Below are positions 1 through 47,566 of a stretch of DNA of 47,566 nucleotides, piece after piece. The notes below the pieces were generated by a model. The model saw only the letters and a list, made by a program, of their open reading frames with translations. It was not told the DNA's origin and did not search any database. Location: positions 1 through 47,566 of the forward strand of contig CALWLN010000104.1 in the NCBI GenBank assembly GCA_944381535.1. Reading direction: 5' to 3'. The DNA comes from an uncultured Lachnospiraceae bacterium. Its GTDB lineage: Bacteria; Bacillota; Clostridia; Lachnospirales; Lachnospiraceae. The stretch's first letter is position 1. Every line of letters starts with the position of its first letter. Made by a program: the position numbers and the translations under genes.

Positions 1-1790
1 TCAATAATACCGCATTTCTGCTTTACCTGTGCGATATATAAATTACTGACCTTTAATCCCGTATGCTCCAGTACATACTTCTTGATTTCCTCATAAGTGG
101 CTTTGCTCTCCGCAGCCGTCAAATCAAACTCGTCCATTTTCAGTTCTACCTCGATATGTTGGTCTGAATGAAGTTTGGACAATAAACATACCGTCTCAAC
201 ATTCGCGCTCCCCGGAAACATATCCACACAGCACCCCCGCTCCACCACATACCCGCTCTCCTGCAGCACCGCCAAATCCCTGGCCAAACTGGTAGGCTTA
301 CAGGAAATATACACCATCCGCTCCACGCCAAATCCCACAATCTTCTCCAGCGCCTTAGGATGAATCCCATCCCGGGGCGGGTCCAGCACGATAAAGTCCG
401 GCTTGTCCTTAATCCCGTCCAGCACCTTCAGCACATCCCCTGCAATAAATTCACAGTTAGAAAGCCCATTGAGCCTGGCATTCTCCCGGGCAGCCTCCAC
501 GGCCTCCGGAACAATCTCCACGCCCACCACCTTCTTCGCGACAGGCGAAAGAATCTGCGCAATGGTCCCCGTGCCGCTGTAGAGGTCAAAAACCACCTTG
601 TCCTTCCCCTCCGTCAGTACGTCCCCAATATACTCCCTGGCCGTCTCATAGAGCACCTCCGCCCCCAGAGAGTTGGTCTGGAAAAAGGAAAAAGGCGAGA
701 TCTGAAACCGCAGTCCCAGCAGCTCCTCATAAAAATAATCCTGTCCATATAAAATGTCGGTCCCCTGGTTCACCACGGCGTCCGCAACACTGTCATTTTT
801 CGTGTGGAGAATCCCCACGATCCGGCCATCTAATTTCAATCCCAGCAGACCATCCGCCATGCCGGAAAGCAGTTCTTCTTCAGACACTTTCTCTGATTCA
901 AAAACCAACTGTTCCTTAGGAACCTCATCTCCAAAAGCCTTTCCCGCCTCAACCTTCTTCTCCGCATCAGACGCCAAAGTCTCCTGGTTCTCCCTTACTG
1001 CGTCACAATCGGAAACGTTCAGAAATCCGCTCTTTGCCTCCGAACCTTTCAAAATCTCCCCGCTGGTCACAAGGTCCACCAGGATCTCCCCGGTTTTCGC
1101 CGCCTTCCGCACCAGCAAATGCCGCAGATACCCCTCATGCCGCGTCTTATGAAAATAAGGCACCCGCCGCTCCTGAAAATACGCAAGCACCCACTCCAGG
1201 ATCCTGCTGAAATCCTCATCCGCAATCCTGCAGCCCGTCACCGTCACAATATCATGAAAACTCCCCCGCTTATGCAGTCCCAACGCCAGCGGCCCGTCCT
1301 TCACCTCGTCCCCAAAGGAAAACTCCATCTTGTTCCGGTACCCGTACTGTCTGGGGCTTCCCTTGATTCCCTCAAACACCCTGTCAAAATCACAATAGGG
1401 CGCGCACACCGGCTTAAGCAGGTCCCGCACCTGCCGCTCCTTCAGCTTCAACTGCTCTTCCCTGGGCAGGCTCAGAAAAGTACATCCGCCGCAGACGCCA
1501 AAATGATCACATACCGGTTCCTTCAGCTCCAAAGGCGACGGCTTAAGCACCTTTAAAAGCCGTCCCTCTCCCTTCCCCTTTCTGACCTTAGTGACACAAA
1601 AGGAAATTCGCTGCCCCGGCAAAACATTTTTCACCGCAACCAAGGGCTTCTCCCCTCTCGCCGCGCCATCACTACCAGTGCCAGCCGCACCATTTTCCGC
1701 CGCCTGATTTTCCTCCTCCAGAACCACAATGCCCTTGTTCGGAAAATCCACCCGCTCTACCATTCCTTCATAGATCTGTCCCTTTTTCAT
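1..1790 (-). CDS. rlmD: 23S rRNA (uracil-C5)-methyltransferase RlmD/RumA family, 3' end outside window
   Basis: SAM-dependent methyltransferase of the RumA/TrmA family, expected to make m5U in 23S rRNA (U1939 or U747 class). I read the frame from an ATG at 1790; it stays open to the window edge, giving at least 596 residues, so the C-terminus is missing. An N-terminal TRAM-like region is followed by the [4Fe-4S] motif CX5CX2C at residues 94-103. Later come FFQTNSLGAE, the SAM motif DLYSGTGTI, VLDPPRDG and the catalytic YISCKPTSLARD with Cys497. There are two oddities. One is an acidic insertion of roughly 50 residues before the SGMADG/LHTKND region. The other is a tail of at least 60 residues beyond the usual family end (after VETVCLLSKL), containing IAQVKQKCGII, which I remember as common in clostridial RlmD proteins. 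The family is certain; the exact uracil target is not. Confidence 0.93.
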   Translation of the reverse strand, partial: MKKGQIYEGMVERVDFPNKGIVVLEEENQAAENGAAGTGSDGAARGEKPLVAVKNVLPGQRISFCVTKVRKGKGEGRLLKVLKPSPLELKEPVCDHFGVCGGCTFLSLPREEQLKLKERQVRDLLKPVCAPYCDFDRVFEGIKGSPRQYGYRNKMEFSFGDEVKDGPLALGLHKRGSFHDIVTVTGCRIADEDFSRILEWVLAYFQERRVPYFHKTRHEGYLRHLLVRKAAKTGEILVDLVTSGEILKGSEAKSGFLNVSDCDAVRENQETLASDAEKKVEAGKAFGDEVPKEQLVFESEKVSEEELLSGMADGLLGLKLDGRIVGILHTKNDSVADAVVNQGTDILYGQDYFYEELLGLRFQISPFSFFQTNSLGAEVLYETAREYIGDVLTEGKDKVVFDLYSGTGTIAQILSPVAKKVVGVEIVPEAVEAARENARLNGLSNCEFIAGDVLKVLDGIKDKPDFIVLDPPRDGIHPKALEKIVGFGVERMVYISCKPTSLARDLAVLQESGYVVERGCCVDMFPGSANVETVCLLSKLHSDQHIEVELKMDEFDLTAAESKATYEEIKKYVLEHTGLKVSNLYIAQVKQKCGII

Positions 1791-1963
1791 GTACTGCTCC
1801 TTTATTCACAAGGTATCTTTGCCTTGCGGAACCCATTTTCACAATCCCGCAAAATCCTGTCCCGCCTTCAACGCAACAGAGGCTCACATCACTGTGGGCC
1901 TCCGGTTACTCCTGATCATAGAAAATACATTTTCTACCGTATCACAACAATATTTGATTTTCC

Positions 1964-2212
1964 TTACGCTTCAGCCTCTTCATCGTCATCGAAAAAGTCA
2001 TCGTCAAAATCATCATCGAAATCATCCTCAAAATCATCCAGATAATCCGGTGTGAAGAACCGATACACGGCGTAAGCGATAGCTGCAACCGCTGCCACGG
2101 CGCCGACGATTGCCAGGACCATCAGGACCTTGGACTTCTTGTCTTCCTTCTCGCGTCTGTGTAACAAATCATTGATCTTTGCTGCGCTTAAGAATTCTTC
2201 TACCTTATTCAT
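1964..2212 (-). CDS. Small single-pass membrane protein with Asp-rich tail
   Basis: 82 residues. Residues 1-27 are charged and helical (MNKVEEFLSAAK...EKEDKKSK). One membrane segment follows at about 29-51 (VLMVLAIVGAVAAVAAIAYAVYRFF). The C-terminal tail is almost purely Asp/Phe/Glu, built on DDFDDDF repeats. A Shine-Dalgarno AAAGGAGCG lies just upstream of the ATG, and an extended -10 sits at 2274-2282. Similar short proteins with one membrane helix and a polyacidic tail are familiar from Lachnospiraceae, but I know no function. The tail should face the cytoplasm or the cell surface depending on topology, which the sequence does not settle. It lies between pcrA and rlmD on the same strand. 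Confidence 0.8.
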   Translation of the reverse strand: MNKVEEFLSAAKINDLLHRREKEDKKSKVLMVLAIVGAVAAVAAIAYAVYRFFTPDYLDDFEDDFDDDFDDDFFDDDEEAEA

Positions 2213-2273
2213 GTTGACCGCTCCTTTTTCTATCTATTTTTTGCTGCACTGCATACATTTATTCATCCTTTAT

Positions 2274-2282
2274 AGTATACCA
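2274..2282 (-). promoter_or_regulatory. Extended -10 promoter for the small acidic-tail gene
   Basis: On the minus strand a TG-N-TATACT extended -10 lies about 60 nt upstream of the ATG at 2212. No good -35 is visible at 17 nt, as expected of an extended -10 type. Confidence 0.45.
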
Positions 2283-2319
2283 TATCTTTCCGAATTCGCC
2301 TACCATATTTTTGAAAATT

Positions 2320-4551
2320 TTATATTTTTTTCAGTTTTGCGAAAATGGCGAACATTTTTTTGACCCCAAAGGCATCAAAATCCACTGTCACCTCAAAATC
2401 CTTGCCACCGGCTACAATGTTGGTGACCGTTCCCTCCCCGAATTTCAGATGACGCACCCGGTCCCCCACCGTATAGGGCAGAGATTGACTTTCCGTGGCG
2501 GCGCTTGCAAAATCCACCGGCGTGCCGGCGTAGGCCACCTTCGCTCGAAAGGCCGTCTTGGCCTGCTCATAGGTTCTGGCCTTCACCGACTCTGCCAGCC
2601 GCACCTTCTCCGGCGCATGTCCCAGTAGCTCCTCCGGTATCTCCCGCACAAACCGGGACACCTTGTTGTACTGGGTCTCCCCGCGAATCATGCGCATCCT
2701 GGCGCTGGTGATGGTCAAATGCTCCATGGCCCGGGTGATTCCCACGTAGCAGAGCCGCCGCTCCTCCTCGATTTCCGAAGGGTCATCCGCCGTAATCGTC
2801 ATATAACTTGGGAAAATACCGTCCTCCAGGCCTGCCAGATACACATTGGGAAATTCCAGCCCCTTGTCGCTGTGAAGAGTCATCAGCACCACATAGTCGC
2901 TGCCGCTCTCCAGACTGTCCACGTCCGCCACCAGCGCCACCTCCTCCAGAAATCCGCTTAAGGTAGGCTCGGTATCCTCCGACTGGCATTTTTCCTCATA
3001 AGCCACCGCTTTGCTGATCAACTCGTCAATGTTTTCCATACGGGCCTGGGCCTCTTCCTCGCCCTCCGCCTTGAGCTCCTCAAGATACCCTGTCTCCTCT
3101 AAAATCTCCTCCAGCAGGTCCGCAACGCCAAGGTAGGGGGCTTTGCTACGCATGGTCTGAATCAGCGTCACAAAGGGCTTTATTTTGACGGCGGACCGTC
3201 CCAGGGAGGAGATGTCCTCCGCCATTTTCAAGGCATTGTAGAAGCTTAAATCATTTTCGTTGGCGTAGGCCTGAACCTTGGCAAGGGTGGTGGCTCCGAT
3301 GCCCCGTTTTGGCACATTGATCACCCGGCGCACCGCCAGATCATCCCTGGCATTGTCAATGGTCTTAAGGTAACAGAGCAGATCCTTGATTTCCCGGCGC
3401 GCGTAAAAGTTCACGCCGCCGACCACCTTATAGGGTATGTTGGAAACCACAAAACGTTCCTCAAACAGCCGGGATTGGGCATTGGTACGATATAGGATGG
3501 CACAGTCGCCGTAATTATATTCCCCATCCCGGACTTTTTTTGAAATATCTCGTACTATGTAGTCCGCCTCGTCGTAACCGGTGTCAAACTGCTGAAAATT
3601 TACCTTGTCGCCCTCCTCATTGTCCGTCCAGAGCACCTTTGCTTTCCGTCCCACATTGTTGGAAATGACACTGTTGGCCGCATTTAAGATCGTCTTGGTG
3701 GAGCGGTAATTCTGCTCCAGCTTGATCACCCTGGCATCGGGAAATTCCTTCTCAAAATTTAAAATATTGTAGATATTGGCCCCCCGAAACTTGTAGATGG
3801 ACTGGTCGTCATCTCCCACCACACACAGATTCCGGTACTTTGACGCCAGCGTCTTAATGAGCTGAAACTGGGCCGTGTTGGTGTCCTGATACTCGTCCAC
3901 CATGATATAGCGGAACCGCTCCTGATAATAGTTAAGTACCTCCGGGTCCGCTTTCAACAGCTCCACGGTCTTGACGATCAAATCGTCAAAGTCCAGAGCG
4001 TTGTTCTTATGAAGCATTTTCTGGTACTCCGCATAAACCTCGGCCTGCTTCTTTTTGGAATAATCGCCGGCGACATTTAAGGCAAATTCCTCCGGTGAAA
4101 TCAGCTCGTCCTTGGCATGGGAAATGGCGCCCAGAAAACTTTTTTCCTTATATATTTTCGTATCCACTTGAAGCCGCTTACAGATATCCTTCATCAGCGT
4201 TTTCTGGTCGTCACCGTCATAGATGGTAAAATTATTGTCATACCCCAGCCTGTCGATATGCCGCCGCAAAATCCGTACACAGCTGGAGTGAAAGGTGGAT
4301 ACCCAGATGCTCTCGGAGCCGAAGCCCACCAGGTCATCGATACGCTCCCGCATCTCCCCCGCCGCCTTGTTGGTGAAGGTGATGGCCATGATGTGATAAG
4401 GATTCACCCCCTTCTCCTCAATGAGATAGGCCGTCCGGTGGGTCAGCACCCGGGTCTTGCCGCTTCCGGCCCCTGCCAGTATCAGCACCGGCCCCTCCGT
4501 ATGAAAAACAGCTTCCTGCTGCATAGGATTCAGTGTATCGTAATTACTCAT
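2320..4551 (-). CDS. pcrA: ATP-dependent DNA helicase PcrA (UvrD/Rep family)
   Basis: 743-residue SF1A 3'-5' helicase acting in nucleotide excision repair, replication restart and removal of RecA filaments. The Q-motif region reads LNPMQQEAV and Walker A is GAGSGKT. Further motifs are VDEYQDTN (motif II), GDDDQSIYKFRGA (III), QNYRST (IV), TLHSDKGLEFPNVY (V) and EERRLCYVGITRA (VI). The C-terminal VGDRVRHLKFGEGTV is the Tudor-like domain that binds RNA polymerase in PcrA. An in-frame ATG lies at 4569, but the better start is 4551: AAGGAG sits 6 nt before it and the protein then begins MSNYDTLNP, as usual for the family. It has its own strong promoter at 4582-4610. Confidence 0.97.
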   Translation of the reverse strand: MSNYDTLNPMQQEAVFHTEGPVLILAGAGSGKTRVLTHRTAYLIEEKGVNPYHIMAITFTNKAAGEMRERIDDLVGFGSESIWVSTFHSSCVRILRRHIDRLGYDNNFTIYDGDDQKTLMKDICKRLQVDTKIYKEKSFLGAISHAKDELISPEEFALNVAGDYSKKKQAEVYAEYQKMLHKNNALDFDDLIVKTVELLKADPEVLNYYQERFRYIMVDEYQDTNTAQFQLIKTLASKYRNLCVVGDDDQSIYKFRGANIYNILNFEKEFPDARVIKLEQNYRSTKTILNAANSVISNNVGRKAKVLWTDNEEGDKVNFQQFDTGYDEADYIVRDISKKVRDGEYNYGDCAILYRTNAQSRLFEERFVVSNIPYKVVGGVNFYARREIKDLLCYLKTIDNARDDLAVRRVINVPKRGIGATTLAKVQAYANENDLSFYNALKMAEDISSLGRSAVKIKPFVTLIQTMRSKAPYLGVADLLEEILEETGYLEELKAEGEEEAQARMENIDELISKAVAYEEKCQSEDTEPTLSGFLEEVALVADVDSLESGSDYVVLMTLHSDKGLEFPNVYLAGLEDGIFPSYMTITADDPSEIEEERRLCYVGITRAMEHLTITSARMRMIRGETQYNKVSRFVREIPEELLGHAPEKVRLAESVKARTYEQAKTAFRAKVAYAGTPVDFASAATESQSLPYTVGDRVRHLKFGEGTVTNIVAGGKDFEVTVDFDAFGVKKMFAIFAKLKKI

Positions 4552-4581
4552 AAACCTCTCCTTGTCCAAACATTTGTTTTA

Positions 4582-4610
4582 ATTATAGCCTGTTCTTCCA
4601 GTTTTTTCAA
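4582..4610 (-). promoter_or_regulatory. Promoter of pcrA
   Basis: Minus strand TTGAAA, 17-nt spacer, TATAAT. It lies 31 nt upstream of the chosen pcrA start and is a near-perfect SigA-type promoter. Confidence 0.75.
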
Positions 4611-4721
4611 CCGCAAAATGAGGAATAAGTAATTTCTACGAAATGATATGCTGTTCCTAGAAAAGCGGCTCCCGCATTGCCTTTCTTTTATGAATACTTT
4701 TAAAAACAGAGATTAAAATGC

Positions 4722-4750
4722 TTGTCATCTAGTATTTAATACTATATAAT
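4722..4750 (+). promoter_or_regulatory. Promoter of the DUF1836 gene with a palindrome filling the spacer
   Basis: Plus strand TTGTCA, 17-nt spacer, TATAAT, 19 nt before the DUF1836 start. Positions 4730-4744 inside the spacer form a perfect 15-bp palindrome (TAGTATT, T, AATACTA). An operator between -35 and -10 is the usual place for MerR-type regulators. DUF1836 has a MerR-like domain, so autoregulation is plausible but inferred. Confidence 0.72.
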
Positions 4751-4769
4751 GGAACAGAGGTGAAAAGAC

Positions 4770-5417
4770 ATGACAATCGACACGAAAGATTTACTGAACA
4801 GCATATTATCCAATCTGGCCCGCATCGACTATGTGAAGCCGGAGGACTTGCCCAACATAGATTTATACATGGACCAGGTAACGACCTTCATGGACCAGCA
4901 GCTTCAGGCATCCAAGCGTTTCGACGAGGACAAGATTCTGACCAAGACCATGATCAACAACTATGCCAAAAATGACCTGCTCCCGCCGCCCCTTAAGAAA
5001 AAATATACCAAGGAGCATATCCTGACCCTGATATTTATCTATTATTTTAAAAATATCCTGAGTATCAGCGATATTCAGGCCATTTTAAATCCCATCACCG
5101 AAAAATATTTTGGCAGCAGCGGCGAAATCAGTCTGGAGGATATTTATTCCGAGGTTTTTCGCCTGGAAAAATCCGAGGGCAATCATCTGCAGAAGGATAT
5201 TGCCAGAAAATTTCAGTTGAGCAGGGATACCTTCGGAGATATTGACGAACAGGACCAAAGCGACATGCAGATGTTCGCTTTCATCTGTCTTTTGTGCTTT
5301 GACGTTTACGTGAAAAAGCAGCTGATTGAGAAGATCATTGATTCCCGGCCCTCCTCCAAACAGGAGGAAGCCGCAAAAAAATCCAAAAAACCGGAAGAAC
5401 CAAAGCAAAAGCATTAA
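4770..5417 (+). CDS. DUF1836 domain protein, probable MerR-like regulator
   Basis: 215 residues. The DUF1836 domain (about residues 25-160) contains ILTKTMINNYAKNDLLPPP and KKYTKEHILTLIFIYYFKNILSISDI. This reads as a winged-helix MerR-like fold: the 'tkt.inNY.k..lip' helix and the 'y...hi..L..i..lK..ls' stretch resemble the MerR recognition helix plus wing. The C-terminus is lysine-rich and disordered. GAGGTG lies 7 nt before the ATG. It is followed 13 nt later by the DUF6951 gene, apparently in one transcript ending at the 5833 hairpin. The ligand and targets are unknown; the promoter palindrome suggests self-control. Confidence 0.85.
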   Translation: MTIDTKDLLNSILSNLARIDYVKPEDLPNIDLYMDQVTTFMDQQLQASKRFDEDKILTKTMINNYAKNDLLPPPLKKKYTKEHILTLIFIYYFKNILSISDIQAILNPITEKYFGSSGEISLEDIYSEVFRLEKSEGNHLQKDIARKFQLSRDTFGDIDEQDQSDMQMFAFICLLCFDVYVKKQLIEKIIDSRPSSKQEEAAKKSKKPEEPKQKH

Positions 5418-5430
5418 GGAGGTACATCAA

Positions 5431-5751
5431 ATGACAAAAGTAGTGATCGAACCGGGCGTTTGCGGATTCAAGACCACCGTAACCGCCGAAACCAACGAGG
5501 ATGAGGAAGTAGTATTGAAGGTCTCCAGCGGCTGCGCCAGCGTGAAGGCCATGATGGAGGAGCTGGGCGACACCTTTGACCCCATCGAGGTCTGTCTGAC
5601 CAAGCCGGGGGACAATGTATTTTATGAATATGCTAAAGAGCATTTTCCGGTGCATGCCGCCTGCCCCATTCTTTCCGGCATTTTAAAATGCATGGAAGCG
5701 GAGGGACAGCTGGCCCTTAAGGCGGATGTCTCCATTACCTTTCTTTCCTGA
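5431..5751 (+). CDS. DUF6951 family small cysteine-containing protein
   Basis: 106 residues, starting at an ATG 7 nt behind a perfect AAGGAGG. An upstream in-frame start at 5326 would overlap the DUF1836 gene and is not preferred. It has five spaced cysteines: GVCGF, SGCAS, EVCLT, AACPI and LKCME. No membrane segment or signal peptide is seen. Conserved cysteines in a small globular protein suggest metal binding or redox chemistry, but no catalytic family is recognisable. It is co-transcribed with the DUF1836 regulator. I recognise it as a widespread clostridial protein of unknown function. Confidence 0.82.
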   Translation: MTKVVIEPGVCGFKTTVTAETNEDEEVVLKVSSGCASVKAMMEELGDTFDPIEVCLTKPGDNVFYEYAKEHFPVHAACPILSGILKCMEAEGQLALKADVSITFLS

Positions 5752-5825
5752 TTTCTTTGCGTCTGATATGTGCTGCCAAACAGGCTACAGTCAAAGAACA
5801 AAATAAAAATGATGTATGATGTCAC

Positions 5826-5867
5826 AAAAACACCCCTGCGCGGAACCGTTCCGCACAGGGGCTTTTT
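5826..5867. terminator. Bidirectional intrinsic terminator between the DUF6951 gene and gpmI
   Basis: The stem CCCCTGNGCGGAA / TTCCGCNCAGGGG (5833-5861) is followed by CTTTTT on the plus strand and TGTTTTTG on the minus strand. It can therefore end both the DUF1836-DUF6951 transcript and the glycolytic operon, which converge here. Confidence 0.88.
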
Positions 5868-5880
5868 CGTGGCAGCAATC

Positions 5881-7422
5881 TTATTTCTTGATCAGAAGGG
5901 ATTTCCCGGTCATCTCCGCCGGCTGTTTTAATCCCATCATCTCAATGAGGGTAGGCGCGATGTCCGCCAGGCAGCCGCCCTCCCGTAAGCCGTAGGACTC
6001 ATCGTAATTGATCAGAATAAAGGGCACCGGATTGGTGGTGTGGGCCGTAAAGCTCTCCCCGGTGTTGTAGTCGATGAGCTGCTCGGCATTTCCGTGATCC
6101 GCGCACAGGAACATGGCGCCGCCCACCTCCTTTAAGGCCGCAACAGCTCTGCCCACGCAGGTGTCCACCGCTTCCACCGCCGCAATGGCCGCAGACTCCA
6201 CACCGGTGTGTCCCACCATGTCACAGTTGGCAAAATTGATGATGATCACATCGTACTTGTCGGACTTGATGGCCTCCACCAGCTTGTCGCAGACCTCGTA
6301 GGCACTCATCTCCGGCTTCAGATCATAGGTTGCCACCTTGGGAGAATTTACCAGCACCCGGTCCTCCCCCGGATTCGGCACCTCCACACCGCCGTTGAAG
6401 AAGAAAGTCACGTGAGCGTACTTCTCGGTCTCGGCGATCCTGGCCTGGGTCAGTCCCTGAGAGGCCAGGAACTGTCCGAAGGTATTGTGAAGCTCCACCT
6501 TGTGGAAGGCCACCAGCTTGTTGGGGATGGTCACGTCGTACTCGGTAAAGCAGACATAGGTCACATCCTTTCTGGTTCCCCGGTCAAATCCATCAAATTC
6601 GTCCGCACAGAAAGCTCTGGTGATCTCCCGGGCCCGGTCGGGACGGAAGTTATAGAAAATGATGGTATCCTTATCGTTGACGGTAGCCACAGGCGCGCCG
6701 TTTTCCATCACAACCGCCGGCACTACAAATTCGTCGGTAACCTCCTTGTCGTAGGAAGCCTGCACAGCCTCTACCGCATTATCCACCGGAACGCCCTCGC
6801 CGAAGGCAACAGCCCGGTAGGCTTTCTCCACACGCTCCCAGCGATTGTCACGGTCCATGGCATAATAACGGCCCATCACCGTGGCAATCCTGCCAACGCC
6901 TATTTCCGCCATCTTCTGCTCCAGCTCCTCCATAAAACCTTTGCCGGAGGTAGGAGAGGTATCCCGTCCGTCCAGGAAACAGTGCACATATACCTTGGAA
7001 ACGCCCTCCCGTTTGGCCATCTCAAGAAGCCCGTAGAGATGGGTATTGTGACTGTGAACGCCGCCATCGGACAAAAGTCCGTATAAATGCAGAGCGGAGT
7101 CATTCTTCTTCGCATTTTCCATGCCGGCCTTTAACGCCTCATTCTTGAAAAAGTCTCCGTCCTCAATCTCCTTGCTGATCCGGGTAAGCTCCTGGTACAC
7201 AATACGTCCGGCACCCATATTTAAATGGCCCACCTCGGAATTTCCCATCTGACCGTCCGGCAGTCCCACCGCCAGACCGCTGGCATAACCCTTTACAAAG
7301 GGATACTCCCGCATCAAACCGTCAATGTTTGGAGTCTTTGCCTCCCAAACGGCATTGGCCTCCTTCCTCTCATTCAGCCCGAAGCCGTCCAAAATCATTA
7401 AAACCGTAGGTTTCTGTCTCAT
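5881..7422 (-). CDS. gpmI: 2,3-bisphosphoglycerate-independent phosphoglycerate mutase
   Basis: 513-residue Mn-dependent mutase of the alkaline phosphatase superfamily, converting 3- to 2-phosphoglycerate in glycolysis. The N-terminal metal motif is LMILDGFGLNE; the phosphoserine loop is QMGNSEVGHLNMGAGR, where the Ser is the nucleophile. HCFLDGRDTSP and the C-terminal metal motifs NCDMVGHTG and CADHGNAEQ follow. The frame is open further upstream, but MRQKPTVL at 7422 matches the family start and has a GAGGAA ribosome site. It is the last gene of gap-pgk-tpiA-gpmI, separated from tpiA by a hairpin with a U-run, so it may be expressed below the others. Confidence 0.97.
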   Translation of the reverse strand: MRQKPTVLMILDGFGLNERKEANAVWEAKTPNIDGLMREYPFVKGYASGLAVGLPDGQMGNSEVGHLNMGAGRIVYQELTRISKEIEDGDFFKNEALKAGMENAKKNDSALHLYGLLSDGGVHSHNTHLYGLLEMAKREGVSKVYVHCFLDGRDTSPTSGKGFMEELEQKMAEIGVGRIATVMGRYYAMDRDNRWERVEKAYRAVAFGEGVPVDNAVEAVQASYDKEVTDEFVVPAVVMENGAPVATVNDKDTIIFYNFRPDRAREITRAFCADEFDGFDRGTRKDVTYVCFTEYDVTIPNKLVAFHKVELHNTFGQFLASQGLTQARIAETEKYAHVTFFFNGGVEVPNPGEDRVLVNSPKVATYDLKPEMSAYEVCDKLVEAIKSDKYDVIIINFANCDMVGHTGVESAAIAAVEAVDTCVGRAVAALKEVGGAMFLCADHGNAEQLIDYNTGESFTAHTTNPVPFILINYDESYGLREGGCLADIAPTLIEMMGLKQPAEMTGKSLLIKK

Positions 7423-7468
7423 TCTTTCTTCCTCTTTTCTTTCAATCATTGAAATCACATTCCCGGAT

Positions 7469-7496
7469 AAAAGAGCTGTGATGATCATCACAGCTC
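7469..7496 (-). terminator. Perfect-palindrome terminator between tpiA and gpmI
   Basis: Positions 7473-7496 form a perfect 24-bp palindrome with arm GAGCTGTGATGA. On the minus strand the RNA hairpin is followed by UUUUAU. Because gpmI is next on the same strand, this probably acts as a leaky internal terminator or a 3' processing signal. The reading on the plus strand has no U-run. Confidence 0.75.
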
Positions 7497-7517
7497 CATT
7501 ATATCGCGCATTCTGTC

Positions 7518-8267
7518 CTATTTATAGCAGACAATCTTGCCGAACTCCGGCTTTAAGGAGGCTCCGCCTACCAAACCGCCGTCAATATCCGGCTTTGCAA
7601 ATAACTCTGCGGCATTTCCCGCATTTACGGAACCGCCGTACTGAATACGGATGGCTTCCGCAGTGGCTTCGTCGTAAATCTCACCAATGCAGGCACGAAT
7701 CGCGCCGCAGACCTCCTCCGCCTGGTCGGAAGTGGCGGTCTTGCCGGTTCCGATGGCCCAGATAGGCTCGTAGGCGATAACGGCTGTCTTAGCCTGGTCG
7801 GCGGTAACGTTTAAGAAGGCAATCTTAATCTGCTGACGGATCCAGTCGATGGTGATGCCCTGCTCTCTCTGGGTCAGGCTCTCGCCGCAGCAGATAATGG
7901 GGGTAATCCCGTGCTCAAAGGCCTTTAACACCTTCTTATTTACGGTCTCGTCGGTCTCCGCGAAATATTCCCGGCGCTCGGAGTGACCGATGATCACATA
8001 TTTCACGCCGATGTCAGTTAGCATGCCCGGCGCAATTTCTCCGGTGTACGCGCCGCTCTCCTCATAATACATATTTTCCGCGCCAATCTGGATGTTAGAG
8101 CCCTTTGCGGCCTCCATGGCGGGAATGATGTCAATGGCCGGCACGCAGAAAACCACGTCCACCTCATCGTTTGCCACCAGTGGCTTTAATTCGTTTACCA
8201 ACGCCACAGCCTCGCTGGGAGTCTTGTTCATCTTCCAGTTGCCGGCGATAATCTTTCTTCTTGCCAT
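7518..8267 (-). CDS. tpiA: Triosephosphate isomerase
   Basis: 249 residues, the normal TIM length. It interconverts dihydroxyacetone phosphate and glyceraldehyde-3-phosphate. GNWKMN carries the substrate-binding Lys; IIGHSERRE carries the catalytic His; [14 protein letters not shown] carries the catalytic Glu and the mobile loop 6. The phosphate-binding YGGSVNAGN and GGLVGGASL close the barrel. The ATG is preceded by GGAGAAAA. It is the third gene of the glycolytic operon; the 122 nt before it, after pgk, hold the imperfect repeat at 8313-8425. Confidence 0.98.
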
Positions 8268-8312
8268 TTTAAATTTTCTCCTCTATTACTTTTTTCATAA
8301 GGAAGTTCTGTT

Positions 8313-8425
8313 CGCTAAGTTCAATCTGCGCCTGCGGCTTGATTTCACTAATCTCACAGAACGGCCTCGCACTAAGTTCAAGCTTCGCCTTATGGCTCGC
8401 TTTCACTAAGAGCTTCCGGCCTGTC
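8313..8425. repeat. Two-copy imperfect tandem repeat, period about 57 bp, overlapping the end of pgk
   Basis: The plus strand carries two related units, starting at 8315 and 8372. Both open with CTAAGTTCAA, continue with a CGCCT...GGCT core and TTTCACTAA, and end near CGGCCT. The unit nearer pgk supplies its last codons (...[10 protein letters not shown]) and stop; the second fills the gap to tpiA. This looks like a small repeat that landed at, or expanded from, the 3' end of pgk. Confidence 0.7.
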
Positions 8426-9625
8426 GTTGGCTGCCGCCACGCCGGGAAGCTCCTTGCCCTCCAAAAACTCCAGGGAAGCGCCCCCGCCGGTGGAGATGTG
8501 AGTCATCTTGTCACCGAACCCAAGCTGATTTACGGCCGCCGCGGAATCTCCGCCGCCGATGATGGTGGTAGCGTCGGTCTCTGCCAGAGCCTTGGCAACC
8601 GCGATGGTTCCCTTTGCCAGGATAGGATTCTCAAATACGCCCATGGGGCCGTTCCATACAACGGTCTTAGCGGACTTCACAGCGTCCGCGTAAATCTTGG
8701 CCGTCTCGGTGCCGATGTCAAGACCCATCTGGTCTGCGGGCATTTCGTCCACAGATACGTTGACAACCGGAATTTCCGCATCAATGGGGCTGGGGAAAGA
8801 AGTACTGCAGACGGTGTCCACCGGAAGCAGAAGCTGCTTTCCGAGCTTTTCTGCCTTCTCGATCATTTCCCTGCAATACGCAAGCTTCTCGTCATCCACC
8901 AGAGACTTTCCTACCTCTTTGCCTTGGGCCTTTAAGAATGTGAAAGCCATGCCGCCGCCGATGATCAGCGTATCGCATTTCTCCAGCAGATTGGAGATCA
9001 CATTCAATTTGTCGGCCACCTTTGCTCCGCCTAAGATAGCTACAAAGGGACGTACCGGATTCTCAACGGCATTTCCCAGGAAGTCGATTTCCTTCTGCAT
9101 CAGATAACCAACCGCCGCGGTATCCACCAATGAGGCAACACCCACGTTGGAGCAGTGAGCCCGGTGCGCGGTTCCGAAGGCGTCGTTTACGAAAATATCG
9201 CAGAGGGAAGCCAGATCCTTGCTGAAGGCCTCGCCGTTCTTGGTTTCTTCCGCGCGATAACGGGTATTCTCAAGAAGTACCACATCCCCGTCCTTCATGG
9301 CTTCCACAGCGGCTCTGGCGTTAGGTCCTACCACCTCGTTGTCAGGAGCGAATTTCACCTCCTGGCCCAGAAGCTCGGAGAGACGCGCGGCCACCGGCGC
9401 AAGAGAAAGCTCCGGCTTTGGCTCTCCCTTGGGCTTGCCAAGGTGGGAGCAGAGGATTACCTTTCCACCGTCGGCGATTAATTTCTTGATGGTGGGAAGT
9501 GCCGCCACCAGACGATTCTCGTCAGTGATCTTGCCGTCCTTCAAGGGCACGTTAAAATCGCACCTTACCAGTACGCGTTTTCCTTTTACGTTGATGTCGT
9601 CTATGGACAATTTATTTAAAGACAT
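8390..9625 (-). CDS. pgk: Phosphoglycerate kinase
   Basis: 411 residues. Makes ATP from 1,3-bisphosphoglycerate. The N-terminal substrate motif is [11 protein letters not shown], with SHLGKPKG and ENTRYR downstream. Nucleotide-domain motifs include [27 protein letters not shown] and the Gly-rich GGGDSAAA and [18 protein letters not shown]. The start is MSLNKLSID at 9625, behind a GGAGGAAAAA ribosome site, rather than an upstream in-frame ATG at 9670. The normal family end is about ELPGVAALNDK; here the chain runs on as [12 protein letters not shown], encoded by the repeat at 8313-8425. The active site should be unaffected. Confidence 0.97.
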
Positions 9626-9653
9626 GATTTTTCCTCCATTTTTCAGTAATGAT

Positions 9654-9682
9654 AAAAGGGTCCGGTCCAAAAGACCGGACCC
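9654..9682 (-). terminator. Hairpin with U-run between gap and pgk
   Basis: Arms GGGTCCGGTC / GACCGGACCC (9658-9667 and 9673-9682) form a 10-bp stem with a 5-nt loop. On the minus strand it is followed by TTTTATC. It sits between two co-directional genes, so it probably makes gap the most abundant part of the operon message. Confidence 0.78.
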
Positions 9683-9718
9683 CTGCTTGGGCTTTCGTGA
9701 AACGAATTGCCAGGCGTC

Positions 9719-10735
9719 TTAAGCTAACTCAGAGAAGTATTTGATGGTACGAACCATCTGAGAAGTATAGCTGTTCTCATTGTCATACCAGGAAACAACC
9801 TGAACCTCATATAAACCATCGGCAATCTTGCAAACCATGGTCTGTGTTGCGTCAAACAGAGAACCATAGGTCATTCCGATAACGTCGGAGGATACGATCT
9901 CGTCCTCATTGTAGCCGTAGGACTCGTTGGCCGCAGCCTTCATGGCGGCGTTGATACCCTCAACGGTCACTTCATCCTTCTTGACAACTGCGGTCAGGAT
10001 AGTGGTAGAACCGGTGGGAACCGGAACACGCTGAGCGGAACCGATCAGCTTGCCGTTCAGCTCAGGGATAACCAGGCCGATAGCCTTCGCAGCACCGGTG
10101 CTGTTAGGAACGATGTTGATGGCAGCCGCGCGGCTTCTTCTCAGATCACCCTTTCTCTGAGGTCCGTCCAGGGTCATCTGGTCGCCTGTGTAAGCATGGA
10201 TGGTAGCCATGATACCGGACTGGATGGGCGCGTACTTGTTCAGGGCGTCCGCCATGGGAGCCAAGCAGTTGGTGGTGCAGGAAGCTGCGGAAATGATGGT
10301 ATCCTCAGCCTTCAGGGTGGTGTGATTGGTGTTGTATACGATTGTCGGAAGATCATTTCCTGCGGGAGCAGAGATAACAACCTTGCGAGCGCCGGCATTG
10401 ATGTGTGCCTGAGCCTTTGCCTTGGAGGTGTAGAATCCGGAGCACTCCAGAACTACGTCTACCTTCAGTTCACCCCAGGGGCAATTGTTTGCGTCCGGGA
10501 ATGCGTAAATCTTGATTTCTTTTCCGTCAACAGTGATGGAATCTTCGCCAGAGGTCACTTTGTCAGCCAATGCGTATTTTCCCTGAGAAGAATCATACTT
10601 CAACAGGTGCGCCAGCATCTTGGGGCTTGTCAAATCGTTGATTGCTACTACCTCATAGCCTTCCGCGCCGAACATCTGACGGAAAGCCAGACGGCCGATA
10701 CGTCCGAAACCGTTAATTGCTACTCTTACTGCCAT
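9719..10735 (-). CDS. gap: Glyceraldehyde-3-phosphate dehydrogenase, type I
   Basis: 338 residues. NAD-dependent oxidation and phosphorylation of glyceraldehyde-3-phosphate. The Rossmann motif [10 protein letters not shown] is at the N-terminus, with the acidic residue of INDL fitting NAD rather than NADP use. The catalytic Cys is in [19 protein letters not shown] and the C-terminal [13 protein letters not shown] are typical. The first of two possible ATGs (10741) is only 2 nt from AGGAGG, while the second (10735) is 8 nt away, so I use 10735. It is the first gene of the glycolytic operon, with a clear promoter at 10814-10842. Confidence 0.98.
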
Positions 10736-10813
10736 TTTCATTTCCTCCTAAGATTGAATTTGGATTGATTTGTTTTGGGTGCCACTTTCTGGAAGTATAC
10801 CCAATCTTCTTAT

Positions 10814-10842
10814 ATTTTACCTAATAAACCCTCAAAATTCAA
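10814..10842 (-). promoter_or_regulatory. Promoter of the gap-pgk-tpiA-gpmI operon
   Basis: Minus strand TTGAAT, 17-nt spacer, TAAAAT, giving a leader of about 70 nt before gap. No clear CggR- or Rex-like operator was identified by eye. Confidence 0.62.
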
Positions 10843-10951
10843 TAGTGATTTTTATGCTTTTTTATCTTTGTTAATTTTTTCACCATTTTAAGGTCCTTCC
10901 GGGGCTTTTCAATCACATTTTACAAGGTTTTTCCTCCCTCTCCACCGGTTT

Positions 10952-10980
10952 TTGACAAATTAATGCATTTGTGCTATAGT
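10952..10980 (+). promoter_or_regulatory. Promoter of the histidinol-phosphatase gene
   Basis: Plus strand consensus TTGACA, 17-nt spacer, TATAGT, about 85 nt before the ATG at 11067. It is divergent from the gap promoter, about 110 bp away. Confidence 0.78.
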
Positions 10981-11066
10981 ACCATGTGTCAATTATACAA
11001 AGGATAGTCCTTTTTCTTGTATAATTTGTTTTTGTTTTGGATATTTGTGTGAAGGAGAGATTACGC

Positions 11067-11870
11067 ATGCTTTGGGACACACACATGCACTCACATTTTT
11101 CCGGGGACAGCAACGCAACCCCGGAATCCATGATCGAAGCCGCCAGGAAGATAGGGCTGAATGGTCTTTGTTTTACGGACCATCTGGATTTGGATTACCT
11201 GGGCGGCTCTGAATTATTCATTGTGGATTTTGACAAATATATCCCCAAGATGAGGGAGCTGACCGCCCGCTACGAGGGCGTCTTTCCCATCCATACCGGC
11301 ATCGAGCTGGGCTTACAGCCTCATCTGGCCCCCCGGCTTACCCAGGTGCTTCGCGCCTACGATTTCGACTTTGTCATCGGCTCCACACATATGGTTCACG
11401 GCCTGGACCCCTATTATCCGGGCTACTTTGACAACCGTACGGAGGAGGAAGGCTACCGGGAATATTTTACCGCCACCCTGGAAAATATTGCCGCCTTCGA
11501 CGGCTTCGACGTCTACGGTCATATCGACTACGTGGTGCGCTACGGCCCCAACAAAAACAAATTCTATTCCTATGAAAAATATACCGACGTCATCGACGAG
11601 ATATTGAGAACCTTGATTGACAAGGGAAAGGGAATCGAGATTAACACCGGCGGTTTCAAGGCGGGGCTGGGCCATCCAAATCCCACGGAGGCCATTTTAA
11701 AGCGGTACCGGGAGCTTGGCGGCGAGATCATCACCGTGGGCGCGGACGCCCATGCGCCGGAGCACGTAGGATACGCCTTTGACAAGGTGCCAGGAATCCT
11801 GAAGGAGGCTGGTTTTAAGTATTATACGGTATTTAAGGGGCGCAAGCCCAAGTTTCTGCCGCTGCCTTAA
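11067..11870 (+). CDS. hisJ: PHP-type histidinol-phosphatase (HisJ family)
   Basis: 267-residue PHP-domain metallophosphatase, expected to remove phosphate from histidinol phosphate in histidine synthesis. Metal-binding motifs are DTHMHSHFSGD at the N-terminus, CFTDHLD, GIELGL, GSTHMVHG, YGHIDYVVRYG and the C-terminal GADAHAPEHVG. The start at 11067 has GAAGGAGAG at the proper distance and begins MLWDTHMHSHFS, as in the family; an in-frame ATG at 11037 is not needed. No other his genes are nearby, so a different phosphoester substrate cannot be excluded. Confidence 0.87.
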   Translation: MLWDTHMHSHFSGDSNATPESMIEAARKIGLNGLCFTDHLDLDYLGGSELFIVDFDKYIPKMRELTARYEGVFPIHTGIELGLQPHLAPRLTQVLRAYDFDFVIGSTHMVHGLDPYYPGYFDNRTEEEGYREYFTATLENIAAFDGFDVYGHIDYVVRYGPNKNKFYSYEKYTDVIDEILRTLIDKGKGIEINTGGFKAGLGHPNPTEAILKRYRELGGEIITVGADAHAPEHVGYAFDKVPGILKEAGFKYYTVFKGRKPKFLPLP

Positions 11871-11908
11871 AAATACTTTGCCAAAATAAAATCATAAGGA
11901 GAGGGAAC

Positions 11909-13150
11909 ATGGGTTTAAGAGAAGATGCCGACAATATCATCCATGCTTCCATTCAAGCGGTCTTACCTGATGAAGCAGTTTCAAAAGCGTTACAGGGAAA
12001 GTCCTTTGGAAATGGAAATTTATATATGGTAGCTGTCGGAAAAGCCGCATGGCAGATGGCATACACTGCGTCAAAAATTTTAAACGATCGGTTAAAGGCC
12101 GGTGTGGTAGTTACAAAATATGGTCACGTTCAAGGACAGTTATCAAGAACACAGTGTTTTGAGGCCGGACACCCTGTACCGGATGAAAATTCCTTTATTG
12201 GGACTCAAGCGGCTTTGACTCTGGTAGAACATCTGACCCCGGAAGATACCGTATTATTTCTTCTGTCAGGGGGCGGATCCGCCCTATTTGAAAAACCTTT
12301 GGTTTCCGGAGCAGAACTCTCCAGCATCACCAGACAGCTTTTAGCTTGTGGCGCAAATATCACAGAAATGAACACCATCCGCAAGCGCCTTTCCGCTGTA
12401 AAGGGCGGGCGTTTCGCCAATGCATGTAAACCGGCTCAGGTATTCAGCATCGTACTCAGCGATATTTTAGGCAACCCCCTTGATATGATTGCGTCAGGGC
12501 CAACATATCCGGATTCCTCCACCTGTGAAAACGCGTTAAATATTGCAAGAAAATATCAATTAAAGCTAAGCGACCATGCACGGAAGCTTCTACAGACGGA
12601 AACCCCGAAGACTCTGGATAATGTTGAGACCCTCATTACAGGAAGCGTCAGTAATCTATGTCAGGCTGCTGCCACCGCATGCCAGGAGCTTGGATATAAG
12701 CCCTTTATTTTAACGGATCAGCTAACCTGCGAGGCCAGGGAAGCAGGAGCTTTTCTGTCAGCGATCGCAAAAACCTGGCAACACACCAAGAAAAGCCTTG
12801 CCTTTATCGCAGGCGGTGAAACAGTCGTACACTTGACCGGACAGGGAAAAGGCGGACGAAATCAGGAAATTGCCCTTGCGGCAGCAGAAGGTTTATCTCA
12901 TTTGACCGATACGGCCCTTTTCAGCCTGGGAAGCGATGGAACGGACGGCCCCACTGACGCGGCTGGTGGTTACTGTGATACAAACACTAAGACACTGCTG
13001 AAGCAGCAAGGTATATCCATCTACGAGACCTTACAAAACAATGACGCTTATCACGCATTGGAGAAAACAGGAGGCCTGATTTTGACAGGCGCCACAGGAA
13101 CTAATGTAAATGACGTGACTGTGTTGCTCATCCGTCGAAACGCCTGCTAA
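11909..13150 (+). CDS. Glycerate 2-kinase, type II (DUF4147/MOFRL family)
   Basis: 413 residues. Expected to phosphorylate D-glycerate to 2-phosphoglycerate, feeding glycolysis below GpmI. The N-terminal DUF4147 half contains VAVGKAAWQMA, GHPVPDENS and LLSGGGSALFEKP. The C-terminal MOFRL half contains FIAGGETVVHLTG, GKGGRNQEIALAAA and GSDGTDGPTDAAGG, the classical signature. AGGAGAGGG precedes the ATG. It follows the PHP gene by 38 nt without an obvious new promoter. It uses more AT-ending codons (TTA, AAA, ATA) than the flanking genes, a mild hint of separate origin. Confidence 0.9.
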   Translation: MGLREDADNIIHASIQAVLPDEAVSKALQGKSFGNGNLYMVAVGKAAWQMAYTASKILNDRLKAGVVVTKYGHVQGQLSRTQCFEAGHPVPDENSFIGTQAALTLVEHLTPEDTVLFLLSGGGSALFEKPLVSGAELSSITRQLLACGANITEMNTIRKRLSAVKGGRFANACKPAQVFSIVLSDILGNPLDMIASGPTYPDSSTCENALNIARKYQLKLSDHARKLLQTETPKTLDNVETLITGSVSNLCQAAATACQELGYKPFILTDQLTCEAREAGAFLSAIAKTWQHTKKSLAFIAGGETVVHLTGQGKGGRNQEIALAAAEGLSHLTDTALFSLGSDGTDGPTDAAGGYCDTNTKTLLKQQGISIYETLQNNDAYHALEKTGGLILTGATGTNVNDVTVLLIRRNAC

Positions 13151-13338
13151 TTTATTATCACAGATATGCCATTTGGAATAACAATGGTCCTTCCGTCCCT
13201 CCCCAGCAGCTTTCTTGCCAGGGCAATGGCTTCCGCAAGAGTCTCACAACACTCCATTTTCATGTCCGGAATGATAGGACAGGTGAGAAATCCTTCCCCA
13301 TAAGGTATCCGTATTGTGTGATTCTGTTCTTCTCTCAT
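13147..13338 (-). CDS. 63-residue ORF, possibly a shrunken remnant of a LarA-like (DUF2088) gene
   Basis: The ORF has a GAGGGAG ribosome site just before its ATG and overlaps the end of the glycerate kinase gene by 4 nt, tail to tail. The N-terminus, IRIPYGEGFLTCPIIP, resembles the first strand pair of nickel-pincer lactate racemase LarA. The C-terminus, TLAEAIALARKLLGRDGRTI followed by VIPNGISV, resembles LarA's last helix and strand. About 350 middle residues would be missing. So it is either a deletion remnant or an unrelated small protein. The resemblance is from memory, not from an alignment. Confidence 0.45.
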   Translation of the reverse strand: MREEQNHTIRIPYGEGFLTCPIIPDMKMECCETLAEAIALARKLLGRDGRTIVIPNGISVIIN

Positions 13339-13387
13339 ACCTCTCCCTCACTTATTATATTTTAAACGCCTTCATATCCGGTGTCAA

Positions 13388-14485
13388 CTACCGGATCGTT
13401 CCTCCGCCCACTACAATATCATCCTGATAAAACACCACGGCCTGTCCCGGCGTGATAGCTCGCACCGGCTCGTCAAAGATACATTCCGCCAGATCCTCGC
13501 CGACTAGCCGCACCCGGCAGGGCGCGCCCCTGTGGCCGTAGCGAATCTTGGCATTTACCGCAAGCCCCGGACTCTCCGGGCCATAATCGTTTAAATTCTC
13601 AATGGCCATCAGATTCAGCCTATCCGCTCTTAAAACAGTTCCGAATACATCCTTATCCTCACCAATGACCACCTCGTTGGTCTCCGGGCGGATTTCCGTC
13701 ACGAAAACCGGATGCCCCAGAGCAAGCCCCAGCTTCTTGCGCTGGCCCACCGTGTAGTGGGTGATTCCTTTGTGCCTGCCCAGAACCGTCCCGTCCGCCG
13801 TGACAAAATTCCCCTGGGGAGGCACCTGCTCCGGCACCTCCTTATTGATAAAACCGGCATAATCATTATCCGGGATAAAGCAGATTTCCTGGCTGTCCGG
13901 CTTATTGGCGGCGCAAAGCCCAATTTTCTCCGCTATGGAGCGTATTTCTTCCTTGGTATACTCTCCCACCGGCATTAAGGTGTGAGCCAGCTGAAACTGG
14001 GTCAGATTATACAGGGCATAGGTCTGATCCTTGGCCGCCGTGGCCGAGGCCTTCAGGGCATACCGGCCATTGGGAAGCCTTGTCACTCTGGCGTAATGGC
14101 CGGTGGCAATGTAGTCCGCGCCGATGTCCATGCCGCGCTTTAAGAGAGACTCCCATTTTACATACCGGTTGCAGGCAATGCAGGGATTGGGGGTCCTTCC
14201 TTTTAAATATTCCTCCACAAAGTAGTCCATGACCCGCTCTTTGAATTCCTTCTTGAAATTCATCACATAATAGGGAATTTCAAGGGCCGACGCCACCCGG
14301 CGGGCGTCCTCCACGGCGCTTAAGCCGCAGCAGCCGCCGTTTTCCTCCTGGATGGCCGCCTCCTCGTCCTGCCAGATCTGCATGGTGACGCCGATAACGT
14401 CATAGCCCTGCTCCTTTAAAAGATACGCCGCCACGGAGGAATCCACGCCGCCGGACATGCCTACCACGACTTTTTTCTTCGACAT
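13388..14485 (-). CDS. mnmA: tRNA 2-thiouridylase MnmA
   Basis: 365 residues. ATP-dependent thiolation of U34 in Lys, Glu and Gln tRNAs, using sulfur relayed from a cysteine desulfurase. The PP-loop is [12 protein letters not shown]. The two catalytic cysteines lie in [14 protein letters not shown] and [27 protein letters not shown] and the C-terminal beta-barrel with [16 protein letters not shown] are all present. It starts 2 nt after iscU ends and is the last gene of iscR-iscS-iscU-mnmA, so sulfur donor, scaffold and thiolase are co-expressed. Confidence 0.97.
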
Positions 14486-14487
14486 AC

Positions 14488-14925
14488 TTAATATTCCTCG
14501 TCCTCTTCTTCCTCGCTGATGTCAGACTTGGGCTTTTCAAGACCATCGATTTTGATACCGTTCTTCTCCGCGTAATCCCAGAGGGCCGCGTGAATGGCCT
14601 CCTCTGCCAGCAGGGAACAGTGTACCTTAACCGGAGGAAGCCCGTCCAGAGCTTCCATCACCGCTTTGTTGGTTACCTCCAGGGCTTCCTGAATGGTCTT
14701 ACCCTTCACCAGTTCGGTAGCCATGCTGCTGGTAGCCACAGCCGCGCCGCAGCCGAAGGTCTTGAATTTCACATCCTGAATGATTCCATTGTCGTCAATA
14801 TCCAAAAACATCCGCATGATGTCGCCGCATTTTGCGTTTCCCACGGTGCCCACGCCGCTGGCGTTTTCTATCTCTCCCATATTTCTCGGGTTTTTAAAAT
14901 GGTCCATTACTTTTTCACTATACAT
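14488..14925 (-). CDS. iscU: Fe-S cluster scaffold protein IscU/NifU-type
   Basis: 145 residues. Scaffold on which [2Fe-2S]/[4Fe-4S] clusters are built before transfer. The three cluster cysteines are in [16 protein letters not shown] and [15 protein letters not shown], with the conserved Asp after the first. The C-terminus is extended by an acidic tail ([12 protein letters not shown]), common in clostridial NifU-like proteins. A good GGAGGAA ribosome site precedes [10 protein letters not shown]. It lies between iscS and mnmA. Confidence 0.95.
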
Positions 14926-14947
14926 CGCAAATTCCTCCTAAGCTCTG

Positions 14948-16135
14948 TTATTTCTTTGCGTTCTTCTTCATAAAGTCCTCGTACAGAGGCGACATCTCCC
15001 GTAGCTTCGCCACAATCTTCTTCACCGCCTCTACGGTCACATCAATATCCTCTTTGGTAGTATCCGCTCCCAGGGTCAGCCGCAGAGAGCCATGGGCAAT
15101 CTCATGGGGCAGGCCGATGGCCAAAAGCACATGGGAGGGGTCTAAGGAGCCCGAGGTACAGGCCGATCCGGAAGAGCCGCAGATGCCCCCCATATCCAGC
15201 ATGATCAGCAGGGACTCTCCCTCGATAAACTGAAAGCAGAAGCTGGCATTGTTGGGAAGCCGGTTCTCCCTGGGACCGTTCACTCTGCTGAAGGGAACCT
15301 CCTTCAATATCCGGCTCATCAGATAATCCCGAAGCTCCCGCTCCCTGGCGGCGCGTTCCTCCATGGTGGAAAGGGCTAGTTCCACGGCCTTTCCCATGCC
15401 CACGATACCGGTGACGTTCTCGGTTCCGGCCCGGCGCTTCCGCTCCTGAGCGCCGCCGTGAATGAAGGAACGGATTTTCACGCCCTTGCGGATATAGAGA
15501 AATCCGATGCCCTTGGGACCATTGAGCTTATGGCCGCTGGCGCTTAACATATCAATATTCATCTCATCCACGTTTATGGGTACCTGGCCGAAGGCCTGTA
15601 CGGCGTCGGTGTGGAACAAAATGCCGTGTTCCTTCGCGATTTTCCCAATCTCTGCCACAGGCTCGATGGTGCCGATCTCGTTGTTGGCAAGCATGATGGT
15701 GATCAATATGGTAGTGGGCCGGATGGCTGCCTTTAACTGTTCAAGCTTCACCATGCCCTGTTCGTCCACATCCAGGTAAGTCACCTCAAAGCCGTTCTTC
15801 TCCAGATACTGGCAGGTGTGCAGCACCGCATGGTGCTCGATCTTGGAGGTTATGATATGGTTGCCCTTGTCCCGGTAGGCCTCGGCCGTGGCCTTGATGG
15901 CCCAGTTATCCGCCTCGCTTCCCCCTGCCGTAAAATAGATTTCGTTGTCCCTGGCTCCCAGCGCGTTCGCAATGGTCTCCCTAGCTTTGGTAATGGCCTC
16001 CTTGCTCTTTGCCCCAAATTCGTAAATGCTGGACGCATTTCCGTAATACTCCGTAAAATAGGGAAGCATCGCCTCCACGACCTCCGGAGCTGTCCGGGTG
16101 GTGGCCGCATTATCCAGATAAATCATTTTCTTCAT
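14948..16135 (-). CDS. iscS: Cysteine desulfurase IscS/NifS
   Basis: 395 residues. PLP enzyme that takes sulfur from cysteine for Fe-S cluster assembly and tRNA thiolation. The N-terminus is IYLDNAATT; HHAVLHTC and HTDAVQAFGQ are PLP-site motifs; the Schiff-base lysine is in SASGHKLNGPKG. The sulfur-carrying Cys sits in the flexible loop SSGSACTSGSLDPSHVL. The ATG at 16135 lies 6 nt after GAGGTG; the frame extends 9 nt further to a GTG that would run into the ribosome site. It is 11 nt downstream of iscR. Confidence 0.96.
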   Translation of the reverse strand: MKKMIYLDNAATTRTAPEVVEAMLPYFTEYYGNASSIYEFGAKSKEAITKARETIANALGARDNEIYFTAGGSEADNWAIKATAEAYRDKGNHIITSKIEHHAVLHTCQYLEKNGFEVTYLDVDEQGMVKLEQLKAAIRPTTILITIMLANNEIGTIEPVAEIGKIAKEHGILFHTDAVQAFGQVPINVDEMNIDMLSASGHKLNGPKGIGFLYIRKGVKIRSFIHGGAQERKRRAGTENVTGIVGMGKAVELALSTMEERAARERELRDYLMSRILKEVPFSRVNGPRENRLPNNASFCFQFIEGESLLIMLDMGGICGSSGSACTSGSLDPSHVLLAIGLPHEIAHGSLRLTLGADTTKEDIDVTVEAVKKIVAKLREMSPLYEDFMKKNAKK

Positions 16136-16146
16136 CTTATTCACCT

Positions 16147-16581
16147 CTATATTTGATTTGCTGTTTCACTCTCTCTCACCAATTCGCCGATAAAAATTCC
16201 GTCCACAGCCTCATTGATACTGTCGTTGATCCGCTTCCAGACAATCTTGCTGACACAGGTGTCGGACCCGGCGCAGTGAACCTCCTTGCCGGAATCGATG
16301 GCCGCGCAATCCACCGGGGTCAGATCCCCTTCCAGCGCCCGGAGCACATCGCCCACGGAAATCTCATCCGCCGGCCTGGCCAAACGATAACCGCCGCCGC
16401 ACCCCCGCACGCTCTTCACCAGCCCGGCTTTCTTAAGCTTCGCCATAAGCTGTTCCAGATAATTTAGAGATATTTCCTGGCGGGCGGCAATGCTGGTCAG
16501 AGAAACCGGTTCCTCCTTGCCCCACACCGCCAAATCGATAAAGGCCCGGAGGCCGTACCTGCCTTTTGTAGATAACTTCAT
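16147..16581 (-). CDS. iscR: Rrf2-family Fe-S cluster regulator IscR
   Basis: 144-residue winged-helix transcription factor. N-terminal MKLSTKGRYGLRAFIDLA and ARQEISLNYLEQLMAKLKKA form the HTH; RGCGGGYRLAR is the wing. Three cysteines, Cys92, Cys103 and Cys109, are placed like the [2Fe-2S] ligands of IscR, though the first gap is 10 residues rather than 5. The start at 16581 has GAGGTGA at good distance. It heads the iscS-iscU-mnmA operon. An IscR-like operator lies just downstream of the predicted transcription start and a 42-bp palindrome lies in the leader, so autorepression is likely. Confidence 0.93.
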   Translation of the reverse strand: MKLSTKGRYGLRAFIDLAVWGKEEPVSLTSIAARQEISLNYLEQLMAKLKKAGLVKSVRGCGGGYRLARPADEISVGDVLRALEGDLTPVDCAAIDSGKEVHCAGSDTCVSKIVWKRINDSINEAVDGIFIGELVRESETANQI

Positions 16582-16608
16582 GTCTCTCACCTCTTTCGCT
16601 TGATGACA

Positions 16609-16650
16609 TGCTATAGTAAACGACAAATAAATTTGCCGTTTACTATAGCA
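16609..16650. promoter_or_regulatory. 42-bp near-perfect palindrome in the iscR leader
   Basis: The left arm begins TGCTATAGTAAACG and the right arm ends CGTTTACTATAGCA. Arms are 20 bp with one mismatch and a 2-nt centre. Each arm contains its own CTATAG. It lies 28 bp upstream of the iscR ATG and would form a long hairpin in the mRNA. It is either a DNA operator (two CTATAG sites about three helical turns apart) or an RNA structure controlling iscR translation; the sequence alone does not decide. Confidence 0.8.
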
Positions 16651-16674
16651 TATTTCGATTCTCATCGCCGAATT

Positions 16675-16691
16675 CCGAGTATTTTAGTCGG
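16675..16691 (-). promoter_or_regulatory. IscR type-1-like operator
   Basis: Minus strand reads CCGACTAAAATACTCGG. Against the core of the E. coli IscR type-1 consensus (YYGACTRWWWYAGTCRR, from memory) 16 of 17 positions fit. It begins about 9-10 nt after the predicted start of transcription, where bound IscR would block initiation or early elongation. Confidence 0.65.
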
Positions 16692-16706
16692 ATTTGATTC
16701 CTTCGT

Positions 16707-16735
16707 ATCATACCACGGGATTATAGTTCTGTCAA
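16707..16735 (-). promoter_or_regulatory. Promoter of iscR-iscS-iscU-mnmA
   Basis: Minus strand TTGACA, 17-nt spacer, TATGAT. Transcription should begin near 16700, leaving a leader of about 120 nt holding the operator and the palindrome. Confidence 0.8.
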
Positions 16736-16786
16736 GAGCATACGCATCATATATTTTTTTAAATGGTCAGACAGGAGATCCCATCT

Positions 16787-18142
16787 TTGAACAAAGCTGC
16801 ATTGCAAAGACATCCTCTTTTTACCGGAACGCTTTTACTGACCCTGGCGGGACTTTTTTCCAGAATCATAGGCTTTTTTTATAGAATATTCCTGTCGCAT
16901 ACCATCGGTGCGGAGGGAATCGGCATTTACCAGCTCATTTTTCCCATCTATGCACTGACCTTTTCCTTTACCGTGGCGGGAATTCAGAGCGCCATCTCCA
17001 AATTTGTGGCGGAAAGCGCTGCCCGGGAGGCCTATGCTTTTCCCTCCCCCCGCAGCCGCGGGCCGGCCGAAAGGCGCCCCTTAAGCTTCACCTACCTGTA
17101 TGCGGGGCTGCTTCTCTCTCTGTTTCTATCCCTGCTGTGTACCGTATTTCTCTACGGCTGTGCGGATTTTCTGGCCATACGGGTACTGGGAGAAGCCCGC
17201 TGCGGTCCCCTCCTTAAAATTCTCTCCCTGACCGTACCCTTCGGGGCTGTCCATGCCTGTATCAACGGCTACTACTATGGCCTTCAGAAAACCGCCGTGC
17301 CGGCCATGTCCCAGCTCTTAGAGCAGCTTGCCCGGGTGGGCGGCGTGTGGCTGCTGTATCAAATCGCCTCCGACCGGGGCCAGCCGGTAACCATTGAAAT
17401 GGCCGTGTGGGGTCTGGTCCTGGGCGAAATCGTGTCCGTCCTCTACAGTGTCAGCTTCACCCGCTTTGAAAAACGGTGCCGGGCTCTGCCCCTGGCCACG
17501 AAACAGATTTTTACCATGGCTCTGCCTCTGACCGCCAACCGGGTCTTCGTGAACCTTTTCGGCAGCGTGGAAGCGATTCTGATTCCCATTAAGCTTCGGG
17601 CCTTCGGCTACGCTCCCGACGAGGCCCTGAGCGTATTCGGCGTACTCACTGGCATGGCCATGCCTCTGATCTTCTTCCCCTCGGTCATCACCAACTCCGT
17701 ATCCGTCATGCTGCTGCCCGCTATCTCCGAGGCCGCCGCCAAGAAAGACCTTGTCTACATAAAAAACGCAGTAAAGAAAAGCTGTCTCTACTGCATTGTT
17801 CTGGGCCTGTGCTGCACCCTTGGATTCTTAATTTTCGGGCGTTGGCTAGGTATGCTGATCTTCGCCAACCGCCTTGCCGGCACCTTCATCGTAGTGCTTG
17901 GCTGGATTTGTCCCTTTTTGTATCTGACCACCACCTTGAGCAGTATCTTAAACGGCCTCGGCAAAACCAGCACCACCTTCCTGCTCCACCTGGTGGGTTC
18001 CGGTATCCGTATCCTGTTCGTGATCCTTCTGATTCCCAGCCTTGGCATTAAAGCCTATCTTTTCGGGATGTTGGTAAGCCATCTCATGGAATCCGGGGTG
18101 GCCGTACTGGTCCTGAAAAAGACTGTATGGAAGCCCTCCTAG
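16787..18142 (+). CDS. SpoVB-like polysaccharide/lipid flippase (MATE/MVF superfamily)
   Basis: 451-residue integral membrane protein with about 12-14 predicted helices. The N-terminal GTLLLTLAGLFSRIIGFFYRI and the region HTIGAEGIGIYQLIFPIY are typical of stage V sporulation protein B and related oligosaccharide flippases. Such proteins move lipid-linked precursors across the membrane in cortex or wall synthesis. The ATG at 16763 has no ribosome site, whereas AGGAGA lies 8 nt before a TTG at 16787, which I take as the start. An insertion of about 15 residues (FPSPRSRGPAERRPLS) sits between helices 2 and 3. It is divergent from iscR; no clear promoter was found. Confidence 0.86.
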   Translation: MNKAALQRHPLFTGTLLLTLAGLFSRIIGFFYRIFLSHTIGAEGIGIYQLIFPIYALTFSFTVAGIQSAISKFVAESAAREAYAFPSPRSRGPAERRPLSFTYLYAGLLLSLFLSLLCTVFLYGCADFLAIRVLGEARCGPLLKILSLTVPFGAVHACINGYYYGLQKTAVPAMSQLLEQLARVGGVWLLYQIASDRGQPVTIEMAVWGLVLGEIVSVLYSVSFTRFEKRCRALPLATKQIFTMALPLTANRVFVNLFGSVEAILIPIKLRAFGYAPDEALSVFGVLTGMAMPLIFFPSVITNSVSVMLLPAISEAAAKKDLVYIKNAVKKSCLYCIVLGLCCTLGFLIFGRWLGMLIFANRLAGTFIVVLGWICPFLYLTTTLSSILNGLGKTSTTFLLHLVGSGIRILFVILLIPSLGIKAYLFGMLVSHLMESGVAVLVLKKTVWKPS

Positions 18143-18152
18143 GCCGGAGCAG

Positions 18153-18180
18153 GGAAATGGCGCCTATAAGCGCCATTTCC
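18153..18180 (+). terminator. Hairpin after the flippase gene, no U-run
   Basis: Perfect arms GGAAATGGCGC / GCGCCATTTCC with a 6-nt loop, 11 nt after the stop codon. No T-tract follows on either strand, so it may be a 3' stabilising hairpin rather than an intrinsic terminator. Confidence 0.5.
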
Positions 18181-18215
18181 ACTGCCTCTGCACCGAGGTT
18201 GTATCCATAACAAAT

Positions 18216-18590
18216 TCAGATTCCGTATTTTATAAATAACTCCTGTTGATAAGCTTTGTCTGATACGGCCCGCTCAATCTCTTCCATGCGGCACTCCTGA
18301 ATCAACCGCTGAATCAGAAGGTTCACTCGCTCTGCTCCAATCTGGATTCCCTGATCCTTTCCAATCCGGATTCCTTCTTCTCTTATTTCACGAAACGCCG
18401 TGCACATATTGTATCCGCCTCCTTCTTTGTTTCGGAATTGCTCCTTCTTCTTTGCCAATTTCAAATGCCTGTCATCAAAAAATGTTGCTAACAGTTCAAA
18501 AGTCTCCCCGCTCACGTTGGAATTCAGCCTCTGGCGTCCTTCAAATAATACCCCATTTACAAAGTCACAAAAAATGTGGTGCTTTCTCAT
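18216..18590 (-). pseudogene. Internally deleted Rpn-family recombination-promoting nuclease/transposase-like remnant
   Basis: 124 residues. The N-terminus (MRKHHIFCDFVNGVLFEGRQ) resembles the start of Rpn/PD-(D/E)XK transposase-like proteins frequent in Lachnospiraceae. The C-terminus (EEGIRIGKDQGIQIGAERVN, then LIQRLI and KAYQQELFIKYGI) resembles their Gly/Ile-rich repeat and final helix. Family members usually have about 250-330 residues, with the nuclease core between these parts; here that core is largely absent, so nuclease activity is unlikely. The ORF itself has no frameshift. Family assignment is from memory of the tail pattern. Confidence 0.6.
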
Positions 18591-18676
18591 CTACCGCTTG
18601 ACTAGTGCATCTTTTTTCTTGTTTTTGCTCCTTGAGATAAAAAATCCTGCCATCCAGGCGGAGATATGAATTTAGC

Positions 18677-18705
18677 TTTACTTAGTCATTATTATTTGGT
18701 ATTAT
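18677..18705 (+). promoter_or_regulatory. Promoter upstream of the 18-codon leader ORF
   Basis: TTTACT, 17-nt spacer, TATTAT. The -35 is weak and the -10 good; it lies just upstream of the AAGGAGG at 18711-18717. Confidence 0.5.
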
Positions 18706-18725
18706 GAGGCAAGGAGGTGGTTGAT

Positions 18726-18782
18726 TTGAAAGCAATTTTGACCACGCTTGTACTCAATTTTCACACTCCTCAGCAAGCCTAA
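18726..18782 (+). CDS. 18-codon putative leader peptide
   Basis: A TTG start, 7 nt behind a perfect AAGGAGGT, encodes (M)KAILTTLVLNFHTPQQA and a stop. The segment 18753-18761 inside it (CTCAATTTT) is complementary to two later segments, 18797-18804 and 18840-18848. A ribosome on the ORF would therefore change the folding ahead of the terminator at 18862. This is the architecture of ribosome-mediated attenuation, for example leaders of ribosome-targeting antibiotic resistance genes, but no regulated gene follows. The peptide is too short to prove by sequence. Confidence 0.5.
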   Translation: MKAILTTLVLNFHTPQQA

Positions 18783-18861
18783 GGGTTCCTAATCCCAAAT
18801 TGAGGAAGCTTACCGCAATATAAGTCTTTGTGCAATAATAAAATTGAGGTAAAATTAGGGT

Positions 18862-18901
18862 GGCACTTGAACGGTTGCACATTCAAGTGTCTTTTCTATT
18901 T
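18862..18901 (+). terminator. Intrinsic terminator of the orphan leader
   Basis: Arms GGCACTTGAA / TTCAAGTGTC (18862-18871 and 18882-18891), one G-U pair, followed by TTTTCTATTT. Confidence 0.78.
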
Positions 18902-19117
18902 CCATAATCATTACAAAATATTTTTCAATTCGCTAATACCTTGCAAATTCAACTTTAATGAAAATACAAGAAAAAATATTGGAAAAAGCAAATATTCCAT
19001 CAGCCTATCCCAATACTTTTCTCTAAATACCATCAAAAATACCGACTCTCTTTTTCAACCATGCTGCGCCCAATACCACAACGCAGAGAACACCGTTTCC
19101 ACAATCCAACCTGAGCT

Positions 19118-20134
19118 TTACCCCTCATAGCCGTTGGGATTCTGGCTCTGCCAGCGCCAGGCGTCCACACACATGCGCTCGATATCGAACTCAGCCTCCC
19201 AGCCCAGCTCTGCCTTCGCCTTGGAGGCGTCCGCGTAGCAGGCGGCGATATCGCCGGGACGGCGGGGCTTGATGACGTAGGGAATGGGCTTACCGCAGGC
19301 TTTTTCAAAGGCCTTCACCACCTGTAGCACGCTGTAGCCCTTGCCAGTGCCCAGATTATAGACGTTGACGCCGGACTTATCTTCAATTTTCTTTAAAGCT
19401 TTCACATGGCCCCTGGCCAGGTCCACCACGTGAATGTAGTCCCTGACGCCGGTGCCGTCCACGGTGTCGTAATCGTCGCCGAACACCCCAAGGCACGGAA
19501 GCTTGCCCACGGCCACCTGGGCAATGTAGGGAAGCAGGTTGTTGGGAATCCCCTTGGGGTCCTCGCCAATCAGGCCGCTCTCATGGGCGCCGATGGGATT
19601 AAAGTAACGAAGAAGCACCACATTCCACTCCGGGTCCGCTACTTTTAAGTCCGTCAGAATCTGCTCCAGCATGGATTTGGTCTGTCCGTAAGGGTTGGTA
19701 ATCTTGCCCTTGGGGCATTCCTCGGTGATCGGGACAAAGGCCGGGTCTCCGTAAACAGTGGCGGAGGAACTGAAAATAATATTTTTTACGTTATGATTTC
19801 TCATCACATCACACAAAAGCAGGGTGCCTGTGATATTGTTATGGTAATATTCCAGGGGCTTTGACACGGACTCGCCCACAGCCTTCAGCCCTGCAAAATG
19901 AATCACGGAGTCAATGGCTTCTTTTTCAAAAATCTCATTCGTGCCCTCCTTATCCAGAATATCCACCTGATAGAAGGGAATTTTTTTCCCGGTAATCTGC
20001 GCCACCCGGTCCAGAGATTTCTCGCTGGAGTTGCTGAGATTATCCAGCACCACCACATCATAGCCTGCGTTGATAAGTTCGATACATGTGTGGCTTCCGA
20101 TATATCCGGCGCCGCCTGTCACTAAAATAGCCAT
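19118..20134 (-). CDS. galE: UDP-glucose 4-epimerase
   Basis: 338-residue extended SDR enzyme interconverting UDP-glucose and UDP-galactose. N-terminal NAD motif is [11 protein letters not shown]; the catalytic Ser region is FSSSATVYG and the catalytic YxxxK is [18 protein letters not shown] and [15 protein letters not shown] are typical GalE motifs. The length matches the family. AGGAGG lies 7 nt before the ATG. It stands alone, without other gal genes, so a role in supplying UDP-galactose for wall or surface sugars is as likely as galactose catabolism. Confidence 0.97.
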
Positions 20135-20213
20135 AAATATCCTCCTGATTGAAAATGTTTGATTAAAATTGAAATCTGAGTATTACGGAACATCTCACAG
20201 GCTTCCCTGCAAA

Positions 20214-20250
20214 ATGTGGGGCAGGCCCGCCTTTGCTCCCTGCCCCACAT
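20214..20250. terminator. 12-bp-stem hairpin between the transporter operon and galE
   Basis: Arms ATGTGGGGCAGG / CCTGCCCCACAT. On the minus strand it is followed by TTTTGC, on the plus by CATTTTAG. It lies downstream of glnQ and upstream of galE, a back-up to the 20309 terminator. Confidence 0.7.
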
Positions 20251-20304
20251 CATTTTAGCATATGCGTTTTTGAGTTTCAACCATTATTCCACTGAAATCC
20301 CAGC

Positions 20305-20339
20305 AAAATGGCGGAAAAGGATGAAATTCTTTTCCGCCA
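20305..20339 (-). terminator. Terminator of the amino-acid ABC transporter operon
   Basis: Arms TGGCGGAAAAG / CTTTTCCGCCA (20309-20319 and 20329-20339). On the minus strand the stem is followed by TTTTGC, 18 nt after the glnQ stop. It is the first of two hairpins in tandem. Confidence 0.78.
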
Positions 20340-20356
20340 AAAAATAGTTTATTCTC

Positions 20357-21100
20357 CTACAGCACTTTAGACAAAAAATCCCGAAGCCTTGGATTCTTCG
20401 GATTTCCGAAAAATTCCGCCGGCGTATTTTCCTCCCGGATCTGCCCGTCGTCGATGAACAGCACACGGTTGGCCACCTCTCTGGCAAAGCCCATCTCGTG
20501 GGTCACCACCACCATGGTCATACCATCTTTCGCAAGCTGCTTCATCAACTCTAAGACCTCGCCCACCATCTCCGGGTCCAGGGCGGAGGTGGGCTCGTCA
20601 AAGAGCATGACGTCCGGATTCATGGCCAGGGCCCGCACAATGGCCACCCGCTGCTTCTGCCCGCCGGATAACTGGCTGGGATAGGCGTCGGCACGGTCCA
20701 GAAGCCCCACCCGCTCCAGAAGCTCATCGGCGCGCCTGGAAGCTTCCTCTTTGGACATAAGACCGGTTTTCACCGGGGCCAGCATAATGTTTCCCTTGAT
20801 GGTATGGTTGGGAAACAGATTAAAATGCTGGAACACCATGCCAATTTTCTGGCGCATTTTATTGATGTTCACCGACTTATCCGTGATGTCCGTGCCCTCG
20901 AAGGTGATGGTGCCGCCGGTGGGCTGCTCCAGTAGATTTAGGGACCGCAGGAAGGTGGATTTTCCGCAGCCGGAAGGACCGATGATGGCGATGACCTCCC
21001 CCTTACGGATTTCCGTGGTAATACCGTTTAGCACCACCTGTTCACCGAAGGACTTGCACAGGGAATCCACGCTTATAAGCACTTCTCCTCTAACGCTCAT
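20357..21100 (-). CDS. glnQ: Amino-acid ABC transporter ATP-binding protein (GlnQ/HisP type)
   Basis: 247 residues. Cytoplasmic ATPase of a polar amino-acid importer. Walker A is GPSGCGKST, the Q-loop is in [10 protein letters not shown], the signature is [14 protein letters not shown], Walker B is [14 protein letters not shown] and the switch His is in VVTHEMGFA. The start overlaps the permease gene by 11 nt; GAGGAGG is 10 nt upstream. Two hairpins follow the stop. The transported amino acid cannot be read from this subunit. Confidence 0.95.
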
Positions 21101-21872
21101 TATTTCTCAGCCTCCTCTCCAGCCTGCCCACGCCAAAGGACAACAGCATCACCAGGACCAGGTAGATGGCCGCCACCGCCAACAGGGGCAGCAGAGGCTG
21201 ATAGGTGACGCTCCGTATGATATCGCCCCCTCTGGTCAGATCCGAAAGGCCGATATAGCCGCTGATGGAGGTTTCCTTCAGCAGCACGATAAATTCATTT
21301 GCCAGGGCCGGCAGCACATTTTTGAAGGCCTGGGGCATAATGATATTCACCATGGTCTGGCTGTAATTCATACCAAGGCTTCGTCCGGCCTCAAACTGTC
21401 CCACATCAATGGACATGATACCGGAACGGACGATTTCCGCCACATAGGCTGCGGAATTCAGCCCGAAGGCCAGCACCGCCACAAAAATCTTGTTGTTGAC
21501 GGACACCAGTATCACGTAATAAATAATCAGAAGCTGTACCACCATGGGCGTACCCCGGATCACGGTCAGATAAATTTTACAGATTCCGTTTAAAAATTTA
21601 AGGATTCCGTTTAAAAATTTATGCTTTCCGTTTAAAGAATTAAGCTTCCCCTCCCGGTCGTAGGTGGAACGCACAATGGCAATCAGAAATCCCAGTACAA
21701 TACCTATGACTACCGCAAAAAGGGCGATGATCAGCGTATTGCCCAGGCCCTGTACCAGATACAGCCAGCGGTCGTCCTCGATAAAGCTCTGATGAAAGGC
21801 GTCCCCGAAATCCAAAAACCACTGCCGCACGGTTGACATAATTTGCCGCACGGTTGACATAATTTCACTCAC
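21090..21872 (-). CDS. Amino-acid ABC transporter permease (HisM/GlnP type) with heptad insertions
   Basis: 260 residues. Membrane subunit of the polar amino-acid importer. Helices are seen at about 44-66, 105-130 and towards the C-terminus. [16 protein letters not shown] and the EAA loop [12 protein letters not shown], continued by [11 protein letters not shown], are typical. The start is a GTG with AAGGGG 8 nt upstream. Two tandem repeats lengthen the protein. The first duplicates MSTVRQ[I/W] at residues 5-18. The second is a threefold heptad [21 protein letters not shown] at residues 79-99, in the cytoplasmic loop between helices 1 and 2. Homologues as I remember them have a single such segment. 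Confidence 0.95.
21583..21645. repeat. Three 21-bp tandem repeats inside the permease gene
   Basis: Units at 21583-21603, 21604-21624 and 21625-21645 share the TTCCGTTTAAA core. The first two differ only near their last bases; the third is more diverged. 21 bp keeps the reading frame and encodes 7-residue units. Confidence 0.9.
21823..21864. repeat. Perfect 21-bp tandem duplication at the 5' end of the permease gene
   Basis: Units 21823-21843 and 21844-21864 are identical and contain GCCGCACGGTTGACATAA. They encode the repeated MSTVRQ near the N-terminus. A perfect copy suggests a recent event. Confidence 0.92.
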
Positions 21873-21884
21873 AACGCTTTCCCC

Positions 21885-22718
21885 TTATTTCTTTCTCACA
21901 ATGATCACCTGATGTGAGGTGGTATAACTGTCGGTAAAATCAATATTCTCCAAACGGTCCTCGGTAACCGTCATGCCCGCAACGCCGATGTCCGCCTTGC
22001 CGGACTGCACGGCGTTGATGATGGCGTCAAAGGCCATGTCCTCGATCTTAAGCTCCATGCCCAGCTTGTCGCACACCGCCTGGGCCATATCCACATCAAT
22101 GCCTACAATCTCCTGTCCCTCGTAATACTCGTAGGGCGGAAACTCCGCATTAGTGGCCATGATCAGCGTGCCGTTGCTCCTGTCCACATCCGCCGGGGAC
22201 TCATAGGGGTTCTTGCCCTTGGTGTCGTCGCCGATGTAGTTGGCAATAATGGCATCCAGGGTTCCGTCCTCTTTCAGCTCCGCCAAGGCCTGGTTAATCT
22301 GCTCCTTCAGCTCCGTATTCTCCTTGGCCACCGCAATGGCGTAATCCTCCTGGGCAAATTCCTCCTCCAGAATCATCAGATCATCATTATTCTCCACAAA
22401 GGCCTCCGCAGGCTGCTTGTCAATCATCACGCAGTCGATCTTGCCCTGCTTTAAGGCCTGCACGGCGTCCGCTCCCTTGCTGTACTGTTCTACCTCGGTA
22501 CCTTCCACTCCCGCCTCTTCCTGTTCCGCCTTAAAATCAGAAGCGAACGTATCCCCGGTGGTTCCAAGCTGCACGCCAATTTTCTTTCCTGCCATATCGT
22601 CTACGGAAAATACCGTGTTTGCCGGCGCGCTGCTGCCACAGGCCGCAAAGCCCATCACCATTCCGGCCGCCAGTGCCAGCGCTGTTATTTTCTTTACAAT
22701 GTTGTTCTTCATCTTCAT
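21885..22718 (-). CDS. Amino-acid solute-binding lipoprotein, circularly permuted family-3 domain
   Basis: 277 residues. A lipoprotein signal peptide ends at GFAAC with Cys27 as the lipid anchor. The mature part has both halves of a bacterial SBP family 3 domain, but in reversed order. Residues 38-163 (VDDMAGKKIGVQLGTTGD ... DGTLDAIIANYIG) normally form the second half. A linker, 164-183, follows. Residues 184-277 (TLIMATNAEFPPYEYYEG ... GMTVTEDRLENIDF ... HQVIIVRKK) normally form the first half. The new ends fall at the hinge between lobes, and the old ends are joined by the linker, so the fold could survive. It heads the SBP-permease-ATPase operon, 12 nt before the permease. The start could also be the ATG at 22712, which is better spaced from GGGAG. 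Confidence 0.93.
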   Translation of the reverse strand: MKMKNNIVKKITALALAAGMVMGFAACGSSAPANTVFSVDDMAGKKIGVQLGTTGDTFASDFKAEQEEAGVEGTEVEQYSKGADAVQALKQGKIDCVMIDKQPAEAFVENNDDLMILEEEFAQEDYAIAVAKENTELKEQINQALAELKEDGTLDAIIANYIGDDTKGKNPYESPADVDRSNGTLIMATNAEFPPYEYYEGQEIVGIDVDMAQAVCDKLGMELKIEDMAFDAIINAVQSGKADIGVAGMTVTEDRLENIDFTDSYTTSHQVIIVRKK

Positions 22719-22738
22719 TCTCTCCCTTTCCTCTTATC

Positions 22739-22779
22739 AAGCCTTCTGCGGATTATGCATAAAAACTTACAAAAGGCTT
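22739..22779. repeat. Inverted repeat in the leader of the transporter operon
   Basis: Arms AAGCCTTCTG and CAAAAGGCTT pair at 9 of 10 positions with a 21-nt loop. It may be an operator or an mRNA leader hairpin. Confidence 0.4.
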
Positions 22780-22798
22780 ATATTCTTTCATAATGTTT

Positions 22799-22826
22799 AG
22801 TATAGCAGTTATTTTGCAAAAAGCAA
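22799..22826 (-). promoter_or_regulatory. Possible promoter of the amino-acid transporter operon
   Basis: Minus strand TTGCTT, 16-nt spacer, TATACT. The -10 is good and the -35 poor; it lies about 80 nt upstream of the binding-protein gene. Confidence 0.4.
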
Positions 22827-22890
22827 GAGGAAAAGTGATTTCTGTATATCCTGCTCCTTTCCGCACATAATATCCGCGAAAGGATGGTGC

Positions 22891-23070
22891 ATGATGGACA
22901 AAAGACAGAATCTGTATGATGACGGAAATATCCCGGACATCGACCTGCCCCAGGATAGTACCCAGAACAATGGAAAACGAAAATCTCAGGGCAAAGTCCC
23001 AAATTACGAAAACGTGGAGCCTCTCCCCGAATCCGACCGCCCCAGGCAGGACGGCCCCGGCGGAGCGTAA
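22891..23070 (+). CDS. 59-residue hydrophilic, Pro/Asp/Asn-rich ORF
   Basis: ATG at 22891 (or 22894) with AAAGGA just upstream. The product begins MMDKRQNLYDDGNIPDIDLP and ends RPRQDGPGGA. It has no membrane segment or cysteine and its composition suggests a disordered chain. The codon pattern looks coding and a terminator follows at 23160. It is divergent from the transporter operon. No known family is recognised. Confidence 0.6.
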   Translation: MMDKRQNLYDDGNIPDIDLPQDSTQNNGKRKSQGKVPNYENVEPLPESDRPRQDGPGGA

Positions 23071-23159
23071 ACACCGCAGGCTTTTCATCCCGCCCGAAGG
23101 TATTTTCCTTTACAGGGAAGTCCGGAGGACTTTCCTGTAAAAAAGGACTTTTCCGTAAC

Positions 23160-23192
23160 AAAAAAGCCATGGATTACATTCCAGGCTTTTTT
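23160..23192. terminator. Bidirectional terminator between the 59-residue ORF and efp
   Basis: AAAAAAGCC-A-TGG pairs with CCA-GGCTTTTTT (one bulge), giving T-runs on both strands. Just upstream, 23109-23142 forms another long stem (ACAGGGAAGTCC / GGACTTTCCTGT). Confidence 0.82.
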
Positions 23193-23215
23193 ATTTATAC
23201 TATAGACTTTTCTGC

Positions 23216-23773
23216 TTACACTCTGGACAGATACTCGCCGGTTCTGGTGTCGATCTTGATCACGTCACCCTGCTCCACAAACAGAGGAACATACACGGTA
23301 GCTCCGGTCTCAACCACTGCGGGCTTGGTAGCGCCGGTTGCGGTATCGCCCTTGAAGCCGGGCTCGGTATTGGTGATGGCCAACTCAACAAACAGAGGCG
23401 GCTCCACTGCAAATACGCTGCCGTTGTGGGACAACATCTTCACCATCTCGTTCTCCTTCACGAACTTCAAAGCATCGCCGATGGAATCCTTGTCCAGGGC
23501 AATCTGCTCGTAGGTCTCCACATCCATGAAGTGGAACAGATCCCCGTCGGAATACAGATACTGCATGTCCGCACGGTCGATCCGGGCCTGGGGACATTTC
23601 TCCGTGGGACGGAAGGTTTTCTCCACCACGCCGCCGTTCTTGATGTTTTTCAGCTTCGTTCTCACGAAAGCCGCGCCTTTGCCTGGTTTTACATGCTGAA
23701 ACTCAATAATCTGGTATATGTTATTCTCCAACTCGATTGTTATACCATTTCTGAAATCTCCTGCTGAAATCAT
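23216..23773 (-). CDS. efp: Translation elongation factor P
   Basis: 185 residues, three beta-barrel domains. Relieves ribosome stalling at polyproline. The N-terminal [20 protein letters not shown] is typical. The tip loop in [17 protein letters not shown] carries the Lys that other bacteria modify. The C-terminal [21 protein letters not shown] is the family end. GGAGGAAGAA precedes the ATG. It is transcribed alone from 23826-23854 to the 23160 terminator. No modification gene (epmA, ymfI) is in the window. Confidence 0.98.
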
Positions 23774-23825
23774 TCGATTCTTCCTCCTTAACTACGAAAA
23801 GCGCACTGCGCCGTTTGCTTTTTCT

Positions 23826-23854
23826 ATTCTATAATAAAATACCATATTTTTCAA
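23826..23854 (-). promoter_or_regulatory. Promoter of efp
   Basis: Minus strand TTGAAA, 17-nt spacer, TAGAAT, about 53 nt upstream of the efp ATG. Confidence 0.7.
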
Positions 23855-23883
23855 CCTTTTTTTATTGAGGGGCCGTATTGTGC

Positions 23884-23913
23884 CAAAAAACAGTCTCGGC
23901 CAGGGCTGACTGT
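23884..23913 (-). terminator. Terminator after rpiB
   Basis: ACAGTC / GACTGT arms with a 12-nt loop. On the minus strand TTTTTTGG follows. The first arm begins at the last base of the rpiB stop codon. Confidence 0.72.
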
Positions 23914-24359
23914 CATGGATTACGGTTCTCGATCTCCGCAAACATGTCCACACGCAACTTATGCCGTCCGCCCAAAAACTCCGCTTCTAGGTAGGCCTTC
24001 ACCATATCCTTGGCCAGCTCCGGTCCCACGATTCTGGCTCCGAAGGCCAGGATATTGGCATCGTTGTGCTCCTTGATCAGCCGTGCCGTGGTGGCGTCGG
24101 AGCAGACCCCCGCGCGAACGCCATGCACCTTGTTGGCGGCAATGGATATCCCAACGCCTGTCCCGCAGATCAAAATTCCGCAGTCCGCTTCTCCGGCCGC
24201 CACAGCCCGCCCTACCTTCTCACCGAACTCCGGGTAATTGCAGCTTTCATAGGTATCGGTTCCGAAATTTATCACCTCATGGCCCAATTCCTTCACATAC
24301 TTCATAATTTCCAGCTTCAAATCCGTAGCCGCATGGTCATTTCCCATTGCTACTTTCAT
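23913..24359 (-). CDS. rpiB: Ribose-5-phosphate isomerase B
   Basis: 148 residues, RpiB/LacAB family. Interconverts ribose-5-phosphate and ribulose-5-phosphate. N-terminal MKVAMGNDHAATDLK holds the conserved Asp-His; GILICGTGVGISIAANK carries the catalytic Cys. RAGVCSDATTARLIKEHNDAN and NILAFGARIVG complete the family signature. It overlaps the end of the YqeG-type gene by 23 nt, implying translational coupling. Together with rpe at 28.9 kb it serves the non-oxidative pentose phosphate pathway. Confidence 0.96.
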   Translation of the reverse strand: MKVAMGNDHAATDLKLEIMKYVKELGHEVINFGTDTYESCNYPEFGEKVGRAVAAGEADCGILICGTGVGISIAANKVHGVRAGVCSDATTARLIKEHNDANILAFGARIVGPELAKDMVKAYLEAEFLGGRHKLRVDMFAEIENRNP

Positions 24360-24870
24360 GGCGCGCTTCCTCCTTTTTTACCTTCCGTCTGTAGAAAAAC
24401 AGAACAATTTTTTCCAGATACCGCTTCAGAACGATCTGAATCTCTTCTTTTGGGTGAATGGATTTCACCAGAATGGTCCGTATCCCGGCCCGGTTGGCCC
24501 CGTAGATATCCGTGAAAATCTGGTCGCCCACAAACAACGTGTTGGTCACATCCGTGTGAAGCAGCTCCATAGCCCTGCGATAGCTGGCAACAGAAGGCTT
24601 GTGGGCGTCAAAAATATACGCCACCTGCACGTCGTCGTTAAACATCTTCACCCTCGCCTCCTTGTTGTTGGACAGAAGGCAGCAGCCAAAGCCCAGCTTT
24701 TTCAGCCTGAAAAACAACTCCTTAGCCCTCTCGTCCGCTGGGGCTCCGTGGGGAACCAGCGTATTGTCGATGTCAAAAATAATGCCCCGGTAGCCCTCCC
24801 GGTACAACCCTTCAAAATCAATGCCGTAGGTGGAATCCACATATTCTCCCGGATAAAATCTCTGAAACAT
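24337..24870 (-). CDS. yqeG: YqeG-family HAD phosphatase (HAD-IIIA)
   Basis: 177 residues. HAD motif I is IIFDIDNTLVPHG (both nucleophile/acid Asps present), motif II LLSNNKEARV, motif III DAHKPSV, and motif IV FVGDQIFTDIYGANRAG. This fits YqeG phosphatases, distantly related to phosphatidylglycerophosphate and mitochondrial PTPMT1-like activities; the true substrate here is unknown. The C-terminus is basic. It overlaps rpiB by 23 nt. Confidence 0.9.
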   Translation of the reverse strand: MFQRFYPGEYVDSTYGIDFEGLYREGYRGIIFDIDNTLVPHGAPADERAKELFFRLKKLGFGCCLLSNNKEARVKMFNDDVQVAYIFDAHKPSVASYRRAMELLHTDVTNTLFVGDQIFTDIYGANRAGIRTILVKSIHPKEEIQIVLKRYLEKIVLFFYRRKVKKEEARHESSNGK

Positions 24871-24913
24871 AGCCGCTCCTTACCCATGATAATAGAAAGT
24901 TCGCGACTCCCTA

Positions 24914-25453
24914 TTATTTTACCAGTTTTGAAATCTGCTTGAACACGTCGCTGCCCGCCCGCCTCGTCAATTCAAACAAAACAGCCTCGCTGGTGGTAAG
25001 CAAAATCCCCTCCTGACGCGCCCGAATCAGCGCAATCTCTTTATCGCTCTCCTTCCGGGAAGAAATGCAGTCGGTCACAAGAATGGGCTGATAACCCGCC
25101 TCCTTTAAATCAATGGCGGTCTGCAGAACGCAGACATGAGCCTCGATACCGCAAAGAATCACGTTTTTTCCACGGCTCTCCAAAGCTTTCCGTACTTCCT
25201 CCACCTCGTAGGAACTGAAAGAAATTTTATCAAAATATTCCTCCGTTCCCGCCGCTTGAAAAATCTCGGGGAGGTTCAGTCCCAACCCCTTGGTGTACTG
25301 GCCGGTAATGGTCATTGGAATGCCCAACACTTTAAGCCCCTCCAGCAATTTCACCGAATTGGCAATAAGCGCTTCCTTATCCGCCATGGCCGGCACGATC
25401 TTCTCCTGATAATCAATCACCAGACAACTGGTATTCTCTGCTAATATGCGCAT
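24914..25453 (-). CDS. Isochorismatase-family cysteine hydrolase
   Basis: 179 residues. The catalytic Asp is in LVIDYQEK (Asp14). The nucleophile Cys, near residue 108, is in CGIEAHVCVLQTA. The family includes nicotinamidases, isochorismatases and N-carbamoyl hydrolases. The short length and the FSSYEVEEVRKAL region resemble YcaC/hydrolase-like members of uncertain substrate. GGAGAATTTT precedes the ATG. It lies 43 nt upstream of the YqeG-type gene and may share its transcript. Confidence 0.9.
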   Translation of the reverse strand: MRILAENTSCLVIDYQEKIVPAMADKEALIANSVKLLEGLKVLGIPMTITGQYTKGLGLNLPEIFQAAGTEEYFDKISFSSYEVEEVRKALESRGKNVILCGIEAHVCVLQTAIDLKEAGYQPILVTDCISSRKESDKEIALIRARQEGILLTTSEAVLFELTRRAGSDVFKQISKLVK

Positions 25454-25536
25454 AAAAATTCTCCTTACTTCTGATTTTTACCGCTGTCCCTTTCCCGGTC
25501 ACATTCACCGGCCAAAAGCGCAGCTGTATTTGTCAC

Positions 25537-25989
25537 TTATTTGTCCAATATTTTCTTCAACTCATTCATAAATGTGTTGACATCCTTAAATTCCCTGTAA
25601 ACCGAGGCAAATCTTACATAGGCCACCGCCTCCAGGTCCTTCAGCTTGTCCATGACAATCTCCCCGATCACGGAACTGGGTATCTCCTTCTCCTCCCGGT
25701 TAAAAATCTCCGTCTCCACTTCATCCACCAGCTTTTTAATCTGGTCCACGGAAATGGGGCGCTTGTGGCAGGCCCGCAGCACTCCGGCCTCAATCTTGGA
25801 ACGGTCGTACTGCTCCCGGTTGTTATCCTTCTTGATAACAATCAGGGGAATCGTCTCCACCTTTTCATAAGTGGTAAACCGCTTTCCGCACTCATCACAC
25901 AGCCTTCTGCGCCGGATGGAGCTGTTGTCATCCGCCGGTCTGGAATCGATCACCCTGGTATTATCGCTGCTGCAAAACGGACATTTCAT
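25537..25989 (-). CDS. nrdR: Transcriptional repressor NrdR
   Basis: 150 residues. The N-terminal zinc ribbon has CPFC and CDEC pairs (MKCPFCSSDNTRVIDSR, RRRRLCDECGKRFTTYE). The rest is an ATP-cone (VIKKDNNREQYDRSKIEAGV ...) that senses dATP/ATP. NrdR represses ribonucleotide reductase genes. Length is normal. No nrd genes are in the window. It has its own consensus promoter at 26058-26086 and a hairpin in its leader. Confidence 0.97.
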   Translation of the reverse strand: MKCPFCSSDNTRVIDSRPADDNSSIRRRRLCDECGKRFTTYEKVETIPLIVIKKDNNREQYDRSKIEAGVLRACHKRPISVDQIKKLVDEVETEIFNREEKEIPSSVIGEIVMDKLKDLEAVAYVRFASVYREFKDVNTFMNELKKILDK

Positions 25990-26012
25990 ATTGTAAACCC
26001 TCCCATATATTC

Positions 26013-26047
26013 TCCGGTGCGCAGCGAATAATATTCCTGCACACCGG
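26013..26047. repeat. Hairpin in the nrdR leader
   Basis: CCGGTGCGC pairs with GCACACCGG (one wobble) around a 17-nt AT-rich loop, between the nrdR promoter and its ATG. It does not resemble a NrdR box. Confidence 0.5.
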
Positions 26048-26057
26048 AACTACTTTC

Positions 26058-26086
26058 AGTATATTGAATTTAGCAATTATTGTCAA
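26058..26086 (-). promoter_or_regulatory. Promoter of nrdR
   Basis: Minus strand TTGACA, 17-nt spacer, TATACT, about 70 nt upstream of the nrdR ATG. Confidence 0.8.
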
Positions 26087-26112
26087 CCAAAAGTCACCAT
26101 TTTCAGAGCTTT

Positions 26113-26364
26113 TCAGAGTTTTTTCTTCTCTTCTTCCTTTACTTCCACCAAAATAACATCCGGACCGATGCACTTGATATTACACCAAGGAATGATAATC
26201 TCGAACTCCCGCCCGAACAGGCCCCACATTTTGCAGGGCCCCGGGATAATCAGGGAGCGGACGCAGCCGGTACACTCATCGATATCCACATCCATGACAA
26301 AGCCGATGCACCTGCAAGTACAGACATTGATCACTTCTTTTTCCCTTAATTCGCAAAGACGCAT
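26113..26364 (-). CDS. ymxH: YlmC/YmxH family PRC-barrel protein
   Basis: 83 residues. A PRC-barrel-like sporulation-associated family: MRLCELREKEVINV, IGFVMDVDIDECTGCVRSLI, then GLFGREFEIIIPW and IKCIGPDVILV. The start is the ATG at 26364, with AGGAGG 8 nt upstream; an in-frame ATG at 26388 lies inside the hairpin and lacks a ribosome site. The ribosome site itself is locked in a 12-bp stem (26369-26408). Function is unknown in detail; in Bacillus these genes belong to the sporulating lineage's core. Confidence 0.88.
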   Translation of the reverse strand: MRLCELREKEVINVCTCRCIGFVMDVDIDECTGCVRSLIIPGPCKMWGLFGREFEIIIPWCNIKCIGPDVILVEVKEEEKKKL

Positions 26365-26368
26365 ATGA

Positions 26369-26408
26369 AAATCCTCCTGGTTTACCATATGTATTCCCAG
26401 GAGGATTT
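26369..26408 (-). promoter_or_regulatory. Hairpin that sequesters the ymxH ribosome site, also a possible ychF terminator
   Basis: Minus-strand arms AAATCCTCCTGG and CCAGGAGGATTT form a 12-bp stem with a 16-nt loop. AGGAGG for ymxH lies within the second arm. The arm ends in TTTTC, so the same stem could end the ychF transcript. Confidence 0.7.
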
Positions 26409-26417
26409 ATGTCTGTC

Positions 26418-27518
26418 TCAGACGTTGAACCGAAACAGAATCACGTCGCCGTCCTTTACCACGTAGTCCTTGCCCTCCAGGCCCACCAGGCCCTTTTCCC
26501 GGGCTGCCGCCAGAGAACCGCAGTCCAGCAGATCCTGATAGTTTACCACCTCGGCCCGGATAAAGCCCCGTTCAAAATCAGAGTGAATCTTGCCGGCCGC
26601 CTGAGGCGCTTTCGTTCCTTTCTTGATGGTCCAGGCTCTGGTCTCATCTTCTCCGGAGGTCAGATAGCTGATCAGTCCCAGCAGGCTGTAGCTGGCTTTG
26701 ATTAATTTTTCCAGACCGGATTCCTTAAGCCCCAGGTCCTCTAAGAACATCATTTTCTCATCATCGTCTAATTCCGCGATTTCCTGCTCTATCTGGGCGC
26801 AGATAACAAATACCTCGCTGTTCTCCGCCTTTGCCATCCCGCGGACGGCTGCCACATACTCGTTCCCCTCGCCGTCGTCTGCCAGATCCTCTTCCGCAAC
26901 ATTTGCCGCATAGATGACCGGTTTTGCCGTGAGCAGATTATAAGAGGCAAACCAGGCTTGTACATCCTCATCCTCGGGAACCTCAAATGTCTTCGCAAGC
27001 TGTCCATTCTCAAGATGTGCCTTGACAGCCTGAAGAAGCTCCAGTTCCTTTGCCAGGGTCTTATCCATACGGGCCTGTTTGGCAACCTTGGAAATACGAC
27101 GTTCCAGAATCTCAATATCAGAGAAGATCAGCTCCAGATTGATGGTCTCAATATCTCTGGCAGGATTCACGCTTCCATCCACATGGACCACATTGGAATC
27201 CTCAAAGCAGCGGACCACATGGACAATGGCGTCCACCTCCCGGATGTTGGCAAGGAACTGATTTCCAAGCCCCTCGCCCTTGCTTGCTCCCTTCACCAGC
27301 CCGGCGATATCCACGAACTCAATGACCGCCGGGGTCACCTTCCTGGAATGGTACAGATCTCCCAGCTTCTTCAGCCGCTCATCGGGCACGGCCACAATCC
27401 CCACGTTTGGGTCGATGGTACAGAAGGGGTAGTTGGCTGACTCCGCCCCCGCCTTGGTCAAAGAGTTAAAAAGGGTACTTTTTCCCACATTTGGCAGTCC
27501 CACGATTCCTAATTTCAT
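26418..27518 (-). CDS. ychF: Ribosome-binding ATPase YchF/OLA1
   Basis: 366 residues. OBG-type P-loop protein that prefers ATP. G1 is [11 protein letters not shown], switch/G3 is [17 protein letters not shown], and the C-terminal TGS domain ends [17 protein letters not shown]. The coiled-coil insert (about residues 130-190) and the conserved His-free switch are as in YchF. It is part of the long priA-to-ymxH run, 35 nt after the Fic gene. Confidence 0.97.
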
Positions 27519-27553
27519 ATCAATTCATGTCTCCTTTATTTTTATTTCCATTT

Positions 27554-28180
27554 CTAACGAATTCTTTTGACGCAATATGTCCGCATAAACGCAATCATAT
27601 TTTCGTCGTTATCTGTCTCATAAAATTCGATCAGCAATGCCTTGAACTGCTCCAGCTTGTCTATCGGTATCTGGAAAATTCCTATGTCATTCTGAATCAA
27701 AACCTTATTTGCGATAAGCTGCGCCACTCGTTTATTCCCATCAATAAACATTTGCGTTCTGGCAACATAACAAAAATATTTCAGGGCTCTTAATTCCACA
27801 TCCTCTATCAATTCTATTTTTTCCAATCTATCTATGATGATCCCGGTATGCGGCATTTCCGGTTCCCAGGACGTCCCCCCTATCTGTACGGGAATCGTCC
27901 TGATTTCCCCGGCATACTCAAAAAGCAATTCACCCACAATTTTATTATACTCTCTCAATAGCATTAGATTGTTGCCATAGTCAAGATTATCCAACAAAAA
28001 TTGCCATGCTCTTTTCATGTTGATAATAAAGAGAACCTCTTCTGTCCTTGTATTTGTCGGAGCATTTGCCAAAATAGCTTCTGTCTTTGGAAACGTTGTT
28101 CCCAATCCTTCCAGATTTGCGCTTTTCCAAATGCTGTCCACCAATAACCTTTTTGCCATTGCTATCGCTGAATCACGCAT
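27554..28180 (-). CDS. Fic-domain protein with altered catalytic motif
   Basis: 208 residues. The Fic core is QMFIDGNKR at 143-151, where the family has HxFxDGN(G/K)R. The catalytic His is thus replaced by Gln, while the phosphate-binding GNKR is intact. SANLEG at 20-25 matches the self-inhibiting (S/T)xxxE(G/N) motif. A flap, IGGTSWEPEMP, is at about 100-110. AMPylation would normally need the His, so it may be inactive as an adenylyl transferase or do other chemistry; some Fic proteins have other activities. AGGAGA lies 6 nt before the ATG. It is noticeably AT-richer than its neighbours and probably a recent guest between thiN and ychF. Confidence 0.82.
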   Translation of the reverse strand: MRDSAIAMAKRLLVDSIWKSANLEGLGTTFPKTEAILANAPTNTRTEEVLFIINMKRAWQFLLDNLDYGNNLMLLREYNKIVGELLFEYAGEIRTIPVQIGGTSWEPEMPHTGIIIDRLEKIELIEDVELRALKYFCYVARTQMFIDGNKRVAQLIANKVLIQNDIGIFQIPIDKLEQFKALLIEFYETDNDENMIAFMRTYCVKRIR

Positions 28181-28194
28181 TTCTTATCTCCTCT

Positions 28195-28923
28195 CTAATC
28201 CCTGGACTCCACCAGCACCAGAATTCCTTCCTTTAAGGATATCCTGGCAGTGTCCTCCGCAATCTCATTGCTGACACCGCTTATAGTATCCGCCCCCTCT
28301 ACGTAAAAGCTGCTCATGGTGTGATCCGTCAAAGGATACGCGAATCCCGCAAGGGTCAGGCCCGTTACCCGAGGAGTATAGGGAATCAAAGAAACATACT
28401 TTCCAAACTGGGATTTTCTCTCCAGCACCGTTTCCCTGTCTATGAGCCGGATCCGGTTCCAGGGGTCTATCATCTGGCACTCCACCTGTCTGCGAAGACA
28501 CAGTCCCAAAAGCTGCAGATTCCCCAGCACGTGGTCCAGCCTCGTCCCGGTGGCGCCGAAAATATCTATGTTCTTTACCCCCATCTCGATAGCCATCACA
28601 ATGACGTGCTCCGTGTCCGTATCGTCCTTCATGGGATTTAATCTTATAATCTTCGGCCCGCTGACCGTAGCATCCATGGAATTCTCAACATCCGGCAAAG
28701 GCCCCTTCCCTGCTGGCGCAGTCCCCGTCGTCTCATATTCCCGCAAAGCGGATCCCTCCACGGAATCAAAATCCCCCACAATATAGTCCGGCCTCATTCC
28801 GCTGCGGCGAAAAAACATAAGCCCCTTATCCACGGCAAAGGCCACATCATATTGCCTGCCCTTTACATAATCTAAGGTGAATTCATCATCGACAAATCCA
28901 CCCGTCACAATCAAAGCTCTCAT
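28195..28923 (-). CDS. thiN: Thiamine diphosphokinase
   Basis: 242 residues. Converts thiamine to thiamine diphosphate, the cofactor of transketolase and pyruvate:ferredoxin oxidoreductase. Motifs are AVDKG, YIVGDFDSV, LNPMKDDTDTEHV and GATGTRLDHVLGNL; the C-terminal thiamine-binding beta sandwich holds VSNEI. An insertion of about 25 residues (around 66-92, TAPAGKGPLPDVENSMDA...) lies between FDSV and the DDTDTE loop and is longer than in most TPKs. It follows rpe by 8 nt, the order rsgA-rpe-thiN being standard in Firmicutes. Confidence 0.94.
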   Translation of the reverse strand: MRALIVTGGFVDDEFTLDYVKGRQYDVAFAVDKGLMFFRRSGMRPDYIVGDFDSVEGSALREYETTGTAPAGKGPLPDVENSMDATVSGPKIIRLNPMKDDTDTEHVIVMAIEMGVKNIDIFGATGTRLDHVLGNLQLLGLCLRRQVECQMIDPWNRIRLIDRETVLERKSQFGKYVSLIPYTPRVTGLTLAGFAYPLTDHTMSSFYVEGADTISGVSNEIAEDTARISLKEGILVLVESRD

Positions 28924-28931
28924 TGATTCAC

Positions 28932-29585
28932 CTAATGGTCCATTTTCTTCAGAAAAGCGCTGACATTTTCCTCAATGTTTCCCTGAAACACTGCGCTCCC
29001 GGCCACAATGACATTTGCTCCAGCCAAAAGCACTTCCTCCACATTTTGCAAGGTAATGCCGCCGTCCACCTCAATGTCCACGGAAAGCCCTCGGGTTTCC
29101 ACCATCCGCCGCAGGACGCGAATCTTCTCCATGGTATAGGGAATAAATTTCTGTCCGCCAAAGCCGGGATTCACCGTCATCAGAAGCACCATGTCAAGCT
29201 CCGGCAGAAGATACTCAAGGCAGCCCAGATCCGTAGCCGGATTCAGCACCACCCCCGCTTTTTTGCCAAGCTCCTTGATGGCCGTCACCGTCCGGTCCAG
29301 ATGAAGACAGGCCTCTGCGTGAACCGTAATAATATCGGCTCCCGCTTCCGAAAATTCTTTAATATAGCGCACCGGCTCTTCAATCATCAGATGCACGTCA
29401 AAAATCCGGTCCGTACAGGGGCGGATGGAGCGGATCACCGGAAATCCCATACTGATACTGGGCACAAACCTGCCGTCCATCACATCAATATGCACATACT
29501 GAGCCCCCGCCTGGTCCAAGATACGGACCTGCTGTCCCAACCTGGAAAAATCCGCCGATAATATGGAAGGTGACAAATAATTCAT
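28932..29585 (-). CDS. rpe: Ribulose-phosphate 3-epimerase
   Basis: 217 residues, TIM barrel. Interconverts ribulose-5-phosphate and xylulose-5-phosphate. Signatures are LSPSILSADFSRLG, HIDVMDGRFVPSIS, DVHLMIEEP, MTVNPGFGGQKFI and EVDGGI, containing the catalytic Asps and metal His. Only 1 nt separates it from rsgA. Confidence 0.98.
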   Translation of the reverse strand: MNYLSPSILSADFSRLGQQVRILDQAGAQYVHIDVMDGRFVPSISMGFPVIRSIRPCTDRIFDVHLMIEEPVRYIKEFSEAGADIITVHAEACLHLDRTVTAIKELGKKAGVVLNPATDLGCLEYLLPELDMVLLMTVNPGFGGQKFIPYTMEKIRVLRRMVETRGLSVDIEVDGGITLQNVEEVLLAGANVIVAGSAVFQGNIEENVSAFLKKMDH

Positions 29586-29586
29586 T

Positions 29587-30465
29587 TTAATACCTCTTTA
29601 CCTCTTTCAATTCGTGATACAAGGCCACATAGTTCTCATAACGACCCGGATGAATCCCGCCCTGTGCATAAGCCGCCTTCACTTCGCAGCCCGGCTCATG
29701 GGTGTGACTGCAGCCCAGAAACCGGCAGTTCGGGGAGGGCGCAAATTCCTGGAAATACAGCTTTAATTCCTCCGGAGGAATGGAATCCACATACAGGGAG
29801 CTGAACCCCGGTGTATCCATAATATAGGTGGTATCCGCAATGTGAATCAACTGGGAATGGCGGGTGGTATGCCTGCCCCGCTCGATTTTTTCGCTGATAG
29901 CGCCGGTCTCCATATCGGTACCCGGCGCCAGCATATTGATGAGGGAAGATTTTCCCACGCCGGAGGGCCCGGCCACCGCCGTGGTCTTATGGGCAAGAAG
30001 GGACAGCAGTTCCTCCCGGCCCTGCTCCCTTTTGGCACTAGTAAACAACACTTTATGGCCGCACTTCTCATAGCGGCAGGCCAGTTCCTTTAAGCAGTCC
30101 TCATCAGCCAAATCCCGCTTGTTAAAGCAGATTGCCGTCTCCACCTGCTGGTATTCCATACTCACCAGAAATTTATCCAGCAGATAGAAATTGGGCTTGG
30201 GGCTGACAGCGGCAAATATCACCAGCGCCTGGTCGATATTTGCCACGGCCGGACGGATTAATTCATTTTTTCGTTCTGAAATCTCTGTGATATTGCCGGT
30301 TTTTTCCTCCGGATCAAGAATCTGAAACGTTACATCATCCCCTACCAGAGGCTTGATGTTCTCCTTCCGGAAAATTCCTTTGGCCTTGCACTCATACACC
30401 TGGTTTTCCGGCGTATGCACATAGTAGAAGCCGGCAATTCCCTTGATAATTTTTCCCTCTGTCAA
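29587..30465 (-). CDS. rsgA: Ribosome small-subunit GTPase RsgA
   Basis: 292 residues. Circularly permuted GTPase that assists 30S maturation. N-terminal OB-fold (GKIIKGIAGFYYV), then G4 CFNKRD, G1 GPSGVGKSSL, G2 GRHTTRHSQ and G3 DTPGF, the permuted order G4-G1-G3. A C-terminal zinc site, CRFLGCSHTHEPGC, follows. It is 9 nt downstream of prkC. Confidence 0.97.
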   Translation of the reverse strand: MTEGKIIKGIAGFYYVHTPENQVYECKAKGIFRKENIKPLVGDDVTFQILDPEEKTGNITEISERKNELIRPAVANIDQALVIFAAVSPKPNFYLLDKFLVSMEYQQVETAICFNKRDLADEDCLKELACRYEKCGHKVLFTSAKREQGREELLSLLAHKTTAVAGPSGVGKSSLINMLAPGTDMETGAISEKIERGRHTTRHSQLIHIADTTYIMDTPGFSSLYVDSIPPEELKLYFQEFAPSPNCRFLGCSHTHEPGCEVKAAYAQGGIHPGRYENYVALYHELKEVKRY

Positions 30466-30474
30466 GCTACTCTC

Positions 30475-32562
30475 CTACTGCTGCTGGAAGCTTACGTTAT
30501 ACGTATTTCTCTGGGATTTCTCCGTGACAGTATCCGTACCGTCCTCCGCAGTGACAGTCTCTGTCCAGGTCCATTCAATCAACAGGCTTCCGCTGTTATA
30601 ATTGGCAATGTTGGAAGCGGATATGGTAATACTGGTGCCATTGTCCGTCACAGTGGTAGGTACAACCTCATCGCTTTCCGCCAGCGTCAGCTCCACCGTT
30701 GCTTTCACATTACTCTGAACCGCGTCCGCACTGGTCGCCGCTGGCTTATTATAGGTCTGGTTAAAAGAATAATACACCGTCTGTTTTCCGAGACTGATGA
30801 CCAGGCTGATAGTGGTGCTTGGCTCTTTATATTCCCCGGAGAAGCTCTGGCGGATCACCAGCCCCTCCGCCACGGTACTGTCATACTCCGTGGTTACCGT
30901 AATGTTGGTAAATCCTGCTGCATTCAGCTCAGCCCTGGCGTCCTCCTCTTTCCTTCCGGTCACATCCGGCACCCGGACAGTCTGCACGCCCTGGCTGACC
31001 ACGTAGGTAATGGTATCTCCCTCCTTCACGGAGGTTCCTCCCACCGGCGTCTGGGAGATAACGTTGCCTTGAGCAACCGTATCGCTGTAGTCGAAATCCC
31101 GCTGAGGAACCAGACCGGCCTCCTCAATCATCCGGGCCGCCGTATCCTCGTCCTGGCCCACCACGTTGGGCGCTTCAAATTCACCGGGGCCGCTGCTGAT
31201 GGTTACCTCGACGGTGGCATTTTTCTCCACCTCATCGCCCTCGTCCACGCTCTGAATCGCAATCTGGCCCTCTTCATACTCTTCGGAGGCGACAGTCCCC
31301 ACCGGCTTGATGCCAATCTCCATATTCGCCTCATCCAGTGCTTCCTGCGCTTCCTCCTCCGTCATACCCAGCAGAGAGATCATGGTGTAGGTCTCTTCCT
31401 CTTCAATTTCCTCTTCCACTGGCGGATTTTCCTCCTCTGTGCTATTTCCTCCGCCAAAACGGAACCAACCGGCAATACTACCGATGATCACAACGATGAT
31501 GATAACAATGATGACTGCGGCCACAATGCCCATAATGGTCACAGCCTTCTCCATCTTCGGATTCAGAAAGCCTCCTTCTTCCTCGCCTTCTTCACCCTCG
31601 CCTTCTTCGCCCTCCTCGTCCTCATCTTCGTCCTCGTCCCGGTAATAGGCCTCGTTGGTCTCCTGCTGAATCTGTTCCAGTTCCTCCCTGGGAACCACTC
31701 TGGTTTTGTCCTGGCCCACAGGAAGGATGGTCACAAAATCCTCGTCCGGACTGATGAGCACCTTCTTTAAGTCCACCAGCAGATCACTGACGGTCTCATA
31801 GCGGCGGTCCGGATTCTTCTGAGTACATTTCAGGATCACCTTTTCCATGCTGATGGGCAGATTGGGAGCATAGACGCTGGGGGGCGTCATTTCCTCCTGC
31901 AAATGCTGGATGGCGATGGCCACGGTGCTGTCCCCGTCAAAGGGCACCCGCCCGGTCACCATCTCATACATAATGATACCCAGAGAATAAATATCACTCT
32001 TGCCGTCCACAAAGCCGTTTCTGGCCTGTTCCGGGGAGGTATAATGGACAGAGCCCATCACATCCGAATGAATGGTGTGATTGTTGGCGGCCCGGGCGAT
32101 ACCGAAGTCCGTCACCTTTACCTTGCCCTCCGTGGAAATGATAATATTCTGGGGCTTAATATCCCGGTGCACGATATGCTTGTTATGAGCGGCTTCAATG
32201 CCCCGGCCCACCTGTATGGCAATGCTGACCGCCTCCTTGTAAGAGAGCTGTCCCTTCTTCTCGATGTAGGTTTTCAGCGTGATACCTTCCACGTATTCCA
32301 TCACGATATAATACATACCGTTCTCGCTGCCCACGTCATAGATATTCACAATATTGGGGTGCTCCAGGCCCGCCGCGGACTGGGCTTCCGCGCGGAACTT
32401 TGTGACAAAGTTCACATCCTCGGAAAATTCCTGCTTTAACACCTTAACGGCCACATACCGTCCCAAAATATGGTCCTTGGCCTTATAAACGTCGGACATT
32501 CCGCCGGCGCCAACCTTTCCGACTATCTCATATCTGTCTGCGATATACATTCCTTCAATCAT
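30475..32562 (-). CDS. prkC: Serine/threonine protein kinase PrkC/PknB with three PASTA domains
   Basis: 695 residues. Membrane kinase that senses muropeptides or lipid II and phosphorylates division, wall and translation factors. The kinase domain (about 10-275) has the GAGGMSDVYKA loop, Lys40 in VAVKVL, VHRDIKPQN near 134 and DFGIARA near 151. An acidic linker (DEDEDEEGEEGEGEEGEE) is followed by one membrane helix (about 345-370). Three extracellular PASTA repeats follow, opening near MISLLGMT, FEAPNVVG and TVRVPDVTG, then a C-terminal domain of about 110 residues. AGGTGAGG lies 8 nt before the ATG at 32562; the frame could extend 9 nt to a GTG. The phosphatase partner is encoded just upstream. 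Confidence 0.96.
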   Translation of the reverse strand: MIEGMYIADRYEIVGKVGAGGMSDVYKAKDHILGRYVAVKVLKQEFSEDVNFVTKFRAEAQSAAGLEHPNIVNIYDVGSENGMYYIVMEYVEGITLKTYIEKKGQLSYKEAVSIAIQVGRGIEAAHNKHIVHRDIKPQNIIISTEGKVKVTDFGIARAANNHTIHSDVMGSVHYTSPEQARNGFVDGKSDIYSLGIIMYEMVTGRVPFDGDSTVAIAIQHLQEEMTPPSVYAPNLPISMEKVILKCTQKNPDRRYETVSDLLVDLKKVLISPDEDFVTILPVGQDKTRVVPREELEQIQQETNEAYYRDEDEDEDEEGEEGEGEEGEEEGGFLNPKMEKAVTIMGIVAAVIIVIIIVVIIGSIAGWFRFGGGNSTEEENPPVEEEIEEEETYTMISLLGMTEEEAQEALDEANMEIGIKPVGTVASEEYEEGQIAIQSVDEGDEVEKNATVEVTISSGPGEFEAPNVVGQDEDTAARMIEEAGLVPQRDFDYSDTVAQGNVISQTPVGGTSVKEGDTITYVVSQGVQTVRVPDVTGRKEEDARAELNAAGFTNITVTTEYDSTVAEGLVIRQSFSGEYKEPSTTISLVISLGKQTVYYSFNQTYNKPAATSADAVQSNVKATVELTLAESDEVVPTTVTDNGTSITISASNIANYNSGSLLIEWTWTETVTAEDGTDTVTEKSQRNTYNVSFQQQ

Positions 32563-32577
32563 GGTCTTCACCTCACC

Positions 32578-34347
32578 TTAATATGGTTCTATCAAAATGG
32601 CCGTAATGTTGTCCTTGCCGCCGTTCGCGTCGGCATCCGCCACCAGCTCTTCCACTTTTTCTCTGACATTCTTTTTGCTCCGTACGATGGCCAGTATTTC
32701 CTCATCCTTCAGCATATTGGTCAACCCGTCGGAACACAGCAGTATGAAATCTCCTGCCTTCACATCCACCTCAAAAACATCCGCCGTCACCTCATCACTG
32801 GCCCCGATGGCTCTGGTAATGAAGTTCTTATCCGGGTGCTCTCTGGCTTCCGCCTCCTTAAGCTTCCCCATGCGCACCAGTTCTTCCACCAGGGAATGGT
32901 CCACGGTAACCTGCCGAATGCTCTCGTTCACCACATACAGACGGCTGTCACCCACGTTGGCCACCCACAGCTTATGGTCCTCAAGGCTCGCCAGCACCGC
33001 CGTGGTGCCCATGCCCTCAAGCCGGCTATCCTCCCTGGCCTTTGAAAACAACTCCCTGTTGGCGCACTGAATGGCATTTCCGAAAATCTCCGGCGGCTCC
33101 TTGGCCTTACATGCCTGAATCTCCCGCACGATCACTTCCACCGCATATCTGGAGGCGTAATCCCCTGCCTTGTGACCGCCCATCCCGTCGGCGACAATAA
33201 AAAGATTGGGCAGATTTCCCACAGGATCCTCCGAGACGAACACATAGTCCTGGTTCATCTGGCGTATTCTTCCTTTATCCGTTATGAAAAAAGTTCTCAT
33301 CCTTTCTCGCCCGCCTTTCTCAATAAATCTCTTCCGTAATTGTCCACAGGCCCCGTCAATATCGCGGCCCATTTCCCTTCTTATAGTAACATTTATTCCG
33401 TATTTTTCAAGTTTATTTTTAAAATTCTGTATCACAGAGGTGTCAGACCGGACAAAATCCCGCTCCTTGATGGGATTTACGGGGATCAGATTGACGTGAC
33501 AGTTTAAGCCTCTGACGAGTTCCGCAAGCTCCCTTGCCTCCCCTTCGCTGTCGTTCACCCCGCCCACCAGGGCGTACTCAAAGGTGATCCGGCGCCCGGT
33601 CTTATTAAAATAATACCGGCAGGCTTCTATCACTTCCTGTATCCCATATTTATTTGCCACCGGCATGAGTGCTTCCCGCTTCTCCTGGTTGGGGGCGTGG
33701 AGAGACAGGGCCAGCGTGATCTGAAGCTTTTCGTCAGCTAATTTTCTCATATTTGGCACAATTCCGCAAGTGGATACCGTAATATTTCTCTGACTGATAT
33801 GTAATCCGTTCTCGTCGGAGAGCAGGCGAATGAATTTCAAAAGATTGTCATAATTGTCCAGAGGCTCTCCGGTGCCCATCACCACCACATTGGAAACCCG
33901 CTCCCCGGTGTCCGCCTGAATCCGGTAAATCTGGTCCAACATCTCCGCGGGCGTCAGATTCCGTACCAGTCCGTCCAGAGTGGAAGCGCAGAACTTACAG
34001 CCCATGCGGCAGCCGGCCTGGGAGGAAATGCAGACGCTGTTTCCATGCTTATAGCGCATAAGCACACTCTCGATCATATTTCCGTCACTCAGGGCGAAGA
34101 GATACTTTCTGGTTCCGTCCTGTCCGGATTCCTGCATTTGAATCTTCTTTAAGACAGTCAGCTCACAGGCTTCCTTCAGAATTTCCCGAAGGCTCTTTGA
34201 AATATCCGTCATCTCATCCCAGGAGGTGATAAGACGCCGGTGGAGCCAGGTGTAGATCTGTCCGCCGCGAAAGGGCTTTTCCCCCAGGTCAGCCAGCATC
34301 TCTTTTAATTCCCCAAGCTCCAATGATTTTATATCTGTTTTATCCAT
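32578..34347 (-). CDS. rlmN: RlmN (rRNA/tRNA m2A methyltransferase) fused to PrpC-type PP2C phosphatase
   Basis: 589 residues in one frame. Residues 1-349 are RlmN, a radical-SAM enzyme making m2A2503 in 23S rRNA and m2A37 in tRNA. SVCISSQAGC, CRMGCKFC (cluster cysteines), VVMGTGEPLDN, and the methyl-carrying Cys in GACGQLRKRF are present. Residues 350-589 are a PP2C Ser/Thr phosphatase: MRTFFITDKGRIRQMNQDY, VADGMGGHKAG, NVGDSRLY, LLCSDGLTNML and GGKDNITAI, all metal Asps present. The second part is the usual partner of PrkC. In related genomes the two are adjacent separate genes. At Met350 only AAAGG directly abutting the ATG is seen, a poor ribosome site, favouring a single polypeptide. A base-call error that removed a stop is the alternative. 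Confidence 0.93.
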   Translation of the reverse strand: MDKTDIKSLELGELKEMLADLGEKPFRGGQIYTWLHRRLITSWDEMTDISKSLREILKEACELTVLKKIQMQESGQDGTRKYLFALSDGNMIESVLMRYKHGNSVCISSQAGCRMGCKFCASTLDGLVRNLTPAEMLDQIYRIQADTGERVSNVVVMGTGEPLDNYDNLLKFIRLLSDENGLHISQRNITVSTCGIVPNMRKLADEKLQITLALSLHAPNQEKREALMPVANKYGIQEVIEACRYYFNKTGRRITFEYALVGGVNDSEGEARELAELVRGLNCHVNLIPVNPIKERDFVRSDTSVIQNFKNKLEKYGINVTIRREMGRDIDGACGQLRKRFIEKGGRERMRTFFITDKGRIRQMNQDYVFVSEDPVGNLPNLFIVADGMGGHKAGDYASRYAVEVIVREIQACKAKEPPEIFGNAIQCANRELFSKAREDSRLEGMGTTAVLASLEDHKLWVANVGDSRLYVVNESIRQVTVDHSLVEELVRMGKLKEAEAREHPDKNFITRAIGASDEVTADVFEVDVKAGDFILLCSDGLTNMLKDEEILAIVRSKKNVREKVEELVADADANGGKDNITAILIEPY

Positions 34348-35653
34348 GGTTCTCCTTTATCAGCTTTGCCAGGAAAAATCCGTCCCTGCGCCCGGCTGCC
34401 GGCAGAAGCTGCTGTTGCTTTTCCAGGGAAAAGCCCGGATGTTCCTTCAAAAACCAGGCCACATTGTCCTCATTTTCCTGCCGGCTGATGGTGCAGGTGC
34501 TGTACATCAGTGTCCCGCCGGGCTTTACATAGCGGGACACGGTGTTCAGTATCTCCCGCTGCAGCGCCGCCAGCTCTTTCATGGCCTCCCGATTTATCCG
34601 ATATTTTATATCGGTCTTTTTACCCAGGGTCCCCAACCCGGAACAGGGCAGATCTGCCAGTACAATATCCGCCTTATTTTCGTCTTCGGGATAAAATTCT
34701 CTGGCGTCCGCCTGCGCCGCTTTGAGGTTGCCAAGCCGGCAGCGGTCTATATTTTCCTGTATCAGCCCCACCTTGTAGGGCGTCAGATCCCTCGCTTCCA
34801 CCATGCCGGTTCCCCGAAGGAGCTCCGCCATGTGAAGACTCTTTCCGCCGGGAGCGGCACAGACGTCCAGCACATAATCTCCGGGCTTCGGGGAGGCAAG
34901 CTCCGACACCAGCATGGAGCTTTCATCCTGCACATAGAACAATCCCTCACGAAAGGTATCAAGGGCATTCAGATAGTCATAACCGGAAATGTACAGCCCC
35001 TGGGAAAGCGTTTCGTTTTTCTCCACGGTAACACCCTCCGCCCGAAGCCTCTGTGTCAGCGTCTCCCGGTCGGTTCTCATGGTATTCACCCGGATACTGG
35101 TGGGCGCCTCCGCCAGAAACGCTTCCAACATTCCTTCCACGGTCTTAAAATCGTAAACCTCAAGCCACTCCTTCACGATCCACTCCGGCATGGAGTAGGT
35201 CACGGACAGATAGGCCGCAGGTTCTTTTTCCTTATCCGGCAACTTTATCGCCGGAAGTCCCCGGCTGATATTGCGGAGCACGCCGTTGACAAACCCCTTT
35301 AGATTTTGGAACCCGCATTTTCCGGTCAGCTTCACCGCCTCGTTGATGGTGGCAGACGGGGGTACCGCGTCCATATATCGCAGCTCGTAAACCGCCATTC
35401 TTAAAACAGTGCGGATCACCGGCTTCATTTTGGGAACCGGCACCTTGGAAAACTGATTGATACAAAAGTCAATCCACAGCATGCGCTCCAGGGTCCCCTC
35501 TGTAAGCCTGGTCAAAAAGCTTCTCTCCTGCTTTCCCAGATACTGATATTTATCCAGCACGGCTTTCAAGGCCACATGGCTGTACACGCCGTCCCTGGTC
35601 ACCGCCAGCAGGACCTCCATGGCAAGCCGCCTTAGATTGACCTGGTTAGTCAT
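34340..35653 (-). CDS. rsmB: 16S rRNA (cytosine-967-C5)-methyltransferase RsmB
   Basis: 437 residues. The N-terminal NusB-like RNA-binding domain contains RRLAMEVLLAV and PPSATINEAVKLTGKCG. The C-terminal SAM domain has DVCAAPGGKSLHMAELL, ARDLTPYKVGLIQENI, DADIVLADLPCSGLGTLG and the catalytic YSTCTISRQENEDNV. The start at 35653 gives MTNQVNLRR; an earlier in-frame ATG at 35725 would overlap the previous gene deeply. It overlaps the peptidase gene upstream and rlmN downstream by 8 nt each (ATGACTAA-type junctions), implying coupled translation. Confidence 0.96.
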   Translation of the reverse strand: MTNQVNLRRLAMEVLLAVTRDGVYSHVALKAVLDKYQYLGKQERSFLTRLTEGTLERMLWIDFCINQFSKVPVPKMKPVIRTVLRMAVYELRYMDAVPPSATINEAVKLTGKCGFQNLKGFVNGVLRNISRGLPAIKLPDKEKEPAAYLSVTYSMPEWIVKEWLEVYDFKTVEGMLEAFLAEAPTSIRVNTMRTDRETLTQRLRAEGVTVEKNETLSQGLYISGYDYLNALDTFREGLFYVQDESSMLVSELASPKPGDYVLDVCAAPGGKSLHMAELLRGTGMVEARDLTPYKVGLIQENIDRCRLGNLKAAQADAREFYPEDENKADIVLADLPCSGLGTLGKKTDIKYRINREAMKELAALQREILNTVSRYVKPGGTLMYSTCTISRQENEDNVAWFLKEHPGFSLEKQQQLLPAAGRRDGFFLAKLIKENHG

Positions 35654-36359
35654 CTCTTCTTCGTCCTCCAAACAACAGTACAAGACGCAACAGCTGCAGG
35701 ATGGCTGCCGCCGCGCTGGCCACATAGGTCAGAGCTGCTGCCGACAGCACCTTTCTTGTCTGGCTGATTTCTTCCTGGCCCAGAATTCCCAGGGAGTCCA
35801 ACACCCGGACAGCTCTTCTGGAAGCATTGTATTCCACCGGAAGGGTCACAAGCTGGAACAGCACCGCCGCGGAAAAACAGATGATTCCGATGGTAATCAG
35901 AATGCTTCCGCTGCCTCTGGAAAATAAAAGTCCGATGAGGATCAGAGGCCAGGCCAGCATGGAGCCAAAATTGGCCACCGGCACCAGAGCGCTTCGGATG
36001 GCCAAAGGCGCGTAGGCCTTCTGGTGCTGGATGGCATGTCCGCACTCGTGGGCTGCCACACCTATGGCCGCCACAGAGGCGGAGCCGTATACACTGTCGG
36101 AAAGGCTCAGCGTCTTATTTCTCGGATCATAATGGTCATTCAAATTGCCTTGGATATGGCGGATTACCACATCATAGATTCCGGCGGAACGAAGAATCCG
36201 CTCTGCCGCCTCCGCGCCGGTGAGACCGGACATACTGCGGACCCTCTGATATTTGTTAAACGTAGTTTTGACCCTCGCCGAGGCGATCAGACAGATAACT
36301 GCCCCGATGATCACCAGGAAATAAGTGGGGTCCCAAAAGGTGTAAAACCCATATGGCAT
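35646..36359 (-). CDS. yugP: YugP-type membrane zinc metallopeptidase
   Basis: 237 residues. The zinc motif HECGHAIQH is near residue 104. Membrane helices lie at about 12-30, 125-150, 155-180 and 200-230. AVEYNASRRA-like VEYNASRRAVRVLD, carrying the third-ligand Glu region, is typical of the YugP family (peptidase, putative). Substrates are unknown. This family commonly sits between fmt and rsmB in Firmicutes, as here. Confidence 0.93.
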   Translation of the reverse strand: MPYGFYTFWDPTYFLVIIGAVICLIASARVKTTFNKYQRVRSMSGLTGAEAAERILRSAGIYDVVIRHIQGNLNDHYDPRNKTLSLSDSVYGSASVAAIGVAAHECGHAIQHQKAYAPLAIRSALVPVANFGSMLAWPLILIGLLFSRGSGSILITIGIICFSAAVLFQLVTLPVEYNASRRAVRVLDSLGILGQEEISQTRKVLSAAALTYVASAAAAILQLLRLVLLFGGRRRDD

Positions 36360-36413
36360 AGTTGCTTCCTCCTTTTTTCTGTTGGGGCCTTTTCCTGTGC
36401 CCCGGTTTATTTA

Positions 36414-37418
36414 CTACTTGTTTATATCTTTCGGAATTTCCGGCGTTACCGGCAGGAATTTTCCGAACCGTAATCCTTTCTCCAGAGAATATCCTCTTAA
36501 GAAGGAGGCGATATCCATCCGCTTCTTTCCCTCCAGCTGAACCTCCTTCAAAGACAACAGGCCCTTTCCGGTCTGTACTAGCAAGCTGTCTTTGCCCACC
36601 TGCACAATGGTTCCGGGAATCGAAGGATTTGCTTTTTTATTTTCCCCGGCCAGGCCGGAGGCTTCCTCCACCACAGAGGCTTTCCAGATTTTCAAGGTTT
36701 TATCTCCCCAGAAGGTGTAGGCGCTGGGCCAGGGATTTAAGCCCCGGATAAGGCGCTCGATCTCTTCCGCCGTTTTTGCAAAATCAATCTCGCCCATCTG
36801 CTTCTTTATCATGGTAGTGTGGGTGGCCTCTTGATGATTCTGAGGCGTATATTCCGCCGTCCCGTCTTCGATGGCTTTCACCGTCTCCACGCAGAGCTTC
36901 GCGCCAGCCTCCGAGAGCCTGTCAAACAGGCTTCCGCCGGTTTCTTCCGGCGAAAGGGGGCCCTCCGTCTTCATAATCATATCGCCGGTGTCGATTCCCT
37001 CGTCCATGCGCATGGTGGTGACGCCGGTTACCTTTTCCCCGTTGATGACGGCCCACTGGATGGGTGCCGCTCCCCGGTATTTGGGAAGCAGGGAAGCATG
37101 TACGTTGACACAGCAGTATTTTGGCATTTCAAGAATCTCCTTTGTCAATATCTGCCCAAAGGCCACCACCACAATCAAATCCGGGACAAAGGTTCTTAGA
37201 TAGGCCACACACTCCGGTTCCCGGACCCTCTTTGGCTGATAAACGGGAATCTTGTGGGCTAAGGCAGCCTCCTTCACCGGCGAAAACTGCACGGCCTTGC
37301 CCCTTCCTTTGGGCTTATCCGGCTGGGTCACCGCCAACACGATTTCATGTCCCGCCTCAATCAGCGCTTCCAATGTCCCCACGGAAAAATCCGGGGTTCC
37401 CATAAAAATGATTCTCAT
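36414..37418 (-). CDS. fmt: Methionyl-tRNA formyltransferase
   Basis: 334 residues. Formylates initiator Met-tRNA. N-terminal IIFMGTPDFSVGTLEAL, catalytic NVHASLLPKYRGAAPIQWAV (Asn, His) and MRMDEGIDTGDM, plus the C-terminal OB-like domain with LNPWPSAYTF, are all present. It overlaps def by 4 nt (ATGA), the classical def-fmt pairing. Confidence 0.98.
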   Translation of the reverse strand: MRIIFMGTPDFSVGTLEALIEAGHEIVLAVTQPDKPKGRGKAVQFSPVKEAALAHKIPVYQPKRVREPECVAYLRTFVPDLIVVVAFGQILTKEILEMPKYCCVNVHASLLPKYRGAAPIQWAVINGEKVTGVTTMRMDEGIDTGDMIMKTEGPLSPEETGGSLFDRLSEAGAKLCVETVKAIEDGTAEYTPQNHQEATHTTMIKKQMGEIDFAKTAEEIERLIRGLNPWPSAYTFWGDKTLKIWKASVVEEASGLAGENKKANPSIPGTIVQVGKDSLLVQTGKGLLSLKEVQLEGKKRMDIASFLRGYSLEKGLRFGKFLPVTPEIPKDINK

Positions 37419-37894
37419 TCTTCCTCATCCTCTTCATACACCACGTCGTGAAGCTCGCCATTGACCTTCTCCACATACATGTGGCCGTCCAAATGCTCAA
37501 TTTCATGGCAGAGGGCCCTGGCCAGAAGCTCCGTCCCCTCGATCTCACGCTCCCGCATATTTTCGTCAAAGGCCCGGACCTTCACATAGTTGGGTCGCGT
37601 CACCTCCCCGGCCTTGCCCGGAAGGCTTAAGCACCCCTCGTCCCCGGTCTGCTCCCCGGAGGTTTCCAGTATCACCGGATTGATGAGGACAATGGGGCCT
37701 TCCCCCACATCGATCACCGTCAGTCTCTTTAAAATTCCCACCTGGGGAGCCGCCAGACCCACGCCGTTTGCCTCGTACATGGTATCCAGCATATCCCCGA
37801 TCAATAGGCGGATGCGGGGCGTCATTCCCTTGATCTCCCTGCATTTCTTGGTCAATACCTCATCGCCCATAACGCGAATCTTTCTCAATGCCAT
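37415..37894 (-). CDS. def: Peptide deformylase
   Basis: 159 residues. Removes the N-formyl group from new proteins. Motifs are GVGLAAPQVG, EGCLSLPG (metal Cys) and HEIEHLDG (metal His residues and catalytic Glu). The C-terminus is acidic (YEEDEEE). GGAGGAAAC lies before the ATG, 17 nt after priA. Confidence 0.98.
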   Translation of the reverse strand: MALRKIRVMGDEVLTKKCREIKGMTPRIRLLIGDMLDTMYEANGVGLAAPQVGILKRLTVIDVGEGPIVLINPVILETSGEQTGDEGCLSLPGKAGEVTRPNYVKVRAFDENMREREIEGTELLARALCHEIEHLDGHMYVEKVNGELHDVVYEEDEEE

Positions 37895-37911
37895 TTTTGT
37901 TTCCTCCTGTT

Positions 37912-40170
37912 CTAAAATCCATTCATTGGATTGAAATCAAACTGTATCGTCACACCGTCAAATTCCCGGTGCCTCTTTATGAACTGCTCCAGCACATCCT
38001 TGACACGCGCCAACGCGGCGTAATTTTCGTGCTTAAAGTAGATAACCTTCCTGTAAATATCGTTGACCTTGGCTATCGGCGGGTCCGCGGGACCGATCAT
38101 GGAAAGTCCCTGAATCTTCCCCTTTTCCTGAGCCTGCTGAAGCTTTTCCCAAAGCAGCCTTGCGCACTGCTCCGTAAGTTCCTGCTTCCCGGAGGCTACC
38201 AGCATTACCATCATATGCCACACCGGCGGGTATTTCATAAGCCGGCGGTAGGAAATCTCCTGCTCATAGAAGGCCTCATAGTCCTGCCGGGCCGCCAGCA
38301 GGATACTGTAGTGGTCCGGGCTGTAAGTCTGTATGACCACCCGGCCCCTCTCCTGCCCCCGGCCCGCCCGGCCCGCCGCCTGGGTCAGCAGCTGAAAAGT
38401 CCGCTCCGGCCCCCGGTAATCGCTGATATGTAAGGACAGGTCCGCCGCCAGAATCCCCACAAGGGTCACATTTGGAAAATCGTGGCCCTTTACGATCATC
38501 TGGGTGCCGATTAAAATATCAGCCTCCCCATTGGCAAAGGCGGCCAGAATCTTTTCATAGCCCTCCTTATTGCGGGTGGTGTCAAAATCCATCCGAAGGA
38601 CCCTGGCCTCCGGGAACCGCTCCTTTACCACCTGCTCGATTTTCTGGGTGCCGGCCTTAAAGCCGCTGACATATTTGGAACCGCACTGAGGGCAGATTTT
38701 TGGCGCCGGTTCCTGATAGCCGCAATAGTGGCAGACCATTCTGCCGTTGTTGTGCTGGCTCAAGGACACGTCGCAATGGGGGCAGCGGAACACATGACCG
38801 CAAGCCCGGCAGGAGACGAAGCCGGAAACTCCCCGCCGATTTAAAAACAACATCATCTGCTGTCCTTTTTTCAGCCGGTCCTCCATCAATTCCTGAAGCC
38901 GGCCGCTTAAAATCGAGCGGTTTCCCTGCTTTAATTCCTCCCGCAGATCAATGATCTCGCTGGTTGGGAGGGGCTTTTCCTCAATCCGTGTCCGCAGGTT
39001 CAGCAGCCGGTATTCCCCCTGTTTCGCTTTGTAGTAGCTCTCCAGGGAGGGCGTCGCGGAGCCTAAGACCACGCTGGCTCCCACCATGCGGGCACGCTCT
39101 ATGGCCGCTTCCCTGGCATGGTAGCGTGGAACGGTCTCGCTTTTATAGGAAGATTCATGTTCCTCGTCAATTATAATATACCCCAAATTTGAAAACGGTG
39201 TGAACAGGGCCGACCTGGGACCGATCATCACATCCAGCCCGCCGTTTTTGGCCCGCAGGAACTGGTCGTAGCGCTCCCCCTGGGACATTCTGGAGTGTAG
39301 AACGGAGACCCTGTCGCCAAACCGTTTATAAAAACGCATGACGGTCTGATAAGTCAGGGCAATCTCCGGTATGAGTACGATGGCCTGGCGGCCCTCCGCC
39401 ACAGCCCGGGCAATCAGTTCGATGTAGACGGCGGTCTTGCCGCTGCCGGTGACGCCATGAATCAGGTAGGTTCCGTAGTGTTCCTCCCCAAAATCCGCGC
39501 TTATGGTATCCACAATTTGCTGTTGTTCGCTGTTTAATGTGAAATCCGGACTTTCGCCGGCTGCTGCGCTCGAATTTAAAGCAGAGACAGGATTCCGCCA
39601 AAACTGCTCTTTCTCCACGGTAACCAGGCCCAGTTCTTCCATAGCCCGGATCACCGCCGGCGTAACGTTCAGCTTCCCGGTGACGGCCTCGTAGGGGACC
39701 TTTGGCGTATCCAGCAGGGCCTCCAGCAGCCGGACCCGCGCGGTATTATGCTTCTTTTGAAAAGCTGCAAGCTGCTCTTGCGCTTTGTCCCGGGAAACTG
39801 CCAGGGTTACCGACTTTTTTTCCTTCTGCCTGGTTTTCTGGTGGACCGGAAGCACGGTCTTTAAGGCCTGATTCATGGTTCCGCCGTAATTTTCCTTAAT
39901 CCAGGCTGCCAGGGAGATCAGCTGGGCCTCCACAGGAACGCCCTCCATGTCGATGGCCGTAATCTCCTTTAAACGGTCTTTGTCAAATTCCGCCTCGTCC
40001 GTCAGTTCAATCACATATCCCCGTATAGTACGGTTTCCGTTGCCGAAGGGCACCAGCACCTGTATTCCCGGATACAGACGGTTCTTTAATCCCTCCGGCA
40101 CCCGATACTGAAAAGGCCGGTCTAATTTTTCATGTGAAATATCTATGATAATATTGGCATACTCTGCCAT
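37912..40170 (-). CDS. priA: Primosomal protein N' (replication restart helicase PriA)
   Basis: 752 residues. Recognises stalled forks and reloads the replicative helicase. N-terminal DNA-binding domain (RPFQYRVPEGLKNRLYPGIQ), Walker A GVTGSGKTAVY, DEEH in IIDEEHESSYKSE, and motif VI QAAGRAGRG. Eight zinc cysteines lie in CRACGHVFRCPHC and CHYCGYQEPAPKICPQCGSK. It heads the long operon through def, fmt and beyond, behind a promoter at 40332-40360 and a structured leader. Confidence 0.97.
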   Translation of the reverse strand: MAEYANIIIDISHEKLDRPFQYRVPEGLKNRLYPGIQVLVPFGNGNRTIRGYVIELTDEAEFDKDRLKEITAIDMEGVPVEAQLISLAAWIKENYGGTMNQALKTVLPVHQKTRQKEKKSVTLAVSRDKAQEQLAAFQKKHNTARVRLLEALLDTPKVPYEAVTGKLNVTPAVIRAMEELGLVTVEKEQFWRNPVSALNSSAAAGESPDFTLNSEQQQIVDTISADFGEEHYGTYLIHGVTGSGKTAVYIELIARAVAEGRQAIVLIPEIALTYQTVMRFYKRFGDRVSVLHSRMSQGERYDQFLRAKNGGLDVMIGPRSALFTPFSNLGYIIIDEEHESSYKSETVPRYHAREAAIERARMVGASVVLGSATPSLESYYKAKQGEYRLLNLRTRIEEKPLPTSEIIDLREELKQGNRSILSGRLQELMEDRLKKGQQMMLFLNRRGVSGFVSCRACGHVFRCPHCDVSLSQHNNGRMVCHYCGYQEPAPKICPQCGSKYVSGFKAGTQKIEQVVKERFPEARVLRMDFDTTRNKEGYEKILAAFANGEADILIGTQMIVKGHDFPNVTLVGILAADLSLHISDYRGPERTFQLLTQAAGRAGRGQERGRVVIQTYSPDHYSILLAARQDYEAFYEQEISYRRLMKYPPVWHMMVMLVASGKQELTEQCARLLWEKLQQAQEKGKIQGLSMIGPADPPIAKVNDIYRKVIYFKHENYAALARVKDVLEQFIKRHREFDGVTIQFDFNPMNGF

Positions 40171-40194
40171 CCGCTCACCGCCTGCATCTTATTC

Positions 40195-40325
40195 AAGTCT
40201 CGCCCCGCGAGACTTGGCGCGGGATTCGGGCCAGCTTTAGCTGGCAAAACACATTTCCGAATCCCTGCGCATCCTCGCGGAGCGTATATCAGATGGGGGT
40301 TCATCTCCCATCTGATATAATACGT
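40195..40325 (-). ncRNA. Highly structured leader of priA (three hairpins), or a dispersed structured repeat
   Basis: Three nested or tandem inverted repeats fill the leader between the priA promoter and its start. They are CGTA(TTA)TATCAGATGGG with its mate (40283-40325, 13-bp core); GGGATTCGG / CCGAATCCC (40221-40229 and 40257-40265), itself enclosing CCAGCTTTAGCTGG; and AAGTCTCGC / GCGAGACTT (40195-40215). No U-run follows, so these are not plain terminators. It could be a cis-acting RNA or a REP-like element that recurs in the genome. Confidence 0.55.
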
Positions 40326-40331
40326 TTCCTT

Positions 40332-40360
40332 ATTATATGATATCCTCGCTTATTTTACAA
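40332..40360 (-). promoter_or_regulatory. Promoter of the priA operon
   Basis: Minus strand TTGTAA, 17-nt spacer, TATAAT. The predicted start, near 40325, coincides with the outer edge of the structured element. Confidence 0.75.
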
Positions 40361-40539
40361 GCGTAAGCGGGCGGCTTTAAGAAAAAATTAACGATTGACC
40401 TGCTCTCATTTTTAAATTTTTGCCGTATGCAAAATTGATATTTCGTGCTATACTCTACTTAAGAGACATTTCATTTGCATAGAAGACAAACTTTCTTTTT
40501 TAGAACAAAAATATGAAAACGAACGGAGGAGGCATTTCT

Positions 40540-41085
40540 ATGGCACTACCACAGGAACTTATTTATACCACGGAGGATATCTATTCCCTGCCGGAGGGAC
40601 AGCGGGCGGAGCTGATTGACGGCCAGATGTATATGATGGCGCCGCCAAACCGGATACATCAGAAACTTGTTTCTAATTTTACGAAAATTATTGGCATGCA
40701 TATTGATTCCAAAGGCGGCACCTGCGAAGTTTATCCTGCCCCATTTGCCGTATTCGTCACGGAAGACGATACAAATTATGTGGAACCGGATATCAGCGTC
40801 ATTTGCGACAAATCCAAGCTCACAGACAAGGGCTGCAACGGCGCGCCGGACTGGATCATTGAGATTGTATCCACCAGCAGTCAGAAAATGGATTATTCTC
40901 TGAAAAATGCTCTGTACACCGAAGCTGGGGTCCGGGAATACTGGATCGTAGACCCCCAAAAGCAGTGCGCCACCATATACCATTACGAGGAAGATGCGGC
41001 TCCGATTATTTATACCTTTGAGCAGCCAGTCAGAGCCAACATATATCCCGATCTGAAAATCACAGTCTCCGAATTATTGAAATAG
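40540..41085 (+). CDS. Uma2-family (DUF820) putative endonuclease
   Basis: 181 residues. PD-(D/E)XK fold: RAELIDGQMYMMAPP at the N-terminus, the putative active-site VEPDISVICD and DWIIEIVSTSS, and YTEAGVREYWIVDPQ. Uma2 proteins are abundant in cyanobacteria and some Firmicutes, are thought nuclease-like, and are mostly of unknown role. GGAGGAGG lies 7 nt before the ATG at 40540, so the in-frame ATG at 40513 is not used. It is a single-gene plus-strand unit ended by hairpins at 41088-41171. Confidence 0.9.
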   Translation: MALPQELIYTTEDIYSLPEGQRAELIDGQMYMMAPPNRIHQKLVSNFTKIIGMHIDSKGGTCEVYPAPFAVFVTEDDTNYVEPDISVICDKSKLTDKGCNGAPDWIIEIVSTSSQKMDYSLKNALYTEAGVREYWIVDPQKQCATIYHYEEDAAPIIYTFEQPVRANIYPDLKITVSELLK

Positions 41086-41087
41086 AA

Positions 41088-41171
41088 CCTTGCGGCTATC
41101 GCATGGTTTTCTTGATACAAAAATCGGAATTTCCTATAAAGCAAAAAGAGTTCCGCCTGCGGAACTCTTTT
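41088..41171 (+). terminator. Two hairpins after the Uma2 gene
   Basis: First, AACCTTGCG / CGCATGGTT (one mismatch) followed by TTTCTTG, directly after the stop. Second, the strong AAAAGAGTTCCGC / GCGGAACTCTTTT (41144-41171), reading as a terminator on both strands. Confidence 0.75.
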
Positions 41172-41216
41172 GCGTCCGACGGTTATATTCCGTCCGCTTG
41201 CGGTAATACTATTCCC

Positions 41217-41642
41217 ATGAGAAAAAATTTTATAATCTGCGGACTGACCGGCTGGTGCATGGAAATCCTTTTTACCGCGTTCGATTCCTTCCGCCGCCGG
41301 GAATTAAAACTGATGGGAAGGACCTCCGTCTGGATGTTTCCAATCTATGGAATGGCCGTGTTGATAGGACCGGTGTATTTCCTCATTAAAAAATTGCCCA
41401 TGCTGCTGCGGGGGATGATTTATTCTGCCGGCTTCTTTTCCGTGGAATTTTTAAGCGGTTCTTTTCTGAAGAAAAGAGGGCTCTGCCCCTGGGACTACAG
41501 CAAAGCCAAAAGTAATATCGACGGCGTGATCCGGCTGGATTACGCACCGGTGTGGATGGCGGCGGGGCTGGTGTTTGAACGAATTTTGACGGGAGGAAAA
41601 TCAAAAATCGAACATGGAATGGAAAAATGCACTGATACCTGA
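41217..41642 (+). CDS. Putative ABC-transporter type IV (PF06541) small membrane protein
   Basis: 141 residues with about four membrane helices. The family pattern is plain: LTGWCMEILFTAFDSF, SVWMFPIYGMAVLIGPVYF, GFFSVEFLSGSFLKKRGLCP and WDYSKAKSNIDGVIRLDYAP. I start it at the ATG of MRKNFIICG (41217), the usual family start; no good ribosome site is visible and the frame is open upstream through the 41144 hairpin. A terminator overlaps its last codons. Despite the family name its transport role is unproven. Confidence 0.82.
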   Translation: MRKNFIICGLTGWCMEILFTAFDSFRRRELKLMGRTSVWMFPIYGMAVLIGPVYFLIKKLPMLLRGMIYSAGFFSVEFLSGSFLKKRGLCPWDYSKAKSNIDGVIRLDYAPVWMAAGLVFERILTGGKSKIEHGMEKCTDT

Positions 41643-41662
41643 AAATATCAGCGCTTTTTCTT
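41629..41662 (+). terminator. Terminator overlapping the end of the PF06541 gene
   Basis: CTGATA / TATCAG plus outer GC pairs, then TTTTTCTTTT. The stop codon at 41640-41642 lies in the loop. Confidence 0.68.
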
Positions 41663-41698
41663 TTACTCATCTGTCTGTTCCAAAACAGGGCATTTCCG

Positions 41699-44515
41699 TC
41701 ACTGCCAGGCGCTCTTCACCTTCTTGCGCTTGTCCACACACCGCTCGTTTTTGTTGGCGAAGGCATGGACCCGGGCCTCCAGAAGCACCTTCCGCCCCTG
41801 GGGACTTCTGGTATAACAGAGCTCATAGGGTCCGATGTATTTGCCAAGGCAGTCCACAAACAGCTGGGCGTCCTCCTTCCGCCTGCCGAAAAGTTCCGGC
41901 ACGCAGTAGTAACGGCACAGACGGCTGACATGGCCCCTGGCCTTCATCAGATACCGCTGATTATCCACAATCCCGAACATCTCACAGACGCACTGGGCAA
42001 ACACATCCTTTTCCCGCTCCGTGCCGCCCTTAAGGTAGACGAAGCACAGAAGGCCCTCGGTATCCTCCGCCTCCGCGGCCACATGCTCCTTCTGAATGCT
42101 TCCCAGCTGCTGCAGGGCGCAAAGCACCCCTTTTCCGATGGATTTCATATAACGGAAGGGCGTGCCCAGGTTCACAAGCCTCACCACGGACCGAATCAAA
42201 ACCGTGCCGAGTACACCCTCCAGAAGGATTCCCAGAAGCACCATCAGATTCATGACCCCTTCTCCCGCCGACAGACCTGCCATCGCTGACAGGATGGTCC
42301 AGATGAGGTTTCCCGCCATCAGAAGTCCCGACACAAGGGTCCAGGCAAGGGCCTGGAAGAAAAGAGCGCCGGGCTTAAAGAATTCCTTGTCCGCCCCGGC
42401 CTCCACAGCCACCTCCATGTCGTCAAGGACCACCAGGGAATCCTCCCAGCGTTTCCTTAACGCCGGGCGGTCCGCCGCCATGGCCAGCATTTTCTGATTG
42501 ATCTGATCAAGTCCTTTTCTGTGATAAGGCGGCTTGATAAAGGACAGCCGTTCCAGACCGTTCTCGATGATATCCTCCTGATAATGTACGCCAAGGAAGC
42601 CTTCAAACCGCCGCTTCAAGGTGGCAAAGTCCTCCGATTCCTCCTGATTCTCATTCCCCTTTCCCTTGGGCTCCATACAGATCAGGTGCCAGATGTTGCT
42701 GACCTTGTCGGGATTTCCCTTCATGGTACGGATGGCCCGGCCCCGCATCTGATTGCTCAGCATAAAGGATCCCACAAAGGAAGCCAGAATCAGAGAGTTG
42801 ATACAGGGGGAATCCCAGCCCTCCCCCAGCAGGGATTTTGTTCCGATGAGTACCCGGATCTCTCCCCGGTTGAAAAGCTCCGTCACCAGGGATGAGGCCG
42901 TCTCCTCCGTGCCGCTGACGCTCACCTGGTAATAGCCCGGCGCGCCGCACTCCTTCACGGAAGCTTTAGATCCCCGCTCTTGTATTAGCGTCTCCAGCAC
43001 AGGCCGGGCCGATCCCGGTATCAGCACCACGCTGCCGCTCAAGGCCCCAAGACGCAGTTCTCTGTCGCCGCCTTTCTCTTCATAGGCTCTGCGGATATTT
43101 TCAAAAATGGGGACCACGCCCAGCTCGTTGACGGACTTTTCCGGCGCAGCCAACGCGGACAGATATTCCTTCTTGATATAGTCGGTGAGGATCAGCAGGC
43201 GCAGCTTTCCGCCCAGATTTTTGTACTCCTCCCCCACAATGCGCACAATGCTGTTGATCTTGCCCTTGGAAGCGCGAAGAAGCTTGTTCACATTTTCGTT
43301 GACGGTCAGTCCCACCTTCTTTTTCTGGATCAGACCGTGGCTCTTTAAAATTTGCGTGAGCTGTTCCCGGAACACCGCGTCGGAGGGAAAACTGTCCACA
43401 TCGTCATACAGAAATCCCTGTAGCAAAATTTCAAGCCAATGCAGATTCATCTCAGGAATCCGGCCCCTTGCTCCCAGCATTTGCACCAGTTCCTTTGGAA
43501 CCGGCATATTTTTTTCATTTAAAAACACCAGCAGGGAGGAGAGGTATTCAGGATTTTCCAAAAGCTTCTCCACATTTTCCCGGGGATTCATAAGCCCGGC
43601 ATGCTTGCTGACCATAATGGCAAATTCCTGGTTCCCCAAGATCTGGTCGCCGATTTCCCGGGCCTCCCTGCGGAACCTTGTCACCGCCTCCGCTTCCGCT
43701 TCGGTGGGCATATTAAAGTACACATAGTCCTGGTGGGGGCAGAGACTTTTCTCCTTCACCAGCTCCGGCACGATAATCTCCTCATCAATGGGTCCGCACA
43801 GCCCCACATACCGGTCCCACTCCGCCTTGGTGGAGTCGTAGGGCGGCGTGGCCGTCAGGGCGATCACCGTAAGAGACGGCTCCCGTTTCACCAGTTCCTC
43901 CAGGGCCTTCCACCATTCGCTGCGCAGGTGATGGGCCTCGTCCAGACACAGGGTTCTGATGTTGCGCTGCTTCAACACGGCAAAGAAATCAAATTCCCGG
44001 TAGTCCTCTTTCTCCTTGGCTGTCTCAGCCTCCGCCGTCCCGGCAGTACACCCGGCTGTCATGGCGTCTTCGGTACCACTTTCGGTTGCCTCTCCTTCGG
44101 CTGCCTCAGCCTCCTCCCCTTCACTGTCCTCTGTTTTCTTCTCCTCCCCGGCTCCCAGCCTGGCAATGGCGGCATGGAGCGCCTGGTAGGTAATGGCGTT
44201 GATAAGGGCCGGCTCCTTCATGGTGTTGGAGAGGATTCCCTCCGTCTCGGTATCCTTTGGCAGATACGCCTCCTTGATTCTTGCAAGCCACTGGTTTCGG
44301 ATGTTAATGCTGGGGGACAGAATCAGCGCAGGGGCGTTGAGCCTGCGAATCAGCTCGATTCCCAGGGTAGTCTTGCCGGACCCCGGCGCCGCCACGATAT
44401 GGATCCGGTTGTCCTTCAGATACTGGTCTGCCCGGTCCAGTACCCGCTTCTGATAGCTTCGCCACTGTCCGTCAAAACGGAGCAGGTCCTTTATGGCTAC
44501 GTCACTCCTGAGCAT
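41699..44515 (-). CDS. SF2 DEAD/DEAH helicase with C-terminal membrane segments
   Basis: 938 residues. Helicase motifs: FDGQWRSYQKRVLD (Q-like), Walker A APGSGKTT near 45, DEAHH near 192, LTATPP, and the C-lobe GTKSLLGEGWDSP with QMRGRAIR near 590. A low-complexity Glu/Ala/Thr stretch of about 50 residues separates motifs I and II. After the helicase lobes come two hydrophobic stretches (about 725-750 and 758-785; LAWTLVSGLLMAGNLIW and VMNLMVLLGILLEGVLG), then a Cys-containing region of about 150 residues of no known type. AGGAG-type sites precede ATGs at 44545 and 44515; the latter overlaps the PH gene least (14 nt). A membrane-bound SF2 helicase is unusual; no nuclease or methylase domain was seen. 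Confidence 0.88.
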   Translation of the reverse strand: MLRSDVAIKDLLRFDGQWRSYQKRVLDRADQYLKDNRIHIVAAPGSGKTTLGIELIRRLNAPALILSPSINIRNQWLARIKEAYLPKDTETEGILSNTMKEPALINAITYQALHAAIARLGAGEEKKTEDSEGEEAEAAEGEATESGTEDAMTAGCTAGTAEAETAKEKEDYREFDFFAVLKQRNIRTLCLDEAHHLRSEWWKALEELVKREPSLTVIALTATPPYDSTKAEWDRYVGLCGPIDEEIIVPELVKEKSLCPHQDYVYFNMPTEAEAEAVTRFRREAREIGDQILGNQEFAIMVSKHAGLMNPRENVEKLLENPEYLSSLLVFLNEKNMPVPKELVQMLGARGRIPEMNLHWLEILLQGFLYDDVDSFPSDAVFREQLTQILKSHGLIQKKKVGLTVNENVNKLLRASKGKINSIVRIVGEEYKNLGGKLRLLILTDYIKKEYLSALAAPEKSVNELGVVPIFENIRRAYEEKGGDRELRLGALSGSVVLIPGSARPVLETLIQERGSKASVKECGAPGYYQVSVSGTEETASSLVTELFNRGEIRVLIGTKSLLGEGWDSPCINSLILASFVGSFMLSNQMRGRAIRTMKGNPDKVSNIWHLICMEPKGKGNENQEESEDFATLKRRFEGFLGVHYQEDIIENGLERLSFIKPPYHRKGLDQINQKMLAMAADRPALRKRWEDSLVVLDDMEVAVEAGADKEFFKPGALFFQALAWTLVSGLLMAGNLIWTILSAMAGLSAGEGVMNLMVLLGILLEGVLGTVLIRSVVRLVNLGTPFRYMKSIGKGVLCALQQLGSIQKEHVAAEAEDTEGLLCFVYLKGGTEREKDVFAQCVCEMFGIVDNQRYLMKARGHVSRLCRYYCVPELFGRRKEDAQLFVDCLGKYIGPYELCYTRSPQGRKVLLEARVHAFANKNERCVDKRKKVKSAWQ

Positions 44516-44903
44516 CCATGTACTCCTCCACATCCTCCGCGTCAATATTCAGCGTATTTAAGGTACGCCGTTTGACGCGCGCCTCCTCGGAGGCCTTCAG
44601 CAGATAATTCTTGATCTCTTTGGAGTGCTTTATATGCTGAAGCACAAGCTGGGGATTGGTCACATCCCCCGTATAGCAGGTGACGGTTCCCAGCTTAAAC
44701 ATCCGCTCAGGCAGCGTGGCCGTCAGTTTCACATCCTGCACCTTATACATATAGCAGTCATTTTCTTCTACCTTGAAAAACCCCTTATCCACAGTAATCA
44801 TATCCTCTTTGATGAAATATTTCGTAAATGTCCATGGCAGACCGAAAAATAAAATCCGTTTCCGCTCCTTGTAGATCAGTTCCTGTTCTTCCACGTTTTG
44901 CAT
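44502..44903 (-). CDS. Bacterial PH-domain protein
   Basis: 133 residues. The core (KERKRILFFGLPWTFTKYFI, MITVDKGFFKVEENDCYMYK, VQDVKLTATLPERMFKLGTV, TCYTGDV) matches bPH domains of the YdbT/YdbS type, which usually sit at membranes. The C-terminal helix (residues about 95-133) is charged. The start at 44903 has AAGGAGA 6 nt upstream; the frame extends to 44990 but without a ribosome site. It overlaps the helicase start by 14 nt, so the two are translationally coupled and expressed from one promoter. Confidence 0.85.
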   Translation of the reverse strand: MQNVEEQELIYKERKRILFFGLPWTFTKYFIKEDMITVDKGFFKVEENDCYMYKVQDVKLTATLPERMFKLGTVTCYTGDVTNPQLVLQHIKHSKEIKNYLLKASEEARVKRRTLNTLNIDAEDVEEYMDAQE

Positions 44904-44995
44904 GATTCTTCTCCTTTTGACATTTTGATTCGGTTTACAGTAACCCGCGACATCCCTGCCCACTAAACTTAAAAACACCTTGCTAAGCAAAAACT

Positions 44996-45024
44996 ATTAT
45001 ACCAAAACTACAATTTCCCGTCAA
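44996..45024 (-). promoter_or_regulatory. Promoter of the PH-domain/helicase operon
   Basis: Minus strand TTGACG, 17-nt spacer, TATAAT. It is back to back with the pyrB promoter; the two -35 boxes are 7 bp apart. Confidence 0.78.
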
Positions 45025-45031
45025 TTTCTCC

Positions 45032-45060
45032 TTGAAATTTGTCCTCATCTATTATATGAT
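45032..45060 (+). promoter_or_regulatory. Promoter of pyrBI
   Basis: Plus strand TTGAAA, 17-nt spacer, TATGAT. Transcription should begin near 45067 in the A-tract before the leader hairpin. Confidence 0.7.
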
Positions 45061-45091
45061 GATAAAAATGCCTGCTCTTGCAGGCTATCAT
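45059..45091 (+). promoter_or_regulatory. Short leader hairpin upstream of pyrB
   Basis: GCCTGC-TCTT-GCAGGC (45070-45085) lies at the very 5' end of the predicted transcript. An outer ATGATA / TATCAT pair spans an AAAAT bulge and overlaps the -10. It does not look like a PyrR site or a classical attenuator, as no U-run follows. Confidence 0.55.
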
Positions 45092-45109
45092 ATTGACAGG
45101 AGGTAATGT

Positions 45110-46030
45110 ATGCGACATTTAATGAGCCCCATGGATTTCTCCGTGGAAGAGTTGGATAAATTGTTATCATTGGCAATGGATATTGAAAAGAATCCGAAAA
45201 AATATGCCCACGCCTGCGACGGCAAGAAGCTGGCTACCTGCTTTTACGAGCCCAGCACCCGTACCAGACTTTCCTTTGAGGCCGCCATGCTGAATCTGGG
45301 CGGCAGCGTATTAGGCTTTTCCAGCGCGGACAGCAGCTCCGCCGCCAAGGGCGAGAGCGTTTCCGATACCATTCGTGTCATCTCCTGCTACGCAGATATC
45401 TGCGCCATGCGTCACCCCAAGGAGGGCGCGCCCCTGGTAGCCTCTCTGAAATCCACCATCCCGGTCATCAATGCCGGAGACGGCGGCCATCAGCACCCCA
45501 CCCAGACCTTAACCGACCTTCTCACCATCCGTTCCCTGAAGGGACATCTGGGAGATCTGACCATCGGGCTCTGCGGGGATCTGAAATTTGGCCGCACGGT
45601 CCACTCCCTGATCCACGCCCTTATCCGCTACCCCAACATCCGGTTCCTCCTGATCTCACCGGAGGAGCTTCGGGTTCCCAGCTATATCCGGGAGGATGTG
45701 CTGGACAAAAACAACATCCCCTACAAAGAGGTGGAGCGCCTGGAGGACGCCATGGCAGACCTTGACATCCTCTACATGACAAGGGTTCAGAAGGAGCGGT
45801 TCTTCAACGAAGAGGATTACGTGCGGATGAAGGATTTTTACATCCTTGACAAGGCAAAGATGGCTCTGGCCAAGCAGGACATGCTGGTACTGCATCCCCT
45901 GCCCCGGGTCAATGAGATTTCCGTGGAGGTGGACGACGACCCGAGAGCCGCTTACTTTAAACAGGCCCAGTACGGCGTCTATGTGCGTATGGCCCTGATT
46001 CTTACATTATTGGAGGTGGAAGTATGTTAA
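45110..46030 (+). CDS. pyrB: Aspartate carbamoyltransferase catalytic subunit
   Basis: 306 residues. Carbamoylates aspartate in pyrimidine synthesis. The carbamoyl-phosphate motif is [31 protein letters not shown] and [11 protein letters not shown] are the other active-site motifs. AGGAGG lies 6 nt before the ATG. It overlaps pyrI by 7 nt. The presence of a regulatory subunit implies the allosteric, E. coli-like holoenzyme rather than the Bacillus trimer. Confidence 0.98.
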
Positions 46031-46464
46031 ATGTTGGCGCGATTTCCGAAGGCTTTGTACTGGACCATATTCAGGCCGGAACCAGTTTACAGCTCTATCA
46101 CGACCTGAAGCTGGACGAGGGCGATTACTGCGTGGCGATTATCCGAAACGCCCGCAGCAACAAGATGGGCAAGAAGGATATTTTAAAAGTGGAGTGTGAC
46201 CCCAACACCCTGGACCTGGATGTGCTGGGCTTTATCGACCACAACATCACCGTAAACATCATCAAAGGCGAAAAAATCGTGGAGAAGAAAATCCTCAAAC
46301 TGCCGGCGGAGATCAAGAACGTCATCAAGTGCAAAAATCCCCGCTGCATTACCTCTGTGGAACAGGAGCTGGATCAGATTTTCGTGTTGACCGACCCGGA
46401 GCACGAGGTCTACCGCTGCAAATACTGCGAGGAAAAATATAAGGGGCATAAGCGGGTGCGGTAA
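46024..46464 (+). CDS. pyrI: Aspartate carbamoyltransferase regulatory subunit
   Basis: 146 residues. N-terminal nucleotide-binding domain ([25 protein letters not shown]) and C-terminal zinc domain with CKNPRC and CKYCEEKY, giving the four zinc cysteines. Binds CTP/ATP to tune PyrB. It ends GHKRVR. No terminator hairpin is obvious directly after the stop. Confidence 0.97.
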
Positions 46465-46508
46465 ATCTAACCAATTCCTAAAATGTTTCTTAAAAAAGTA
46501 TAGTTCCA

Positions 46509-46537
46509 TTGACTTTAGCCCCGTTTCGTTCTACCAT
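46509..46537 (+). promoter_or_regulatory. Promoter of the zinc-ribbon membrane protein gene
   Basis: TTGACT, 17-nt spacer, TACCAT, 30 nt upstream of the ATG at 46568. Confidence 0.6.
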
Positions 46538-46567
46538 ATCTGTAAACGACAAGGAGTGACTACGACT

Positions 46568-46963
46568 ATGAGACAACGATTCCAGAGATTTATGAGCGGA
46601 CGATATGGCGCGGACCAGCTTTCCAGAGTATTGCTTTTTATCGCCCTGGCTTTTTTGATTTTATCCTTTTTTCCGATTTTCAGGCTCTTTTACCTGATTG
46701 CCATTGCGATTATGATCTATACATACTTCCGCATGTTTTCCAGAAATATTGAGAAACGGTACGCGGAGAATCAGAAATTTCTAAACTGGAAGTACCGGCT
46801 GGTGGTGAAGAAGGACCAGCGAAAAAAACGCTGGGAGCAGAGAAAGATTTACCGGTTTTTCAACTGCCCTAACTGTAAGCAGACGGTCCGGGTACCCAAA
46901 GGGAAAGGGAAGATTTGTATCACCTGCCCAAAATGCAGGACGGAATTTGTTCGAAAGAGTTGA
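46568..46963 (+). CDS. Membrane protein with C-terminal zinc ribbon
   Basis: 131 residues. N-terminal basic segment (MRQRFQRFMSGRYGADQLSR), two close membrane helices (VLLFIALAFLILSFF and LFYLIAIAIMIYTYF), then a basic cytoplasmic stretch and a zinc ribbon with CPNCKQT and CPKCRTE. AAGGAGTG lies 9 nt before the ATG at 46568. It is a conserved Lachnospiraceae-type protein; no function is known to me. Zinc ribbon plus membrane anchor suggests a sensor or a protein-protein contact site. Confidence 0.82.
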   Translation: MRQRFQRFMSGRYGADQLSRVLLFIALAFLILSFFPIFRLFYLIAIAIMIYTYFRMFSRNIEKRYAENQKFLNWKYRLVVKKDQRKKRWEQRKIYRFFNCPNCKQTVRVPKGKGKICITCPKCRTEFVRKS

Positions 46964-46970
46964 TTTTTTA

Positions 46971-47019
46971 AGGCTCCTGCCAAAGGTCGGATTCTCTCCG
47001 GAATGGCAGGAGCCTTTTT
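46971..47019 (+). terminator. Terminator of the zinc-ribbon gene
   Basis: AGGCTCCTGCCA / TGGCAGGAGCCT 12-bp stem followed by TTTTTC; a smaller TCCGGA lies in the loop. It is just past the 3' end of rnpB on the other strand and may block antisense reading. Confidence 0.88.
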
Positions 47020-47030
47020 CATAAGCAGAA

Positions 47031-47390
47031 CGATAAGCCGGGTTATGTCTTGAATAATCATCTATCTAGGAGAACTGTCGCCAGTTCCCTCAAGCAACCT
47101 ACCTGAAGCTGGCGGGCCACGTTAGCGCTTCTGTTCGGTCTTGCTTCGGATGGGGTTTACATGCGCCCCGTCTGTTGCCAGGCGGGCGGTAGTCTCTTAC
47201 ACTGCCCTTCCACCCTTACCGGATCGCTCCGGCGGTACATTTCTGTTGCACTGTCCTTGGAGTCGCCTCCACCGGCCGTTAGCCGGCATCCTGCCCTGTG
47301 AAGCCCGGACTTTCCTCACCTGCGGTCTTTCGACGCCTGCAGCCGCGATTATTTATTCTACTTATGCTGCCTGGGCGTTGGCCCGGCCTC
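47031..47390 (-). ncRNA. rnpB: RNase P RNA (M1-type ribozyme)
   Basis: The minus strand contains the universally conserved pieces: GAGGAAAGTCCGGGCT (P4 5' side/CR-I), GGTAAGGGTGGAAGG in the specificity domain, the ACAGAAA-type stretch, GGGGCGCATGTAAACCCC, and the 3' end CATAACCCGGCTTA. Size is about 360 nt. The RNA is the catalytic part of RNase P, which trims tRNA 5' ends. The layout fits the A-type RNA expected for Clostridia. Both ends are set from the promoter and from the terminal pairing and may be off by a few nucleotides. Confidence 0.95.
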
Positions 47391-47393
47391 TTA

Positions 47394-47422
47394 GTTATAC
47401 CTTATTTCCGGAGCCCTGTCAA
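47394..47422 (-). promoter_or_regulatory. Promoter of rnpB
   Basis: Minus strand consensus TTGACA, 17-nt spacer, TATAAC, placing the start at about 47387-47390. Confidence 0.85.
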
Positions 47423-47479
47423 GAAGAGGCCGCATTTTTCCAGGATAAACTTGTAAAATTACAGAAATGTTACTATCAG

Positions 47480-47511
47480 AAAAAAGAATAGGATAACCTA
47501 TTCTTTTTTTT
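47480..47511. terminator. Bidirectional terminator near the window end
   Basis: AAAAAAGAATAGG / CCTATTCTTTTTT arms with an ATAA loop, T-runs on both strands. It separates rnpB from whatever lies to the right. Confidence 0.85.
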
Positions 47512-47520
47512 CGGCATATC

Positions 47521-47529
47521 TGATATAAT
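47521..47529 (+). promoter_or_regulatory. Extended -10 promoter for the next plus-strand gene
   Basis: TG-A-TATAAT followed, about 25 nt later, by TGGAGAAAA, a ribosome site. The gene itself starts beyond the window. Confidence 0.55.
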
Positions 47530-47566
47530 CGTTTTAGAATAAATATAACAAATGGAGAAAATCAGA

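What the first reader, a model, noticed from the sequence alone, without database searches (positions are those of the whole stretch)
21885..22718. Circularly permuted amino-acid binding lipoprotein
In the SBP family-3 fold the chain normally runs ATNAEFPPYEY...GMTVTEDR...QVIIV, then GKKIGVQLGTTGD...DYAIAV...DGTL. Here the second half (residues 38-163) comes first, directly after the lipobox. A linker of about 20 residues then joins it to the first half (184-277). The new ends fall at the hinge between the two lobes, where cutting is structurally tolerable, and the old termini are now joined. All expected motifs are present once, and the gene sits in a normal SBP-permease-ATPase operon. The usual route is tandem duplication followed by loss of the outer halves, and the next gene shows two other tandem duplications. 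I do not know of a described natural permutation in this family; it may prove common in Lachnospiraceae.
Basis: partly seen in the sequence, partly recalled or inferred. Interest (0 to 1): 0.85.

Follow-up and report, generated by a model that had tools for sequence, protein, structure and literature searches.

The report
Repeatedly rearranged amino-acid binding protein
A bacterial amino-acid capture protein has its two halves in swapped order, and its relatives show that this gene family has been re-cut at its hinge several times while apparently staying functional, which gives a natural system for studying how proteins get rearranged.

Summary
The 277-aa lipoprotein at 21885-22718 (-) is a circularly permuted family-3 (PF00497) amino-acid binding protein: lobe 2 and the C-terminal piece of lobe 1 come first, then a linker, then the N-terminal piece of lobe 1 ('cp1'). 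It is no assembly error: at least 63 of 299 sampled genomes of the GTDB family match in this order, as does a complete chromosome. It heads an SBP-permease-ATPase operon, is under purifying selection (dN/dS 0.12) and is predicted as an intact two-lobed fold (pLDDT 94).

Two results go beyond the finding. (1) A second natural permutation, cut at the other hinge strand ('cp2'), occurs in 28 genomes. (2) Order has changed repeatedly: 9 changes on a 90-row tree (8-11 over 1000 bootstrap trees). In one unnamed genus, standard and cp2 copies lie at the same syntenic locus with collinear flanks and a rearranged interior: permutation in place. Permease-fused tandem arrays, in both orders, are plausible intermediates.

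Natural permutation is known in other binding-protein families (glycine-betaine binders, TpMglB-2), and engineers have cut an amino-acid SBP at the hinge. My ten paper searches found no report of it in natural family-3 SBPs. Ligand and transport are untested.

The parts
21885..22718 (-). circularly permuted family-3 amino-acid binding lipoprotein, 277 aa
22638..22718 (-). signal peptide up to and including the lipobox Cys27
   Evidence: sequence; C27 nearly invariant in 30 relatives; the lipobox rule is recalled
22380..22613 (-). segment B1, residues 36-113: lobe 2 (canonically the middle of the chain)
   Evidence: the structure of T. maritima ArgBP domain 2 matches model residues 4-96 = protein residues 31-123
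22224..22379 (-). segment B2, residues 114-165: hinge strand 2 and C-terminal helices of lobe 1 (canonically the chain's end)
22176..22223 (-). linker joining the old C- and N-termini, residues 166-181
   Evidence: G168 and Y172 invariant and P171, S174, P175 nearly invariant in 30 relatives
21891..22175 (-). segment A, residues 182-276: N-terminal part of lobe 1, ending in hinge strand 1 (canonically the chain's start)
21090..21872 (-). ABC permease (PF00528; nearest NCBIfam models are the cystine and glutamine permeases, all but the 3TM-domain model below cut-off)
20357..21100 (-). ABC ATPase (PF00005; nearest NCBIfam model GlnQ, 309.5 bits against a cut-off of 379)

Best explanation
It is the lipid-anchored substrate-binding protein of a polar amino-acid ABC importer whose chain has been circularly permuted at hinge strand 1. 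In the canonical fold lobe 1 is built from the two ends of the chain and lobe 2 from its middle, so the chain crosses the hinge twice. Here (cp1) the chain runs lobe 2, hinge 2, lobe-1 C-part, linker, lobe-1 N-part: each lobe is one continuous stretch and only one covalent crossing remains, while the cut strand still packs beside it. The pocket between the lobes is unchanged, so it should close on an amino acid and hand it to the permease as its unpermuted kin do. The order arose by duplication of the gene, or part of it, next to or inside itself followed by loss of the outer pieces, and such events have happened repeatedly in this family, at either hinge strand. Shown: the order, the relatives, the operon, purifying selection, the repeated changes, one in-place rearrangement in a relative (cp2). 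Inferred: fold (predicted), binding, transport, the duplication route for cp1.
For: Order: Pfam and PDB alignments. Real and widespread: 63 of 299 genomes of the family have one uninterrupted match spanning the permuted protein, from a capped list, and 38 of those 63 were read for segment order; 79 of 80 named loci show the cp1 order, single, permease-fused or in one array, including the complete chromosome NZ_CP074197.1 (L112) and the type-strain assembly of Parasporobacterium paucivorans (L062). Control: 10 of 10 standard SBPs whose three segments were all found by the same HMMs read A-B1-B2 (an eleventh, L002, lacked a B1 call). Operon: 29 of the first 30 loci hold permease and ATPase genes in the stretch. 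Constraint: dN/dS 0.116 between the window and its same-genus copy. Conserved residues: R255 in 87 of 89 and D100 in 86 of 90 rows across standard, cp1 and cp2 (their role as ligand contacts is recalled from GlnH/HisJ). Fold: mean pLDDT 94.4, pTM 0.88, with both hinge strands kept. Repeated change: 9 order changes on the 90-row tree, 8-11 over 1000 bootstrap trees; one clade rejected for cp2 (p 0.0042) and for all cp1 (p 0.0168). In place: same flanking genes around cp2 (G627, G763) and standard (G653, G723, G851, G701) copies in one genus, with nucleotide blocks of the standard gene found in swapped order in the cp2 gene between collinear flanks. Intermediates: A-B x3-permease (L034) and B-A x2, x3, x5-permease (L125, L146, L184, L185, L183, L147; plus L181 with the ATPase). 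Feasibility: an engineered LAO-BP with one interlobe linker cut and old termini joined still binds lysine, about 36-fold more weakly as a sensor (PMC5087393, passages).
Against: No binding or transport was measured. No syntenic standard/cp1 pair was found: in genus g207 the cp1 and standard copies lie at different loci, so the in-place proof is for cp2, not for the window's own permutation. The AU test for cp1 is modest and both tests were run after seeing the tree. In the permease+ATPase tree (quick method) starred branches force only one change for cp1, though three for cp2 and for standard. The outgroup did not fall on one side of any branch (5 of 10 rows on the wrong side), so direction of change at deep nodes is uncertain. 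Eight long-branch rows were left out of the rooted tree. The engineered precedent lost affinity.
Confidence: 0.85

Rival explanations
1. One old permutation event made cp1, and later events only reverted some lineages to the standard order; cp1 did not arise repeatedly.
For: In the unrooted 88-row tree standard and cp2 rows sit within a largely cp1 surround. In the permease+ATPase tree starred branches force only one change for cp1.
Against: With standard outgroups the window's cp1 clade (24 rows, 86/84) is one branch of a poorly resolved group otherwise made of standard and cp2 rows, and other cp1 groups lie apart from it; a single cp1 clade is rejected at p 0.0168. Even under this rival the order changed at least 8 times.
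Confidence: 0.25
2. The segments moved by relocation of one piece (for cp2, the lobe-1 C-part copied to just behind the lipobox and later lost at the end) rather than by tandem duplication of the whole gene.
For: In G653 against G763/G627/G868 the blocks are consistent with a moved B2 block as well as with duplication and trimming.
Against: Whole-unit tandem arrays fused to the permease exist in both orders, so whole-unit duplication does happen in this family.
Confidence: 0.3
3. The permuted chain works as a domain-swapped dimer, or in arrays as canonical A-B pairs formed between neighbouring units, rather than as one permuted monomer.
For: In [B-A]n arrays every internal A is followed by a B, so canonical pairs could form inside the array; A-to-B gaps there are 8-22 residues.
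Against: Most cp1 genes hold a single unit, and the monomer is predicted with pTM 0.88. Canonical A-to-B gaps are 7-12 residues against the 8-22 of the arrays, which overlap and do not decide it.
Confidence: 0.1
4. Assembly or binning artefact.
For: The window's genome is a 241-contig assembly.
Against: Same order in a same-genus genome, in 79 of 80 named loci and in a complete chromosome.
Confidence: 0.01

Closest known systems
Canonical family-3 amino-acid SBPs (PF00497: GlnH, HisJ, ArtI/J, T. maritima ArgBP)
   Same: Homologous segments, conserved residues, lipoprotein or exported form, permease and ATPase partners
   Different: Chain order: canonical A-B1-B2, here B1-B2-A
GlnPQ tandem SBD1-SBD2-permease fusions
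   Same: Tandem and permease-fused SBDs of the same family; the permuted query matches across the SBD1/SBD2 border of 6h30 in linear order, residues 39-272 on chain 105-326. PMC8025302 seen as passages: in GlnPQ the two SBDs bind largely independently
   Different: GlnPQ units are in standard order; here units are permuted, single or in arrays
Glycine-betaine binding proteins (OpuAC 2b4l against ProX 1r9l/1sw1)
Tp0684 / TpMglB-2 of Treponema pallidum ('Type Ic / Cluster Bc')
   Same: Natural circular permutation of a tethered binding protein that still binds its ligand (PMC4990184, passages and Discussion)
   Different: Type I sugar-binding fold; that permutation adds a fourth hinge crossing, whereas here one of two crossings is lost
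Engineered cpLAO-BP FRET sensors
   Same: The same design: one interlobe linker removed, old termini joined, new termini on different lobes (PMC5087393, passages)
   Different: Man-made with a (GGS)4 linker; here natural, recurrent and under purifying selection

Membership tests
SBP_bac_3 (PF00497) | Profile match above the gathering score | tested here: met
   131.6 bits against 26.4, two stretches
SBP_bac_3 (PF00497) | Canonical chain order A-B1-B2 (usual, but not required for homology) | tested here: not met
   Order is B1-B2-A
SBP_bac_3 (PF00497) | Conserved pocket residues (roles recalled) | tested here: met
   D100 86/90, R255 87/89, F230 80/89, T250 76/89 rows; the window has each
SBP_bac_3 (PF00497) | Two-lobed type II fold | tested here: met
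   Predicted only: pLDDT 94.4, pTM 0.88; ArgBP domain 2 matches model 4-96 at 2.3 A over 84 residues
SBP_bac_3 (PF00497) | Binds an amino acid and feeds an ABC importer | not testable with these tools
   Operon with permease and ATPase only
GlnH / ArtI / ArtJ / HisJ / cystine-SBP NCBIfam equivalogs | Score above the model's curated cut-off | tested here: not met
   All 16 listed models are below cut-off; cut-offs assume the full linear order
OpuAC-type glycine-betaine binders | Sequence family membership | tested here: not met
   Only PF00497 and PF10613 pass E 0.001 in Pfam
OpuAC-type glycine-betaine binders | Same chain order as OpuAC | tested here: inconclusive
   Long sequential alignments but tied Z
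TpMglB-2-like Type Ic SBPs | Type I sugar-binding family with its own permutation | tested here: not met
   No sugar-SBP family passes E 0.001 in Pfam

The most novel reading that the evidence does not exclude
The amino-acid SBP gene of this Clostridia lineage is a natural permutation hot spot: through tandem, permease-fused arrays its domain order is converted back and forth between standard, hinge-1-cut and hinge-2-cut forms in place, at evolutionarily short (within-genus) times, each conversion turning a split lobe into two continuous lobes joined by a single crossing, possibly under selection for where the lipid anchor or permease tether attaches.
Probability: 0.45. Interest if true: 0.85.

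Novelty: new variant of a known kind. Interest (0 to 1): 0.72.

Why it matters
Circular permutation is usually inferred between distant proteins, long after the event. Here close relatives carry three orders of one gene, in one genus at the same chromosomal locus, with array forms that look like the expected intermediates. That makes the route of permutation, its reversibility and its functional cost directly testable in one small, well-understood protein family. It also shows nature using the cut that sensor engineers chose, with natural linkers that could be borrowed for better sensors. Practically, annotation that assumes linear order scores these proteins below its cut-offs, so domain order should be read before function is assigned.

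Tried and rejected

Rows dropped: 88 of 221 units were kept after thinning by identity; 8 long-branch rows were then left out of the rooted tree (L181 unit 2, three L185 units, two L184 units, L035, L164) and 10 standard rows added. Nine ORF calls with incomplete orders were not counted as units; loci without a counted unit are L002, L003, L004, L038, L051, L108, L212 (L003 served later as an outgroup row). The 213 loci hold some genes twice, fetched from two collections or in two stretches, so ORF tallies are not counts of independent genes. The structure alignment used 54 of the 80 named loci plus the window.

Papers seen: PMC4990184 (passages, Discussion), PMC2395249 (passages, one section), PMC5087393, PMC8025302, PMC6747460, PMC6819510, PMC9732360, PMC7683729 (passages only). 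All ten paper searches; the library holds open-licence papers only, so absence there is weak.

Full report
What is there. The gene at 21885-22718 (-) encodes 277 residues. After a lipoprotein signal ending at Cys27 come residues 35-163, which match the second half of family-3 amino-acid binding proteins, and then residues 182-276, which match the first half: against 4zv1 the two stretches align to chain 108-232 and 9-104 with i-Evalues 3.1e-21 and 1.7e-22, and Pfam PF00497 is matched at 131.6 bits in two stretches. The permuted chain matches the GlnPQ SBD1-SBD2 tandem (6h30) in linear order across the border between its two domains, residues 39-272 on chain 105-326, as expected if a permuted protein is the middle of a tandem duplicate. 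Downstream lie a permease and an ATPase nearest to the glutamine and cystine importers.

How far it reaches. I call the window's order cp1 (B1-B2-A, where A is residues 182-276, B1 36-113 and B2 114-165). Of the 63, 38 were read for segment order and are cp1 (30, eight more); the other 25 rest on the single match alone. In the class sample 21 of 391 genomes outside the window's family match by the same rule, with the end at 273 or higher. Outside the class two of the 398-genome phylum sample do: G1020, a single gene, and G1074, an array. Among 80 named loci from public genomes, the best of at least 590, 79 are cp1: 62 single, 16 fused to the permease and one two-unit array; the 80th, L108, has an in-frame stop between B1 and B2. 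They include Kineothrix sp. MSJ-39, Parasporobacterium paucivorans DSM 15970, Roseburia hominis An869, Blautia schinkii DSM 10518 and the complete chromosome of Ruminococcus sp. FMBCY1. Of the first 30 loci, 29 hold both permease and ATPase genes; in L032 only the permease was seen.

A second permutation. Reading segment order with three profile HMMs over 213 loci gave, besides cp1, an order B2-A-B1 (cp2) in 28 genomes, each a different one. Here the cut lies at hinge strand 2. In the canonical fold lobe 1 is made of A and B2, and lobe 2 of B1 (recalled; supported by the match of T. maritima ArgBP domain 2 to model residues 4-96). The standard order therefore splits lobe 1 and crosses the hinge twice; cp1 and cp2 both give two continuous lobes and one crossing, through opposite hinge strands. 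As a control, 10 of 10 standard SBPs whose three segments were all found read A-B1-B2 with the same HMMs.

Arrays. L034 (G195) carries A-B1-B2 three times followed by the permease in one 973-aa frame. Permuted arrays ending in the permease were found with two units (L125, L146, L184, L185), two units plus permease and ATPase (L181), three units (L183) and five units (L147, 1527 aa). Whether the internal units of such arrays fold as permuted or canonical pairs is open.

Repeated change. On a tree of 90 units, with the segments compared in a common order, the order changed 9 times, 8 to 11 over 1000 bootstrap trees. Holding all cp2, or all cp1, in one clade is rejected at p 0.0042 and 0.0168; these groups were tested after seeing the tree. 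Against a strong reading: the outgroup is not on one side of any branch, 27 of 87 inner branches are weak, and eight long rows were left out. The count of changes does not depend on the root, but their direction does. A quick tree of 63 permease+ATPase pairs needs 11 changes for three order states, but its starred branches force only one for cp1, three for standard and three for cp2.

A change in place. In one genus (g457, unnamed in the tool), G653, G723, G851 and G701 have the standard gene and G627 and G763 the cp2 gene; all six share the same three neighbouring gene families on one side of the operon, and five of the six also share a family on the other side within the stretch read. G820 (standard) and G868 (cp2), of the same genus, do not share these flanks. 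Nucleotide comparison of G653 with G763: upstream region and signal 12-384 on 12-387 (66%), A-B1 block 422-958 on 587-1111 (81%), B2 block 964-1113 on 388-537 (75%), downstream 1150-1296 on 1141-1287 (78%). G627 shows the same pattern at 69, 83, 81 and 83%, and G868 the same for the interior and the downstream side, with only a short upstream match. The interior is rearranged between collinear flanks, so the permutation took place at the locus. Duplication with trimming and relocation of one block both fit. I found no such pair for cp1.

Does it work? dN/dS is 0.116 between the window and its same-genus copy and 0.144-0.153 among three cp2 copies, so both forms are under purifying selection. 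The residues that hold the amino acid in GlnH/HisJ (recalled) are kept across orders. The predicted structure has mean pLDDT 94.4 and pTM 0.88, with strands at protein residues 122-130 and 266-275, the two hinge strands. A man-made LAO-binding protein with one interlobe linker removed and its old ends joined still bound lysine, about 36 times more weakly as a sensor (PMC5087393, passages). So the best reading is a working binding protein of the usual flytrap kind; ligand and transport remain untested.

What is known. Natural permutation has been described for glycine-betaine binders relative to one another (PMC2395249) and for the glucose-binding TpMglB-2 and its kin (PMC4990184); the authors of the latter suggest tethering as a possible reason. 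None of my ten paper searches turned up a natural permutation in family-3 amino-acid SBPs; the library is limited to open-licence papers. I file it as a new variant of a known kind, with the recurrence, the two cut sites and the in-place case as the surprising part.

Noticed in passing
window 21572-21644 and 21823-21864: Two in-frame tandem repeats in the permease gene (21-nt spacing x3, and 21 nt x2 exact); the same-genus genome lacks the second.
   Followed up: partly
L034 (G195:C2:247500-253500), 1413-4331: Three standard-order SBP units in tandem fused to a permease in one 973-aa frame.
   Followed up: partly
L147 (G557:C150:1500-10500), 1074-5654: Five permuted SBP units in tandem fused to a permease in one 1527-aa frame.
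   Followed up: no
L181 (G832:C65:5000-11500), 263-3715: Two permuted units, permease and ATPase all in one 1151-aa frame.
   Followed up: no
L038 (G209:C50:38300-42800), 1592-3185, and L108, 3489-5009: cp1-permease genes broken between B1 and B2: a frame change in L038, an in-frame stop in L108. Real or sequencing error unknown.
   Followed up: no
L021, 523-1320 and 1495-2283: Two cp1 genes side by side before one permease and ATPase.
   Followed up: no
L214, L215, L216, L217, L218, L219, L220, L221, between the SBP and permease genes: A hairpin-like stretch ending in a T run follows the SBP stop in eight genomes of genus g457 (seen by eye), perhaps a partial terminator that sets SBP above permease levels.
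   Followed up: no
window 47018-47364 (-): RNase P RNA, bacterial class A.
   Followed up: no
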